Of a DNA stretch of 46,763 nt, positions 1 to 46,763 are shown one piece after another. The notes under the pieces are model-generated. The model searched no databases and was not told where the DNA came from. It worked only from the letters and a program-made list of their open reading frames with translations. The first letter of the stretch is position 1, and the number at the start of each line of letters is the position of its first letter. This stretch comes from a virus: positions 1 through 46,763 of IMG/VR virus record IMGVR_UViG_3300042564_006056. One strand, 5' to 3'. The translations under genes and the position numbers were made by a program.

Positions 1-172
1 TTTCTGTCTGATCTTTATTTAAGACTATTTCCTGGTATATAAGTGCAGTAATTTCATCCTGAAGTATTAAAGCATCGGGGTTACTGAATAAATCAATAAC
101 CCCATTAATGCCATTGGTTTTAAATTTTTCTAAAACCCTTTCTTGGTTAAGTGTTCTTACGTTGAAGGACAT
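1..172 (-). CDS. hypothetical protein, 3' part outside window
   Basis: The reading frame opens with ATG at position 172 and runs without a stop to the window edge, so at least 57 residues are visible and the C-terminus is missing. The visible part (starting MSFNVRTLNQERVLEKF) is hydrophilic and probably helical, with no motif I recognise. It begins only two bases after the stop of the 192-residue gene upstream, as expected for the last visible member of the same minus-strand operon. Function unknown. Confidence 0.6.
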   Translation of the reverse strand, partial: MSFNVRTLNQERVLEKFKTNGINGVIDLFSNPDALILQDEITALIYQEIVLNKDQTE

Positions 173-174
173 AG

Positions 175-753
175 TTAAACATTTTCAACTATAGGATCTA
201 CTTCATCAACAAAAGAAGCAATATGATTAACAGTTTCTTCTTCAACATCATGAATAATGTCAGGACTCATTAACAAGTTTTCAATTTCGTTAATTCTTGA
301 GTGATTTTCTCTAAGGCCTTGATTATCAAAATGTACTTGTTGAACAGCTTTAGAAAGTGTTTCGCCAATATTTGCCATAAGTTCAACAAAACGCTTTGCT
401 TCATGAAAACCGTTGCCTTTCATTTGTGTAACCATTGTCCAAAGAATGGAAACATTAGCAGAACGTAATTTAATTTTACCGTCCCAGTTTGCTTCATTAA
501 CGCCAGCCTTTTGTTGTTTCATATTATTAAATAATAGGATTAGACCAGCTGCTGTTGTATGACCCCACGGAGATTCTTTTTCAAGAAATTTAAGAAGAGA
601 ATTAAAAACTGACTTATCTCTAAAATCAATTACATATTCACGACTTTGCATTTCCTTTAGTAGGATATCGTTTTTGTCTAATAATTGTTTGTGCTCTTGT
701 AAAAGTTCACTTTTTCTTGGTTTTGTTTCTTGTGTTTCGTTACTCATTGTCAT
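175..753 (-). CDS. hypothetical protein, 192 aa
   Basis: The protein is soluble and mostly helical, with a charged N-terminus likely to form a short coiled coil (residues 10-45) and an acidic C-terminal tail rich in Asp, Glu and Val. No signal peptide, membrane segment or catalytic motif is visible. Two in-frame ATG codons lie at the start (MTMSNE); either could be used, and the first overlaps the zinc-ribbon gene upstream by 14 bases. This coupling suggests co-translation. I do not recognise the family. Confidence 0.65.
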   Translation of the reverse strand: MTMSNETQETKPRKSELLQEHKQLLDKNDILLKEMQSREYVIDFRDKSVFNSLLKFLEKESPWGHTTAAGLILLFNNMKQQKAGVNEANWDGKIKLRSANVSILWTMVTQMKGNGFHEAKRFVELMANIGETLSKAVQQVHFDNQGLRENHSRINEIENLLMSPDIIHDVEEETVNHIASFVDEVDPIVENV

Positions 754-982
754 TAAATTTTTCAGGTAATGGATTAAACTCCGGATTTACATTTCCACAT
801 TTTGCACATATCATTGTATCAAGTGGTAAAAGTCTATCAACACCTTCAGGTGAAATAAACTTACTAACCTTTCTTAGTAAGAAAGCGTGTTGAAAAACGT
901 TATGGCCACAACTGGAACATGTGATAGCGGTTGTTCTTGAAATATCAAGATTAAATTCGCCTTGTTGTGATTGTTGATTCAT
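740..982 (-). CDS. small zinc-ribbon protein
   Basis: The 80-residue protein carries two Cys-x-x-Cys knuckles (CSSC near residue 22 and CAKC near residue 59), the spacing expected for a single structural zinc ribbon. The rest is a short helical insert and an acidic tail. It lies just downstream of the sugar cassette in transcription order and overlaps the 192-residue gene by 14 bases. Zinc ribbons of this size in phages are often nucleic-acid or protein binding, but nothing here fixes a role. Confidence 0.65.
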   Translation of the reverse strand: MNQQSQQGEFNLDISRTTAITCSSCGHNVFQHAFLLRKVSKFISPEGVDRLLPLDTMICAKCGNVNPEFNPLPEKFNDNE

Positions 983-1009
983 TTTCTTTTATTTATTATA
1001 TGGAGAAAT

Positions 1010-1369
1010 TTAAAATTGTTTACCGCCAACATCTTTTCTTTCTATATCATCTTCATCTAATTCAGTCCAATAAATTTCATATACTGTTGCAAACTCTATG
1101 TCATTATTTATAAATTGATGATATTCGCCAGGTTTAATCATTATGCTTTCACCTGCATTTAGAAATGTTTTATCTATAAGATCATAATCATTTTTCCAGG
1201 TTTTTACATTTATACAACCACTTTCAATGTAAAACATATTCCACTTGTGTTCATGTTTATGAATAGAACAGTAACCACCTGGCTCTATTAATATACGATG
1301 TATACTAACATTATTCTTTCCGAAAATTTGTTCAGTAAATCCCCAAACCTTTCCTTGTTTATTTCTCAT
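1010..1369 (-). CDS. cupin-domain protein of the sugar cassette
   Basis: A 119-residue single-domain cupin. The first cupin motif is seen around PGGYCSIHKHEHKWNMFY (two His with a third after HEH) and the second around GESIMIKPGEYHQFIN, with the expected G and H. Such small cupins are often sugar isomerases, epimerases or sugar-binding proteins. It overlaps the acyltransferase gene upstream by 11 bases, and its position at the end of a run of glycosyltransferases supports work on a nucleotide-sugar or glycan. The substrate cannot be read from the sequence. Confidence 0.7.
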   Translation of the reverse strand: MRNKQGKVWGFTEQIFGKNNVSIHRILIEPGGYCSIHKHEHKWNMFYIESGCINVKTWKNDYDLIDKTFLNAGESIMIKPGEYHQFINNDIEFATVYEIYWTELDEDDIERKDVGGKQF

Positions 1370-1958
1370 TTTTTAAAATTTTAGCAGGTACACCTACATA
1401 AGTACCAGGTTCTTTAATATCTTTAACTACACCTGCATTTAATCCAATTGTTACATTGCTGCATATTGTTAATTTTTGTCTTAATGATGCATTTGTTCCA
1501 ATATAAACATAATCACTTATATTGCAATTTCCTGATACATTAACACCAGGTGCTGTTGTAAAATAGTTTTCTATAGTACAATCATGTCCTATTGTTGTAT
1601 TAAGATTTAGATGAGCATGATCTCCTATTTTAATATTAGTTGTTAATATACAACCTGCACAAATTATACTGCCTTTACCTATAGTTATATTAGTGTCTAA
1701 GATTTGAGCAGAAGGATGTATAAAAGTAAAATATTTGGTTTCTTTGGGCAATTTGTTTACCATATTAACCCTATCAATAGGATCTCCTATAGCTACAATT
1801 ACTTCATATTCAGCAGGATTAAATTCTGATAGAGGAAATATGTATTCATTGTTTTCTTTCCAAAACTTATCATCAACAAAACATTTTATTGTGTTATCTC
1901 CGATGTGTGCTTTTATTTCTCTGGCAAATCCGCCAGCTCCAATTAATGCTTTTTTCAT
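1359..1958 (-). CDS. PglD/NeuD-type sugar O- or N-acyltransferase
   Basis: The 199-residue protein starts with a small Rossmann-like domain (KKALIGAGGFAREI, glycine-rich loop) followed from about residue 75 by imperfect hexapeptide repeats of the left-handed beta helix (IGKGSII, IGDHAHL, ISDYVYIG, ICSNVTIG), ending in GVPAKIL, the usual end of this family. Family members such as PglD acetylate amino groups of UDP-linked sugars. The next gene upstream is a DegT-type aminotransferase, and the pair aminotransferase plus PglD-type acetyltransferase is the classic route to N-acetylated amino sugars. His residues in the middle of the helix (IGHDCT) fit the catalytic base. Confidence 0.85.
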   Translation of the reverse strand: MKKALIGAGGFAREIKAHIGDNTIKCFVDDKFWKENNEYIFPLSEFNPAEYEVIVAIGDPIDRVNMVNKLPKETKYFTFIHPSAQILDTNITIGKGSIICAGCILTTNIKIGDHAHLNLNTTIGHDCTIENYFTTAPGVNVSGNCNISDYVYIGTNASLRQKLTICSNVTIGLNAGVVKDIKEPGTYVGVPAKILKNEK

Positions 1959-1959
1959 A

Positions 1960-2592
1960 TTATTGATCAGTATAAATTTTAAACTTAGATAAATCTGGAT
2001 AAGGCATTTCTAAATCTTCATTATGTTTAGGCGTGCCATCTGTTTTATAAAACTGTTTCATTAAAAGTAAACCTCTTGCTGCTAATTCTGGCATCATATA
2101 AAAATTCCATCCTAACATATCAAAATAATCATCATGATAAGAGCACTCTCTTCTACCGCTATATCTTGCACGTTTAAACCAAAGATAGGCATCATAATTA
2201 TCAGTTAAGATTGCTCCTCCTTTTGAAAGTTTAAAATGTTTATAAGGGCCTGTAAAACTTATACACATATGTGTACCAGGTTTATACATATTATGAGTAA
2301 ATCTTAGAGCAGAATCCCATACATTAGTTGGCTTAAGTTGGTATGCGCCTTTTATTGTCTTACCTTTAACAATATCAAATTTAACCTTTGCACCCGCATG
2401 TATTATTTCACAAGGAACTGATGGGTAAGTTCTATTAGGTATGGTAATTTCTATTCCTTTTGCCTGTTCGTACATTAATGCTAAAAATAAACCGTTAGAT
2501 TGATTATCAACGGTGATCACGTAAGGAGCTCCAGTGTAATCGCTAAGCTCTTTTTCAAAATCTTCTGTTATTTTATAAACTCCATTTGCCAT
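1960..2592 (-). CDS. short DegT/DnrJ/EryC1-type aminotransferase homologue
   Basis: The 210-residue protein matches the core of PLP-dependent sugar aminotransferases. It has TVDNQSNGLFLAL near residue 28, a likely PLP-binding Asp in VWDSALRF (D93), and a likely Schiff-base lysine in SFTGPYKHFKLSKGGAI (K118) just before the GGA motif. Typical members have about 370 residues, so the C-terminal domain is much reduced. Together with the PglD-type gene two bases downstream it could form an amino-sugar pathway. Because it is so short it could also be a degenerate or partner-dependent enzyme. Confidence 0.7.
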   Translation of the reverse strand: MANGVYKITEDFEKELSDYTGAPYVITVDNQSNGLFLALMYEQAKGIEITIPNRTYPSVPCEIIHAGAKVKFDIVKGKTIKGAYQLKPTNVWDSALRFTHNMYKPGTHMCISFTGPYKHFKLSKGGAILTDNYDAYLWFKRARYSGRRECSYHDDYFDMLGWNFYMMPELAARGLLLMKQFYKTDGTPKHNEDLEMPYPDLSKFKIYTDQ

Positions 2593-2615
2593 GTTTTTGA
2601 TTATTTATTGGTTAA

Positions 2616-3209
2616 TTATTTCCAACCTCCTGCTTTAGGAGATATGTATGTTACAATTCCAGTTTTCCAGTATTTAAGTTTAGCATTTATTAAATCAAGT
2701 GCAAAGAAATAGTCTTCTGCTTGACAAGATTTAAACATAACATTAGATTTTAATAAAGAATCATAGTTTACACTCATTGCTATACCCATTCTTGCTCTCT
2801 GTATGTGTAAACCTGATTTATCTGGTAAAATTCTTTTTTCAGGTGGATGAAAAGGAAATTTTATTGAATGTATAAGTAATTCATAATTATTGTGATTAAT
2901 TACTACATCATTAAAACTGTTTAAAATGTAATCGTCATCATCTAAAAATGATACATATTTAGTTTTTATATTTTCTTTAATGTATAAAAGCCCATGATTT
3001 CTAACTTCACCAGCAGAAGTACATTTTTTATTAGTTTTAATATTAGTTACATTAGGTATACCATAATCAACTATATCGCAATTATCAAAAACCACTACTA
3101 TGTGTGTTTCATTCTTTTTTGCATTTTGGTTAAAAATGCTTTGTATTGCTTTTTTAAGTGTAGGCCTACCTATACTTGGTATGATAAATGTATTAAAAAA
3201 TTGTTTCAT
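2616..3209 (-). CDS. family 2-like glycosyltransferase
   Basis: A 197-residue GT-A fold protein. The N-terminus FIIPSIGRPTLKKAIQS is the usual first strand and nucleotide-binding loop of GT2 enzymes, and the metal-binding acidic motif is FLDDDDY near residue 95. It is shorter than most GT2 enzymes (230-300 residues) but contains the catalytic half and a late acidic motif (QAEDYFF). Its start codon overlaps the stop of the next glycosyltransferase gene. It probably adds a sugar within the cassette; donor and acceptor are unknown. Confidence 0.8.
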   Translation of the reverse strand: MKQFFNTFIIPSIGRPTLKKAIQSIFNQNAKKNETHIVVVFDNCDIVDYGIPNVTNIKTNKKCTSAGEVRNHGLLYIKENIKTKYVSFLDDDDYILNSFNDVVINHNNYELLIHSIKFPFHPPEKRILPDKSGLHIQRARMGIAMSVNYDSLLKSNVMFKSCQAEDYFFALDLINAKLKYWKTGIVTYISPKAGGWK

Positions 3210-3931
3210 TAATGATATAAATTTAAGTTTTGCCTTACATCCTTTCCGTTTTTTAAACCTTTAATAGGAAAACTAACTCCTTTAAAGTGATACACAAAAG
3301 ATCCTAAGCATAATGTTGGTGTTTCTTTTAAACGATTACCTAAATCACTTTCTTGTCCTACATTTACTAGTGCAGGGTTAATTAAATTATCGTTATTAAA
3401 TTCACTTTCTATTATTTTTCTTGAAACTGAAAATAAAAACCCGTTAAATCTTGTAATTTTTATTTCTTTATTTGTAAGTCTTTTTTGTACCTCAGCATAA
3501 TTGTTTGCATCATTTGCATTTATACCTAAATTAGGATAATATTTTTCTACTGATTGTTCTTTCCAATTATGCCCTGCTCCATTTCTTGTACTAAGTGGAC
3601 AAGAAATCTGCGTATTTTTTGTAGAATTTATTAAATTAAGAATTGATTCTTTACATAACAAAATATCATTGTTTGCAATAATTAAAAAATCATACCCTTC
3701 GTTTTTAAATTTTCTATAAGCAATATTCCAACTCCAAGTTAACCCTTTAGGTTGATTTCTTTCTATAATGTTATATCCTGAATTTTTTATAAAATTTTGT
3801 GTACCGTCTTTACTAACATCATCTATAAAAACAATATCCAAATTTGGTATTATTATTTTCTTTAAGCATGATATTAATTTTTTAGTGTATCCTACTTGAT
3901 TATATGTAGTTATTGCCAAAAGTATTTTCAT
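3209..3931 (-). CDS. family 2-like glycosyltransferase
   Basis: A 240-residue GT2-type protein beginning MKILLAITTYNQVGYTKKL, the canonical first strand, with VFIDDVSKDGT for the second nucleotide-binding motif and IIANNDILL in place of DxD near residue 90. NND is a known variant of the metal motif in this superfamily. The C-terminal half has Q-E-S-D (VGQESDLGNRL), reminiscent of the catalytic-base ED region. Start and stop overlap both neighbours, so it is part of a tightly coupled glycosyltransferase run. Confidence 0.8.
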   Translation of the reverse strand: MKILLAITTYNQVGYTKKLISCLKKIIIPNLDIVFIDDVSKDGTQNFIKNSGYNIIERNQPKGLTWSWNIAYRKFKNEGYDFLIIANNDILLCKESILNLINSTKNTQISCPLSTRNGAGHNWKEQSVEKYYPNLGINANDANNYAEVQKRLTNKEIKITRFNGFLFSVSRKIIESEFNNDNLINPALVNVGQESDLGNRLKETPTLCLGSFVYHFKGVSFPIKGLKNGKDVRQNLNLYH

Positions 3932-4674
3932 TACATTCTTTTTAAGAAATCTAAAATGTCAGTATTAGGTTTTCCGTTTTGGAATCTTTCCCAAAATTCT
4001 TCAGTTAATTTAACGCTATTTCTAAGATTACCACCACCTCTTTTTCTCTTATCTTCAAAGTCTTCTCTACTCATTGTTACATAATGATTAAGCTGTATAA
4101 GATTATAAGTATAAGGTTTATTAAAAGGTCCACTTATTTGTTTTTTATTTTCATTAACACAAAATTTATTATTTTTATAATTAAATGCATGAGGATTTCC
4201 CTCAGGTTTTAATACATGTATAGGCCTAACTATTGATTTTATATGTATATCATCATTAGTTTCACTAGCATGAACATATTTTTCTATTATGTTCTTTTGT
4301 TTTTTTAGGTGTCCTGAAGAACCAAAACATTTCCATTGAATACCTAACCCACCATAATTCTCGTATTCTTTTAATAAATCCTTAATGTCTTTATGTTGTT
4401 TTAAGACTATATACTCATCAGTGTCAATAAAACCTAACCATGCCCAATCTTGTGTTCTTTTTAAACAATCGGTATAAGCTCTTATTTGAGAACCATTATT
4501 TGAATCTTGCCATTTTATAACAGTAACATCTTTTGATTTTATATTAATAGCAGGCTCGCTTTCGTTATCGTAAATAAAAAAATGCTGAAACCCTATTTTT
4601 CTATGATAGTTAATGTTTTCTAAAAGATAATCATTTTGATTTTTGGACATTATACATAAAGCTGCATATTTCAT
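3931..4674 (-). CDS. GT92-like glycosyltransferase
   Basis: The 247-residue protein resembles the glycosyltransferase family 92 (formerly DUF23) architecture. It begins with ALCIMSKNQNDYLLENINYH and FFIYDNES, followed by FIDTDEYIVL near residue 105 as the metal-binding DxD, and the late LNHYVTMSREDFEDK block typical of this family. It overlaps the RgpF-like gene upstream by four bases. Family members transfer galactose or similar sugars onto glycans; the acceptor here is not known. Confidence 0.75.
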   Translation of the reverse strand: MKYAALCIMSKNQNDYLLENINYHRKIGFQHFFIYDNESEPAINIKSKDVTVIKWQDSNNGSQIRAYTDCLKRTQDWAWLGFIDTDEYIVLKQHKDIKDLLKEYENYGGLGIQWKCFGSSGHLKKQKNIIEKYVHASETNDDIHIKSIVRPIHVLKPEGNPHAFNYKNNKFCVNENKKQISGPFNKPYTYNLIQLNHYVTMSREDFEDKRKRGGGNLRNSVKLTEEFWERFQNGKPNTDILDFLKRM

Positions 4675-5615
4675 AAGTATCCTATTTTATTATTATTATA
4701 TGTTACTAATATACCAAACATTCTTTCCATTGCATGAGAATACGAAGGTTCTTTAACATTGCCTTTTTCTAAATATTTTATAACCGATCCTATATTAATT
4801 TTTTTAAATATTTCACTAAAGTAATTCCAATCCATCCAAAACATGGTTCCTCCTACAAACGAAGTGTCATTTGGCATAGAAATATTAAAAACCTGTTTGC
4901 ATAAAATATTAATATAATTAACATTTCCTGGATTTACTGCTATTGCTCTAGAATCAGTAATACCTTCTCTGACCTTTGTGCCTGACAATTTTATTTTTTC
5001 ATTTTTTATAAAACCGTTTAATATTAAATTTACATTTTTATCTAAAAAAATACCATCATATAAATCATTTCTCCAATTATTTGCCATATCTCTATTCATA
5101 TGTGTACTTTTTTTATCATGTGCCATGATTAAAAAATCGTATTCTTTTTTTGCATTTAATATATGTTCAATTGCAGTTAATTTTCCTCCTATGTCCTTTC
5201 CTACATTAGGACATTCTAAATATGTAGGCTTAAAATCTAAATATTTTGTAATTTCTTTTGATTGCGAAAATGGGCTTAATTTTGGTGATACTATTATTAA
5301 ATCAAATTTAAACTTTAAATTTTTAAGTCTATAAATAATTTCACTTGTTAAATCACTATAAAAAATATGAAAAACTATACAAATCTTCTTTTTACTAACC
5401 CACTCTAATTGATTGGAAGATGATTCTAATTTTGCAAGATTTACAGTATGTCCAAAATTTATAAACCCATTTTTTTTAGAATTTTGCAGTTCGTATTTTT
5501 CTCTGTATTTTTTAATTCTCTCGTACTCTGCTAAATTTCTATTATTAATTGGTTTAACATTTACTTCTTTTGGTAAGCTAACTCTTAATATGTTACGTTT
5601 TCTTATCATTACCAA
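4671..5615 (-). CDS. RgpF-like (rhamnan synthesis F family) protein
   Basis: The 314-residue protein carries hallmark blocks of the RgpF family: CIVFHIFYSDL near residue 80, CPNVGKDIGGKL, a central MAHDKKSTHMN (compare the HtKks block), TSFVGGTMFWMDW, and near the C-terminus SHAMERMFG. The family is associated with rhamnose-glucose polysaccharide synthesis. Two start codons are possible (MVM). It overlaps its neighbours on both sides. In a phage this could mediate decoration of virion or host surface glycan, but the acceptor cannot be read from sequence. Confidence 0.75.
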   Translation of the reverse strand: MVMIRKRNILRVSLPKEVNVKPINNRNLAEYERIKKYREKYELQNSKKNGFINFGHTVNLAKLESSSNQLEWVSKKKICIVFHIFYSDLTSEIIYRLKNLKFKFDLIIVSPKLSPFSQSKEITKYLDFKPTYLECPNVGKDIGGKLTAIEHILNAKKEYDFLIMAHDKKSTHMNRDMANNWRNDLYDGIFLDKNVNLILNGFIKNEKIKLSGTKVREGITDSRAIAVNPGNVNYINILCKQVFNISMPNDTSFVGGTMFWMDWNYFSEIFKKINIGSVIKYLEKGNVKEPSYSHAMERMFGILVTYNNNKIGYL

Positions 5616-6295
5616 CTTTTTTTACCACCTCCTACATGTTCTATGGAGTAGTTCTTTAATCTTAAATGTTTATAGCCTTTTGTTGTTAAGTATGTTCCAA
5701 AATCTGTATCTAAACCTATAAAATTACGAAAACTTTCATTTTTTATATCTTTAAATACAGAAAAATCCCAAACAGAAAAAAGAAATGGTACAGCATGTGG
5801 ATTTGTTATTTCTCCGTTTTCAATATCTATTTTATAAGTTTTATCTTTAAACCAATGTGGATGTGTAGGATAACAATAATTATTATTCCACTTATACATA
5901 GGTGTAACTGATGCTACTTTATTTTTTCTTTCATTTATTAAAACACTAATCATTTTTTTAAAAACATCTATGTTAGGATTTGCATCGGTTTCCCATATAG
6001 ATATTATTGTAGGATTACTTCTTTTCATTCCTACAAGGTATCCTAAACTTAAAGTATCTTTTAATGATTTTTCTACATTACATTGACTAAATGATATGTT
6101 ATGATCATTTATACTTTTAAGATAAGAAACTGTTTTTTGATCTGAACAATTGTCTATTAATGAAATATGATAAGAGTCAAATAAATCTTTAAAATTATCT
6201 TTTATGAATTTTAATAAATTTTGTACTCCTTCTATGTAATTGTGTATTGGAATTAAGAGGAGTAATCTCTCGTTTTTGAATGTTACTTCTTTCAT
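5609..6295 (-). CDS. family 2-like glycosyltransferase
   Basis: A 228-residue GT2-type enzyme: RLLLLIPIHNYIEGVQNLL for the first strand, SLIDNCSD for the second motif and SIWETDANPN as the DxD-like site near residue 100. The late HVGGGKKSW tail resembles the HxGGxS ending seen in other phage glycosyltransferases. The start is forced, because the first strand begins about eight residues after the ATG, yet this places 101 bases of its 5' end inside the 3' end of the upstream glycosyltransferase in another frame. That overlap is unusual. Confidence 0.8.
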   Translation of the reverse strand: MKEVTFKNERLLLLIPIHNYIEGVQNLLKFIKDNFKDLFDSYHISLIDNCSDQKTVSYLKSINDHNISFSQCNVEKSLKDTLSLGYLVGMKRSNPTIISIWETDANPNIDVFKKMISVLINERKNKVASVTPMYKWNNNYCYPTHPHWFKDKTYKIDIENGEITNPHAVPFLFSVWDFSVFKDIKNESFRNFIGLDTDFGTYLTTKGYKHLRLKNYSIEHVGGGKKSW

Positions 6296-7001
6296 TTACT
6301 TTAGGTATATTATTAGGTTGATTTACTATTGTTGAATTTCTTCTAATGGAAGCATTATTAAGTTCTTTAAGTACATTTTCGTAAAAATCTTTGTCACCTC
6401 CTATTTGATTAATAAACCACTCTTTAGCATTTTGATTATTATAAGGAAAATTTACATTATGTCCACCCCCACCTGTTAAACCTGTTCCGTGTTTTATTCC
6501 TATTGCATAAACCTGATCTTTAGGAAAATCTACCGTAATTACTTGTGAATGTTTAGATATGTGCATATCCAAAAATGCATAATTATCAGCCGGCCACGTT
6601 ATTCTCCAAGGTAATTTTACTAGTGTGCAAAATGCGGAAGTTCTTCCACTATGTTTCATATGATGAGATTTCCCTGCAACTAAGTGATAATAGTAAGTTT
6701 CACCTACACCAAAAAAGTTTGGCTTTCCTTTTCCTTGCCATTGTTTAATTAACCATTCTAAATATTGTGGATGATACCAATCATCATCTTCCCAAAATAC
6801 AACAAATTCGTATCCTTTTTTTGTTGCTTCTTCTACGCCTGCTCTATATCTTTGTGTAATATCTCTTTGATTTGAAAGAGGGCTATAATTAACCCAAATT
6901 ACTTCACTAGGTTGAACTGATTGCCTTCTTAAGAACTTTTTACATTGTTCTACAAATTTAGGTCTATCATTTCTTGTTGGTATTACTATTGCAAAGTTCA
7001 T
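6195..7001 (-). CDS. family 2-like glycosyltransferase, first gene of the sugar cassette
   Basis: A longer frame begins at 7022, but its extra seven residues (MPFLFLY) lie inside a terminator hairpin, so I take the ATG at 7001, which gives MNFAIVIPTRNDRPKFVE, the canonical GT2 start. The metal site is FWEDDDWYHP near residue 75, and GTGLTGGGGHNV probably shapes the acceptor pocket. The last ~35 residues (rich in N, R, K and S) overlap the next gene and look like out-of-frame extension rather than domain. This is the promoter-proximal gene of a run reaching about 1 kb. Confidence 0.8.
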   Translation of the reverse strand: MNFAIVIPTRNDRPKFVEQCKKFLRRQSVQPSEVIWVNYSPLSNQRDITQRYRAGVEEATKKGYEFVVFWEDDDWYHPQYLEWLIKQWQGKGKPNFFGVGETYYYHLVAGKSHHMKHSGRTSAFCTLVKLPWRITWPADNYAFLDMHISKHSQVITVDFPKDQVYAIGIKHGTGLTGGGGHNVNFPYNNQNAKEWFINQIGGDKDFYENVLKELNNASIRRNSTIVNQPNNIPKVNERSNIQKREITPLNSNTQLHRRSTKFIKIHKR

Positions 7002-7011
7002 ATATAAAAAT

Positions 7012-7038
7012 AAAAAGGGCAAGCCTATTGGCCGCCCT
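7012..7038 (-). terminator. rho-independent terminator after the 65-aa gene
   Basis: On the minus strand AAGGGC and GCCCTT pair around a GC-rich interior and are followed by a T-rich tract (TTTTTATTTTT). It lies after the stop of the 65-residue gene and directly before the sugar cassette, so the cassette depends on read-through or on a promoter hidden in or near the hairpin. Confidence 0.7.
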
Positions 7039-7063
7039 TATTTTGAGTAAAAGTTTGTTTTAA

Positions 7064-7261
7064 TTACTTAACTACTTCAAGTGGTTGTTCTTGATTAAGG
7101 GCCTGATCTTGTCCTTCTTCCTGTTTAGGAATAAAAACACGAATTGCTTTACTGATTAGTTCTGCATCTTCTAATAAATAAGCTCCTTTACTTTGACCAA
7201 TTTTAGCAGCTTGAATTAAAACATTAATTGCTTGTGACTGATTTAGTTCCATGTTTTCCAT
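7064..7261 (-). CDS. hypothetical protein, 65 aa
   Basis: A small helical protein (MENMELNQSQAINVLIQAA...) with two predicted helices and a Gln/Glu-rich tail. No motif identifies it. It sits alone between Hsp20 and a terminator. A perfect copy of a 14-base motif shared with two other genes ends one base before its start codon, so it may have its own promoter. Function unknown. Confidence 0.7.
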   Translation of the reverse strand: MENMELNQSQAINVLIQAAKIGQSKGAYLLEDAELISKAIRVFIPKQEEGQDQALNQEQPLEVVK

Positions 7262-7262
7262 A

Positions 7263-7276
7263 TTTGTTTATATATT
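7263..7276 (-). promoter_or_regulatory. 14-bp upstream motif, copy 1
   Basis: The minus strand reads AATATATAAACAAA, identical to copies at 11991-12004 and 37214-37227, each just upstream of a small gene. It resembles the T4 late promoter core TATAAATA with one changed base. The gap to the ATG here is one base, so a transcript started from it would have almost no leader; a translational role is an alternative. Confidence 0.4.
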
Positions 7277-7299
7277 ATATAAAATAAATCCGTTTTGTT

Positions 7300-7686
7300 T
7301 TACTTAATTTGAACTAAATTTTCACCTTCTTCTTTAATAGGTATACTAATATTAAGTAGGCCATTTTCTACTTTTGCACTCACTGCTTTAAGATTAGAAT
7401 CGTGTGGAAGTGTAAATGTTTTTTCAAATTTTTCAGTCCAACGATTACCTTCATTTACTTTAATATTAAGGCCATCCTTTACTACTTTAATAACCAAATC
7501 ATCTTTGGTTAAGCCTGGAACAGGTATCTGTAATAACCATTCAGTATCAGTCTTTTCACTGTACCATCCCTTTTGAGTGAATGCTGACTCAAAGTCATCC
7601 CAAAATGAATCTCTAAAAATTTTGTCCATTGTGTTAGTTAATTTTGATTTTTGCGCAACTGGAATAAAGTTTTGATAAAATAACAT
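7300..7686 (-). CDS. small heat-shock protein, Hsp20/alpha-crystallin family
   Basis: A 128-residue small heat-shock protein. The alpha-crystallin domain runs from about residue 45 to the end: TEWLLQIPVPGLTKDDLVI, the LNIKVNEG strand, FEKTFTLPHDSN and the diagnostic A-x-x-x-N-G-L-L-x-I-x-I-P (AKVENGLLNISIPI). An IxI/V-like tail (LVQIK) may serve in oligomer contacts. Hsp20 genes are common in T4-like cyanophages and are thought to hold unfolded proteins during infection. It is flanked upstream by its own promoter candidate and a terminator. Confidence 0.92.
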   Translation of the reverse strand: MLFYQNFIPVAQKSKLTNTMDKIFRDSFWDDFESAFTQKGWYSEKTDTEWLLQIPVPGLTKDDLVIKVVKDGLNIKVNEGNRWTEKFEKTFTLPHDSNLKAVSAKVENGLLNISIPIKEEGENLVQIK

Positions 7687-7709
7687 AATTTATAATTTTT
7701 TTATTTTTA

Positions 7710-7727
7710 TAAGGAAATAGTTCCTTA
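7710..7727 (-). repeat. inverted repeat in the hsp20 leader
   Basis: A perfect 7-bp inverted repeat (TAAGGAA / TTCCTTA with a 4-base loop) lies between the promoter candidate and the hsp20 start, about at the expected transcription start. It has no following T-tract, so it is not a terminator; an operator or a small RNA hairpin is possible. Confidence 0.4.
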
Positions 7728-7759
7728 CAATATAATATAGTAATAAAAACTGTGCCAAA
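7728..7759 (-). promoter_or_regulatory. candidate Bacteroidota-type promoter for hsp20
   Basis: On the minus strand TTTG is followed after 20 bases by TTATATTG, close to the Bacteroidota housekeeping promoter (TTTG, about 19-20 bases, TAnnTTTG). The upstream box is extended as GTTTGGCACA. It is placed 40-70 bases before the hsp20 start and downstream of a terminator, which is where a promoter is needed. Confidence 0.4.
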
Positions 7760-7761
7760 CT

Positions 7762-7790
7762 AAAAAACCTGTCAAGTTGACAGGTTTTTA
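7762..7790 (-). terminator. rho-independent terminator after the fibre-like gene
   Basis: The minus strand has AACCTGTC, a 5-base loop, GACAGGTT and then a T-run. The hairpin is nearly symmetric, so it could also work on the plus strand. It ends the operon containing the 238-residue virion-type gene. Confidence 0.8.
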
Positions 7791-7832
7791 TGATAATTCC
7801 ATGACATTTCTGTAAATGTACAGTAATTTTAA

Positions 7833-8549
7833 TTATCCTTGTGATACTTTTAATACAAAGTCATTAGCTGCATCAACCCAAAGATATCCTTCTATCCCAG
7901 GGTCTGTTACTGGCAAATTTGGAAATGATACCGTGGTTATACCTGTAGGATTAAACACTCTTAAAGAATCCAATGAAGCATCACCATTAATATTTTGAGA
8001 TCTTATACCAGTAGCATCTATAGTACCGCCAACTTCAACATTAGCGCTAATGTTAACATTAGCATCAATGAGTAATGCTGCAGTTCTTAATGTTATTGAA
8101 TCAGTACTAACTGCAATAGATGATAAAACTGTTACATCAACGGTTCCAGGTAATAATACAAGTGTTATTGTTTCGTTTAATGTACCGCCAATATCATTTG
8201 AGGAAAATGTGACTTCATTACCTTCACTATAACCTAGACCGCCGTTTATGATAGTGGAGTTTGCAAAATCAAACTGTTTGCTACCTCTATCATCAACAAC
8301 TCTTAATGATAATTCTAATCCACTACCATCACCACCAGTTGGATTAACCGTGTATATGTTAGGAATAGTATCAGTTAATGGGGCTGGATCATATGATATA
8401 TAACTTAAATCTATTACAGCACCAGTACCTATTTGTGTTTGGTTGTATTCCCCATTTATAAATCCATTTGATTCTAAATACTCAAGATTACCATCCATTT
8501 CTTGAATAGTTAATTTACTTCCTTTTTCTTGTCTTGTTATTAGCGGCAT
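7833..8549 (-). CDS. putative virion or tail-fibre-type protein
   Basis: The 238-residue protein starts MPLITRQEKGSKLTIQEMD, an opening I associate with fibre-type proteins of marine phages, followed by beta-rich, Gly/Asn/Thr-rich sequence with repeated short strands (VDVTVLSSIAVSTDSITL, ANVNISANVEVGGTIDATGI) resembling trimeric fibre segments. It ends with GYLWVDAANDFVLKV. No catalytic motif is visible. Position next to the lysozyme gene fits a late structural gene. Which part of the virion it belongs to is inference. Confidence 0.55.
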   Translation of the reverse strand: MPLITRQEKGSKLTIQEMDGNLEYLESNGFINGEYNQTQIGTGAVIDLSYISYDPAPLTDTIPNIYTVNPTGGDGSGLELSLRVVDDRGSKQFDFANSTIINGGLGYSEGNEVTFSSNDIGGTLNETITLVLLPGTVDVTVLSSIAVSTDSITLRTAALLIDANVNISANVEVGGTIDATGIRSQNINGDASLDSLRVFNPTGITTVSFPNLPVTDPGIEGYLWVDAANDFVLKVSQG

Positions 8550-8570
8550 TTTTTATAATTTTTTAATAAT

Positions 8571-8777
8571 TTATTCAAAATAGTTTTCAACATAACCTGT
8601 TTCAACATATTGGTTAACAGTATTATCACCTCCACCATTACCGCCGCTGCTTGTTGATGGAACTGTTATAATCATAGACTGACCTTGTTTTCTTTCGTTA
8701 AGAACCTTTGTTCTTTCAGTTATGCTCTTAAGTCTTATTTCTTCTAGTAATGAATCATTTTCTATCCTAAAATTCAT
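8571..8777 (-). CDS. hypothetical protein, 68 aa
   Basis: A small protein with a charged helical N-terminal half and a Gly/Ser/Asn-rich linker (SSGGNGGGDN) before an aromatic C-terminus (YVETGYVENYFE). This layout, helix then flexible linker then aromatic tail, suggests a small virion adaptor or a protein that presents a peptide, but no family is recognised. It lies between the lysozyme and the fibre-like gene and is probably co-transcribed with both. Confidence 0.55.
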   Translation of the reverse strand: MNFRIENDSLLEEIRLKSITERTKVLNERKQGQSMIITVPSTSSGGNGGGDNTVNQYVETGYVENYFE

Positions 8778-8841
8778 CTTAATTTTATTTTATTTATTAA
8801 AGTGAAAGGTAGTATTTATTACTTAAAATTGTTGAGGTTCT

Positions 8842-9360
8842 TTAGCTTTTTCCTAATAGGAACCATTTTTCAATATCATACTCCAAACTTATTTTATCAT
8901 ATTTGTGAAGTTCGTATGTTTGTATAAACTTTTTTAATTTATTCCAATACCCTCTACCACCGTATCCTCCGCAATTTTTAATCCAATAAGATGCAGGTTT
9001 TCCTACTGCGTGTTGGTAATGTTCATACAAAAATTCTGCATGATCACCATAGGAATCTTCAACACTATCATATTTTCTCCAATTTCCACTCTTTGATTTA
9101 TAAACGCTTCCTCTCCAATTTGAAAATGCCATTATACCGAAGTGGTTATTGGCAACTTTACCAATATTACTTTTACCGCCACCACTTTCAGCTATTGCTT
9201 GTGCCAATTGTATACTTACAGGTATTCCACATTCACGCTCATATTTTTCAGCAATAGGAAGGTATCTTTCTATATAAGAATCATAATAGTTATGTGTATC
9301 AAATGAAATTAATGCCGGTGCCAAAAATAAAAATAGTAAAATTGCCAAAACTTTCTTCAT
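8842..9360 (-). CDS. exported glucosaminidase-type endolysin (GH73-like)
   Basis: The 172-residue protein starts with a clear signal peptide (MKKVLAILLFLFLAPALIS) and continues with a GH73/FlgJ-type fold: IPVSIQLAQAIAESGGGKS, in which E58 is the likely catalytic acid, then NNHFGIMAF, an aromatic-rich middle and YWNKLKKFIQTYEL. Enzymes of this family cleave the N-acetylglucosaminyl bond of peptidoglycan. Because it carries a signal peptide, it may reach the periplasm through the host Sec system instead of waiting for a holin. It heads a short run with the 68-aa and fibre-type genes. Confidence 0.88.
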   Translation of the reverse strand: MKKVLAILLFLFLAPALISFDTHNYYDSYIERYLPIAEKYERECGIPVSIQLAQAIAESGGGKSNIGKVANNHFGIMAFSNWRGSVYKSKSGNWRKYDSVEDSYGDHAEFLYEHYQHAVGKPASYWIKNCGGYGGRGYWNKLKKFIQTYELHKYDKISLEYDIEKWFLLGKS

Positions 9361-9377
9361 AATATATTGATTTTAAA

Positions 9378-10082
9378 TTATTTATTAGATTTCTTTTTAC
9401 TGTGTTCTTCTTCGTATAAGTCTAAGAGTTTATCAACAATAGGATCTCTATGATTTTCCTTAAGTGTAATTGCAGCTAAACCATCTACTTTTTCTGCATT
9501 TTGATATAAAAATTTGAATCCAGAATCTTTTCTGTTTTTAAGATCTACCTGAGCATCATCTCCACATATAATCATCTTTGATCTTAAACCTATTCTAGTA
9601 ACAATCATTTCCATTTGTTCCATTGTTACATTTTGAGCTTCATCAACTATAACACAACAATCAAGAAATGTTCTACCTCTCATAAATGAAACAGGTACAA
9701 TTTCTATTTCACTTGTTTCAATATGTTTTTTAATCTTTTCTTTATCATAAAGAAGGTACATATTTTGATGAATTGGTTGAACCCATGGATCCATTTTTTG
9801 ATGAAGATCACCTGGTAAAAAACCTATCTCTTCTTTAGATACAGTAGGTCTTGTTATAATTATCTTTTCAAATTGTTTTTTAAATAATCCATCTAATGCT
9901 ATTTGGCATGCCAAAAGAGTTTTTCCAGATCCAGCCTTTCCTGCAATGAGTGTTAATGTGTTATTAAGTATTAATTCCTTTGCTTGTTTTTGTTCTTCAT
10001 TAAGAACAAGTTTAAATTTAATTGGAGTTTTTGGGACTTTCTTATCTTTGAAAATCTCGTCTTCATGATGGTTAGATGCCAT
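9378..10082 (-). CDS. PhoH-like ATPase
   Basis: A 234-residue P-loop ATPase of the PhoH family: Walker A GKAGSGKT at residues 48-55, a PTVSKEEIGFLPGD block characteristic of PhoH, Walker B VIVDEAQN, and the sensor GDDAQVDL. PhoH proteins are widespread in T4-like marine phages and are related to the N-terminal half of superfamily 1 helicases; RNA-related roles have been proposed. It starts 25 bases after the membrane-protein gene. The N-terminal 20 residues are a polar extension. Confidence 0.9.
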   Translation of the reverse strand: MASNHHEDEIFKDKKVPKTPIKFKLVLNEEQKQAKELILNNTLTLIAGKAGSGKTLLACQIALDGLFKKQFEKIIITRPTVSKEEIGFLPGDLHQKMDPWVQPIHQNMYLLYDKEKIKKHIETSEIEIVPVSFMRGRTFLDCCVIVDEAQNVTMEQMEMIVTRIGLRSKMIICGDDAQVDLKNRKDSGFKFLYQNAEKVDGLAAITLKENHRDPIVDKLLDLYEEEHSKKKSNK

Positions 10083-10106
10083 AAAAAAATATTTTTTTTA
10101 AAAAAA

Positions 10107-10898
10107 CTAAGGTTTGTAGGATTCTGTAGGTCCTGTGTAATTCATCCTAATTTGTCTTTTTAAAGGCATGCTATCATTTTTAGGTTTCTTTACCTGTGTT
10201 TTTATAGAACTATCTTTTGCATTTGCAATAGGTAATTCTTCTTGTGATAGTTCATTCTTTACTTCTACACTATTAGAGATTTCATTTATTTCATTACTTG
10301 TTAAAGTTTCTCTTTCGTCTTCTTCATAAAATCTTTCTAAATCTGTTAATGATGCTTCTTCTAACTCTACATCATTATCATAAAATTTATCTAAATCAGA
10401 TAACAAAGATACTTCTAATTCACTGTCAGGTAAATCAAATAAGTTTTCTTCTTTGTTTAAGTTTTCTGTTGGCTTAATGTAATCTGTTAAAGATTTAATA
10501 AATCCTAATGCAACAATAGGAAGTATAGCACCACTTATTATTGAAAGAATTCTTTTTTGAGTAATTAGATCTTCTTCGGTTAATCCAAAAAGTTCTATCC
10601 AAGGAATGTAATTTTCAAGATTAATATAGGCATGATATGAATTAGCCATCATTTGAAAACTTGTTAAGAGTATAAACAAACCCCAAACCATTACCTTATT
10701 TGTCTTATCAAGAATTAAAATTGCAGCAAGAGATGCGGCAGCTCCTAATTCAAATCCTAAAGCTAAGACCCAAGACATTATTCTATTATGACTAATGTCA
10801 AAAAATTCAACAGAATTTATCATTGAAATAGTAGCAACAAGTGCATAAAGAGATATAAAAATTCCAATGATTGAAAAATGAACTAATTTATTCTTCAT
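10107..10898 (-). CDS. four-helix membrane protein with acidic cytoplasmic tail
   Basis: The 263-residue protein has four hydrophobic segments (around residues 6-28, 42-64, 68-88 and 115-138) and then a ~120-residue polar tail. The tail contains two similar acidic units, SLLSDLDKFYDND and ASLTDLERFYEED, and ends in a basic stretch (KKPKNDSMPLKRQIRMNY). I do not recognise the family. It could be a membrane-remodelling or host-takeover protein with a tail that binds a partner twice. It is packed two bases from the next gene upstream. Confidence 0.65.
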   Translation of the reverse strand: MKNKLVHFSIIGIFISLYALVATISMINSVEFFDISHNRIMSWVLALGFELGAAASLAAILILDKTNKVMVWGLFILLTSFQMMANSYHAYINLENYIPWIELFGLTEEDLITQKRILSIISGAILPIVALGFIKSLTDYIKPTENLNKEENLFDLPDSELEVSLLSDLDKFYDNDVELEEASLTDLERFYEEDERETLTSNEINEISNSVEVKNELSQEELPIANAKDSSIKTQVKKPKNDSMPLKRQIRMNYTGPTESYKP

Positions 10899-10900
10899 AA

Positions 10901-11428
10901 TTATAAAAGTAACCCACAGCCTGTATTACCACCATTCTTGTAAATTTTAGATGCAAGTATACTTGCAACCTGTATACAAGGAATACCAATTACTTCTTCA
11001 CTTCCGCCTGTAACAGATCCTGGTTTTGTTAATAAAATTTCAGCGAAAATTGCACTGGGTATAGTTGCAGTACATTCTCTGCTTAAACAAATACGTAGTA
11101 AACCTTTATTAACTATTCTTCCACTTTGATTAGTGTATTGCAAAATTTCTATTAAAAAACCCCTAGCACCAGTTGGTATAGAAGGGTACCAAAAATTAGC
11201 AATTACACATTCAAGTTCATTAAAAAGTTGTATTTGAATATCACTAAATTGTGTAAGATCTAAAGGTTGACCATCTTTATCAAAAAGTTGTATATCAATA
11301 CATCCAGTAGTACCTTGCATTATATAAACTATGCAATCAACTTGAGCTATGATCCTACCGCATACTGAAAGTACACATGTAGGATCTCCGCTTTGGGGTG
11401 TAGGTACGCCTGGAATTATGTTTGCCAT
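10901..11428 (-). CDS. putative structural protein, Cys-rich beta protein
   Basis: The 175-residue protein is beta-rich with at least nine cysteines spread along it and a short N-terminal polar stretch but no signal peptide. The block GCIDIQLFDKDGQPLDLTQF resembles immunoglobulin-like or BppU-type N-terminal domains of phage baseplate and fibre proteins, where a strand is followed by DxDG and LT. It lies between two membrane proteins. Virion function is inferred only. Confidence 0.5.
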   Translation of the reverse strand: MANIIPGVPTPQSGDPTCVLSVCGRIIAQVDCIVYIMQGTTGCIDIQLFDKDGQPLDLTQFSDIQIQLFNELECVIANFWYPSIPTGARGFLIEILQYTNQSGRIVNKGLLRICLSRECTATIPSAIFAEILLTKPGSVTGGSEEVIGIPCIQVASILASKIYKNGGNTGCGLLL

Positions 11429-11695
11429 TTACTTATTTAATTTTTCTTCTAATGCATTTATAGAGATTTTTTCTTTATCAGAAATTTCCTCTATTCTTAA
11501 AGTTTTCCAAGCAGGTGTTTCTTCAATAATCTTAATCATTTCATTACGATTAATAATTTCAGTCTTTAAAGAATCTACTTGTTTTGTTAGTACATTTACC
11601 TTTTTTAAGGTTGTTTTTGTACTACACGTATTTAAAAAAGTTAATATGCAAAAAACTAATATTGCATAATCTAAATATTCTTTAACGTTTTTCAT
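11429..11695 (-). CDS. single-span membrane protein with coiled coil, possible spanin-like
   Basis: The 88-residue protein has one N-terminal membrane segment (YAILVFCILTFL, residues 10-22), a Cys directly after it (NTCS) and then a long charged coiled coil. That layout matches inner-membrane spanins (Rz-like), and the Cys could instead be a lipidation site, although the lipobox is not convincing. It is two to five genes upstream of the signal-peptide glucosaminidase in the same direction, so a lysis role is plausible but unproven. Confidence 0.5.
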   Translation of the reverse strand: MKNVKEYLDYAILVFCILTFLNTCSTKTTLKKVNVLTKQVDSLKTEIINRNEMIKIIEETPAWKTLRIEEISDKEKISINALEEKLNK

Positions 11696-11696
11696 A

Positions 11697-11978
11697 CTAT
11701 TTTTGTTTAAAATTTTGTTTAGGTTTTCCTTTTACTATTTCTCCTTTAGGAGCTCTATGATAAACTTGTGTAGACCATGGATCATCACTTGGACATACAC
11801 ATTCATCAGTGTTTTCTCCACATCTAGCACAACTTTCCTCCTCGTTTGTAATAAAATCTTGAGCTTCTTTTTCAAGATCCGGATCTGATCCATCAGAAAT
11901 TTCTTGTTTTTCTATGTGATCAACTGGCTTATGCCTTTGCTCCTCAAATAAAAAATCTTTAAACTTTTTAATATACAT
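11697..11978 (-). CDS. small Cys-motif protein with a capsid-tag-like N-terminus
   Basis: The 93-residue protein begins MYIKKFKDFLFEEQ, a weaker version of the tag found on five other proteins in this window (M-K-x-I-x-x-F-x-x-F-L-x-E), with a potential cleavage site L-F-E. The body has CARCGENTDECVC, a possible metal site, and an acidic linker before a basic C-terminus. If the tag is functional, the mature protein would be an internal head protein. No enzymatic motif is visible. A perfect 14-base motif lies 12 bases upstream of the start. Confidence 0.55.
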   Translation of the reverse strand: MYIKKFKDFLFEEQRHKPVDHIEKQEISDGSDPDLEKEAQDFITNEEESCARCGENTDECVCPSDDPWSTQVYHRAPKGEIVKGKPKQNFKQK

Positions 11979-11990
11979 TTAGGTTAGTTA

Positions 11991-12004
11991 TTTGTTTATA
12001 TATT
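11991..12004 (-). promoter_or_regulatory. 14-bp upstream motif, copy 2
   Basis: Identical to the copies at 7263-7276 and 37214-37227. It overlaps the 3' end and stop of the nuclease gene and ends 12 bases before the start of the 93-residue gene. It may be a late-type promoter core or an A-rich translation signal. Confidence 0.4.
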
Positions 12005-12745
12005 TTCAATATGAGAATATTGTTCATGATATGATTTAACCATTTGTAAAAATTTCTTAGAATAATATTTTAATTCTTCAAAACTAAGTGTAAAAATTTG
12101 TGGAAACGAATCATATTCATTACTTATCCATATTTCGCCACTTTCAGGTTTTTCACCAGTCATTTCCCAATAAGCAATAAAATATGCAGAAATTTGAAGT
12201 TTATAGTTTTCTATCCAATCTTCTTTTTTAGGTTTAGTGGCAGACTTAAAATCTAGTATCACTGGATGAGAGTTTTTATTTCTATAAATAATATCTACTC
12301 TACCTGCATAACCTCCCATTCTATGAGAGAATAACATATCCTCTGCTGCAATTACTGACTCAATCTTATTGAAATAACCGTTGTCATAAAAATTATAAAA
12401 AAGTTTTTCTCCACAAGCTATTTCACTTTCGGTAAATTCATTTTCTTTTATAAAGATATTTAATTTTTCTTTTGCATCAGAAATTCGGTCTTCGCTTGTT
12501 TCCATTTCGGATGTTAAATAGTATTCACACAATTGATGCATTATTGTGCCACGATTTGCTGAATATTTTGATATTCTTTCAGCTTCTTCTTCACCTACGC
12601 GCTTTTTCCACTTATCTATTCCTGACTTGTCAGTAAGAGATCCTAATATTGTAGTTACACTTGGATATTTAGTGTTTTCATCAATAACATAGTATCTTTT
12701 ACCATTTATCTGAACAGTTTTTTGTAGTGATTGTTGTGTTGACAT
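11996..12745 (-). CDS. PD-(D/E)XK nuclease, RecB/Cas4-like
   Basis: A 249-residue nuclease of the PD-(D/E)XK superfamily. Visible motifs in order: RGTIMHQLCEYYL (the conserved G-x-x-x-H helix), GRVDIIYRNKNSHPVILDFKSATK (D, then D-x-K as catalytic core near residue 165), and KLQISAYFIAYW (the Q-x-x-x-Y motif of RecB-like nucleases). The C-terminus is helical. Such enzymes act as exonucleases in phage recombination or host DNA breakdown. It lies two genes downstream of the sigma factor. Confidence 0.82.
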   Translation of the reverse strand: MSTQQSLQKTVQINGKRYYVIDENTKYPSVTTILGSLTDKSGIDKWKKRVGEEEAERISKYSANRGTIMHQLCEYYLTSEMETSEDRISDAKEKLNIFIKENEFTESEIACGEKLFYNFYDNGYFNKIESVIAAEDMLFSHRMGGYAGRVDIIYRNKNSHPVILDFKSATKPKKEDWIENYKLQISAYFIAYWEMTGEKPESGEIWISNEYDSFPQIFTLSFEELKYYSKKFLQMVKSYHEQYSHIENI

Positions 12746-13186
12746 TTAAAAAATTAAATTAAAAATCCAAATAAGATAGGGATAAAGATATTTTATAATG
12801 TAAATAAGTATTTTTATTCCAATGTAAATACCAAATATTTTTAAAATAAACCAAAACATTGGCCAAAAACTAATGTAATCACTATTAGGAGATATTATTA
12901 ATAAAAATGAATCGCTATCAGAAATCTTTTCCATTTCAGGAGAAACATAATCTGCTATTCCTAAATTAAGAAAAACTTTATCAAACTCACGAAGTTTCAT
13001 TAATACGTATCCTTCTTGACTAATAGGAGCATTAATAACTTCTTCTGGTAGATTTATGACAGTGTAAATTCTACCTATCCAATCTACTCTGAATCCGTTT
13101 TCATTTAAAATTTTTTCATTTTCTTTGGCTATTTTTCTAATCTTTAACCAAACTTGGATTTCTTTAATAAGTTTAAAAATATACAT
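12746..13186 (-). CDS. hypothetical protein with C-terminal membrane segments
   Basis: A 146-residue protein with a charged N-terminal two-thirds and a strongly hydrophobic C-terminus from about residue 105 (FWPMFWFILKIFGIYIGIK..., then further Ile/Tyr/Leu-rich residues), probably one or two membrane spans. The tail-anchored layout suggests a cytoplasmic domain displayed at the inner membrane. No family recognised. It is one base from the nuclease gene and seven from the sigma-factor gene, so it is co-transcribed. Confidence 0.65.
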   Translation of the reverse strand: MYIFKLIKEIQVWLKIRKIAKENEKILNENGFRVDWIGRIYTVINLPEEVINAPISQEGYVLMKLREFDKVFLNLGIADYVSPEMEKISDSDSFLLIISPNSDYISFWPMFWFILKIFGIYIGIKILIYIIKYLYPYLIWIFNLIF

Positions 13187-13192
13187 AGTGTT

Positions 13193-13825
13193 TTAATTTT
13201 CAGCAAAAATAGGAAGTTTTTCTAATTTATCTTTTACTAATTTTCTACCTCTAAAAATTCTGTTTTTTACCGTTTGTAAATTTATGCCTTTTTCATGTTT
13301 TACCATTATGTCAAGTATTTCATTATATGATTTTTTATTTACAAATCTTTCAACCATATAATCTTTATACATACGAGGAAGAGCTTCAATACTTTCAGTT
13401 AAAAGCCTAACTTTTTCATCTAATAAAAAATCTTTTTCTAATAGTTCACGCTCTGTTTCAGTTTCACAGTTATAAACATCAATATTTTTAGGTTCAAAAA
13501 TTGGTTCTACACCTTTTTCAGAAAATACTTCTGCACTTACAGTTCTATTTTTAAATCTAAGCCATCCTATACAATCATTAAATGCAATCTTATAAGCCCA
13601 TGTTGTGATTTGATATTGATCATCGTATTGATCAATTTTAAGATAAATTGTAGTTAAAGTTGTTGATGTAATATCATCAGCAACAGCACTATCTTTAACA
13701 ATTTTAAATATGTATGACCATAATCCAGGTCTCATTTTTTTGTAAAGATCATTAAAAGCTCTTTCTGATTTTGTTCTTTTAAACTCTAATGCCAATTCTT
13801 TGTAAGTTTTTGTTTTTTTACTCAT
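13193..13825 (-). CDS. sigma-70-family RNA polymerase sigma factor
   Basis: The 210-residue protein has the two domains of ECF-size sigma factors. Region 2 lies at about residues 20-95 (AFNDLYKKMRPGLWSYIFK, VADDITSTTLTTIY, TTWAYKIAFNDC) and region 4 at about 145-205 (IEALPRMYKDYMVERF, then a helix-turn-helix ending NLQTVKNRIFRGRKLVKDK). A phage-coded factor of this kind is expected to redirect host RNA polymerase, most likely to late genes as gp55 does in T4. The start overlaps the upstream phosphoesterase-like gene by eight bases. Direct homology to gp55 is not claimed. Confidence 0.85.
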   Translation of the reverse strand: MSKKTKTYKELALEFKRTKSERAFNDLYKKMRPGLWSYIFKIVKDSAVADDITSTTLTTIYLKIDQYDDQYQITTWAYKIAFNDCIGWLRFKNRTVSAEVFSEKGVEPIFEPKNIDVYNCETETERELLEKDFLLDEKVRLLTESIEALPRMYKDYMVERFVNKKSYNEILDIMVKHEKGINLQTVKNRIFRGRKLVKDKLEKLPIFAEN

Positions 13826-14381
13826 TTGTTGATAGATTTATAATATCGTTTATTGATGATAATTTGATAGGTGAATAATCCCAGAAGTCAGTACATATAT
13901 TAAATCTTTTTTGAACTCTTAAATCAGTCTTATGACTAAATACAGTATGCCCATGAATATGAATAACTCCAGATTCTTTGCCATTCCAAACTTCTAAAGG
14001 ATAATGAGAAAGAACAACATTGTGTTCTGGTAAATGAAGTATTTCGTTTTCAATAATTGAAACATTATCGTATTCTTCTCCTACTTCATCTATTGCATAA
14101 TCTGCGTTTCCTAATAAGAAATAAATTTTGCCATTTAGTTTTCCTAAAACATATCTTGCAGTATCAGCATCCCATGCAAAATTTCCTAAATGAATAACGG
14201 TGTCATTCTTTTTTACTTTCTTATTCCAATTTTTAATTAATTGAGCATTCATTTCTTCAATAGATCGAAATGAAATTCTGTTTGCGATTTGTAATATTTG
14301 AGGTCTACCAAACCATGTATCAGAAGTAAGAAAGAAATCTTCAGGTAATTGTAATTCTTGATATTCCGTTGATTCTTCCAT
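13818..14381 (-). CDS. degenerate calcineurin-like phosphoesterase
   Basis: The 187-residue fold is that of small phage and bacterial metallophosphoesterases: FFLTSDTWFGR, LIKNWNKKVKKNDTVIHLG, LNGKIYFLLGN, VVLSHYPLEVW, HIHGHT. Several metal ligands are replaced: D-x-H is D21-T-W23, the GD motif is G66-N67, GNHD is G91-N92-A93-D94 and GHxH is GHTV. D21, N92 and the Ser-His and Gly-His histidines remain. The protein may therefore bind a ligand without full catalysis or use one metal. It is the first gene after a conserved promoter-like element and is coupled to the sigma factor. Confidence 0.75.
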   Translation of the reverse strand: MEESTEYQELQLPEDFFLTSDTWFGRPQILQIANRISFRSIEEMNAQLIKNWNKKVKKNDTVIHLGNFAWDADTARYVLGKLNGKIYFLLGNADYAIDEVGEEYDNVSIIENEILHLPEHNVVLSHYPLEVWNGKESGVIHIHGHTVFSHKTDLRVQKRFNICTDFWDYSPIKLSSINDIINLSTNE

Positions 14382-14400
14382 ATAAATTGTATTGTTTTTA

Positions 14401-14454
14401 TATTATAAATATAAAACAAATAATTGGGAATTGAAAATTTTTAGTGAACTTTTT
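14401..14454 (-). promoter_or_regulatory. conserved intergenic element, copy A
   Basis: About 55 bases match a second element at 21420-21475 at most positions. Shared blocks on the minus strand are AAAAAAAGTTC, AAAATTTT, CCCAAT and TTATATTTATA. It lies 20 bases before the phosphoesterase-like/sigma-factor operon. Its repeated position before two operon starts suggests a phage promoter or operator. The exact -35 and -10 boxes are not clear. Confidence 0.6.
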
Positions 14455-15408
14455 TTAATCTTTTACACTAAATCTTTTATTATCTCTTTTTAGAGTAAGG
14501 CCTATCATTTGCTTTGCATACTCTTCAAGTTTTGTCTTAGACTTTTCACTTAAAGGTTTCTTGTAAAAATCTTCATAGATTTTTTCGTATAGTGCTACGG
14601 TGCTATCAAAAGGTACACCAGGTTGTGCATTGGACTCAATGATATAGATCTTTCCACTCTTATCTCTCATTAAGTCAAAACATATGTATGGAAAATCTGA
14701 AAACTTTTCACAAAATTTAGAAAGAACCTTTTTAATATCATTTGGTATGTTTTCAATATTTCTTCTTGCATAACCAAAATGCATTTCTTCATCGGTATCA
14801 CCGTCTCCCGTTTTTGCCTTATCGTTAAGAGGTGTTCTTTCCATCCAAAAGAAAGGCTTTCCTCTAAAGTTAAAAAATCGGTGTTCTTCTGCTTTATCTA
14901 TAAATTCAGAAAATGTATCAAATTTACCGTTTAAATCTTTTAGGTCTTCTTTTGTTTTTACAACTTGTATTCCAATTCCTGAATGTCCTGATGCAGGTTT
15001 TGCTATAATAGGAAACTTTAGTGTTTTTTCTGCATCATTCACAGTGTAAACTGTTTTAGGAATGTTTTCATCTTCACCTATAAGTTTATGAAATTCTTCT
15101 TTAGAGCCAGATTTTGTAATAATTTCAGGAAGATTATAAATGTTTTCCTTTTTAATTTTACCTTTCTTTAAAAGTTCATTTGTTATGTCACTATGATAAT
15201 TTAAAACAGGATAGTCTGGATTAATGTCTAATTTATCCATGTTATTTTCAGTAACTTGTGTAAAAAACTTATTACCGGCAAAACCTTTATATGTTAGCCA
15301 TCTTTGGCCACTACTTCTCTTTGTAGCTAAATAAATTTTATGTAAACAATTTTCATCATCTCCTAATGCTTCATTAATAAACTGTTCAAAAAGTTTTATG
15401 TATTTCAT
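14455..15408 (-). CDS. ATP-grasp ligase with capsid-targeting-like N-terminus
   Basis: A 317-residue ATP-grasp enzyme. The ATP-binding region includes FPIIAKPASGHSGIGIQVV (around residues 130-150), and the metal-binding end includes YICFDLMRDKSGKIYIIESN, with the E-x-N pair followed by AQPG. The family joins a carboxylate to an amine using ATP; the acceptor is not evident. The first 15 residues, MKYIKLFEQFINEAL, are nearly the same as on unrelated proteins here and resemble the T4 capsid-targeting sequence with a cleavage site after I-N-E. If so, the enzyme is packed in the head and injected. It overlaps the 68-aa gene by four bases (ATGA). Confidence 0.8.
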   Translation of the reverse strand: MKYIKLFEQFINEALGDDENCLHKIYLATKRSSGQRWLTYKGFAGNKFFTQVTENNMDKLDINPDYPVLNYHSDITNELLKKGKIKKENIYNLPEIITKSGSKEEFHKLIGEDENIPKTVYTVNDAEKTLKFPIIAKPASGHSGIGIQVVKTKEDLKDLNGKFDTFSEFIDKAEEHRFFNFRGKPFFWMERTPLNDKAKTGDGDTDEEMHFGYARRNIENIPNDIKKVLSKFCEKFSDFPYICFDLMRDKSGKIYIIESNAQPGVPFDSTVALYEKIYEDFYKKPLSEKSKTKLEEYAKQMIGLTLKRDNKRFSVKD

Positions 15409-15611
15409 TTACTTATCATATTTTTAAATGCTTCTTCTGTTGAACTAGCATAACTTATTTTAACAGGTGCGCCATTTGGTTTATGTGTTAAACCGTTCCA
15501 ATATTCCTTTTGATCTTCTCTATAAATGCATGCCCACTGTTTATCTTCATCTCTAAATGGAGAGAAATGAAATACATAATGATAAACGTTTACATCTTTA
15601 TGATTTTGCAT
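15405..15611 (-). CDS. hypothetical protein, 68 aa
   Basis: A small protein rich in aromatic residues in its N-terminal half (VYHYVFHFSPFRDEDKQW...) and with a helical end (STEEAFKNMISK). Its stop overlaps the start of the ATP-grasp gene (ATGA), so the two are translationally coupled and may work together. Its start lies inside the 3' end of the thymidylate-synthase-fold gene. No motif recognised. Confidence 0.6.
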   Translation of the reverse strand: MQNHKDVNVYHYVFHFSPFRDEDKQWACIYREDQKEYWNGLTHKPNGAPVKISYASSTEEAFKNMISK

Positions 15612-16494
15612 CTTCTGTTTTATTTATATATTTATAAGAATTTACTGATATCCAATCCAAAAGTTTATCATTATATGTGTTTTTGTTCTTATCACTTAAC
15701 ATATCCATTATTTCTCTTAATTCACATTCAGGTCTTCCATCTTTATCTACAAGATTAGTTCTTAATGTTGGCATTTCCATTTGATCAAAACTGTGCTTAA
15801 GCATTTCTTCAACTAAACCAAAGTGTCTTTCGTATAAATGAATAGAGTGTACAATATGTGTATATTTACCTAATCTTAATTTAGGATAATAATCTCGTAA
15901 GTGATTTAACATTTGCTGTTGTAAAACTGTAAAGAATGCCACATCAGTAGGGGTACCTAAAATAAGATCATTAGATCTCATATCAACAGTTAAGTTAAGT
16001 TCATCATTTCTTATTTGAAATACTGCATTAAGAGTACAAACAAAGTCTGTATTATCTAGGTACTGATGATTAGGTTTATTAAAGTGAAGTATTGCTTGAC
16101 GTGTATCTTTATCACTTATTAATGAATTTAAAGCCCATTGCCATTGTGTATGACCATGTTCATTTCTTTCAACAAAAATAAGATTACCGTAAGCAGAATT
16201 TACAGTACCATTACCTTGATCTAATTTTGACCAAAATTTTGAGTATTTTGAAATAAACTCAATATCATTACGGCCACAAAAGTACCAAATTAATTCGCCT
16301 GCAATGTAATTAAATTGACTGCTTCTCTTTTCATTTTCATAAAGAGAAAATTTAGGATCAAATACTAATGCAACATTACTTATTTCTTTAACAAGCTGTC
16401 CTCTTGGCGAAGATACATAATCAGGATTTGCATAACAACCACCTAGCACCTTTCTATAAACATCGGCGAATGTATCGCCTTCATATACTCTCAT
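15598..16494 (-). CDS. thymidylate-synthase-fold enzyme, possible dCMP (hydroxy)methylase
   Basis: The 298-residue protein has the thymidylate synthase fold: catalytic Cys153 in DFVCTLNAVFQI, then MRSNDLILGTPTDVAFF and HSIHLYERH. In thymidylate synthases the PFNIA motif has Asn contacting dUMP; here it is T-P-T-D184-V-A. T4 dCMP hydroxymethylase (gp42) also has Asp at this position, so dCMP is a plausible substrate. I use ATG at 16494, because the longer frame to 16518 needs a TTG start. It overlaps a 56-aa gene by 14 bases and neighbours two nucleotide kinases. Confidence 0.8.
   Translation of the reverse strand: MRVYEGDTFADVYRKVLGGCYANPDYVSSPRGQLVKEISNVALVFDPKFSLYENEKRSSQFNYIAGELIWYFCGRNDIEFISKYSKFWSKLDQGNGTVNSAYGNLIFVERNEHGHTQWQWALNSLISDKDTRQAILHFNKPNHQYLDNTDFVCTLNAVFQIRNDELNLTVDMRSNDLILGTPTDVAFFTVLQQQMLNHLRDYYPKLRLGKYTHIVHSIHLYERHFGLVEEMLKHSFDQMEMPTLRTNLVDKDGRPECELREIMDMLSDKNKNTYNDKLLDWISVNSYKYINKTEDAKS
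15619..15632 (-). promoter_or_regulatory. variant of the 14-bp upstream motif
   Basis: Minus strand AATATATAAATAAA, one base different from the three perfect copies, here containing TATAAATA exactly as in the T4 late promoter. It lies seven bases before the start of the 68-residue gene and inside the 3' end of the preceding gene. Confidence 0.35.
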
Positions 16495-16651
16495 CTTTTT
16501 TCTGTTTAATGTTATCAAATGCGGTTTTTGTTAAAAATGTATAATCTTTATACTTATAAGGATCTTCCATTTCTAACCTTTTTATTTCTGTAAAAAGTTC
16601 ATCTTTAAGATTAAGTGAAATAGCTTCATATAGGATATCTTCAACTTCCAT
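16481..16651 (-). CDS. small hypothetical protein, 56 aa
   Basis: An ATG at 16651 opens a 56-codon frame (MEVEDILYEAISLNLKDEL...) ending in TGA at 16481, filling the otherwise empty space between the kinase and the thymidylate-synthase-fold gene. It is charged and likely helical. The spacing, two bases from the kinase stop and a 14-base overlap with the next start, is typical of this genome's real genes. No homology is claimed. Confidence 0.55.
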   Translation of the reverse strand: MEVEDILYEAISLNLKDELFTEIKRLEMEDPYKYKDYTFLTKTAFDNIKQKKDESI

Positions 16652-16653
16652 TA

Positions 16654-17211
16654 TTAAAAAATATTTTTTTCTCTTAGAAAATCCATGATTATATCATTAA
16701 CACCAGTAATGCTCATAGACCCTATATTTATCAGAATTTTATTTTTTATATTACTCTTTCTATGAGCAGTTGTAAAAAGATCAACTTCTCTTTGTATGTC
16801 CTCTAATTTAGAAGAATGTGATAATCCATCATCTCTTTTTTGTATTATATTAGGATCACCAACAAGAGTGATTAAATAAAGCTTATCTTTAAGATCATTA
16901 ACGTATTCTTTTTCAATGTCAAAAATGTAATCACCCGAATAATCTCTATACAGCGGAGAGTAAACAGTTTCACCTAAATGGGAACGATTAAAGATTAAAC
17001 TTATTTCACTATCTTTTAATCCTATCATCATCTTAAACATGTCATCATACATTTTAGCAGAATAGCTTTTATAAAAATCTGCACTCTTAAATGGAAGAGT
17101 TGAGTAATGAAGTGTTTGGAATGTTAAATGCGGTTGTCTTTTTATAATAAGTTTTTGTTGAGTATCCTTTCCAACATTATCAATTCCTTCTATGATGATA
17201 AATTTATTCAT
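16654..17211 (-). CDS. thymidylate-kinase-like nucleotide kinase
   Basis: The 185-residue P-loop kinase begins FIIIEGIDNVGKDTQQK, with Walker A at residues 9-16 in the thymidylate kinase form (EGxDxxGKxT), and has FNRSHLGETVYSPLYR as the DRY-like substrate motif with Arg. The lid region carries QKRDDGLSHSS. Kinases of this kind phosphorylate dTMP or related monophosphates. It is ten bases from the guanylate-kinase-like gene, so the two may feed dNDP synthesis from the products of the thymidylate-synthase-fold enzyme; this pairing is inference. Confidence 0.8.
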   Translation of the reverse strand: MNKFIIIEGIDNVGKDTQQKLIIKRQPHLTFQTLHYSTLPFKSADFYKSYSAKMYDDMFKMMIGLKDSEISLIFNRSHLGETVYSPLYRDYSGDYIFDIEKEYVNDLKDKLYLITLVGDPNIIQKRDDGLSHSSKLEDIQREVDLFTTAHRKSNIKNKILINIGSMSITGVNDIIMDFLREKNIF

Positions 17212-17221
17212 TTTTATTTAA

Positions 17222-17701
17222 TTATAAAAAAGGTTGTGTTATTCTGAAATCAAAATCGGTAAAATCTTTAAAGTCTTTTTCATCTGCCTTAAGTCTTCTA
17301 TCAATTGTATCACCTGGCATATTACCTCTAGCTAAAAGTCTTTCACTTCTTGTTAAAACAGGTATGTCAAGATAAAAAATTGAGCATTCTTTTCTATCGG
17401 TTAATTGAATTTGTGATATGGCATTAGGAGATAAGACAAAGAGATTACATGTTCTCCACTGCACATTTGATATTCCATAATACCATCCATTAAAATTAGA
17501 AAAAATGTACATGTGATTTTTATACACTGCATTTTGAAATTCAGCTTCTTCTACAAAATGATAATCATGACCTTCTATTTCGTCTTCTCTTTTTGGACGT
17601 GTTGTATAAGGAACGGCAAAATTAAATCCTGCACTTTGCATTTTTTTTCTAAAATGGTCCTTCCCTGAAGCAGAAGGACCACATATTATAATTTTACTCA
17701 T
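17222..17701 (-). CDS. guanylate-kinase-like nucleotide kinase
   Basis: I use the ATG at 17701 (MSKIIICGPSASGKDHFRKK), because the longer frame would add six residues inside the preceding gene. The P-loop GPSASGKD is followed by the GMP-binding block TTRPKREDEIEGHDYHFV, which is diagnostic of guanylate kinases. At 159 residues it is shorter than bacterial GMP kinases (about 200). In T4 the dNMP kinase gp1 phosphorylates hydroxymethyl-dCMP, dTMP and dGMP; here separate kinases might do so. It overlaps the 75-aa gene by eight bases. Confidence 0.82.
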   Translation of the reverse strand: MSKIIICGPSASGKDHFRKKMQSAGFNFAVPYTTRPKREDEIEGHDYHFVEEAEFQNAVYKNHMYIFSNFNGWYYGISNVQWRTCNLFVLSPNAISQIQLTDRKECSIFYLDIPVLTRSERLLARGNMPGDTIDRRLKADEKDFKDFTDFDFRITQPFL

Positions 17702-17921
17702 TCGGTGTAGTAGTTTCAAAAGTTTCTTCTAAACAATTTATACAATCTATTGCTTCGGCAAGTAATTTTGTTTGCTCTACCATTTCATCTATTATTTGTG
17801 GATGTTCACCTATGCCAACTGGGTTTGTTAAGTAAACTGAAATAATTGCTAATGCCTTTTGGCGTTGTGCTTCAAAATGAGCCTTTAGAGCTCCGTAAAG
17901 AATATTTTTCATTTTAGTCAA
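17694..17921 (-). CDS. small phage protein, 75 aa
   Basis: A 75-residue acidic helical protein with a central VYLTNPVGIGEHPQIIDEM, flanked by two helices (ALKAHFEAQRQKAL and TKLLAEAIDCINCLEETF). The NPVGIGEHP loop is a pattern I recall from several T4-like and other phages, but I know no experimental function. Start is MTKMKN; the fourth residue is another Met. It overlaps both neighbours and is probably coupled to the kinases. Confidence 0.7.
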   Translation of the reverse strand: MTKMKNILYGALKAHFEAQRQKALAIISVYLTNPVGIGEHPQIIDEMVEQTKLLAEAIDCINCLEETFETTTPNE

Positions 17922-18141
17922 TTAAAAGTTTTGTATAATCGTAAGAATGTTTAATTTTTTCGTTAAAGAATTTTCCTTGTGATTCTGCTTTACAAAGTGA
18001 TTCATAAACATCAGGGCTTACATTATTATATTCATAAATTGCCCCTGAATTAAATTCTACTTTAAGAGAGTTAGACATAAAATTATAAATGTACTTTCTA
18101 ATAGTAGAAGATTCTACGGTTGTTTGTTGTTCTCTAATCAT
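17914..18141 (-). CDS. KTSC-domain protein
   Basis: The 75-residue protein matches the small KTSC domain: VESSTIRKYIYNFMSNSLKV, FNSGAIYEYNNVSPDVYESL, then KAESQGKFFNEKIKHSYDY. KTSC proteins occur in phages and bacteria without an assigned function, and may be nucleic-acid binding. It lies between gp52 and the nucleotide enzymes and overlaps the next gene by eight bases. Confidence 0.75.
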   Translation of the reverse strand: MIREQQTTVESSTIRKYIYNFMSNSLKVEFNSGAIYEYNNVSPDVYESLCKAESQGKFFNEKIKHSYDYTKLLID

Positions 18142-18161
18142 ACTTTTTATTTTTATATGGT

Positions 18162-19505
18162 TTATTTAATCATTTGTTTTAAAGTAGTAAGATCTTTCAT
18201 ATACATATCTTTGTGGTCTGTTAATTTAACAGCTTCCAACTCAGATTCTTTATCACCTCTTTCCTTTAAAAGATCGTGAAATCTTTCGCTTGTTAGTGAA
18301 TGTATTGGCATGTTAAGAAGATAGTTATATGAACCATCAAATTCATCATACTTTTTACCTTTTAGATAAGATACTATTTCAGATTTAGGTACATTATTTA
18401 CTTTTAGAGTACCTTCAATTATTTCTTTAATAAATCTTGCTTTATTTGTAATAAGACTTAATTCGCGACTTAATTTATTTATGATAAACTCCTTTCTCTT
18501 AATATAAAATCCTAGCCTTACATTTACAAAATGCGTAACAATGTCTTCTGCCTTTTCAAATATTTTAAGACTACCTGTTTCGTCTATTGTTGTAAGATTT
18601 TCAGTTTCTTGTGTTTCTAATTTAAGAAGGTTAGAAAGTTTATCTTTTGTTAAATAACTCTTAAGTACATCTCTTTGAAATTTAAGTACATATTGTATTT
18701 TATCAGCAGAATTATCATCATAGGATACAATAATCTTTTTTTCAATTAAATTATTTAAGTGTTCTTCATACTTTTCATATGTAAAAGAAGGAGGAATTTC
18801 TGTAACCTTAACGGTTGTGGTATTTACTACTTCGTAAGATCCACTTATTTTCCATGTTTTAGGATTGCCTTGATCTCTTGTAAATGTACCGCTAAATTCA
18901 CTTATCCAAGGTGTAAGTGTTTTAATCCTTTCATCTTTTAATGAAGCTATACATGCGTCAATAACATCTTTAGGATTTCTGTTTAAAATATTTGTTGCAA
19001 AACCAACAGCAATACCTGAAGTACCGTTTAAGATAACTGTAGGTACAATAGGTAAAAAATACTCAGGCTCAATTTCTTCACCTTCCTCAATTTTGTTTGT
19101 TAAGAGTTCAAAATCTTTATAAATAAGTCTAAAATTAGGATGTAATTTTGCACTAATATAACGAGGAGCACCGGCAGAAGGAGATCTTAACGATCCAAAT
19201 TGTCCTATGCCGTCCAAAAGAGGTAATGAGTTTTTAAACTTTTGAGCCATACCTACCATTGATGATTCTAAACTTGAATTGCCATGATGATAATATGCCT
19301 GTGCTGCAACCATACCTGCAAGTTGAAAAAGTTTCATAGGTTTTTCATTACCACCTTTCCATATTTTATTTGCAACATGTACAATTTTTCTCTGTGTAGG
19401 TTTAAGACCATCAATACAGTGTGGAATTGCACGATTTGTAACTACATATTTAGCATATTCCAAATATTCAGTGTCAAAGAAGTCTGTTACTGTTCTCGAT
19501 CTCAT
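18162..19505 (-). CDS. 52: type II DNA topoisomerase, cleavage subunit (T4 gp52-like)
   Basis: The 447-residue protein has the length of T4 gp52 and the ParC/GyrA breakage-reunion layout: HCIDGLKPTQRKIVH near residue 30, YHHGNSSLESSMVGMAQ, and the active-site tyrosine Tyr116 in SAGAPRYISAKL. Then come the LPIVPTVILNGTSGIAVGFATN block and the coiled-coil tower region. It overlaps the stop of the ATPase subunit by one base, as expected for equal production. Together they form the phage topoisomerase used for origin initiation and relaxation in T4. Confidence 0.95.
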   Translation of the reverse strand: MRSRTVTDFFDTEYLEYAKYVVTNRAIPHCIDGLKPTQRKIVHVANKIWKGGNEKPMKLFQLAGMVAAQAYYHHGNSSLESSMVGMAQKFKNSLPLLDGIGQFGSLRSPSAGAPRYISAKLHPNFRLIYKDFELLTNKIEEGEEIEPEYFLPIVPTVILNGTSGIAVGFATNILNRNPKDVIDACIASLKDERIKTLTPWISEFSGTFTRDQGNPKTWKISGSYEVVNTTTVKVTEIPPSFTYEKYEEHLNNLIEKKIIVSYDDNSADKIQYVLKFQRDVLKSYLTKDKLSNLLKLETQETENLTTIDETGSLKIFEKAEDIVTHFVNVRLGFYIKRKEFIINKLSRELSLITNKARFIKEIIEGTLKVNNVPKSEIVSYLKGKKYDEFDGSYNYLLNMPIHSLTSERFHDLLKERGDKESELEAVKLTDHKDMYMKDLTTLKQMIK

Positions 19506-21382
19506 TAAAATAGCGATTTAGAATTTTTTATAATTATTATCTCTTCTCCTAATATTTTCTTTTTTCTAGGTTCTGAATCTTTTGAAAACCATATCTCTAA
19601 AGTATCAAAAAAGCCTTTATCACGAGAAAGTACAAATGTATTAGGATTTTTTATTATTTCTTTATACTCTTCATCTTCTAATGCAGCAAGTCCTTTCTTA
19701 TATTCAATATTCCATTGGTTAAGATTCTTTTGTTTAGACTCCCACTGTTTATAATCAGCATCGGTATAAAAACTAAGTGTTTCTTTACCTTTCTTTGCAA
19801 CCATAAGAGGAGTTTCAACTTTAAGAACTATCCCTTTATCAAAAAGTTCTGGCCAATACTTACCTAAAAAATTAATCATAAGTGCAGAAATTGAATTGCC
19901 ATCAACATCGGCATCAGTATAGAGAAGAATTTTACCATACCTAAGATCATTAGGTTCATGCCCTATCTTAAGTCCTAATGCAGCCATAAGATCTTGTACT
20001 TCTTTATTTTGTACAACCTTTGAATCAGGTATTTCTCTAACATTTATAAATTTTCCTCTAAGTGGAAATGCTCCTTGTAATTCAGGATCACGGTACCTAC
20101 GAAATGCACTTGATGCAGAATCACCTTCAAAAATGGCAAGAGTACAGCTTTTTCTATCACCTCTCTTTTTTGCATCTATAAGTTTAAGTACTTTAGATTT
20201 ATCAAGGTCTTTATTTAGCTTTCTAAGTTTAGCTCTTTCATCAGCTGCTTGCTTTTTCTCAATCCAATCTAAAACAGATTGTATAATTTCAGATGTAAAT
20301 ATTTGGTTAAGTATTTTATCTGAAAGAGTATGATAGGAACCGTAATCCTTTGCCTCTGTTATTAGCTTTTCCTTTGTTTGCGAAGAAAAAGCAGGATTTA
20401 TAATTGTACAATCAATAAATAAGAATAAGTGTCTTTTTAACTCTGAAGGCTTTATATCATATTTATATTTACTCTTAATCTTATCACGAAGAAATTGTGT
20501 AATTTGCCACGATAAACCATTTACATGTGTACCCCCATCTTTTGTTTCAACAGAGTTTACAAATGATATTGCATTAAATCCACTTTGTGAATGACCTATA
20601 CCAATTTTCCAATTTTCGGACTGTTCGTAAAAAACAGGATTAACATAAAGTTCAGCATATTCCTTAAATGATCTAAACGATATTTCTTCGCTATTAAGTG
20701 TTATCTTAATTTTAGGATTACATGCTGCAATGTCTATAAGTCTCTTTTTTAGCATTATCATTGATGACTCATCAATACCGCTTAATCCAAATTTTTGAAA
20801 ATCAGCAATATAACTTATCCTAGTAAAGCCTGTTTTTCCCTTGCCTATTGTAGGTTCACTGCGATTTGACATATTATCAGTAAAAACTTGTTCAAAGGTT
20901 TTTTTACCATCGCATGTCTCAATCTTAAATTCTTTACTAAAAATATTGGTTAATGTACTACCTACACCATTTGTACCTACAACAGTACGATCTTCAGTAT
21001 CATCAAAATTTGAACCTGTTTTAAGATTTGAAAAAATCATTTCAGGTACCCATTCATCATACTCTTTATGTATTTGTACAGGTATACCACCATTATCATA
21101 AATACTTATCTTTCCTGTTTTTGTATCTACTGTAACATCTATTTTATTAAGATTTTGATTTCTTTTATGTTCGTCTACAGAATTAGATACAATTTCATCA
21201 AACAGTTTTAAGAAACCAGGATTATATGTTATTTCCTTTAATTCAAATTTTGAACCTTTCCCGGTAGGAATAAAGAGTTCTTCTGTATGAGGTTTTATTG
21301 AACCTATGTACATACCTGGACGTAAAAGTACATGTTCAGTGTCAGATAATTTTTGGTACTTTTTTTCTATACTAACAGACAT
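19505..21382 (-). CDS. 39: type II DNA topoisomerase, ATPase/Toprim subunit (T4 gp39 plus gp60)
   Basis: The 625-residue protein joins a GHKL ATPase and a Toprim domain. ATPase motifs: LFDEIVSNSVDEH, IYDNGGIPV, VVGTNGVGSTLTNIFS. Toprim: EGDSA near residue 420 and DADVDG near residue 490. In T4 this chain is split between genes 39 and 60; here it is a single frame. It heads the operon with gp52 after a 150-base leader holding a terminator and a conserved element. The product cleaves and reseals duplex DNA using ATP. Confidence 0.95.
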   Translation of the reverse strand: MSVSIEKKYQKLSDTEHVLLRPGMYIGSIKPHTEELFIPTGKGSKFELKEITYNPGFLKLFDEIVSNSVDEHKRNQNLNKIDVTVDTKTGKISIYDNGGIPVQIHKEYDEWVPEMIFSNLKTGSNFDDTEDRTVVGTNGVGSTLTNIFSKEFKIETCDGKKTFEQVFTDNMSNRSEPTIGKGKTGFTRISYIADFQKFGLSGIDESSMIMLKKRLIDIAACNPKIKITLNSEEISFRSFKEYAELYVNPVFYEQSENWKIGIGHSQSGFNAISFVNSVETKDGGTHVNGLSWQITQFLRDKIKSKYKYDIKPSELKRHLFLFIDCTIINPAFSSQTKEKLITEAKDYGSYHTLSDKILNQIFTSEIIQSVLDWIEKKQAADERAKLRKLNKDLDKSKVLKLIDAKKRGDRKSCTLAIFEGDSASSAFRRYRDPELQGAFPLRGKFINVREIPDSKVVQNKEVQDLMAALGLKIGHEPNDLRYGKILLYTDADVDGNSISALMINFLGKYWPELFDKGIVLKVETPLMVAKKGKETLSFYTDADYKQWESKQKNLNQWNIEYKKGLAALEDEEYKEIIKNPNTFVLSRDKGFFDTLEIWFSKDSEPRKKKILGEEIIIIKNSKSLF

Positions 21383-21419
21383 CTTTTATTTTTTATATTG
21401 TATAACTCTGTTTTGTTTA

Positions 21420-21475
21420 ATAATATAAATATAATACAATTTATTGGGAAATTAAAATTTTTTAAGAACTTTTTT
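21420..21475 (-). promoter_or_regulatory. conserved intergenic element, copy B
   Basis: Closely related to 14401-14454: the AAGTTC, AAAATTTT, CCCAAT and TTATATTTATA blocks are in the same order and spacing. It lies 38 bases before the topoisomerase operon and immediately after a terminator, as expected for a promoter that restarts transcription. It is a candidate middle or delayed-early phage promoter. Confidence 0.6.
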
Positions 21476-21509
21476 TAAAAAAAAAATAGGAGACATAAAG
21501 CCTCCTATT
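21475..21509 (-). terminator. rho-independent terminator after the three tagged genes
   Basis: The minus strand reads AATAGGAG, a 9-base loop, CTCCTATT and a long T-run. It ends the operon running from the exonuclease gene (23.4 kb) through the tagged proteins. Confidence 0.85.
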
Positions 21510-21533
21510 ATAAATACTAAATTTTATTTTAAG

Positions 21534-21866
21534 TTATTGATTTGTCCAAAGTGTTAAAAACTTCTTATCTGCATTAGGGTGTGTATACTCAGATCCTTTC
21601 TTTAATTGATCTGCATTCATTCCACCACCTTTCCATACTCCATGATTATTACGAACCATATTTGTAGTGGTAGGTTGAGCATCCGTATGATTACTTGTAC
21701 CTACTACAGCTATATCTACTGTTCTGCCTCTATCATTAACTATTACTCCGTAAAGTGCAGGAGTTCTTTCAACTGTTTTTGGATTTGACCAACGGACAAG
21801 ATCACCTTCTTTAAATGTTCCAACTGCTTCGTTTAAAAAACTTTCAAATGTGTGTATGTGTTTCAT
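21534..21866 (-). CDS. tagged small protein, SH3-like barrel candidate
   Basis: The 110-residue protein begins MKHIHTFESFLNEAV, matching the T4 capsid-targeting layout with L-N-E/A as the cleavage point. The remaining 97 residues look like a small beta barrel (GDLVRWSNPKT, ALYGVIVNDRGRTVDIAVVG) with an aromatic C-terminus. It could be a nucleic-acid or peptide binding internal protein, but this is inference. It is the last gene of an operon closed by a terminator, and the third of three tagged genes in a row. Confidence 0.65.
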   Translation of the reverse strand: MKHIHTFESFLNEAVGTFKEGDLVRWSNPKTVERTPALYGVIVNDRGRTVDIAVVGTSNHTDAQPTTTNMVRNNHGVWKGGGMNADQLKKGSEYTHPNADKKFLTLWTNQ

Positions 21867-21882
21867 CGTGTATTTTTATTTA

Positions 21883-22293
21883 TCAATTTACTGGTACTGT
21901 TAAAACATAACATTTATATTCTGCGTCAGAATCTTTGTTTAAAAGAATTGCCGGTACTCCATTGAATCTTCCAATTTGATAAGAGTCCCAAAACTCGATT
22001 TCAACGCCACCATCACCCTTTTTCATTAGCGGGCCTGGCATATCCCAAAAACCCTTTGGTTGATTGTCGGATGCCCAAGATAGATTCATATCAAGAATTG
22101 AATTTACTTTTACAAAACGATTGTAGCGATTGATGCTTTTGACTGCTGAATCCAATGCGGATTCTTCTTTTTTAAGTTCGTTGCCTTTCATTAATGATTT
22201 TAATGTATTAGCAGCTGGCTCAGCTGGGAGATAAAGACCTTCGTCATATCTCTTTTCGTTTACAAAGCTTTCAAATGTTTTAAGGTGTTTCAT
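21883..22293 (-). CDS. tagged hypothetical protein, 136 aa
   Basis: The N-terminus is MKHLKTFESFVNEKRY; the cleavage-site position has V-N-E followed by K, a weaker fit to (L/I)-x-E than its neighbours. The body is mixed alpha and beta with a hydrophobic core strand (VPAILLNKDSDAEYKCYVLTVP) at the C-terminus. No catalytic motif. It lies between two other tagged genes, 17 bases from each, so it looks like one of a tandem family sharing the tag but not the cargo. Confidence 0.65.
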   Translation of the reverse strand: MKHLKTFESFVNEKRYDEGLYLPAEPAANTLKSLMKGNELKKEESALDSAVKSINRYNRFVKVNSILDMNLSWASDNQPKGFWDMPGPLMKKGDGGVEIEFWDSYQIGRFNGVPAILLNKDSDAEYKCYVLTVPVN

Positions 22294-22310
22294 TTATCTA
22301 ATTTTTTTTG

Positions 22311-22619
22311 TTACCCTTCTGTGACATCGAATTTAGTTCTCCCAGTAAGGAACGTCATTATTTCAGCGTATGAAGTAGACTCTGGCCGTTCAGGCTTTCC
22401 TGAACTATTAATTTCCTTTTTCTTAAAGTCTACTGTGATAGTGAAACTTTTTGAAGATGGCTCAATTACAACAGTATTGCCTTCCACCTTTGCTGATAGC
22501 GATTTAGGCTTAAGGAAAGAAGCAAAGTGTGCTTGATTCTTGCTCAAAAAATCTGCTATGCTTTGAGGCGTTTCATTTGCCTCATTCAAGAAGCTTTCAA
22601 ATGTTTGTATGTGTTTCAT
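22311..22619 (-). CDS. tagged hypothetical protein, 102 aa
   Basis: It begins MKHIQTFESFLNEANET, an ideal tag with L-N-E/A. The body (residues 15-102) has SIADFLSKNQAHFASFLKPK, then strands NTVVIEPSSKSFTITVDF, suggesting a small beta-alpha domain. It follows the exonuclease gene by 12 bases and shares an operon with it. The first 40 coding bases are visibly similar to those of the other tagged genes, so the tag is also a DNA repeat. Function unknown. Confidence 0.65.
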   Translation of the reverse strand: MKHIQTFESFLNEANETPQSIADFLSKNQAHFASFLKPKSLSAKVEGNTVVIEPSSKSFTITVDFKKKEINSSGKPERPESTSYAEIMTFLTGRTKFDVTEG

Positions 22620-22631
22620 TTTTTACTTTTT

Positions 22632-23423
22632 TTATATATATTCTTGTCTACACCTGTCAAGAAGTTTCTTTACTATGATCTTGGTATCTTTTGAAAACTC
22701 ACCCTTATCATACATCCATTCAATATAGTTCTTATCCTTTTCAAAAACCCTTCTAAATGAAACTCCTTTCCATTTGCCGAAGTTAAATACTATTTCTCTT
22801 TTACCATCAACTTCTGCAAATTTAAGTTTACCGCTAATATCAACCATGTCTTTTCTGCTTTCATTTACAAATGAATCAAGTTCTTCAACAGTATTAGGTA
22901 GTTCATAAATTTCTCTTTGCTTATCAAAGATTTCAATTGTAGCAAGTATATCGTTTTCAGCACGGTGAGCACCTTCAAGTTCTTTACCTGTTAATCTTTT
23001 GTAAACAGATTCAAGATTTCTAGGTTCATATTTTGTGTAAATAAGGAAAGGGTCTATTACTGAACGATCTCTATATTCAAATACTACTCCAGCCCTTAAG
23101 AACTCTTGGACTAGCATAGGAATATCAAAGTAGAGTATATTATAACCTCCAAGATGTGAATCGCCTATAAAGGAGATTATTTCACTTGCAATAAATCCAA
23201 AACCATCTTGATCTTCTAGGTCTTGTTTTGATATTCCATGTTTAGCAAATGCTTCAGGTTTAATCTCTATGTCAGATCCTGGATTTACCAATGAATAAAA
23301 TTTGCTTATAATGTTACCTTTTAGATCTGTCTTAACTAAACAGATTTCAATTATTCTATCAGTTACTGTGTTAACCCCTGTAGTTTCTAAATCTAACCAA
23401 ACAATACTTTTTTCTTTTTCCAT
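22632..23423 (-). CDS. DnaQ-like 3'-5' exonuclease with C-terminal ExoX-like domain
   Basis: The 263-residue protein has the DEDD exonuclease motifs: VWLDLETTGV (D11 and E13), GYNILYFDIPML (Exo II) and HRAENDILATIEIF (Exo III with His, DEDDh type). After residue 205 a second small domain reads FNFGKWKGVSFRRVFEKD, YIEWMYDKGEFS, the pattern of the ExoX-like C-terminal region. It may proofread or degrade DNA or RNA 3' ends. It is the promoter-proximal gene of the operon with the tagged proteins; an AT-rich 76-base gap separates it from the tape-measure gene. Confidence 0.85.
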   Translation of the reverse strand: MEKEKSIVWLDLETTGVNTVTDRIIEICLVKTDLKGNIISKFYSLVNPGSDIEIKPEAFAKHGISKQDLEDQDGFGFIASEIISFIGDSHLGGYNILYFDIPMLVQEFLRAGVVFEYRDRSVIDPFLIYTKYEPRNLESVYKRLTGKELEGAHRAENDILATIEIFDKQREIYELPNTVEELDSFVNESRKDMVDISGKLKFAEVDGKREIVFNFGKWKGVSFRRVFEKDKNYIEWMYDKGEFSKDTKIIVKKLLDRCRQEYI

Positions 23424-23499
23424 AATTAATTATACTTTTCTTTCGTGAAACAGATAATTTTATATTGAAAAAAATAAAATTTGTTTTAAGATTTGTGGA

Positions 23500-26400
23500 T
23501 TAATCCCTAACTTTTATTTCTATGGCTGCAATAGCAGATGGAAGATTTGCCATTGTGTTATTAATTTTTTCCAATGCAGCTAAAAGTCTAGCATCAGTTG
23601 CCTGTGCTGTTTGTGCAGGAGATCCTGGTTTTGGTGTTACTGGTACAGTTGCAGCTGCAGGTAATACAGATTGCATAAATCCGCCACCTTGTGGAGCTTG
23701 TTTTTCTCCAGTTAATACATCTCGTATTTCTTCTACTGCTTCAACTAATTTTTTATAAGCTTTTGCATCACTACTTAATTTAGATGCACCTTTAAATAGA
23801 TCTCCCATAGCATTTGCCTTATCAAGTTCAACACTATTAATTGCATCTGCTATTCCTTGAAATCCTTCTGCTGCTTTTTCTAAGGCCCCTTTTGTTGCCT
23901 GGTTACCAACCTGTGTAACAAATGTTGCAACCTTTGACATTTTATCGTTTATCTTAGGGTCTTTTGCATAAAGAGAAGTAAAGGCAGATCCCATAGCAGT
24001 AAATAACGTAGATATCTTTTTGCCTAAAGCTTCAGGATCTTGTATGCCATCAAATTTAGTCAAGCCTGTAGCAATATTTGTTAATTCGGTGCCTGCACCT
24101 TTAACTGCCTTAATACCAGCATTTACTTTGTTTTGATCCCACTTAAAAACAAACCAACTTGCTTTTTGTCTTTGTCCGCCGATAGCGGCAAATGCTTCAC
24201 CTACAAATGTTATACTCTTTGAAACTGCTTGTGCAAGACTTCCGTTTGGTTTAAAATCAACTTCTTTTTCTACTAATCCTTGAAATGTTTTAAGACCGTT
24301 AGCAATGTTTGTTAATTCTGCACCCGCACCTTGCACTGCTTTAATACCTGCACCTACTTTATTTTGATCCCATGTAAACCCTAGCCATTCTGCTTTTTGT
24401 GTATCTCCGCCAATATCAGAAAATGCTTTACCTACAAATGTTATTGAGTCTTTAACTGCCGTTGCCAATTTACCTTCTGGTCTAAAGTCAATTTGTTGTG
24501 TAACTAATTCTTGAAATGTTTTTAATCCATTTGCAATATTTGTTAATTCTCGTCCTGCGCCTTGTACTGCCTGTATACCTTTTTGAACAACATTTTGTTT
24601 AAATCCTAAAGCGCCAAAAAGGCCAGTGTCAGATTCATCTCCTTCACGTCCAACTGCAGCAAATGCAGATTGTACAAATCCTATTGTATTTGTTATTGCA
24701 TAACCTAATGTTCCTTCTTGGTATTTTCCATCACCATCAGGTTCCCCAAAAACAACCTGTTGCTTTATTAATTCTTGAAATGCTATTAAACCATTTGCAA
24801 CATCCTTTAAAGCTCTGCCTGCACCACTAACTGCACGTATTCCTTCATTTACAACATTTGCTTTAAATCCAAACATTTGTCCAAAGAATGAAGTACTTGG
24901 AACTTGGTCAGCGCCTCCTGCTAAAGCAAAACCTGTAGTAACAGCAGAAAGAGATATTGCTAATTCTTTAGAATCTTCTTCTGTAAATTTTATTGCCTTA
25001 AATGCAGTTAAACCCTTTGATAAAGTAATTAGTGCAATACCTGCTGCGGTATATAATCCTGCAGCTGCAATACCAACACCTGATTGTACAACTCTGCTAA
25101 ACATATTACCAACATTTGCAAAAAAACCATCTTCTGGATTAACACCACTAAATGCCATTGCAACTGCACCTAATGTATATGTTAAATTCTTAGCATCGTC
25201 TTCTTTAAAATCAGCCGACTTCATTGCCTTTAAACCTGCGCCAAGTGATATTAATGCAACACCTGCTGCTATGTATAACAGTGGTGCTAAAAATGCAGCC
25301 CCGCCAGTTGCAACAATAGCAGCACCTAAAGCAACAGAACCTATACCAAATGCAGCGAGAACTCCTGCTTGAGTAGCAAAACTTTCAGGTGTTATTGTGT
25401 TTATTGTTTTTATGAATGGAATGTAACCCATATTAAATACCAATAGCGATAAACCTATTGCTGCAAACGCAAGTGCCCCTAAAGCTATTTCTTTTGCACC
25501 CTTTCCTATTAAATAAAATGCAGCAGCTGTTATACCTATAACAAGTGTAGGAATAATAAACCTTTGGTAATCATTACCTATTATAGATGAAACAAATGCC
25601 ATCGATAATGTAAAAATTATTGCAGCAGGTCCTATTAATGCTAAAGCAATAGCACCTTTTATTGTTGATTTATTTCCTGCAATTGCTAAACCTATATTTA
25701 ATATCATTAAACTAGCAGTAAAATATGCAGTACCTATTAGAACAAGAGGTGCAATTAAACCAACTAAAGCCATTGTAAGAACAAATTCCAAAACGCCTTG
25801 GCCTAAAATTCCTAGTGCTAATATAGCAAGAGTAGATTTAGCGCTCTTTCCCATTGCAAGAAGAAGAAGTCTTACAGAAAGACCAAATGCAACTGCACCT
25901 ATAATAACAAGAGGAGAAAGAATTGCTGTTAAAGCCATCGTTAAAGAGTACCCTAAAACATTACTTGCTAAATATCCTATTGCTGCCATTTGTGCCATTC
26001 CTTTGAATCCAGCACCTGCTGCTAAAACTAAAAGTCTTACAGAAAGTCCAAATGCAATAGCTCCACCTATTATCATTGGAGCACCATAGTATACACCAAC
26101 CATAACAAGAGAATACATCCCTATACCTAAAGAAAGTTCATAAACAACCTTTTTAAGATTATTTACACGATCTTCGCTAATTTCACCCATTGCTGCAAAT
26201 AGCAATCGTAAACTTAATCCTAATGCAACAGCACCTGGTAATGATAAAATTAAAAGAGGTGTTGCTATTGATAAACTTATAGCAAAAAGTAAAACGTTAT
26301 TTCCTATTATTTGAATTACATTAGCGGCCTTTAAAGCATTATCTGGGTTTTCTAAACTGTTAAGACTTTCGCCAATTATTGTTATAATTTGACCTAATTT

Positions 26401-26652
26401 ATCTATTGAACTAGTAGGCACAAGCTTAATTAAAAGTAAAGATTTAAGTAAAGGTCCTATACCAGAGCCTAATGCATTTATTGCATCTATATTTTTTTTA
26501 TTTACTTTAGTTTCACCGCCTGAAGATGCAGCTGGATTACCGCCTTTAGCTAATAAAGCTATAACTTTATCTAGTTTTTGTGAAGTTTGATTTGTGTAAT
26601 CCTCTATTTTGGTTAAAGGATTCATTAAATCCTTAAGTGTAACTGCTGCCAT
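23500..26652 (-). CDS. tail tape-measure-like protein, repeat-rich
   Basis: A 1050-residue protein with long hydrophobic helices (residues 115-480) and four tandem amphipathic units of about 75 residues (roughly 600-900) marked by GAGxELTNIANGLKTFQ. The combination of length, hydrophobic repeats, position after the gp26-type gene and near tube and sheath identifies a tape measure that sets tail length. The last ~30 residues, LEKINNTMANLPSAIAA..., resemble a chaperone or hub docking helix. Start TAATG overlaps the preceding gene's stop. T4's own gp29 is only 590 residues, so homology by sequence is uncertain. Confidence 0.8.
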   Translation of the reverse strand: MAAVTLKDLMNPLTKIEDYTNQTSQKLDKVIALLAKGGNPAASSGGETKVNKKNIDAINALGSGIGPLLKSLLLIKLVPTSSIDKLGQIITIIGESLNSLENPDNALKAANVIQIIGNNVLLFAISLSIATPLLILSLPGAVALGLSLRLLFAAMGEISEDRVNNLKKVVYELSLGIGMYSLVMVGVYYGAPMIIGGAIAFGLSVRLLVLAAGAGFKGMAQMAAIGYLASNVLGYSLTMALTAILSPLVIIGAVAFGLSVRLLLLAMGKSAKSTLAILALGILGQGVLEFVLTMALVGLIAPLVLIGTAYFTASLMILNIGLAIAGNKSTIKGAIALALIGPAAIIFTLSMAFVSSIIGNDYQRFIIPTLVIGITAAAFYLIGKGAKEIALGALAFAAIGLSLLVFNMGYIPFIKTINTITPESFATQAGVLAAFGIGSVALGAAIVATGGAAFLAPLLYIAAGVALISLGAGLKAMKSADFKEDDAKNLTYTLGAVAMAFSGVNPEDGFFANVGNMFSRVVQSGVGIAAAGLYTAAGIALITLSKGLTAFKAIKFTEEDSKELAISLSAVTTGFALAGGADQVPSTSFFGQMFGFKANVVNEGIRAVSGAGRALKDVANGLIAFQELIKQQVVFGEPDGDGKYQEGTLGYAITNTIGFVQSAFAAVGREGDESDTGLFGALGFKQNVVQKGIQAVQGAGRELTNIANGLKTFQELVTQQIDFRPEGKLATAVKDSITFVGKAFSDIGGDTQKAEWLGFTWDQNKVGAGIKAVQGAGAELTNIANGLKTFQGLVEKEVDFKPNGSLAQAVSKSITFVGEAFAAIGGQRQKASWFVFKWDQNKVNAGIKAVKGAGTELTNIATGLTKFDGIQDPEALGKKISTLFTAMGSAFTSLYAKDPKINDKMSKVATFVTQVGNQATKGALEKAAEGFQGIADAINSVELDKANAMGDLFKGASKLSSDAKAYKKLVEAVEEIRDVLTGEKQAPQGGGFMQSVLPAAATVPVTPKPGSPAQTAQATDARLLAALEKINNTMANLPSAIAAIEIKVRD

Positions 26653-26885
26653 TAAAATTTAGGTATACTTATTTTAGGAACAGAAGGCGTTTTATACGAA
26701 GGTATGGATTTCATTGCCTGACTTTTCATACTGTTCATATTATATTTATTTTGCTGATCTTCTGTATTTTTTTCCTCTTTATCATTACGCTCTTTCATTA
26801 CTTCATTATACAACTCTATTGTATATTCGTATTCATAAAAAGGAAGCATATCCAACTCTGAAGGTTGGATATGCAATTTCTCCAT
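26652..26885 (-). CDS. small tail-assembly protein, 77 aa
   Basis: I use ATG at 26885 (MEKLHIQPSELDMLPFYEYEY), 16 bases after the gp26-type stop; an upstream GTG in the same frame would overlap that gene. The N-terminal half resembles the short chaperones translated before tape measures (SELDMLPFYEYEYTIELYN), the rest is disordered and Lys/Ser/Pro-rich. It immediately precedes the tape measure with coupled start. A role in tail assembly is inferred from position. Confidence 0.6.
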   Translation of the reverse strand: MEKLHIQPSELDMLPFYEYEYTIELYNEVMKERNDKEEKNTEDQQNKYNMNSMKSQAMKSIPSYKTPSVPKISIPKF

Positions 26886-26901
26886 AAGTATAACTCTAAC
26901 C

Positions 26902-27894
26902 TTATAAAAGTTCAGAAGTGATATCTGGAATAATAAATAAAGCCTTGATACCTCCGGGAAAGGAAAGCGGTACGGTGACCTCCTCACCGCAACTTTGACA
27001 AGGGAAATTCATTTCAGGTTTTACACCGATTTTCATTTGTTCTGCCAAACGGTAAATAATTGAATATTTTGTTGAATCCCATCCTTGAAAAGACGTTATG
27101 GCTGCAAAAATATCCTTTTCGACCCAACCTCTCCATTCTCTTTGAAGATAGGGAAGAATTGATAACATTGATTTATCCCAAGGTTGGCCTTTTTCTTCTT
27201 TAACCCTAACATAATCTGTTATTGCTCTCATAACACCTATTGTAGGCGGAGCCATTGTGATTACTCCATAATTTTTTGTTTCAATAGAATAGCAACGATT
27301 ATAAGAATCATAATATTTTTCAAGAATATCTTCAGGTATAGAAAACTGTAAATTGTTTGTTCTTAACTCAACAGATTCCTGAGATTTACATGTTGAATTT
27401 TTACATGATTTCTTTGTAACAGGCATTAAAAGTTTTTGTTCACCTTCTTTAAAGGTTAACTCTCTAATTGCAAGAAGTACATATATACGATCTTCTTCAA
27501 GAATGTCTTTATAAGAACCTCTTTGTGGCCCGTACATTACTTTTGTACAATTAATTATAATACCATTTAATTTATCATCAACATCACGAATGTTATTTTC
27601 GTCAACTGTTGAAAAGTCACGAATTTCACCTACCCTTGCTGCTCTAATAAAAATTTCAAAATCATCTCTATAAAATCTACCCTTAGATGGTAAAAGACTT
27701 AAGTTAAGTCTTTGGTGACCAACCATTTCATTAAGTCTTTTTACTTCAACATCGTCGGCAGTTGTTAGATTTAAAGTTTTTTTAGGATCAGTTTTACCTA
27801 AAGATGTAATTTTTCCTTCATCTGTTTTTGCAGTTTCATATAGACCTTCTGCTTCTTCAAATTCCTTTTTAATATTGTCTTCGTGATTACTCAT
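26902..27894 (-). CDS. 26: baseplate hub-associated protein, T4 gp26 family
   Basis: The 330-residue protein matches the layout of the T4 baseplate gp26 family: a disordered acidic start, then LPSKGRFYRDDFEIFIRAAR, VGEIRDFSTVDENNI, CTKVMYGPQRGSYKDILEEDRIYVLLAIRELTF, and paired zinc knuckles (CKNSTCK near residue 165 and CQSCGE near 305). gp26 helps form the baseplate hub. Longer than T4 gp26 (208 residues). It lies between the tube gene and the tape measure, where baseplate-hub genes are expected. Confidence 0.65.
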   Translation of the reverse strand: MSNHEDNIKKEFEEAEGLYETAKTDEGKITSLGKTDPKKTLNLTTADDVEVKRLNEMVGHQRLNLSLLPSKGRFYRDDFEIFIRAARVGEIRDFSTVDENNIRDVDDKLNGIIINCTKVMYGPQRGSYKDILEEDRIYVLLAIRELTFKEGEQKLLMPVTKKSCKNSTCKSQESVELRTNNLQFSIPEDILEKYYDSYNRCYSIETKNYGVITMAPPTIGVMRAITDYVRVKEEKGQPWDKSMLSILPYLQREWRGWVEKDIFAAITSFQGWDSTKYSIIYRLAEQMKIGVKPEMNFPCQSCGEEVTVPLSFPGGIKALFIIPDITSELL

Positions 27895-28366
27895 AAGTTT
27901 TTATTTTAATTAGTTGTTTTTCAGGTGAACTCTCTATTATAATATGTTCAACAATTATTTGTCTTATGTATTTAGATAAAGAAATAGGTTTAATGCCTTT
28001 TTCCATTGATTTTTGTATAATTATAAAATTAAGCTTATCTTCGTCTTCAGGTGTTAGCAAAACCTGTAATTTTTTAGTAAGTCTTTTTCTTTGAGGTATT
28101 AGTTCTTCAACGGTTTCGTTCCAACCATATTTAGGATTATCTGATTTGTACTTTTTAATCCAATGTTCAAACCTCAACATTATGGTACTTAAGGATTCAT
28201 CTTCTGAAAACTGTTCAAGAATTTCTTTGTCAAAAGATTCAGAACCAAATGTTTTTACAGCCTTTTTTATATACTTGCCTGTTCCTAAATTATTAGGATT
28301 ATCATTCATAGCATGTCCTATATAGACTTTTCCGCTATCACGATGAGTTACTTTAAATATTATCAT
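27887..28366 (-). CDS. GIY-YIG-type endonuclease homologue with ribbon-helix-helix tail
   Basis: The 159-residue protein begins IIFKVTHRDSGKVYIG, a variant of GIY-YIG (the first block reads IIF, the second YIG at residues 15-17), followed by GTGKYIKKAVKTFGSESFDKEIL and RFEHWIKKY, GWNET, as in the Seg-type homing endonucleases of T4. The C-terminal half, KKLQVLLTPEDEDKL ... SLSKYIRQIIVEHI, looks like a ribbon-helix-helix DNA-binding domain. The gene sits between structural genes, where homing endonucleases insert. GIY has lost its first Gly and Tyr, so activity is uncertain. Confidence 0.65.
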   Translation of the reverse strand: MIIFKVTHRDSGKVYIGHAMNDNPNNLGTGKYIKKAVKTFGSESFDKEILEQFSEDESLSTIMLRFEHWIKKYKSDNPKYGWNETVEELIPQRKRLTKKLQVLLTPEDEDKLNFIIIQKSMEKGIKPISLSKYIRQIIVEHIIIESSPEKQLIKIKTYE

Positions 28367-28401
28367 AATCTATATTCTATATTATATATTAAGGATAAGA
28401 C

Positions 28402-28429
28402 AAAAAATTAGGGACCTAAATCCCTAATT
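28402..28429 (-). terminator. rho-independent terminator after the tail-tube gene
   Basis: The minus strand reads AATTAGGGA, a 6-base loop, TCCCTAATT and T-run. It lies directly after the tube gene, so the sheath-tube pair is expected to end here in high amount, with the following genes needing another promoter or read-through. Confidence 0.8.
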
Positions 28430-28446
28430 CTTTATACTAATTTTTA

Positions 28447-29001
28447 CTATTCTCCTACATTTTCTTCAACCCAGTGATCGCAACGCAGTGTCATTGTTAA
28501 TTCAGCAGGATCATTAGTTTCATAGGCAAGATCACCCATTGTTTCTAATGTACCAGTTGGGAATACGTCTTTAAATGTAATTTTTCTAAAAATGTCACCT
28601 GCTCTGTTGTACTGAACTACTATCATACTACCAACATAATCACGTTTAAGTCCCATTTCACCGGTTAGTGGATTGTATGTTAACTTATACCAATTACGAA
28701 AATTATTATAGATGTAGTTTTCATTAGCATCATTTAAGTTTAATGTAAGTACTAATGAAAGATCAACATAAGTTTGTCCAGGCATACCTGCAAATGATCT
28801 ATCTGCAAATTTATACTTTTGGCCAACTGCATCAACCGAAGGGTTGATACCAGCAAGTCCACCTATGCTTTTAACGTGTTCAAGAATAAGTCCTGTGTTA
28901 CTAGCAAATGGAGTAAAAACAGTTACCTCAAAAAGACTGGGATAAATAGGCTCATATCTTTGAGTACTTGCAGTAGATTGAGTATAATGTGGTAAAGGCA
29001 T
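28447..29001 (-). CDS. 19: tail tube protein, T4 gp19-like
   Basis: The 184-residue protein has the tube-protein pattern of T4 gp19 (163 residues): an N-terminal arm then YPSLFEVTVFTPFASNTG, ADRSFAGMPGQTYVDLSL, NENYIYNNFRNWYKLTYNP and the C-terminal strand DPAELTMTLRCDHW. These tubes stack as hexamers inside the sheath. It follows the sheath gene by 30 bases and is closed by a terminator, which matches the usual 18-19 order. Confidence 0.9.
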   Translation of the reverse strand: MPLPHYTQSTASTQRYEPIYPSLFEVTVFTPFASNTGLILEHVKSIGGLAGINPSVDAVGQKYKFADRSFAGMPGQTYVDLSLVLTLNLNDANENYIYNNFRNWYKLTYNPLTGEMGLKRDYVGSMIVVQYNRAGDIFRKITFKDVFPTGTLETMGDLAYETNDPAELTMTLRCDHWVEENVGE

Positions 29002-29031
29002 ATCTCTTAATTATTTTTTTATTTATTCAAC

Positions 29032-32000
29032 TTATTGGAAGTTTCCTGTACTAATTGCACCAGTTCTTAAAATTGTAGTTCTTTGTACAAGAATTTCCAT
29101 TCCTCTTACCGGCTCAATATAAGTATCAAGTATACCAATATTTTGATCAATTACTTCAGGCGTGTTATTGGATTCATCCATAACATTTCTAAAATCATAA
29201 ACACCATCATCATTTTGAACAGTAGATAAGAAGTTATCAGCAAGTGTTTTAATTTCTAATCTTGTCTGTGCAGTATTAAATTCAAATAAGTAGTTTTTAA
29301 GAATTGCATCAATACCATCTTGTATATAAATAACAACCTCTCTAACGTTAATTGAACTTAATGCAGATCTAGGAGTTTGTTGAGCAGTTTTATTTGCAAA
29401 TATAGTAGGACCTGTTCCACTTTGGAAAACAATAGGATTTAAACCAAATGGTTCTAGGTATTCTCTATCTTCTTGATCAAGATTAATCTCTAATCCTACA
29501 ACTCCGCTTCCACCTATAACACCTCTACGAACACCTGCAACAATCGACCAAGGTAGTGCGTTTTCATATTTTGCAATATAATTATTAGAAACATATGCAG
29601 CAGGTGGAACATTAATGTTCTTTCCTAAATCCCTAACAGTTATGAAAGGATAATAGAATGCTCCCCAACTGCCACCTTGAGTAGAAGATGGTAAAGAGTA
29701 TCTAATAGTAGGATTAAGTGAAAGATTACCACCAGTTGAAATAAATCTAGAACTTAAAGCTCCAGTTGCATCTAAGAATTTAGGATCAGTATTGTCTTTA
29801 AAATCTTTTGCAGAAGGTGCATTTATAATTGCAAATGCATTCTTTCTAGTAGAACAAAGTTGTGTAAAGATTGATTTAGAACCTGCTTCAATTCCATTAC
29901 CAAATGTATCTACAACATAACGGAAATTAATTACTTCTCTATTTGTTAATGCTTTGAAAAGGTTTGTTCCGCTAAGAGTGCCATTTAAAATTTGATTTTG
30001 TCTATCATTACTTCCGTTAGGAACATGTTTATTAGCCAAAAGTGTAAATCCATCAAGAGTAAAGATGTTAAGATAGTCAACCCATCTATCAATAGGATAA
30101 TATAATTCAACTAATTTTTGTGTAGGAGAACCTGGTAAAGTTGAAGTTACAATATCGCTTTGGCATGTAACCAAAAGTGCAGTTTGACCTACAGGAATTG
30201 TTGAGTATTGAGCATTTGTTAAACCACCTACAACAACATTAATTCTTGTTAATCTTGAGTGAGGTACTGCAATAGAACCTTCGAAGTTAAGTAAGTAATT
30301 ACCTACAACAATATCAGCAGCTTCAGATACACTTGAATTAATTAAAACCTGATTCGGCTTAAGCAAAGGTTCAGTTAAATAATCTGCAATAATTTCAATG
30401 CCAAGATTAAGTGCGCCTTTAAGTGTTTGTACATTTAAACAATTAACAGTTGCAGCGGTTCCATCCTTTTTAAGGAATAAACCTGAACCATCTAATGTAA
30501 ATTCAGTAGGATCTGTTGGATTAGTAAATGAATCTTCTTGGTAAGCATTTATTCTTACAGCAGGTAAATAATAATTAGGATCTGAAATAGCAACTGATGT
30601 AGTAGGACCTGTAAAGATTTCTCCTACTGATACTGCATTAAATACTAAGTATGAAGTGAATTCTACTGAAGAAAGTTCAAATACTGCTTCATCACCATCA
30701 GTAAGAGTACCATTAGAAAATTGTGTATAAAGTGTAGTTCCGTAAGAACCTACCATTGAAGCTTCGCCGGCAGTTACCACATCATCAACAACAAAACCAA
30801 AATCTTCTTCGTTAAGATATGTATAAGTTGTAGAAGATGCAGTTGGAAAATCTAGTGTTGTAGTTGTACCTGCATCTGATACAACAACAGTAACAATAGT
30901 AGATGTTACTTGAACTGAAAGTACAGGTATGTATTCTCCATTTTGATCACCTAGTATATAAGAGCCAACCGCAGTTGCCGTATTTGCAGTCATACTGGCA
31001 AATGCATCATAAACTGCATCTCCAACAGAACCTTGAACTTGTATTTGTATGTCACCACCTGTTAACTGAACAACTGAAACTGTTTCGGTTGTTTGTGTTG
31101 CAGTATTAGGAGTTACGGATTCTTGACAATATTCAAGATCACTTACAATTGCACCATTATATGATAAGAAATTAACATCATCTTGAATACCTACAGTTTG
31201 AGCATATTCAATATTATGTCCAATAAGATCTATACCACCAGGTACACCGTCAATAAGAATATCTCCACTAAAAAGATCTTCATTAACAGTACAGAAAAGT
31301 CCCGTTGAAGCAGTATCAGTATTAATAACTTTTTCAACAAAAAGATTATTACCAATAAGATCTACAAAATCAGGAATTAAACATGCAGTATATTGTGCAA
31401 TTAAGTTAACCTCAGGTTCATTAAAGAATTCTTGTAAAAGAGTATCATTTGTATCTGATTGGAATTTCTTTCTCTGTATACCTTGTGTTTGGTTAAAGTA
31501 TGTTTGGAAAGTAGGATCTGCGTTAAATCTTGAATAAGGTGTTGGACTTGTAAAATCACCGCCAAAATTACCGTCAATTACAAAAACATCTATCATAAAG
31601 TCAGAAATTAAACTGTCTTTATTTAAGAATCCCGGTACATTTGCTGCGCCATACCATTCTTCAACCGTTACATTAAAATTAGTAACGTTTCCTTCTGCTG
31701 CCTTTTTAACAATAACAGAAATAGGTTTTTGTCCTAAATTTGTAAAGTCTAAAAGATCATTTACTGAATTACCGCTTAATACATTCCTGTTTGCTCCAAC
31801 ATTATCAAGGAATGCATCGGTGTCAGGGAAAAAGAATTTATCTCTATTATAGAATTTTTGGTATTCTCTGCTAACACCTAAATTATTTTGTGCATCTGGT
31901 GTAGTTGCAGTTGCAAATCTAATTGCGTCAACCTCATCATTAGAATCAAGTGCAAGAAGATTGAGTGCAAGAATAGGACCTCTTTCTAAAGCTGCTAAAC

Positions 32001-32235
32001 AACTTCTGTGAAAGTAAGAATCCTTTCTTTCTAAATTTCTATCAATGTCACCAAATACTTGTTTAAAGAAAGCAGTATCAGGAACAAAAACAGGCGTGTT
32101 AAAAGGTCCCTTTTTAGAAAAACCAACAATAAGTCTTGTTTGGTTAGCAGGGATACTTACGATTTGACTCTTATCAAATTCAAATCTATAGGTGCCTGCT
32201 GCTTTAAGGGATGCAATTCTAGGATCAATAGCCAT
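29032..32235 (-). CDS. 18: contractile tail sheath protein, T4 gp18-like, enlarged
   Basis: The 1067-residue protein starts with IPANQTRLIVGFSKKGPFNTPVFV and LERGPILALNLLAL, as in T4 gp18, and ends with the conserved C-terminal domain (SWGAFYYPFITVRDLG, PPAAYVSNN, ALSSINVREVVIYIQDGIDAIL, MEILVQRTTILRTG). T4 gp18 has 659 residues. The extra ~400 residues sit in the middle, as Thr/Val-rich beta sequence (about 300-650), likely exposed decoration domains. The sheath contracts to drive the tube. Confidence 0.92.
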   Translation of the reverse strand: MAIDPRIASLKAAGTYRFEFDKSQIVSIPANQTRLIVGFSKKGPFNTPVFVPDTAFFKQVFGDIDRNLERKDSYFHRSCLAALERGPILALNLLALDSNDEVDAIRFATATTPDAQNNLGVSREYQKFYNRDKFFFPDTDAFLDNVGANRNVLSGNSVNDLLDFTNLGQKPISVIVKKAAEGNVTNFNVTVEEWYGAANVPGFLNKDSLISDFMIDVFVIDGNFGGDFTSPTPYSRFNADPTFQTYFNQTQGIQRKKFQSDTNDTLLQEFFNEPEVNLIAQYTACLIPDFVDLIGNNLFVEKVINTDTASTGLFCTVNEDLFSGDILIDGVPGGIDLIGHNIEYAQTVGIQDDVNFLSYNGAIVSDLEYCQESVTPNTATQTTETVSVVQLTGGDIQIQVQGSVGDAVYDAFASMTANTATAVGSYILGDQNGEYIPVLSVQVTSTIVTVVVSDAGTTTTLDFPTASSTTYTYLNEEDFGFVVDDVVTAGEASMVGSYGTTLYTQFSNGTLTDGDEAVFELSSVEFTSYLVFNAVSVGEIFTGPTTSVAISDPNYYLPAVRINAYQEDSFTNPTDPTEFTLDGSGLFLKKDGTAATVNCLNVQTLKGALNLGIEIIADYLTEPLLKPNQVLINSSVSEAADIVVGNYLLNFEGSIAVPHSRLTRINVVVGGLTNAQYSTIPVGQTALLVTCQSDIVTSTLPGSPTQKLVELYYPIDRWVDYLNIFTLDGFTLLANKHVPNGSNDRQNQILNGTLSGTNLFKALTNREVINFRYVVDTFGNGIEAGSKSIFTQLCSTRKNAFAIINAPSAKDFKDNTDPKFLDATGALSSRFISTGGNLSLNPTIRYSLPSSTQGGSWGAFYYPFITVRDLGKNINVPPAAYVSNNYIAKYENALPWSIVAGVRRGVIGGSGVVGLEINLDQEDREYLEPFGLNPIVFQSGTGPTIFANKTAQQTPRSALSSINVREVVIYIQDGIDAILKNYLFEFNTAQTRLEIKTLADNFLSTVQNDDGVYDFRNVMDESNNTPEVIDQNIGILDTYIEPVRGMEILVQRTTILRTGAISTGNFQ

Positions 32236-32261
32236 CTTATAATATTTTTTTTATTAGTTTC

Positions 32262-32275
32262 TTTTTTTATATATT
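32262..32275 (-). promoter_or_regulatory. late-promoter-like motif before the sheath gene
   Basis: The minus strand has CATAAATATATAAAAAAAG, overlapping TATAAA-type cores and similar to the 14-base motif elsewhere. It is 27 bases before the sheath ATG, in the only 58-base gap between terminase and sheath. A late promoter for the sheath-tube operon is expected here. Confidence 0.4.
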
Positions 32276-32292
32276 TATGTCATAGATACTTT

Positions 32293-34107
32293 TTAAACTA
32301 TATCATAAATATCAAAGTTAAGATTTCCTCCTTTTGAATCTTTTTCTAAAATTTGATCAATCTCTTCTGTATATTTATCATCTATCGTATCATATAGTTC
32401 TTCAACGAATTCGGAAAAATCGCCTGTTGAGAAAAATTCAGATAAGTTTATGCATGTCATTATAAGATCATCATTACCTAATTGTCCTGCATAATTACCG
32501 TTAGGAAGTTTACCGAATGTTGAAGCTTCATAAACGGTTTGTTTATCGTTTATAACTATTTTATTTTGAGATATAAATTTTTTAAAGTTTTGACAAAAAA
32601 TAGGCTTATTATCTTTCTTAACTTTTAATCCAAAATTTTTATGAGTTGCATCTATTCTGTGTTTAAATTTAACAATAGTTTCTTCATCAAATTCATTTCT
32701 TTGTGGAAACACAGTCTCTAATCTTCTTACTAATTCTCCACCAAACATATTCCATTCAATAACCATTTTTACATTTTCTGAATAAAAAATATCAAAACCT
32801 AAAACATAAATTACTTTTGCAAACTCTTCAATTGTATGTGTATTACTTCTAAATCGTCCTACTTGTTTAAGTCTAAAAAAGTCAACAAAACTACCGGGTG
32901 ATGTTAGCTTTTTCCAGTCTTTTTTTGGCATTATTTCAACTTTAAAAATATTACATACAGAATGATCTCCACCATTTCCTTCTGCTATGTCAACTGAAAA
33001 AACCCAGTAATTGGTATCTTCATCTGCATCATCTATATTAAACTCTGGGTGCCATAACAATCCACTATACTCTAAATCTTCTTCATCTAATTCAGGAATT
33101 TCCACATGTTGAAAATCTAATTGTTCTGTTGTTAATTTTTTAAGGCTATCTGGTCCTAAAAGAAGAGAAGAACTTGCTATGAACTGATTTCCATATTGTC
33201 TATTAAAAGCTTCTTCACTTCCTAAGTTTCTTACTTCTTGCTTCATCCAAGCAGTATCTCTTCCAGGTACATCCCACCAATCAACTCTAAATGGAGTGTA
33301 TTCACTTAAGCCTTTTTCTGCAGTTGCATAAATGTCATAAAATTTATTAAATCCATTAGGTGTACTTGTTATAATTACCTTTGAATTTTTAGAAGCAGAA
33401 ACTGTTGGATAAACGTTTTCATAAAATGTTTCAACAAAGTTTTGTGGTATGTGAGCAAACTCATCCATAAAAAGTAGATGAATCGTAAAACCGATTGCAG
33501 CCTTTTTTGTTGTGGTTTGGCCTATAATCCTACAACCATTATCAAATTTAGAATTAAATACATCCCATTTTATAACACCTGGTTTTAAAAAGAAAGGTAG
33601 GTTTTCTAAAATTGTTTTTCCTTTATCAATAATTTCCCTTGTGGTTGCTCCTTTATTTGAAAGTATAAGAGCATTTTTATCAAAATTAAAAAGTATGTAC
33701 CAAGCAATAAAAATAGAAGAAGAAATTGTTTTTCCAATTTGTCTACTTGCTAAACAAACATTAAATCGCTCTTTTTGGAACTGTCTTAACATGTTTTCTT
33801 GGTAATCCCTTAATATTATTGTTTGTAGACCTTCATCAGTCATTACTGTACAATAATTATTAGCAAAATACACAATATCAGTTGCGCATTTTTTTATTTC
33901 TCTTAATTCTTCGGGTGTGTAATTAAAAACAATGTTTCCCTTTCTTAGGTTAGGATTACCTTCATAAAATGGAGTTGATTTAGGCTTATAACCTTCTTCT
34001 AAAGCTAATAAAAGTTGATTAACTGATTCTGTTGTCCATGCAAAAGATTCTTCTCCTGTTGTTACTTGTAATTCGAATCCTGCCGATTCTGGTCTAGGTT
34101 TACTCAT
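32293..34107 (-). CDS. 17: terminase large subunit, T4 gp17-like
   Basis: The 604-residue protein (T4 gp17: 610) has a packaging ATPase: Walker A CLASRQIGKT near residues 118-127, Walker B LLFMDEFAHI near 211-220, and ITSTPNG as coupling motif. The nuclease domain is marked by VFSVDIAEGNGGDHSV, MVIEWNMFGGEL and NDDLIMTCI. It powers DNA entry into the prohead and cuts the concatemer. It overlaps the co-chaperonin gene by four bases. Confidence 0.95.
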   Translation of the reverse strand: MSKPRPESAGFELQVTTGEESFAWTTESVNQLLLALEEGYKPKSTPFYEGNPNLRKGNIVFNYTPEELREIKKCATDIVYFANNYCTVMTDEGLQTIILRDYQENMLRQFQKERFNVCLASRQIGKTISSSIFIAWYILFNFDKNALILSNKGATTREIIDKGKTILENLPFFLKPGVIKWDVFNSKFDNGCRIIGQTTTKKAAIGFTIHLLFMDEFAHIPQNFVETFYENVYPTVSASKNSKVIITSTPNGFNKFYDIYATAEKGLSEYTPFRVDWWDVPGRDTAWMKQEVRNLGSEEAFNRQYGNQFIASSSLLLGPDSLKKLTTEQLDFQHVEIPELDEEDLEYSGLLWHPEFNIDDADEDTNYWVFSVDIAEGNGGDHSVCNIFKVEIMPKKDWKKLTSPGSFVDFFRLKQVGRFRSNTHTIEEFAKVIYVLGFDIFYSENVKMVIEWNMFGGELVRRLETVFPQRNEFDEETIVKFKHRIDATHKNFGLKVKKDNKPIFCQNFKKFISQNKIVINDKQTVYEASTFGKLPNGNYAGQLGNDDLIMTCINLSEFFSTGDFSEFVEELYDTIDDKYTEEIDQILEKDSKGGNLNFDIYDIV

Positions 34108-34343
34108 ATAACCATCATTATGCTGTTTAAGTGTATCATTTCATAAGTTTCACCATCAATCATAACTTCTGTTGATTTTCCATGCTCTCTTAAAATAATA
34201 TCACCTTGTTTTATTTGATCATTATCTTCTACTGCTATTACAGTAGCCTTTCTTTTTGCATTCCAATCATTAGGCAATAATAAACCACCTTTAGAAATTT
34301 GTTCTTCCTTAATTTCTTTAATAAGAACATAACTATTCTTCAT
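34104..34343 (-). CDS. GroES-like co-chaperonin (gp31-type function)
   Basis: I use ATG at 34343 (MKNSYVLIKEIKEEQISKGG), giving 79 residues. The sequence follows GroES: a first strand, a mobile loop with GGLLLP (GroES has GGIVL), then KRKATVIAVED, KQGDIIL, and YEMIHLNSIMMVI as the end strand. T4 gp31 (111 residues) replaces GroES so that GroEL can fold gp23, but gp31 has little sequence similarity. Its location between the terminase genes and coupling to both (11 and 4 base overlaps) suggest late expression with head proteins. Confidence 0.8.
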   Translation of the reverse strand: MKNSYVLIKEIKEEQISKGGLLLPNDWNAKRKATVIAVEDNDQIKQGDIILREHGKSTEVMIDGETYEMIHLNSIMMVI

Positions 34344-34944
34344 CTTGATCTCCATCGACATCTTCAATATTTTCTTCTTTTAATGTATTTTGTAAAGCTC
34401 TCATTAGGTCTTTAGTACCTCTTGATTTTAATCCAGTATTGCCTACTTGTTTTTTTGATGATCCTCCGCCATTATGATAAACATCTATATCTCTACTTAT
34501 CTTTTTTGCATTTTCCTCAATTGCTAACATATACATAGTTTGGCTTTTAATTATATCCAAAAGAGTTCTTTGCAAATCACTTAATACTTCAAACATTCTT
34601 GGAGAAACATCGCCTTCATGTATTGTGTCCATTAAGATGCTAATTGCAGTTTCACTATTTTGCATCTGTCTTATTAACATTGAAAGTGCAGATTGATCAA
34701 GAGCAGACTTAGCCTTTATGTATTCGTGTTCTTCTATTATTTCTTCACTAAGATAGAATCTAAGAAGGCTATTCATAACTTTTTCTGCTTTGGCCTTAGC
34801 TTTTAACATTCCAGCATTTTGTGAATTTTCAGCACGAACTTTAGGTAATTGTGGCTGATCACTTAATCCAGGAATTTCATCAGGTAAATCACTTAATAAG
34901 TCACCTATGGTATCCCTAAATTTTTCTTTAGAATTTTCTTTCAT
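34333..34944 (-). CDS. 16: terminase small subunit candidate, T4 gp16-like
   Basis: A 203-residue helical protein in the gp16 position immediately upstream of the large subunit, with a central coiled-coil region (residues 60-150; AEKVMNSLLRFYLSEEIIEEHE, LSMLIRQMQN) and an acidic C-terminal tail (ENIEDVDGDQDEE). T4 gp16 is a 164-residue ring-forming helical protein that recognises DNA and stimulates the ATPase. No specific motif proves it, so assignment rests on location and fold class. The GroES-like gene intervenes between the two subunits, which is unusual. Confidence 0.65.
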   Translation of the reverse strand: MKENSKEKFRDTIGDLLSDLPDEIPGLSDQPQLPKVRAENSQNAGMLKAKAKAEKVMNSLLRFYLSEEIIEEHEYIKAKSALDQSALSMLIRQMQNSETAISILMDTIHEGDVSPRMFEVLSDLQRTLLDIIKSQTMYMLAIEENAKKISRDIDVYHNGGGSSKKQVGNTGLKSRGTKDLMRALQNTLKEENIEDVDGDQDEE

Positions 34945-34974
34945 TCACTTAGATTTATAATATATATTCTAAGT

Positions 34975-36927
34975 TTATCTTGGATTGGTCGTTCTTGGAA
35001 GTAATAATTGAGGAGATGCATTATCTACCAAAAGCGTTAAATGTGTATCATTAACAACATATTGAGAAAGTATTAAGCTTTGCTGTTCTTCTTCGATTGG
35101 CTTACTCCAAATTCTTATATTTGTTAAATCAGTTGTAGAACCTAAAAGTCTCCATGAATTACCATTAGGAATGCTTATAGGTAGTATACCTTTTGTTTCT
35201 AAAAAAGCTAAATATAATTCAGAACTTCTATTAGGATTTATTGATCCAGTTTGTTCAACAGTTTCATAAACAAAAAGACTTAATTGCCTACTTAAATTAT
35301 TTAGATTAATAACAACCGCATACCATTGATTTTCGTTAAATGAAAGAGAATTTTGATAAACATTATACTTATAATAAATTCCATTTATTTTTATGATAAA
35401 CCATTTATAGGTATATGTAAATTCAAGATATTGCGTATTTTGGCCTGCGTATTCTATAAAAGTGCAACTCTTTTCACGGTTTACTTTAGGAGTTACTAAA
35501 AGTACACTATCTGTATAAAGCTCATCAATAACAAGGCTATTACCATTAATTTCTATAATCTTATGTATACCATTATAAGATTGTGTGCCACTTACATTTA
35601 TCCAATCTCCAACCTTTAACTTTTGATTAGGATCTGTTGGTAATATTGCAAAATTTAAACTTGCAAAACCGTTATCATCACTTATTGATTGTATAAGAAT
35701 ATTTTGACCTACTGGATTTTTATAAAGAGGTCTTAACCAAAATGTAAAAGATCTACTATCTGCTGTAGAAAATCCTTGATTGTATCTATATTCAACAGCT
35801 TCACTTCCTAAAATCATTGAAGCAAGATTATAGTGATATTTTGAAATTATTGTCCAGTTATTATAAACGTTTTCTTCTTTTATTATAAGTTTCTTATCAA
35901 GTATTCTTCTAACATAATCATTAGCAAGTGTGCCTATAGTATTGTATTGATTAGGTTTTCTAACATCATCATATTCATTATTTGCTTCTTCATCAAATTT
36001 TGTGCCTATACTTGATATTAGGCTATCTCTTTCTTCTTCAATATTTTTATCGGTAAATAAAACTGCAGTTCTATTTTGGTATGCGACAAGACTTACTCTC
36101 CAATAAGATCCGGTGTAAAGAAAATCGTCAGACTGTGAAACGCCATCGATTTCATACATCTTATTCATGTAGTTTTCAAGGTAAAGATAATCTCTTACTT
36201 CTGGTTTTGATCCTATTCCAAAAACAGCTTCAAATGAAGACTTAACAATATGAACCTCAAATTGAACAGGATAATCAATCATAAGAGGATTAAACTGTAA
36301 TTCTCTTGTAGGTAATTCATTATCAGGAAACATTATCTTAACTTCTGCACTTTTGATAACATTATATAAAGAGTACTCTTTAAGTATAACATCACGGCTT
36401 CGCTGATCTGCTGAAGTTTTAAAATACTTAACGCAAAAGCCAAAAAGATTAGAAGCAACAGAAGAAAGCATTTGATACATTTGTGCTGCTCTGCTTAAAT
36501 CATAAGGGTTCCATTTGGTAGAACAACAATCTATAACAAGATTTTGAGCACCTGATAAAAGTTGTCCATCACAGCAACTTACCTGCGGAACTTTACAAAT
36601 TGTACCAGAATCTGTTACTAATTCAAGTGATACTGATATAAATTCTAGTGTGCAATCTCCTACCTGTTCATACTTATATTGAATCCAAAACGGATTATTT
36701 GGTTCTAACAAAAGAGCCTCTAGATTCGCATTTGTTAAAGGAACCCAGTCTGAATATGATACACCATCTATACCCCACCTAAAAGATTTATTATAAAAGC
36801 AATCTGTAGTTTCTCCTTCTATAACATCTTCATAACTTAACACTTCAATAACGTTAAGATAAGGTTCTTGGAGACTTATCAGTAAAGTATCACCATTGGC
36901 ATTTGTAGTAGATCCCAGTATTGCCAT
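34975..36927 (-). CDS. large virion-type protein with LamG/concanavalin-like domain
   Basis: The 650-residue protein has a Cys-containing N-terminal third (SCCDGQLL, CCSTKW), a middle region around LSRAAQMYQMLSSVASNLFGF, and from about residue 360 a jelly-roll type domain of concanavalin/LamG style (FTFWLRPLYKN, FLETKGILPISIPNGNSWRLLGSTTDLTNIRIWSKPI). Such domains bind glycans on fibres and neck appendages. It is co-transcribed with terminase genes and follows the small membrane protein by one base. I place it as structural, not as a named T4 homologue. Confidence 0.6.
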   Translation of the reverse strand: MAILGSTTNANGDTLLISLQEPYLNVIEVLSYEDVIEGETTDCFYNKSFRWGIDGVSYSDWVPLTNANLEALLLEPNNPFWIQYKYEQVGDCTLEFISVSLELVTDSGTICKVPQVSCCDGQLLSGAQNLVIDCCSTKWNPYDLSRAAQMYQMLSSVASNLFGFCVKYFKTSADQRSRDVILKEYSLYNVIKSAEVKIMFPDNELPTRELQFNPLMIDYPVQFEVHIVKSSFEAVFGIGSKPEVRDYLYLENYMNKMYEIDGVSQSDDFLYTGSYWRVSLVAYQNRTAVLFTDKNIEEERDSLISSIGTKFDEEANNEYDDVRKPNQYNTIGTLANDYVRRILDKKLIIKEENVYNNWTIISKYHYNLASMILGSEAVEYRYNQGFSTADSRSFTFWLRPLYKNPVGQNILIQSISDDNGFASLNFAILPTDPNQKLKVGDWINVSGTQSYNGIHKIIEINGNSLVIDELYTDSVLLVTPKVNREKSCTFIEYAGQNTQYLEFTYTYKWFIIKINGIYYKYNVYQNSLSFNENQWYAVVINLNNLSRQLSLFVYETVEQTGSINPNRSSELYLAFLETKGILPISIPNGNSWRLLGSTTDLTNIRIWSKPIEEEQQSLILSQYVVNDTHLTLLVDNASPQLLLPRTTNPR

Positions 36928-37202
36928 TAAGAATTGATTTGTTCTATTTCTTCAGTTTTCTTTACTTCTGTAGATTCTTTTTTTGCCCATATTTTATCAA
37001 CAGAAGCTAAACCTAAAGCGCCAAATGCAAGAGCTGCAACAGCGTTTATTAATGCATGATCCACAGGATGTTCGGTGAAAAGATTTATAAAAAGTGCACC
37101 GCATAAACTTAAACCTGCAATTATGCCTACGAATCTTTTTGATGAAGGACTATTCTTTTCATCTCTTAAAAGACCACCTAACCATTTAACAAATGTTTTC
37201 AT
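36927..37202 (-). CDS. two-span membrane protein, holin-like
   Basis: The 91-residue protein has two hydrophobic segments (FVGIIAGLSLCGALFINLF around residue 24-42 and LINAVAALAFGALGLASV around 51-68), a short loop with HPVDH between them, and a charged C-terminal tail (KKESTEVKKTEEIEQ). This is the class II holin layout. No lysin is next to it, so a holin role is weaker than it would be in a lysis cassette. A perfect 14-base motif lies 11 bases upstream. Confidence 0.5.
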   Translation of the reverse strand: MKTFVKWLGGLLRDEKNSPSSKRFVGIIAGLSLCGALFINLFTEHPVDHALINAVAALAFGALGLASVDKIWAKKESTEVKKTEEIEQINS

Positions 37203-37213
37203 ACATAAACTTA

Positions 37214-37227
37214 TTTGTTTATATATT
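37214..37227 (-). promoter_or_regulatory. 14-bp upstream motif, copy 3
   Basis: Third identical copy of AATATATAAACAAA (minus strand), 11 bases before the membrane-protein start and in the 26-base gap after the 219-residue gene. Placement before the membrane/LamG/terminase operon makes a late promoter role plausible. Confidence 0.4.
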
Positions 37228-37228
37228 T

Positions 37229-37888
37229 TTAGTATATTGAATAATCGGTCTTTAAGAGTAACATTGGATCGTCTTTTTCTAATTTAGGATCAATATAATT
37301 AAATAAATCAAAGTTTTTTAATAAACCGTTAGAGTTCATAACATCAATAATATCAAATAAAACATCAGCTTTCATATAAACATACGGTCTTCTTTCCATG
37401 TATTTTGATGGTAAGATATTCATTTGTATTAGATTTCTATTAAAAATGTCAAGACTTTTTCTATCAAATATTTTTGTTAAGTCAAAAGTACCTTCAATGA
37501 TTGTAAAATTAAAAAACCCTAAATTTTTTATATCAGTTTTTAATATTCTTGTAAAATCTACATCTTTCAAAAAGACAAAAGTTATAAGTCTTAAGTTTGT
37601 AAGTTTTGCTATAATATTATTCAAGAAATAGACTGAATTAGGCTTAAAATCAGAAGTGTTAATTGTTTCATCTATTTTGCTAATTATATCCTTTATTAAT
37701 TTACTTTTTTGAAAAGCTTTTAATAAAGAATCTGGATTAACACTATAAACGTCAACCGAGTCTACTGCATAATTTTTACAATCTTTCTTTATTAAAGAAA
37801 TGATTAAATTATCAATTTCATTTTTTTCATAAAGCGCACAAGAAATATGCGTAGGTATACTTAAATCAAAAGTGTTATGAACCGTCAT
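37229..37888 (-). CDS. hypothetical protein, 219 aa
   Basis: A soluble protein with alternating strands and helices (FDLSIPTHISCALYEKNEID, SVDVYSVNPDSLLKAFQ, LRLITFVFLKDVDF, DLTKIFDRKSLDIFNRNLI). The FVFLKDVD strand and the spacing of hydrophobic blocks recall a P-loop or clamp-loader lid fold, but there is no Walker motif. It overlaps the preceding gene by 14 bases and therefore belongs to the replication operon. In T4 the corresponding place is held by regA, but there is no visible similarity. Confidence 0.65.
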   Translation of the reverse strand: MTVHNTFDLSIPTHISCALYEKNEIDNLIISLIKKDCKNYAVDSVDVYSVNPDSLLKAFQKSKLIKDIISKIDETINTSDFKPNSVYFLNNIIAKLTNLRLITFVFLKDVDFTRILKTDIKNLGFFNFTIIEGTFDLTKIFDRKSLDIFNRNLIQMNILPSKYMERRPYVYMKADVLFDIIDVMNSNGLLKNFDLFNYIDPKLEKDDPMLLLKTDYSIY

Positions 37889-38288
37889 CTTTACCTATTT
37901 GTTTTTCTAATATTTCTAATGATTGCTTCAATTCGGAGTAATTATACTTAAGTGCCTCAAAAAATTCACGCTCACCTATTTCATTTATTTTTAAATAAAG
38001 CTCTAATGCTTTATGATTAGGTTTCCAGGATTTTTCTTCTTTTTCTTTTTTTAATTTTGTATAAATAAATCCTGGTACTTTATTAAATTTTGAAGAAACC
38101 ATTCTCCATGCAGCAGCTTGTCCTACTGGATCTGTTCGCAATTGGTTAAAAAGATTTGCTTGAACAGGAAACTTTGCACTCATAAATCTATTGGTCATAA
38201 AAGAATTTTTAGATTTATCATAATCAGTAGCTTCTTCCCATTCACTGTCCTTTCCAAATAGAACTTTTATATAATCAAAGAGTTTCAT
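37875..38288 (-). CDS. possible clamp-loader small subunit (gp62-like)
   Basis: The 137-residue protein is largely helical. A block reading SFMTNRFMSAKFPVQANLFN near residue 29 recalls the conserved N-R-x-x-S ... N-x-x-N region I associate with gp62 of T4-like cyanophages, and the gene is close to the gp44 homologue, whose partner gp62 is. T4 gp62 has 187 residues. It lies 12 bases after the exonuclease gene. The N-terminal 20 residues are unrelated. This is a hypothesis from pattern and position. Confidence 0.45.
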   Translation of the reverse strand: MKLFDYIKVLFGKDSEWEEATDYDKSKNSFMTNRFMSAKFPVQANLFNQLRTDPVGQAAAWRMVSSKFNKVPGFIYTKLKKEKEEKSWKPNHKALELYLKINEIGEREFFEALKYNYSELKQSLEILEKQIGKDDGS

Positions 38289-38299
38289 TTTATTATTTA

Positions 38300-39517
38300 T
38301 TAGAAAATTTTACCTTTTGTTTTACGATCTGTTATAAATGAAAAATCATTATCATCAATATCATCTTTACTAAATACAGATGAATTAATTTTAATAGATT
38401 CATCAGCAGAATATTTTGTGTTTTCTAATAATTTTTCTGCCTTTATCATTTTTGATAAATTAATATTATTCTTATCCATGTTTAATTCAATAAATTTAAA
38501 CATTTCATCAAGTATGCCTTCTGGTATAGTATGTGAACTTAATACCATTAAAGCAATATTTAACTTTAAATTTGAAAGTATTACTTCTCTATTCATATAC
38601 TTAGCATTCATTACTCTTATTATTATGTTTGCTAAATCAATAAGATACTCATCGTTATAAAAATAAAGAGGTGATATATCGCCATGCTTACCTTTAAATT
38701 CAGTAAGAATTTCTTCAGCCTTTTTATCACTAATACCGTAAACACGGTTACCTTTAGTGTACCAATAAGCAGGAGAAACATTATCACCTGCATCACCAGT
38801 TAAAATCTTTTTAAGTCTAAAATCTTCAGGATCAACTTCAATTACAGATATATCCTTTTTTTGAATTAAGTCATTAAGTGTTTTCTTTAATTGATTTTCT
38901 GCAGATGTTGTTAATTTTAATGATTCAAAAATATCATCTGTAGATATTTCTTCAGAAGTATTAAGCCAATTAGTAAAACCTTGATATGTATATAATTTTT
39001 TGTGTGTAGGCGAATAAAGTATTGTATGTGTATCTTTTGTGTTTTTACCTACAAGTTGAATTATGTCTCTGTCACCTGTAAAAAGTATGACTGATTTATT
39101 ATTTGCCAAACATTCAGTATTCCATGCATACATAAGATCATCTCCTTCTGCTCCATCGACTTTAGAAACTATTACTCCATTCTTATTAAGAATAGAAATA
39201 AAATCTTCAGTAACTTTACTAAAATTTAACCAATCTATACTTGAGTCTTGTTTACGATTTCCTTTATAATCTGTCTCTGGAAAAAAATCTTTTCTCCATG
39301 ATTTAGAATCAATAGTCCAAACAATTTTTTCAATTGCACCTTCAAATTGTCTAAGCTGATAGCATAAATCTACTGCAAGCTTTTTCATAAAAAACTTTGC
39401 ATCATTTTCAGATTCAAGGTATTTGCCTGTTTTTGAAGATTTAGGAAGTACATAAAGAGTCCTAAATAAGAAATAGTTTCCGTCAATAATAAGAGTATGT
39501 CTTCCTGTTTTTCTCAT
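38300..39517 (-). CDS. rnh: 5'-3' exonuclease/RNase H (FEN family)
   Basis: The 405-residue protein has the FEN/5'-exonuclease metal clusters: LIIDGNYFLFR at the N-terminus, GAEGDDLMYAW, ILFTGDRDIIQLV and ILTGDAGDNVSP, followed by a helix-hairpin-helix region (GISDKKAEEILTEF). T4 RNase H (305 residues) removes Okazaki primers and flanking DNA; this larger form may include more. An insertion around KLTTSAENQLKKTLNDLIQ (residues 195-220) separates the domains. It lies between gp44 and the gp62-like gene in a replication operon. Confidence 0.88.
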   Translation of the reverse strand: MRKTGRHTLIIDGNYFLFRTLYVLPKSSKTGKYLESENDAKFFMKKLAVDLCYQLRQFEGAIEKIVWTIDSKSWRKDFFPETDYKGNRKQDSSIDWLNFSKVTEDFISILNKNGVIVSKVDGAEGDDLMYAWNTECLANNKSVILFTGDRDIIQLVGKNTKDTHTILYSPTHKKLYTYQGFTNWLNTSEEISTDDIFESLKLTTSAENQLKKTLNDLIQKKDISVIEVDPEDFRLKKILTGDAGDNVSPAYWYTKGNRVYGISDKKAEEILTEFKGKHGDISPLYFYNDEYLIDLANIIIRVMNAKYMNREVILSNLKLNIALMVLSSHTIPEGILDEMFKFIELNMDKNNINLSKMIKAEKLLENTKYSADESIKINSSVFSKDDIDDNDFSFITDRKTKGKIF

Positions 39518-39547
39518 ATATTTTTATTTAATAATAATAAAAATTAG

Positions 39548-39703
39548 TTAAAGTTGAAAGTTTTTTGCTAAAACTAATTCTTCTGCTACAGTAAAAGGAA
39601 ATTCTTCTGTGTTTATAAGCTTAAAGTAATATCTAACTGCTGTGCCTAATTCTTGATCATTAGGAAACTTTTTTGTAAGCTGTTCTAAAAATTCATTTCT
39701 CAT
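39548..39703 (-). CDS. small hypothetical protein, 51 aa, coupled to gp44
   Basis: An ATG at 39703 overlaps the gp44 stop codon (ATGA) and opens a 51-codon frame ending TAA at 39548. The product (MRNEFLEQLTKKFPNDQEL...) is helical with an aromatic middle (AVRYYFKLI). The ATGA coupling and the fact that it fills the gap between gp44 and the exonuclease support a real gene. Possibly a partner of clamp loading; unknown. Confidence 0.6.
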   Translation of the reverse strand: MRNEFLEQLTKKFPNDQELGTAVRYYFKLINTEEFPFTVAEELVLAKNFQL

Positions 39704-40662
39704 ACTCCATTTAAAATTGATTGTAGTTCATAAATACAGGCTAACATAGAAATGGCAGGGTCTATAACCATTTGTCTTTGCGATTGATATTTTGCAACAG
39801 TTACTACAATTTGAGGTATAAATTTTGTATACGATTGCCTTTCTTGCGTAATGTATTCAATAAATTCAGCACCTAAAGAATTTAAGACATCATCAGTACG
39901 ATTTGAATAATTACTTAACATATACTGGTAGTTTTTAACAGTATCAGTGTTATCTATAATAAGGTCATAAACATCTTTATAAACAGAACTAAACTTCTTA
40001 ATATCATTAACCGTTATTTCTTTTAGGCCTTGTGATTGAAAACCTTGAAGAGTGTTTAACATATTCCTAAGATCTGGGAACTTTCTTTTTACAAGTTCAA
40101 CAGCCGCATGTTTATCGATTCCTATCGATTCATCTTTACAAATTTGAAGAAGTCTCATAATGTACTTTTTCATTATTTCAGTTTCTTCCTCTTTTGTAAA
40201 ATCAAAATCAATCATTTCAAATCTTGACTGAATTGGATCTGGTACTTTATTAATGTAATTACATGTTGCTATAAATCTTGCATTAATATTAAATTGATCC
40301 ATTGTTGCACGAAGTGCTTTAAAAAATTGATCAGATACACCATCAATCTCATCCAGGATTATTACCTTTAATTTTCCAGGTTCATCCATAATTGAACGAT
40401 TTGCGCAAAAGTCAGTAATTCGGTTTCTAACAACATCCACGGAAGTATCAGTTGATGCATTAATATAAAGATAAGGATGACCAAAATGTTTAACCAAAGC
40501 TTTAGCCGCTGAAGTTTTACCAGTACCAGGACTCCCATAAAATAAAAGATGTTGATAAACACCTTTACTTAATTTATCGCCAACACGATTAGGTGTAATA
40601 AGATCATCTAAAGACTTAGGCCTGTATTTTTCTGTAAGTAAAAGATTTTGTATATTTTTCAT
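39700..40662 (-). CDS. 44: clamp-loader ATPase subunit, T4 gp44-like
   Basis: A 320-residue AAA+ protein (T4 gp44: 319). Walker A GSPGTGKT at residues 43-50, Walker B IILDEIDGV near 101-109, sensor 1 FIATCNYINKVPDPI and the arginine-finger SRF motif that replaces SRC. The C-terminal collar helices follow. With gp62 it loads the gp45 sliding clamp onto primer-template DNA. It is the first gene of the leftward replication operon, divergent from the only plus-strand gene. Confidence 0.93.
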   Translation of the reverse strand: MKNIQNLLLTEKYRPKSLDDLITPNRVGDKLSKGVYQHLLFYGSPGTGKTSAAKALVKHFGHPYLYINASTDTSVDVVRNRITDFCANRSIMDEPGKLKVIILDEIDGVSDQFFKALRATMDQFNINARFIATCNYINKVPDPIQSRFEMIDFDFTKEEETEIMKKYIMRLLQICKDESIGIDKHAAVELVKRKFPDLRNMLNTLQGFQSQGLKEITVNDIKKFSSVYKDVYDLIIDNTDTVKNYQYMLSNYSNRTDDVLNSLGAEFIEYITQERQSYTKFIPQIVVTVAKYQSQRQMVIDPAISMLACIYELQSILNGV

Positions 40663-40736
40663 ATTATAGTTATGTTTAAAATTATATACATAACCTTTAC
40701 TTAGTTTTAAGAAAAATAAATATAAAAAATAGGTTA
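40663..40736. promoter_or_regulatory. divergent intergenic region
   Basis: The 74-base AT-rich gap between the leftward gp44 operon and the rightward 266-residue gene must hold promoters for both. AATAAATATAAAAAA lies about 8-20 bases before the plus-strand start, and TATAATATG marks the gp44 start. No clear -35 element is visible. Confidence 0.4.
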
Positions 40737-41537
40737 ATGCAAAGGAATAGAAAAATAAGAAAAATAGAAGAACCTAAGCAGCAGAAAAAGGAAACGAATA
40801 GGGTATTCAATTCATTTGAACCAATGTTTGAGAATTCTGCAAATAGTAGAGCTATTACTAAAGTTAAAGTTTCACCACAAGTAAAATCTGGTAAAGGTGT
40901 AGCATTAGGTCATAATCCACAAAAAATTTCTAAAGTTGAACCTATTTGGCAAGGCGAAACTGTTTACATTATTGGAGGAGGTCCTTCTCTTAGAGATTTT
41001 AAATGGGATTCATTATTAGGAAAAAAGACAATAGCAATAAATAAAGCTTTTTATGCTTATCCTAAAGCAGATGTACTTTATTGGACTGATGGCAGATTTT
41101 ATAATTGGTTTAAAGATGACATAGATAAATTTAAAGGGCTAAAATATACAATAACACCAACATATCCTGGAATATCTCAAGACATTAATGTTTTAAAGCG
41201 TGGTCAAAAATTAGGTTTGGAAAAAGAAAGAGATACGTTATCTCATGGTAATAATGGAGGGTATGCTGCAATAAATCTTGCATTTCATTTAGGTGCAAAA
41301 AGAATTGTTTTATTAGGATATGATATGGGTAACGATGGAACAAAGAGTCATTTTCATGAAGGGTACCCTACACATACAACAGGAGATCAGGTTTATAAAT
41401 CACAATTTATACCTGCTATTGAATCATTAGCACCTCTTTTAAAAAATGCAGGAATAGAGGTTTATAATGCAAGTATGATAAGTAAACTTAATTCATTTCC
41501 TAAAATAAGTTTCGAAAAAGCTTTATCTTTTAGATGA
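40737..41537 (+). CDS. DUF115/MptE-like Rossmann-fold protein, only plus-strand gene
   Basis: The 266-residue protein has a disordered basic N-terminus (to about residue 70) followed by VYIIGGGPSLRDFKWDSL, KKTIAINKAFYAY, DVLYWTDGRFYNWF, GGYAAINLAFHLGAKRIVLLGYDMG. The GxGPSL then IN then GYDM order is seen in the DUF115/MptE-like family and, in similar form, in GT42 sialyltransferases. These act on pterin diphosphates or transfer sugars; which applies is unknown. It runs opposite to every other gene and its 3' end overlaps the next gene by 15 bases. Confidence 0.7.
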   Translation: MQRNRKIRKIEEPKQQKKETNRVFNSFEPMFENSANSRAITKVKVSPQVKSGKGVALGHNPQKISKVEPIWQGETVYIIGGGPSLRDFKWDSLLGKKTIAINKAFYAYPKADVLYWTDGRFYNWFKDDIDKFKGLKYTITPTYPGISQDINVLKRGQKLGLEKERDTLSHGNNGGYAAINLAFHLGAKRIVLLGYDMGNDGTKSHFHEGYPTHTTGDQVYKSQFIPAIESLAPLLKNAGIEVYNASMISKLNSFPKISFEKALSFR

Positions 41538-42014
41538 TTTGCGAGTATATGTTAAAAATTCAGTTTGTTCTCTTTTTAACAGCTTTTTACAATGCTTATT
41601 AAATTTAACCGATGATTCTATAATTCTGGTGTCTATAAATTTATTTGTTGAATTATGAGACTCTTTGCAATTTTTACAAACAAAATTTTCAACCTTTTTA
41701 GAATCCATTCTTGATTTAATATCAGTGTTACATATTGCACAAGACCAATCTAAAATATTTGAATCTAAAGTTAACTCCTTTAGAGTTGTAAAAGTTTCTT
41801 TAAATGGATTCCAAAGTGGTTTATTAATCACCTTTTCATATTCATTCATATCTATAATCTTAAAAATGATTTCATAAGTTTGTGGATCTGGGTTTAACCA
41901 TTTTAAGTAATCATTTTCTAAAAGAAATTTTTGCTTAGAGGGCGGCAGGTTCTCTAAGAGTATACCATGCCGCCTTCTATACCATCCAAAGTTTATCTTT
42001 CTAACTTTATACAT
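41523..42014 (-). CDS. zinc-ribbon protein, 163 aa
   Basis: The 163-residue protein has a Cys4 zinc site (CAIC near residue 92 and CKNC near 113) following a basic N-terminus (MYKVRKINFGWYRRRHG). The C-terminal part is strongly basic and hydrophilic (HCKKLLKREQTEFLTYTRKSSKR). Two zinc knuckles and a basic tail suggest nucleic-acid binding. It converges with and overlaps the plus-strand gene by 15 bases. It starts at the last base of the long coiled-coil gene's stop. Confidence 0.65.
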   Translation of the reverse strand: MYKVRKINFGWYRRRHGILLENLPPSKQKFLLENDYLKWLNPDPQTYEIIFKIIDMNEYEKVINKPLWNPFKETFTTLKELTLDSNILDWSCAICNTDIKSRMDSKKVENFVCKNCKESHNSTNKFIDTRIIESSVKFNKHCKKLLKREQTEFLTYTRKSSKR

Positions 42015-43441
42015 TAAACCCTTTTATTAAGAAGCCTGCTGAATTTTTGTGAAATAGATTCATTAAGAGATCCGTCACTTTTTCTGTACCAAGGTTTACT
42101 TAAAGATTCGATTTCTTCCATGATTAAATCTATACTTCTACTTATAGAAGAAAGTTTTATATTATAATCAATAGAAGATTCACCTAATCCTAAAAGTTCC
42201 TTTTTCTTCTTTTCTATTTGAGTCTTTATAGCATCAATTACAGTTTGTTTTGGGTTAGGACTTGATACTGCTGCAGCTAATGCTTTTTCTGCTTTTGCAA
42301 GCTTATCAGTTATTTTATTTTTTAAATCTTCAGTGTTTTTAGATCCTCCTTCTTTAGGACTAGGTTCTGTAGTAGGTTCGCCTTTCTTAGGGGTTTTATC
42401 ATCCTTTTTTAATGCAACCAAATCTTTAACTTCTTTAAATGAATTAATTGCATCTTCAGCATCTTTTTCGAATGCAGAAACCATTTCTTCTGCATTATTA
42501 TCGGTTGCCATACCTGCCTTTTTAAGTAATCCTACACTTAATTTTGATTTTACTTCGTTCATTTCCTTTCTTGCTTGTAATACTGCGTCAATCTCTTCCT
42601 CAGTAGAATCTTCTGTATATGCACCTGCAAGATCCATAAATTTTCCTAATTTTTCCTGGAAATCACGTATTTTATCTAAAGCTTCTTTTGTTTCAGCTGG
42701 AGCATTTTGTACTCTGTTTTTCATTTCTTGCTCTGCTTCTTTTGCCTCTTGTCTTAAAGTTTCTATTTCCTTTTGAGCATCTTGTTTTAATTTTTGATCA
42801 CGCTCTTTTGCTTTTTGCATCAATGCTTTTTGTTTATTAGTATCTGTTGTTGCATCTATTTTTACTTGTAAAATATCATTATTTAACTCAATTGCATATT
42901 TTAAATCAATCTCTGCCTTAAATTCATTCCAACGCTTTTTTAAGCTATCTACTTCAATAGGATAATCGGTATCAAATTCAGATATTCTATCTGTAATTTT
43001 TTGTTTGTCTGCTGCAATTCTTTCTCCTATGTTAGTTTTTTCAGTTTCTATTTTATCTTTTAATGTTTCTTTTGCTTGTTCTAAAGCATCAGCTTGTTGA
43101 TCTTTTAATTGCTGTCTTTTTACCTTTTTTTGTTCAGTTGGTATTTGTTCTTGATTAACCTTTTCTATTTCAGCTTTAATCTTTTCTTTAATTTTATCTT
43201 CCAATTGGGTTAAATACTCTTCTTCATTTTCGTCAATTTCTGTTTTTTGATCTATTTCGTCTAAAGATAAAGCATTTTGTGCTTTCATAAATTTAGGATA
43301 TGCACTTTTTCTTTTATAATAATTTATTTGAGATTTTGCATACTTCATAAATATTCCGTAATCCTTTTCTCCACTTGTTGCTTCATCAATTTGTTGTGAT
43401 TCTAACACCTTTACAAATTGGTCAAAAGATATAAATTTCAT
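42014..43441 (-). CDS. long coiled-coil protein with tag-like N-terminus, candidate head-core protein
   Basis: The 475-residue protein begins MKFISFDQFVKVLESQQ and then IDE-A, similar to the tagged proteins (F-x-x-F and I-x-E/A). The middle (60-330) is a long charged coiled coil rich in K, E and Q, and the last 30 residues (DGSLNESISQKFSRLLNKRV) hold another L-N-E/S site. Long coiled-coil proteins next to the capsid gene may be scaffold or internal proteins. It is transcribed after the capsid gene's terminator. Specific homology to T4 gp22 is not evident. Confidence 0.6.
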   Translation of the reverse strand: MKFISFDQFVKVLESQQIDEATSGEKDYGIFMKYAKSQINYYKRKSAYPKFMKAQNALSLDEIDQKTEIDENEEEYLTQLEDKIKEKIKAEIEKVNQEQIPTEQKKVKRQQLKDQQADALEQAKETLKDKIETEKTNIGERIAADKQKITDRISEFDTDYPIEVDSLKKRWNEFKAEIDLKYAIELNNDILQVKIDATTDTNKQKALMQKAKERDQKLKQDAQKEIETLRQEAKEAEQEMKNRVQNAPAETKEALDKIRDFQEKLGKFMDLAGAYTEDSTEEEIDAVLQARKEMNEVKSKLSVGLLKKAGMATDNNAEEMVSAFEKDAEDAINSFKEVKDLVALKKDDKTPKKGEPTTEPSPKEGGSKNTEDLKNKITDKLAKAEKALAAAVSSPNPKQTVIDAIKTQIEKKKKELLGLGESSIDYNIKLSSISRSIDLIMEEIESLSKPWYRKSDGSLNESISQKFSRLLNKRV

Positions 43442-43489
43442 AGTTTTTATTTTTTTTGGTTAACTATATTATATATTCATATGATAAAA

Positions 43490-43516
43490 CAAAAAAAGGT
43501 TCCCCGAAGGGAACCC
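43490..43516 (-). terminator. rho-independent terminator after the capsid gene
   Basis: The minus strand reads GGTTCCC, the stable loop TTCG, GGGAACC and a T-run. The UUCG tetraloop closed by C-G gives one of the strongest hairpins of the window, as expected after the most highly expressed gene. Confidence 0.9.
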
Positions 43517-43543
43517 TATAAAATCTATCCAAGTATTAACTTA

Positions 43544-45289
43544 TTAGATAATGTCAACACCAGTAAGAGAGAAGTTTAATGTGTAATACATTGTTTGAGG
43601 GTGGAAACCTGCGTCTACAAGAGCAAATCTTGATTTAACCGCGATCTTAGGAGCCATAGTTCCTTCAGCAATTGTTTCAACAGATTCAGCCATCAAATAA
43701 GGCATAAATACTAAACCAGGAGAGTTACCGTCACCTTTACGTCCGATAGCGATTGTGTAATCGTTAAATGCACGGTTAGGATCTACATAAACAGTAACAC
43801 CTGCAATAGCACCGATTGGATAAAGAGATCCACCAGCTTGGTTTACAGTATTAGAAAGTGGATAAGGAACGAATCCAGCACAATCTTGTAGTGCAGAAGC
43901 CATAGCTCCACCAGTTACAGCGAATGTAGCAGGTCCTCTACGACCACGAGTAGCGATCAAGTTAGAAGAAGCAAGAATCTTAGTAAGGATTCTTCTTTGA
44001 AGAGTACCTTGAGTTTCTCCACCACCATCAACTTTAACTGAAAGAACAGTTACAGATCTAGTAACACCTGTGTTATCTTGTCCTAAGGTAATAGGAGTAG
44101 ATATACCACCTGAAAGGTCAAATGCAGCAGAAAGAACAGTTCCATCAACTTGTGAAACTTGGAATGCATTAGATACACCGTTTTTGAAAATACGATCTAA
44201 GATGTATTTGTTAATTGATTGAGTTAATTCATTAACCAATACAGCTTCTACTTGAGCAACAGCATCAATACCGAATTGCTTAAGGTCTTGTACTTGTTCA
44301 CGAGTAACAGCAGCAGCAACTTGGTAAGTATCAGCAGCAACTGATTTGTTGAATAAGCTTAAACCGATGATATTATCAACAGTAGCTTCACCAACACCTC
44401 TTAAGTAAGGTTCAACACCAGTGATTGTTGGGAAAGAACCAGCAGTACCATTAGGATTGTTAGCAGCAAAAGCATCGCCAGAGAAACCTGGGATATGATC
44501 TTCTAAAGCTTTAACCAATTCAGGAGTACTGTCAAAAGTACCGATTTGAGTAGCAACAGTAACATTACTATAAATATTAGTACCGTTAGCAATTGCATCG
44601 TAAATAGGAATACCAGCGCCTTCACTGCCTTGAGCAAAAATAGCGTTACCGGCAGTAGCACCTGCAGTATTACCTCTTACACGGAAAATACTTAAACCGT
44701 CAATTCTTGAACGACCAACAAAGGTAAGTTCATAAGTTGCACGGTCACCAGTAGAAGCACCGCCTAATGCATTAGTATCATCAGTGTATCTAACATCTCC
44801 TGCAACAAGAGCAGCTTCGCCAGTATTAAGAGTAATAGCAACTTTAACCATAAGAGGTCCAGCAGTAGTGTCCAATCCACCAGCAGATCTATCGCGACCA
44901 CCACCGTAAACAAAGTCCAAGTAAGTAAGAACTCCCATAGGACCTTGCATAGGAACAACAGGAACAAGATCAAGACCTACTGTTTGAGCAGCAACTTGCA
45001 TAGCAAGAGGAAGTAAAGAGAAAGGTCTATCACCACTACCTGTTTGTTGAGAAAAGAATTGATTCATAGTACCAGGAGCATCTGGGAAAGAAGGAGCTCC
45101 CATACTTTGAACATTCATGTTAGGATTTAGATGTACAGTGTTATAAACACTTTCATTAAGGTTATGATAGTGGCAGTATTTAGACATCCAAGACAATTTT
45201 GACTTTTCAGTAATACCAGTAGCTTCCTCAATGATAGGTGCCCATGTTCTTTGTACTTCAGCTTCATTAATTAATTGATTAGCGTACAT
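43544..45289 (-). CDS. 23: major capsid protein, T4 gp23-like
   Basis: A 581-residue capsid protein (T4 gp23: 521). C-terminal blocks GLVFMPYLMAESVETIAEGTM and APKIAVKSRFALVDAGF closely match gp23. The N-terminal region (MYANQLINEAEVQRT, WAPIIEEATG, YHNLNESVYN) has LINE-A and LNE-S sites of prohead-protease type; the S47 site is a likely maturation cut, as gp23 is cut after residue 65. It is preceded by a long leader and followed by a strong terminator. Confidence 0.95.
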   Translation of the reverse strand: MYANQLINEAEVQRTWAPIIEEATGITEKSKLSWMSKYCHYHNLNESVYNTVHLNPNMNVQSMGAPSFPDAPGTMNQFFSQQTGSGDRPFSLLPLAMQVAAQTVGLDLVPVVPMQGPMGVLTYLDFVYGGGRDRSAGGLDTTAGPLMVKVAITLNTGEAALVAGDVRYTDDTNALGGASTGDRATYELTFVGRSRIDGLSIFRVRGNTAGATAGNAIFAQGSEGAGIPIYDAIANGTNIYSNVTVATQIGTFDSTPELVKALEDHIPGFSGDAFAANNPNGTAGSFPTITGVEPYLRGVGEATVDNIIGLSLFNKSVAADTYQVAAAVTREQVQDLKQFGIDAVAQVEAVLVNELTQSINKYILDRIFKNGVSNAFQVSQVDGTVLSAAFDLSGGISTPITLGQDNTGVTRSVTVLSVKVDGGGETQGTLQRRILTKILASSNLIATRGRRGPATFAVTGGAMASALQDCAGFVPYPLSNTVNQAGGSLYPIGAIAGVTVYVDPNRAFNDYTIAIGRKGDGNSPGLVFMPYLMAESVETIAEGTMAPKIAVKSRFALVDAGFHPQTMYYTLNFSLTGVDII

Positions 45290-45431
45290 TTTTTCTAGTT
45301 TTATTTTTTGTAAAAAATTTAGTTTTAATCTTTAGCTTTTTGCTTCTTAGCTATCAGATTAGTTATAATATATATTAGTCTTAAAAAACTTTTTTTATTT
45401 TATAATATATTTTTCATTAAAAAAATATGAT
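45290..45431 (-). promoter_or_regulatory. capsid gene leader and promoter region
   Basis: About 140 bases without a gene. The minus strand has AAAAAAAGTTTTTTAAGAC, then AATATATATTATAAC, and an A-rich stretch CAAAAAATAAAACTAGAAAA directly before ATG. The TATA-rich box 80 bases before the start may be the capsid promoter, and the long leader could carry a stabilising RNA. No Shine-Dalgarno is present. Confidence 0.4.
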
Positions 45432-45460
45432 AAAAAAGCAGAATCTTTTGGATTCTGCTT
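45432..45460 (-). terminator. rho-independent terminator before the capsid gene
   Basis: The minus strand reads AAGCAGAATC, a 5-base loop, GATTCTGCTT and a T-run, located just after the tagged 184-residue gene. It isolates the capsid gene as its own transcription unit. Confidence 0.88.
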
Positions 45461-45485
45461 AGTTTTAAACTTTTAAAGGATTGTT

Positions 45486-46040
45486 TTATTTTTTAACATA
45501 AGCATATAATTCGCCATCAGATCTAAATACTACTACATTTCTGCCTTTGTACTTTCCTGCATAAGCCTCATCGTAAATGTTAGAATTAACAGAAATAGGC
45601 TCCATTTTTTCAATTTCATCAAATAGGTCTTCACCGTCAGGTTCAGTTGTGTCTGTTAAAATTATGGCATCATTTCCTTTAGTTGCACCAATTTCAGCAA
45701 GAGCATCTTTGCACCCTCTTAGTTCTCTTGAAGTTTTTTCGCCAGCTGTTTCAACAGCATCGATAAATGTAAAATCTTCAGATTCTACAGTTTCAAAAAT
45801 TACTAATTTTCCTTCAGGTTTATTTTCTACTCTTGTCTTAGGGTATTTACTTTTTACTGCAGCAAGAATCTCTTCAACATCATCCATTGCACTAACATAT
45901 CCTGATTTATCATCTTTATTCCAATTAATAACACCAAAAAGTTCAGGAACACTTGATTTAGCAATCAATTTCTTAACCTCATTACGAACAGGTGAAGCAT
46001 TTTCATTAATAAATTGTTCAAATAGTTTAATATGTTTCAT
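45486..46040 (-). CDS. tagged protein, 184 aa, next to the capsid gene
   Basis: It begins MKHIKLFEQFINENA, almost identical to the ATP-grasp tag, with cleavage expected after I-N-E. The body (residues 15-184) has VRNEVKKLIAKSSVPELFG, DVEEILAAVKSKYPKTRV, GKLVIFETVESEDFTFIDA, AIILTDTTEPDGEDLFDEI and ends in a strand GELYAYVKK. No catalytic residues are evident. Its place between scaffold-like and capsid genes suggests a head component, perhaps an internal protein. Confidence 0.7.
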   Translation of the reverse strand: MKHIKLFEQFINENASPVRNEVKKLIAKSSVPELFGVINWNKDDKSGYVSAMDDVEEILAAVKSKYPKTRVENKPEGKLVIFETVESEDFTFIDAVETAGEKTSRELRGCKDALAEIGATKGNDAIILTDTTEPDGEDLFDEIEKMEPISVNSNIYDEAYAGKYKGRNVVVFRSDGELYAYVKK

Positions 46041-46074
46041 TTTTATATTTTTTATTCAAAATTTTTAAGAAAAA

Positions 46075-46763
46075 TTATCTTCCTAAATTAAATTTAACTT
46101 TATTAATAATAGCAGCTTTACGATCATCAGAAATTTGAGATTCTTTAATCATTTCGACCTGTGCCTGTTCAGCAGCAGACTTACTTTCAGTAATAGCCTC
46201 TAATGTAACTTGAGAATTTCTAAGATCTCTTGTTTGCCAAAAATTATTAATTGCATAAGGTGTGTTTAGTGTATAAAACTTAGATTCTGCAATGATTTGT
46301 GATTTTCTATTACCTGTTAATTGTTCCCATTTCATACGGAATTTTTCAGGCATATCATTAATAAAATCAAGAGCCGCTTTAGATTCAGTTAGACAAGAGT
46401 TCCATACATTTTCAGCTTGTATAGTACTCATAATAGGACCACGATTCATACTTTCAACAAGAAGATTTTGCTTTTCGTTTGAAAGATTTTTAAACTCTTG
46501 GCGTTTGCCTTCAGTTAAAAAATTCATAAAATGGTATTCTTTAGAAACATTAGGTTTAGCACTTTCAATAATCTTGTTAAGCTTTTCAGTTAATGACTCT
46601 TTATATTCATTAATTTGTACAGACTCATTAAGATCGCTTTCACTTGTATTACCAATACTTTCTGCAATATATTCAGAATACTTAATACCTCTTTCAAGGT
46701 TTTCAGCAAGATAGTTAGAGTAAGAAATACCTTTATCTAAACTTTCTGCAAGATAATTTGAAT
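46075..46763 (-). CDS. scaffold-like head-core protein with repeats, 5' end outside window
   Basis: The frame is open from its stop at 46075 to the window edge, giving at least 229 residues; an internal Met (MNFLTEG) is not a start. The visible N-terminal part has three 14-residue repeats: SNYLAESLDKGISY, SNYLAENLERGIKY, SEYIAESIGN. The protein holds about a dozen L/I-x-E sites (YLAE, LTE, LVE, IAE, ITE, IKE), mostly followed by S, N or G. T4 gp22 is degraded at such sites by gp21. Location upstream of capsid matches a gp22-like prohead core protein. Confidence 0.65.
   Translation of the reverse strand, partial: SNYLAESLDKGISYSNYLAENLERGIKYSEYIAESIGNTSESDLNESVQINEYKESLTEKLNKIIESAKPNVSKEYHFMNFLTEGKRQEFKNLSNEKQNLLVESMNRGPIMSTIQAENVWNSCLTESKAALDFINDMPEKFRMKWEQLTGNRKSQIIAESKFYTLNTPYAINNFWQTRDLRNSQVTLEAITESKSAAEQAQVEMIKESQISDDRKAAIINKVKFNLGR

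Follow-up and report, generated by a model that had tools for sequence, protein, structure and literature searches.

A short N-terminal tag with features of a capsid-targeting and prohead-protease sequence on unrelated proteins of T4-like phages

Five genes of a 46,763-base viral contig (the window, by which we mean this whole stretch of DNA) open with the same tag, MK[HY][IL]xxFE[SQ]F[ILV]NE, ahead of unrelated bodies, where none would be expected by chance. Very probably, this tag serves as a capsid-targeting and prohead-protease sequence. The earlier note had proposed capsid targeting with a gp21-type cut after the tag, a reading that fits an S77 ORF, a capsid cut site and scaffold repeats, and also the tagged core genes found by the protease, the joints of polyproteins and the gene labels of phage PAU.

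In T4, the internal proteins IPI, IPII and IPIII carry a capsid targeting sequence (CTS; Mullaney & Black 1996; Repoila et al. 1994; reviewed in PMC3012670), and foreign proteins are carried into T4 heads by it (PMC3012670). The internal proteins of T-even phages form a highly diverse set in which the conserved CTS alone is common (PMC3012670, citing Repoila 1994). IPI blocks GmrSD, and IPIII is required for infecting ECOR17 (PMC3012670, PMC9391042). The start MKTYQEFIAE(A), which the earlier note had given for T4 internal proteins in general, is that of ipII and ipIII but not of ipI, which reads MKTFKEFTSTTTPVSTITEA.

Tagged genes in the window

The window carries capsid, terminase, sheath and tube genes and is probably a fragment. 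The closest relatives of its capsid protein were in hundreds of uncultured contigs (588 by tblastn), and it was more distantly related to those of Lak, PAU, Tenacibaculum and Chryseobacterium phages. At 1010-7022 there is a run of about nine genes that look by eye like sugar-modifying enzymes and glycosyltransferases, most of them without a relative in the related records G002 and G003.

A pattern search of the window DNA returned five matches at zero mismatches, whereas 100 dinucleotide shuffles of the window gave no match to the tag pattern even with two mismatches allowed. The pattern read backwards had no match in any of the searched records. The five strong tags on unrelated bodies thus stand as first described (Table 1). 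Weaker copies had been suspected on two further genes: that of 11697-11978 is credible, as its G002 relative begins MKHIQTFETFF and G003 has a fully tagged gene at that place, whereas that of 42014-43441, for which no ortholog was found in G002 or G003, is suggestive only. The proteins of the tandem trio had no confident family in Pfam or PHROGs, and single-sequence AlphaFold models of two of them were too poor (pLDDT 51 for 21883..22293 and 43 for 21534..21866).

Table 1. Tagged genes and head genes of the window. Arrows mark predicted cuts.
Feature	Position	Strand	Length	Details
Tagged cargo gene 1 of tandem trio	22311..22619	-	102 aa	start MKHIQTFESFLNEA; tag 22581-22619; predicted cut after E13
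Tagged cargo gene 2 of trio	21883..22293	-	136 aa	start MKHLKTFESFVNEK; tag 22255-22293
Tagged cargo gene 3 of trio	21534..21866	-	110 aa	start MKHIHTFESFLNEA; tag 21828-21866
Tagged ATP-grasp enzyme	14455..15408	-	317 aa	start MKYIKLFEQFINEA; tag 15370-15408
Tagged cargo gene	45486..46040	-	184 aa	start MKHIKLFEQFINEN; tag 46002-46040
Gene with degenerate tag	11697..11978	-		start MYIKKFKDFLFEEQ; degenerate tag MYIKKFKDFLFE↓E
Gene with weak, uncertain tag-like start	42014..43441	-		start MKFISFDQFVKVLESQQIDEA, judged from sequence alone
Major capsid protein, T4 gp23 family	43544..45289	-		PF07068, 4.4e-30; sequence-predicted maturation cuts HNLNE46↓S47 and LINE9↓A10
S77 prohead protease-scaffold fusion	46075..46763	-	229 aa (C-terminal)	ORF cut by the contig end

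The tagged ATP-grasp gene lies at the same place in G002 and G003, with its tag kept and 70% identity. At the place of the trio, both have instead a tRNA array and a tmRNA (L211:6572-9950 in G002 and L218:8998-12560 in G003; 22 tRNA genes each plus the tmRNA, by ARAGORN), each tRNA set serving about all amino acids, whereas no tRNA was found in the window. In G003, the 11697 locus is occupied by a GPYFLQ cargo with a complete tag, and what by eye seems to be its G002 relative lies at another place (103932). Between the protease-scaffold and capsid genes, where G002 and G003 have no gene, the window has the 45486 cargo.

Spread, diversity and shape of the tag

A scan of viral contigs gave at least 248 distinct tagged proteins of at least 60 aa. 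After their first 16 residues had been stripped, BLAST placed them in 147 cargo clusters, an upper estimate for the 248-protein set, since BLAST may have separated distant homologs. Bacterial and archaeal genome sequence (257 Gb) had 6 matches to the pattern, none of them a tagged gene of at least 60 aa. Tagged genes tend to stand together: among the matches listed, 129 of 248 have another tagged gene on their own strand no more than 100 bp away, and one stretch (L130) contains 13. In the 234-kb record G019, unsupervised clustering of N-termini grouped 23 genes, and the control on residues 41-52 grouped 0. The tagged genes thus show the feature of the T4-type CTS system in which one short N-terminal sequence is common to unrelated bodies, and the modularity of the cargo proposed at the outset is borne out by the 147 clusters and by a difference in cargo between relatives at one locus.

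A profile built from one sequence per cargo cluster (147 clusters, among the matches listed) had the consensus MK-H-[IVL]-K-[LT]-F-E-x-F-[VIL]-N-E, then A or S, with 4.3 bits of information at Glu13, 1.4 at residue 14 and less than 0.8 beyond. The A1 consensus was MKHIKLFExFxNE, after which there was no conserved stretch. The search pattern had fixed residue 11 as I/L/V/M and residue 13 as E but left residue 14 free; at this position (P1'), Ala or Ser was present in 78 of the 147 clusters among the matches listed (53%, compared with a background of 12.8%; p~1e-31). The tag therefore ends in a site of the gp21 type, [LIV]xE with a small residue mostly next.

Protease, capsid cut site and scaffold repeats

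Of the 24 tagged contigs with a length of 87 kb or more, 18 had S77 (PF03420), as had 8 of 8 over 150 kb (among the matches listed), compared with 2 of 13 control contigs chosen by an unrelated pattern. The difference was significant over all contigs (Fisher p=0.001) but not at matched length (18/24 vs 2/6 at ≥87 kb, p=0.14), the control set being small and a second one having been set aside for its too few large contigs. The enrichment of the tag in genomes with a gp21-type protease, which the earlier note had expected, was thus seen overall and lost its significance on length-matching, and the association taken alone is modest evidence.

The two head proteins of a T4-type system, an S77 protease and a gp23-type capsid protein, are both found. 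The closest relatives (L002-L004) have a full-length S77 ORF of ~575 aa directly upstream of the capsid gene. The window ORF, whose catalytic part lies beyond the contig end, is 62% identical to the S77 ORF of G002 from residue 431 onward, and its C-terminus holds the repeats YSNYLAES, YSEYIAES and FMNFLTEG; a reading of 46075-46527 as a small core gene was rejected, as this region forms the C-terminal end of the protease-scaffold fusion. A second, short S77-like ORF of 132 aa was noticed away from the head genes in four records (G019:57359-57613, G020:36115-36369, G022:156418-156672 and G032:80335-80589; L250, L253).

The capsid protein has a site of the same kind as the tag. HNLNE↓S, at residues 42-47, is invariant in close relatives, and distant capsid proteins keep [LI]xE↓[SAN] there in a different sequence context (PTm1 INE↓S, MA9V-2 LNE↓S, pT24 ILE↓S, PAU LME↓N, LR756500 LYE↓N); the T4 site is FLTE↓A. 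These sites support the view that the same protease would cut the capsid protein at a tag-type site, for the window phage as predicted from its sequence. In PAU, N-terminal sequencing gave a mature capsid protein of 520 of 585 residues (PMC5646251 Table 1). The predicted PAU cut, LME64↓N65, leaves 521 residues, one off the reported 520, and the sequencing thereby supports the protease step.

Towards its C-terminus, the S77 ORF carries tandem repeats such as YSDYLAEN, YANYLGEN and YSEYIAEN. This C-terminal scaffold part has 6-11 [YF][LIVM]xE sites, against ~1 after shuffling, and for nearly all close-relative S77 ORFs only 0-1 of 500 shuffles reached the site count; the enrichment was weaker in the distant L231 and L239, and there was none in the truncated ORF L029. 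The core of the tag, [FY]xx[FY][LIVM]xE, has the spacing of the scaffold repeat, as does YQEFIAE of T4 ipII and ipIII. In seven records (G002, G003, G004, G031, G018, G019 and G023), this motif is found at the starts of genes and, in 5-8 copies, within the S77 ORF; elsewhere it occurs only sporadically. We hypothesize that mimicry of the scaffold brings the tag into the prohead core.

A rival reading takes the tagged proteins themselves for parts of the prohead core (scaffold), destroyed or expelled at maturation and never delivered. At eleven S77 loci of the other phages (some near-duplicates), a tagged or degenerately tagged gene of ~115 aa lies just upstream of the protease, about the position of T4 gp67 and gp68, which are placed between portal and protease; the annotated scaffolding protein of PAU is itself tagged, and many of the cargos are small proteins without a known function. 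We nevertheless regard this reading as unlikely, because the cargos fall into 147 diverse clusters that include ATP-grasp, Acb1-like 2H, cREC and nucleotidyltransferase enzymes, because an internal [ILV]NE beyond residue 16 is present in just 38 of 248 bodies among the matches listed, and because, unlike core genes, cargos differ between close relatives at one locus.

Dialects of the tag in other phages

The strict FLNE pattern had no match in PAU, PTm1, MA9V-2, pT24 or Lak-A1. Unsupervised clustering of N-termini found MKT[LI]xxLYE[AS] on 19 PAU genes, several of them around the protease, and MK[TN]FxxF[IV]NE[SA] on 5 genes of Chryseobacterium phage MA9V-2; a control on residues 41-52 gave no false clusters in either phage. 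The same clustering found no such tag in PTm1 or in the searched 400 kb of Lak-A1, although both are S77-positive, indicating that the tag system is not universal. Five tandem genes of Lak-A1 (311040-313486, locus L422) do have a common N-terminus, MK[VI]xxRxxVFETNSSS[TV]H, which does not look like a cleavage tag.

Sphingomonas (Sphingobacterium) phage PAU, a distant capsid relative, thus has a tag of its own, MKT[LI]xxLYE↓[AS], with the dialect LYE where the phages studied here have FLNE. Its GenBank record (NC_019521) makes no mention of a tag but applies the label 'internal capsid protein' to five genes (gp70, gp142, gp154, gp199 and gp270), and four of the five bear the PAU tag (p~6e-5). 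The record is silent on the basis of these labels, though its other notes naming capsid features suggest that they come from structural work. The fifth gene, gp70 (46515-47051 of that record), is the sole one without the PAU tag.

Short N-terminal tags can direct proteins to cell sites in general, and the present tag might in the same way lead to the inner membrane, a replication compartment or the tail. We consider such a destination highly improbable, since [FY]xx[FY][LIVM]xE recurs in the prohead scaffold and seldom in other places, the capsid protein has the same cut site, and it is 'internal capsid protein' genes that bear the tag in PAU.

Polyprotein cargos and conservation at the protein level

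At 22 places, a directly tagged cargo recurs as the inner domain of another tagged protein. The boundary coincides exactly with [ILVMF]xE in 10 of these, against a background of 2% (p~5e-12), and [ILVM]xE lies within -9..+3 of it in 17, against 18% for a 12-residue window, the 22 junctions being not all independent. The joint of L144 reads ESNVNE↓AKKLDRD where the tagged form reads FVNE↓AKTLDRD, and the same correspondence is seen in L151 (ESVLNE↓MDSEAA, tagged FINE↓MDSDAA) and L204 (ESVLNE↓TTFNNF, tagged FLNE↓SSMDNF). The simplest reading is that the prohead protease would split such chains into individual cargos.

The earlier note had also pointed to conservation of the tag in the DNA. Among the genes at 22311, 21883, 21534 and 14455, pairwise identity is indeed 27-33 of 39 bases in the tag and falls to 3-17 of 39 in the next 39 bases. 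Within the tag, however, the codons for Phe, Asn, Glu, His and Ile vary synonymously (TTT/TTC, AAT/AAC, GAA/GAG), which indicates that selection acts on the tag peptide and that the 39-bp likeness is a by-product of conservation at the protein level. Upstream of the tag, the DNA has an A-rich leader and the start codon without further conservation. The least probable of the explanations considered makes the tag a recombination or mobility module of ~40 bp at the DNA level, with no N-terminal protein function: the stretch does precede unrelated bodies, and the same cargo is found at different loci in relatives, but residues stay fixed while their codons vary, conservation stops at the Glu and reaches upstream only as far as the A-rich stretch and start codon, polyprotein joints retain [LIVM]xE alone without the 40 bp, and PAU and MA9V-2 keep the layout with different residues. 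Recombination at the DNA level was rejected as the cause of tag conservation on the synonymous variation; short DNA matches in the tag could serve recombination, which in T4 works at matches of 6-10 bp (PMC9391042).

Comparison with known systems

The T4 internal proteins resemble the tagged cargos in their short common N-terminus, their unrelated small bodies and the [FY]xxF[LIV]xE↓A end, and T4 and the tagged phages are alike in having an S77 (gp21-type) protease and a capsid protein of the gp23 family. Compared with the T4 CTS, the tag is three residues longer and has Asn at P2 in most copies. The tagged phages also differ from T4 in their 147 cargo clusters (among the matches listed) and up to ~23 tagged genes per genome, in polyproteins with internal cut sites, in enzyme cargos and in the fusion of the protease to a repeat scaffold. 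Searches of the T4 internal proteins against the 248 tagged proteins with phmmer and blastp gave no significant match. Homology of bodies to IPI, IPII or IPIII is not a required feature, the T-even internal proteins being themselves diverse (PMC3012670). The two cores, YxxFIxE↓A in T4 and FxxF[LIV]NE↓A here, are too short to tell descent from convergence on protease or scaffold.

In phages of the SPN3US/phiKZ type, a prohead protease likewise trims the N-termini of head and ejected proteins, with Glu at P1 and Ser favoured at P1' (PMC10052503). SPN3US gp245, by contrast, cuts after AXE, and the propeptides are mostly of 111-254 residues, with two of 20 and 24 (PMC10052503); we found in that paper no description of one short tag common to unrelated cargos. 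The system had been put forward as undescribed for this phage group. Its concept is known from the T-even phages, but our searches of the open-licence literature for this group brought up neither the tag and its dialects nor the polyproteins or scaffold mimicry, and relative to the T-even system the dialects, the polyproteins, the mimicry and the scale appear new.

Proposed delivery and functions of the cargo

With capsid targeting and cleavage as the preferred reading, the following sequence of events can be proposed. Tagged proteins would co-assemble with the scaffold in the prohead core, the tag core being a copy of the phage's own scaffold repeat. The activated protease, to judge from the matching sites, would then cut after the Glu of [LIV]xE in the scaffold, the capsid protein and the tags; freed cargo would remain in the head while the tag and scaffold peptides exit, and, as in T4, would enter the host with the DNA (PMC3012670, PMC9391042). 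Any body could follow the tag, making the cargo modular, and where a gene joins two or three cargo domains, cuts at the internal [LIVM]xE joints would yield separate proteins. We lean slightly towards the broader view that this amounts to a plug-in delivery system widespread among Bacteroidota-type T4-like and jumbo phages, in which a scaffold-mimicking tag and protease-split polyproteins would bring in a pre-emptive repertoire of more than 100 types for counter-defence and takeover before gene expression.

If this is true, a single N-terminal signature lists, from sequence, hundreds of virion-delivered proteins from uncultured phages, most of them without a known family. The T4 internal proteins that were shown to matter act against host defence, making the tagged proteins candidates for counter-defence. 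Mimicry of the scaffold repeat would suggest, in specific terms, how capsid targeting sequences act, and from the polyprotein joints a cut site can be predicted for every cargo; the joints and the mimicry alike can be tested in cultured phages, among them PAU and MA9V-2.

The likely roles of the cargo are takeover in the first minutes and counter-defence. The majority of tagged proteins had no family match. The protein encoded at 14455..15408 matched the ATP-grasp families PF07478 (2.4e-7) and PF14398 (1.6e-6), both over the cut-off, and its cluster is the largest among the matches listed. A tagged protein of L198 (5451-5993) matched the Acb1 anti-CBASS family over the cut-off (E 1.9e-7) and has two HxT motifs by eye; a PDB search with this Acb1-like cargo gave no match. 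Another, of L150 (6591-7043), matched cREC (E 3.9e-21). The Acb1 and cREC cargos would point to counter-defence against nucleotide signalling. Further family matches were to Lcl_C (L094) and to a cytidylyltransferase-like family (L204). Tagged cytidylyltransferase-like proteins recur (L101:7917-8522, L158:6396-6992, L162:7470-8042 and L204:1347-2153, the last matching CTP_transf_like), an odd enzyme for virion delivery. Finally, an untagged gene that adjoins a tagged cluster in G002 (C1:106132-106539, start MKTLLWLDDIRDP) resembles the cREC cargo of L150 by eye, and the two may possibly form a tagged and untagged pair.
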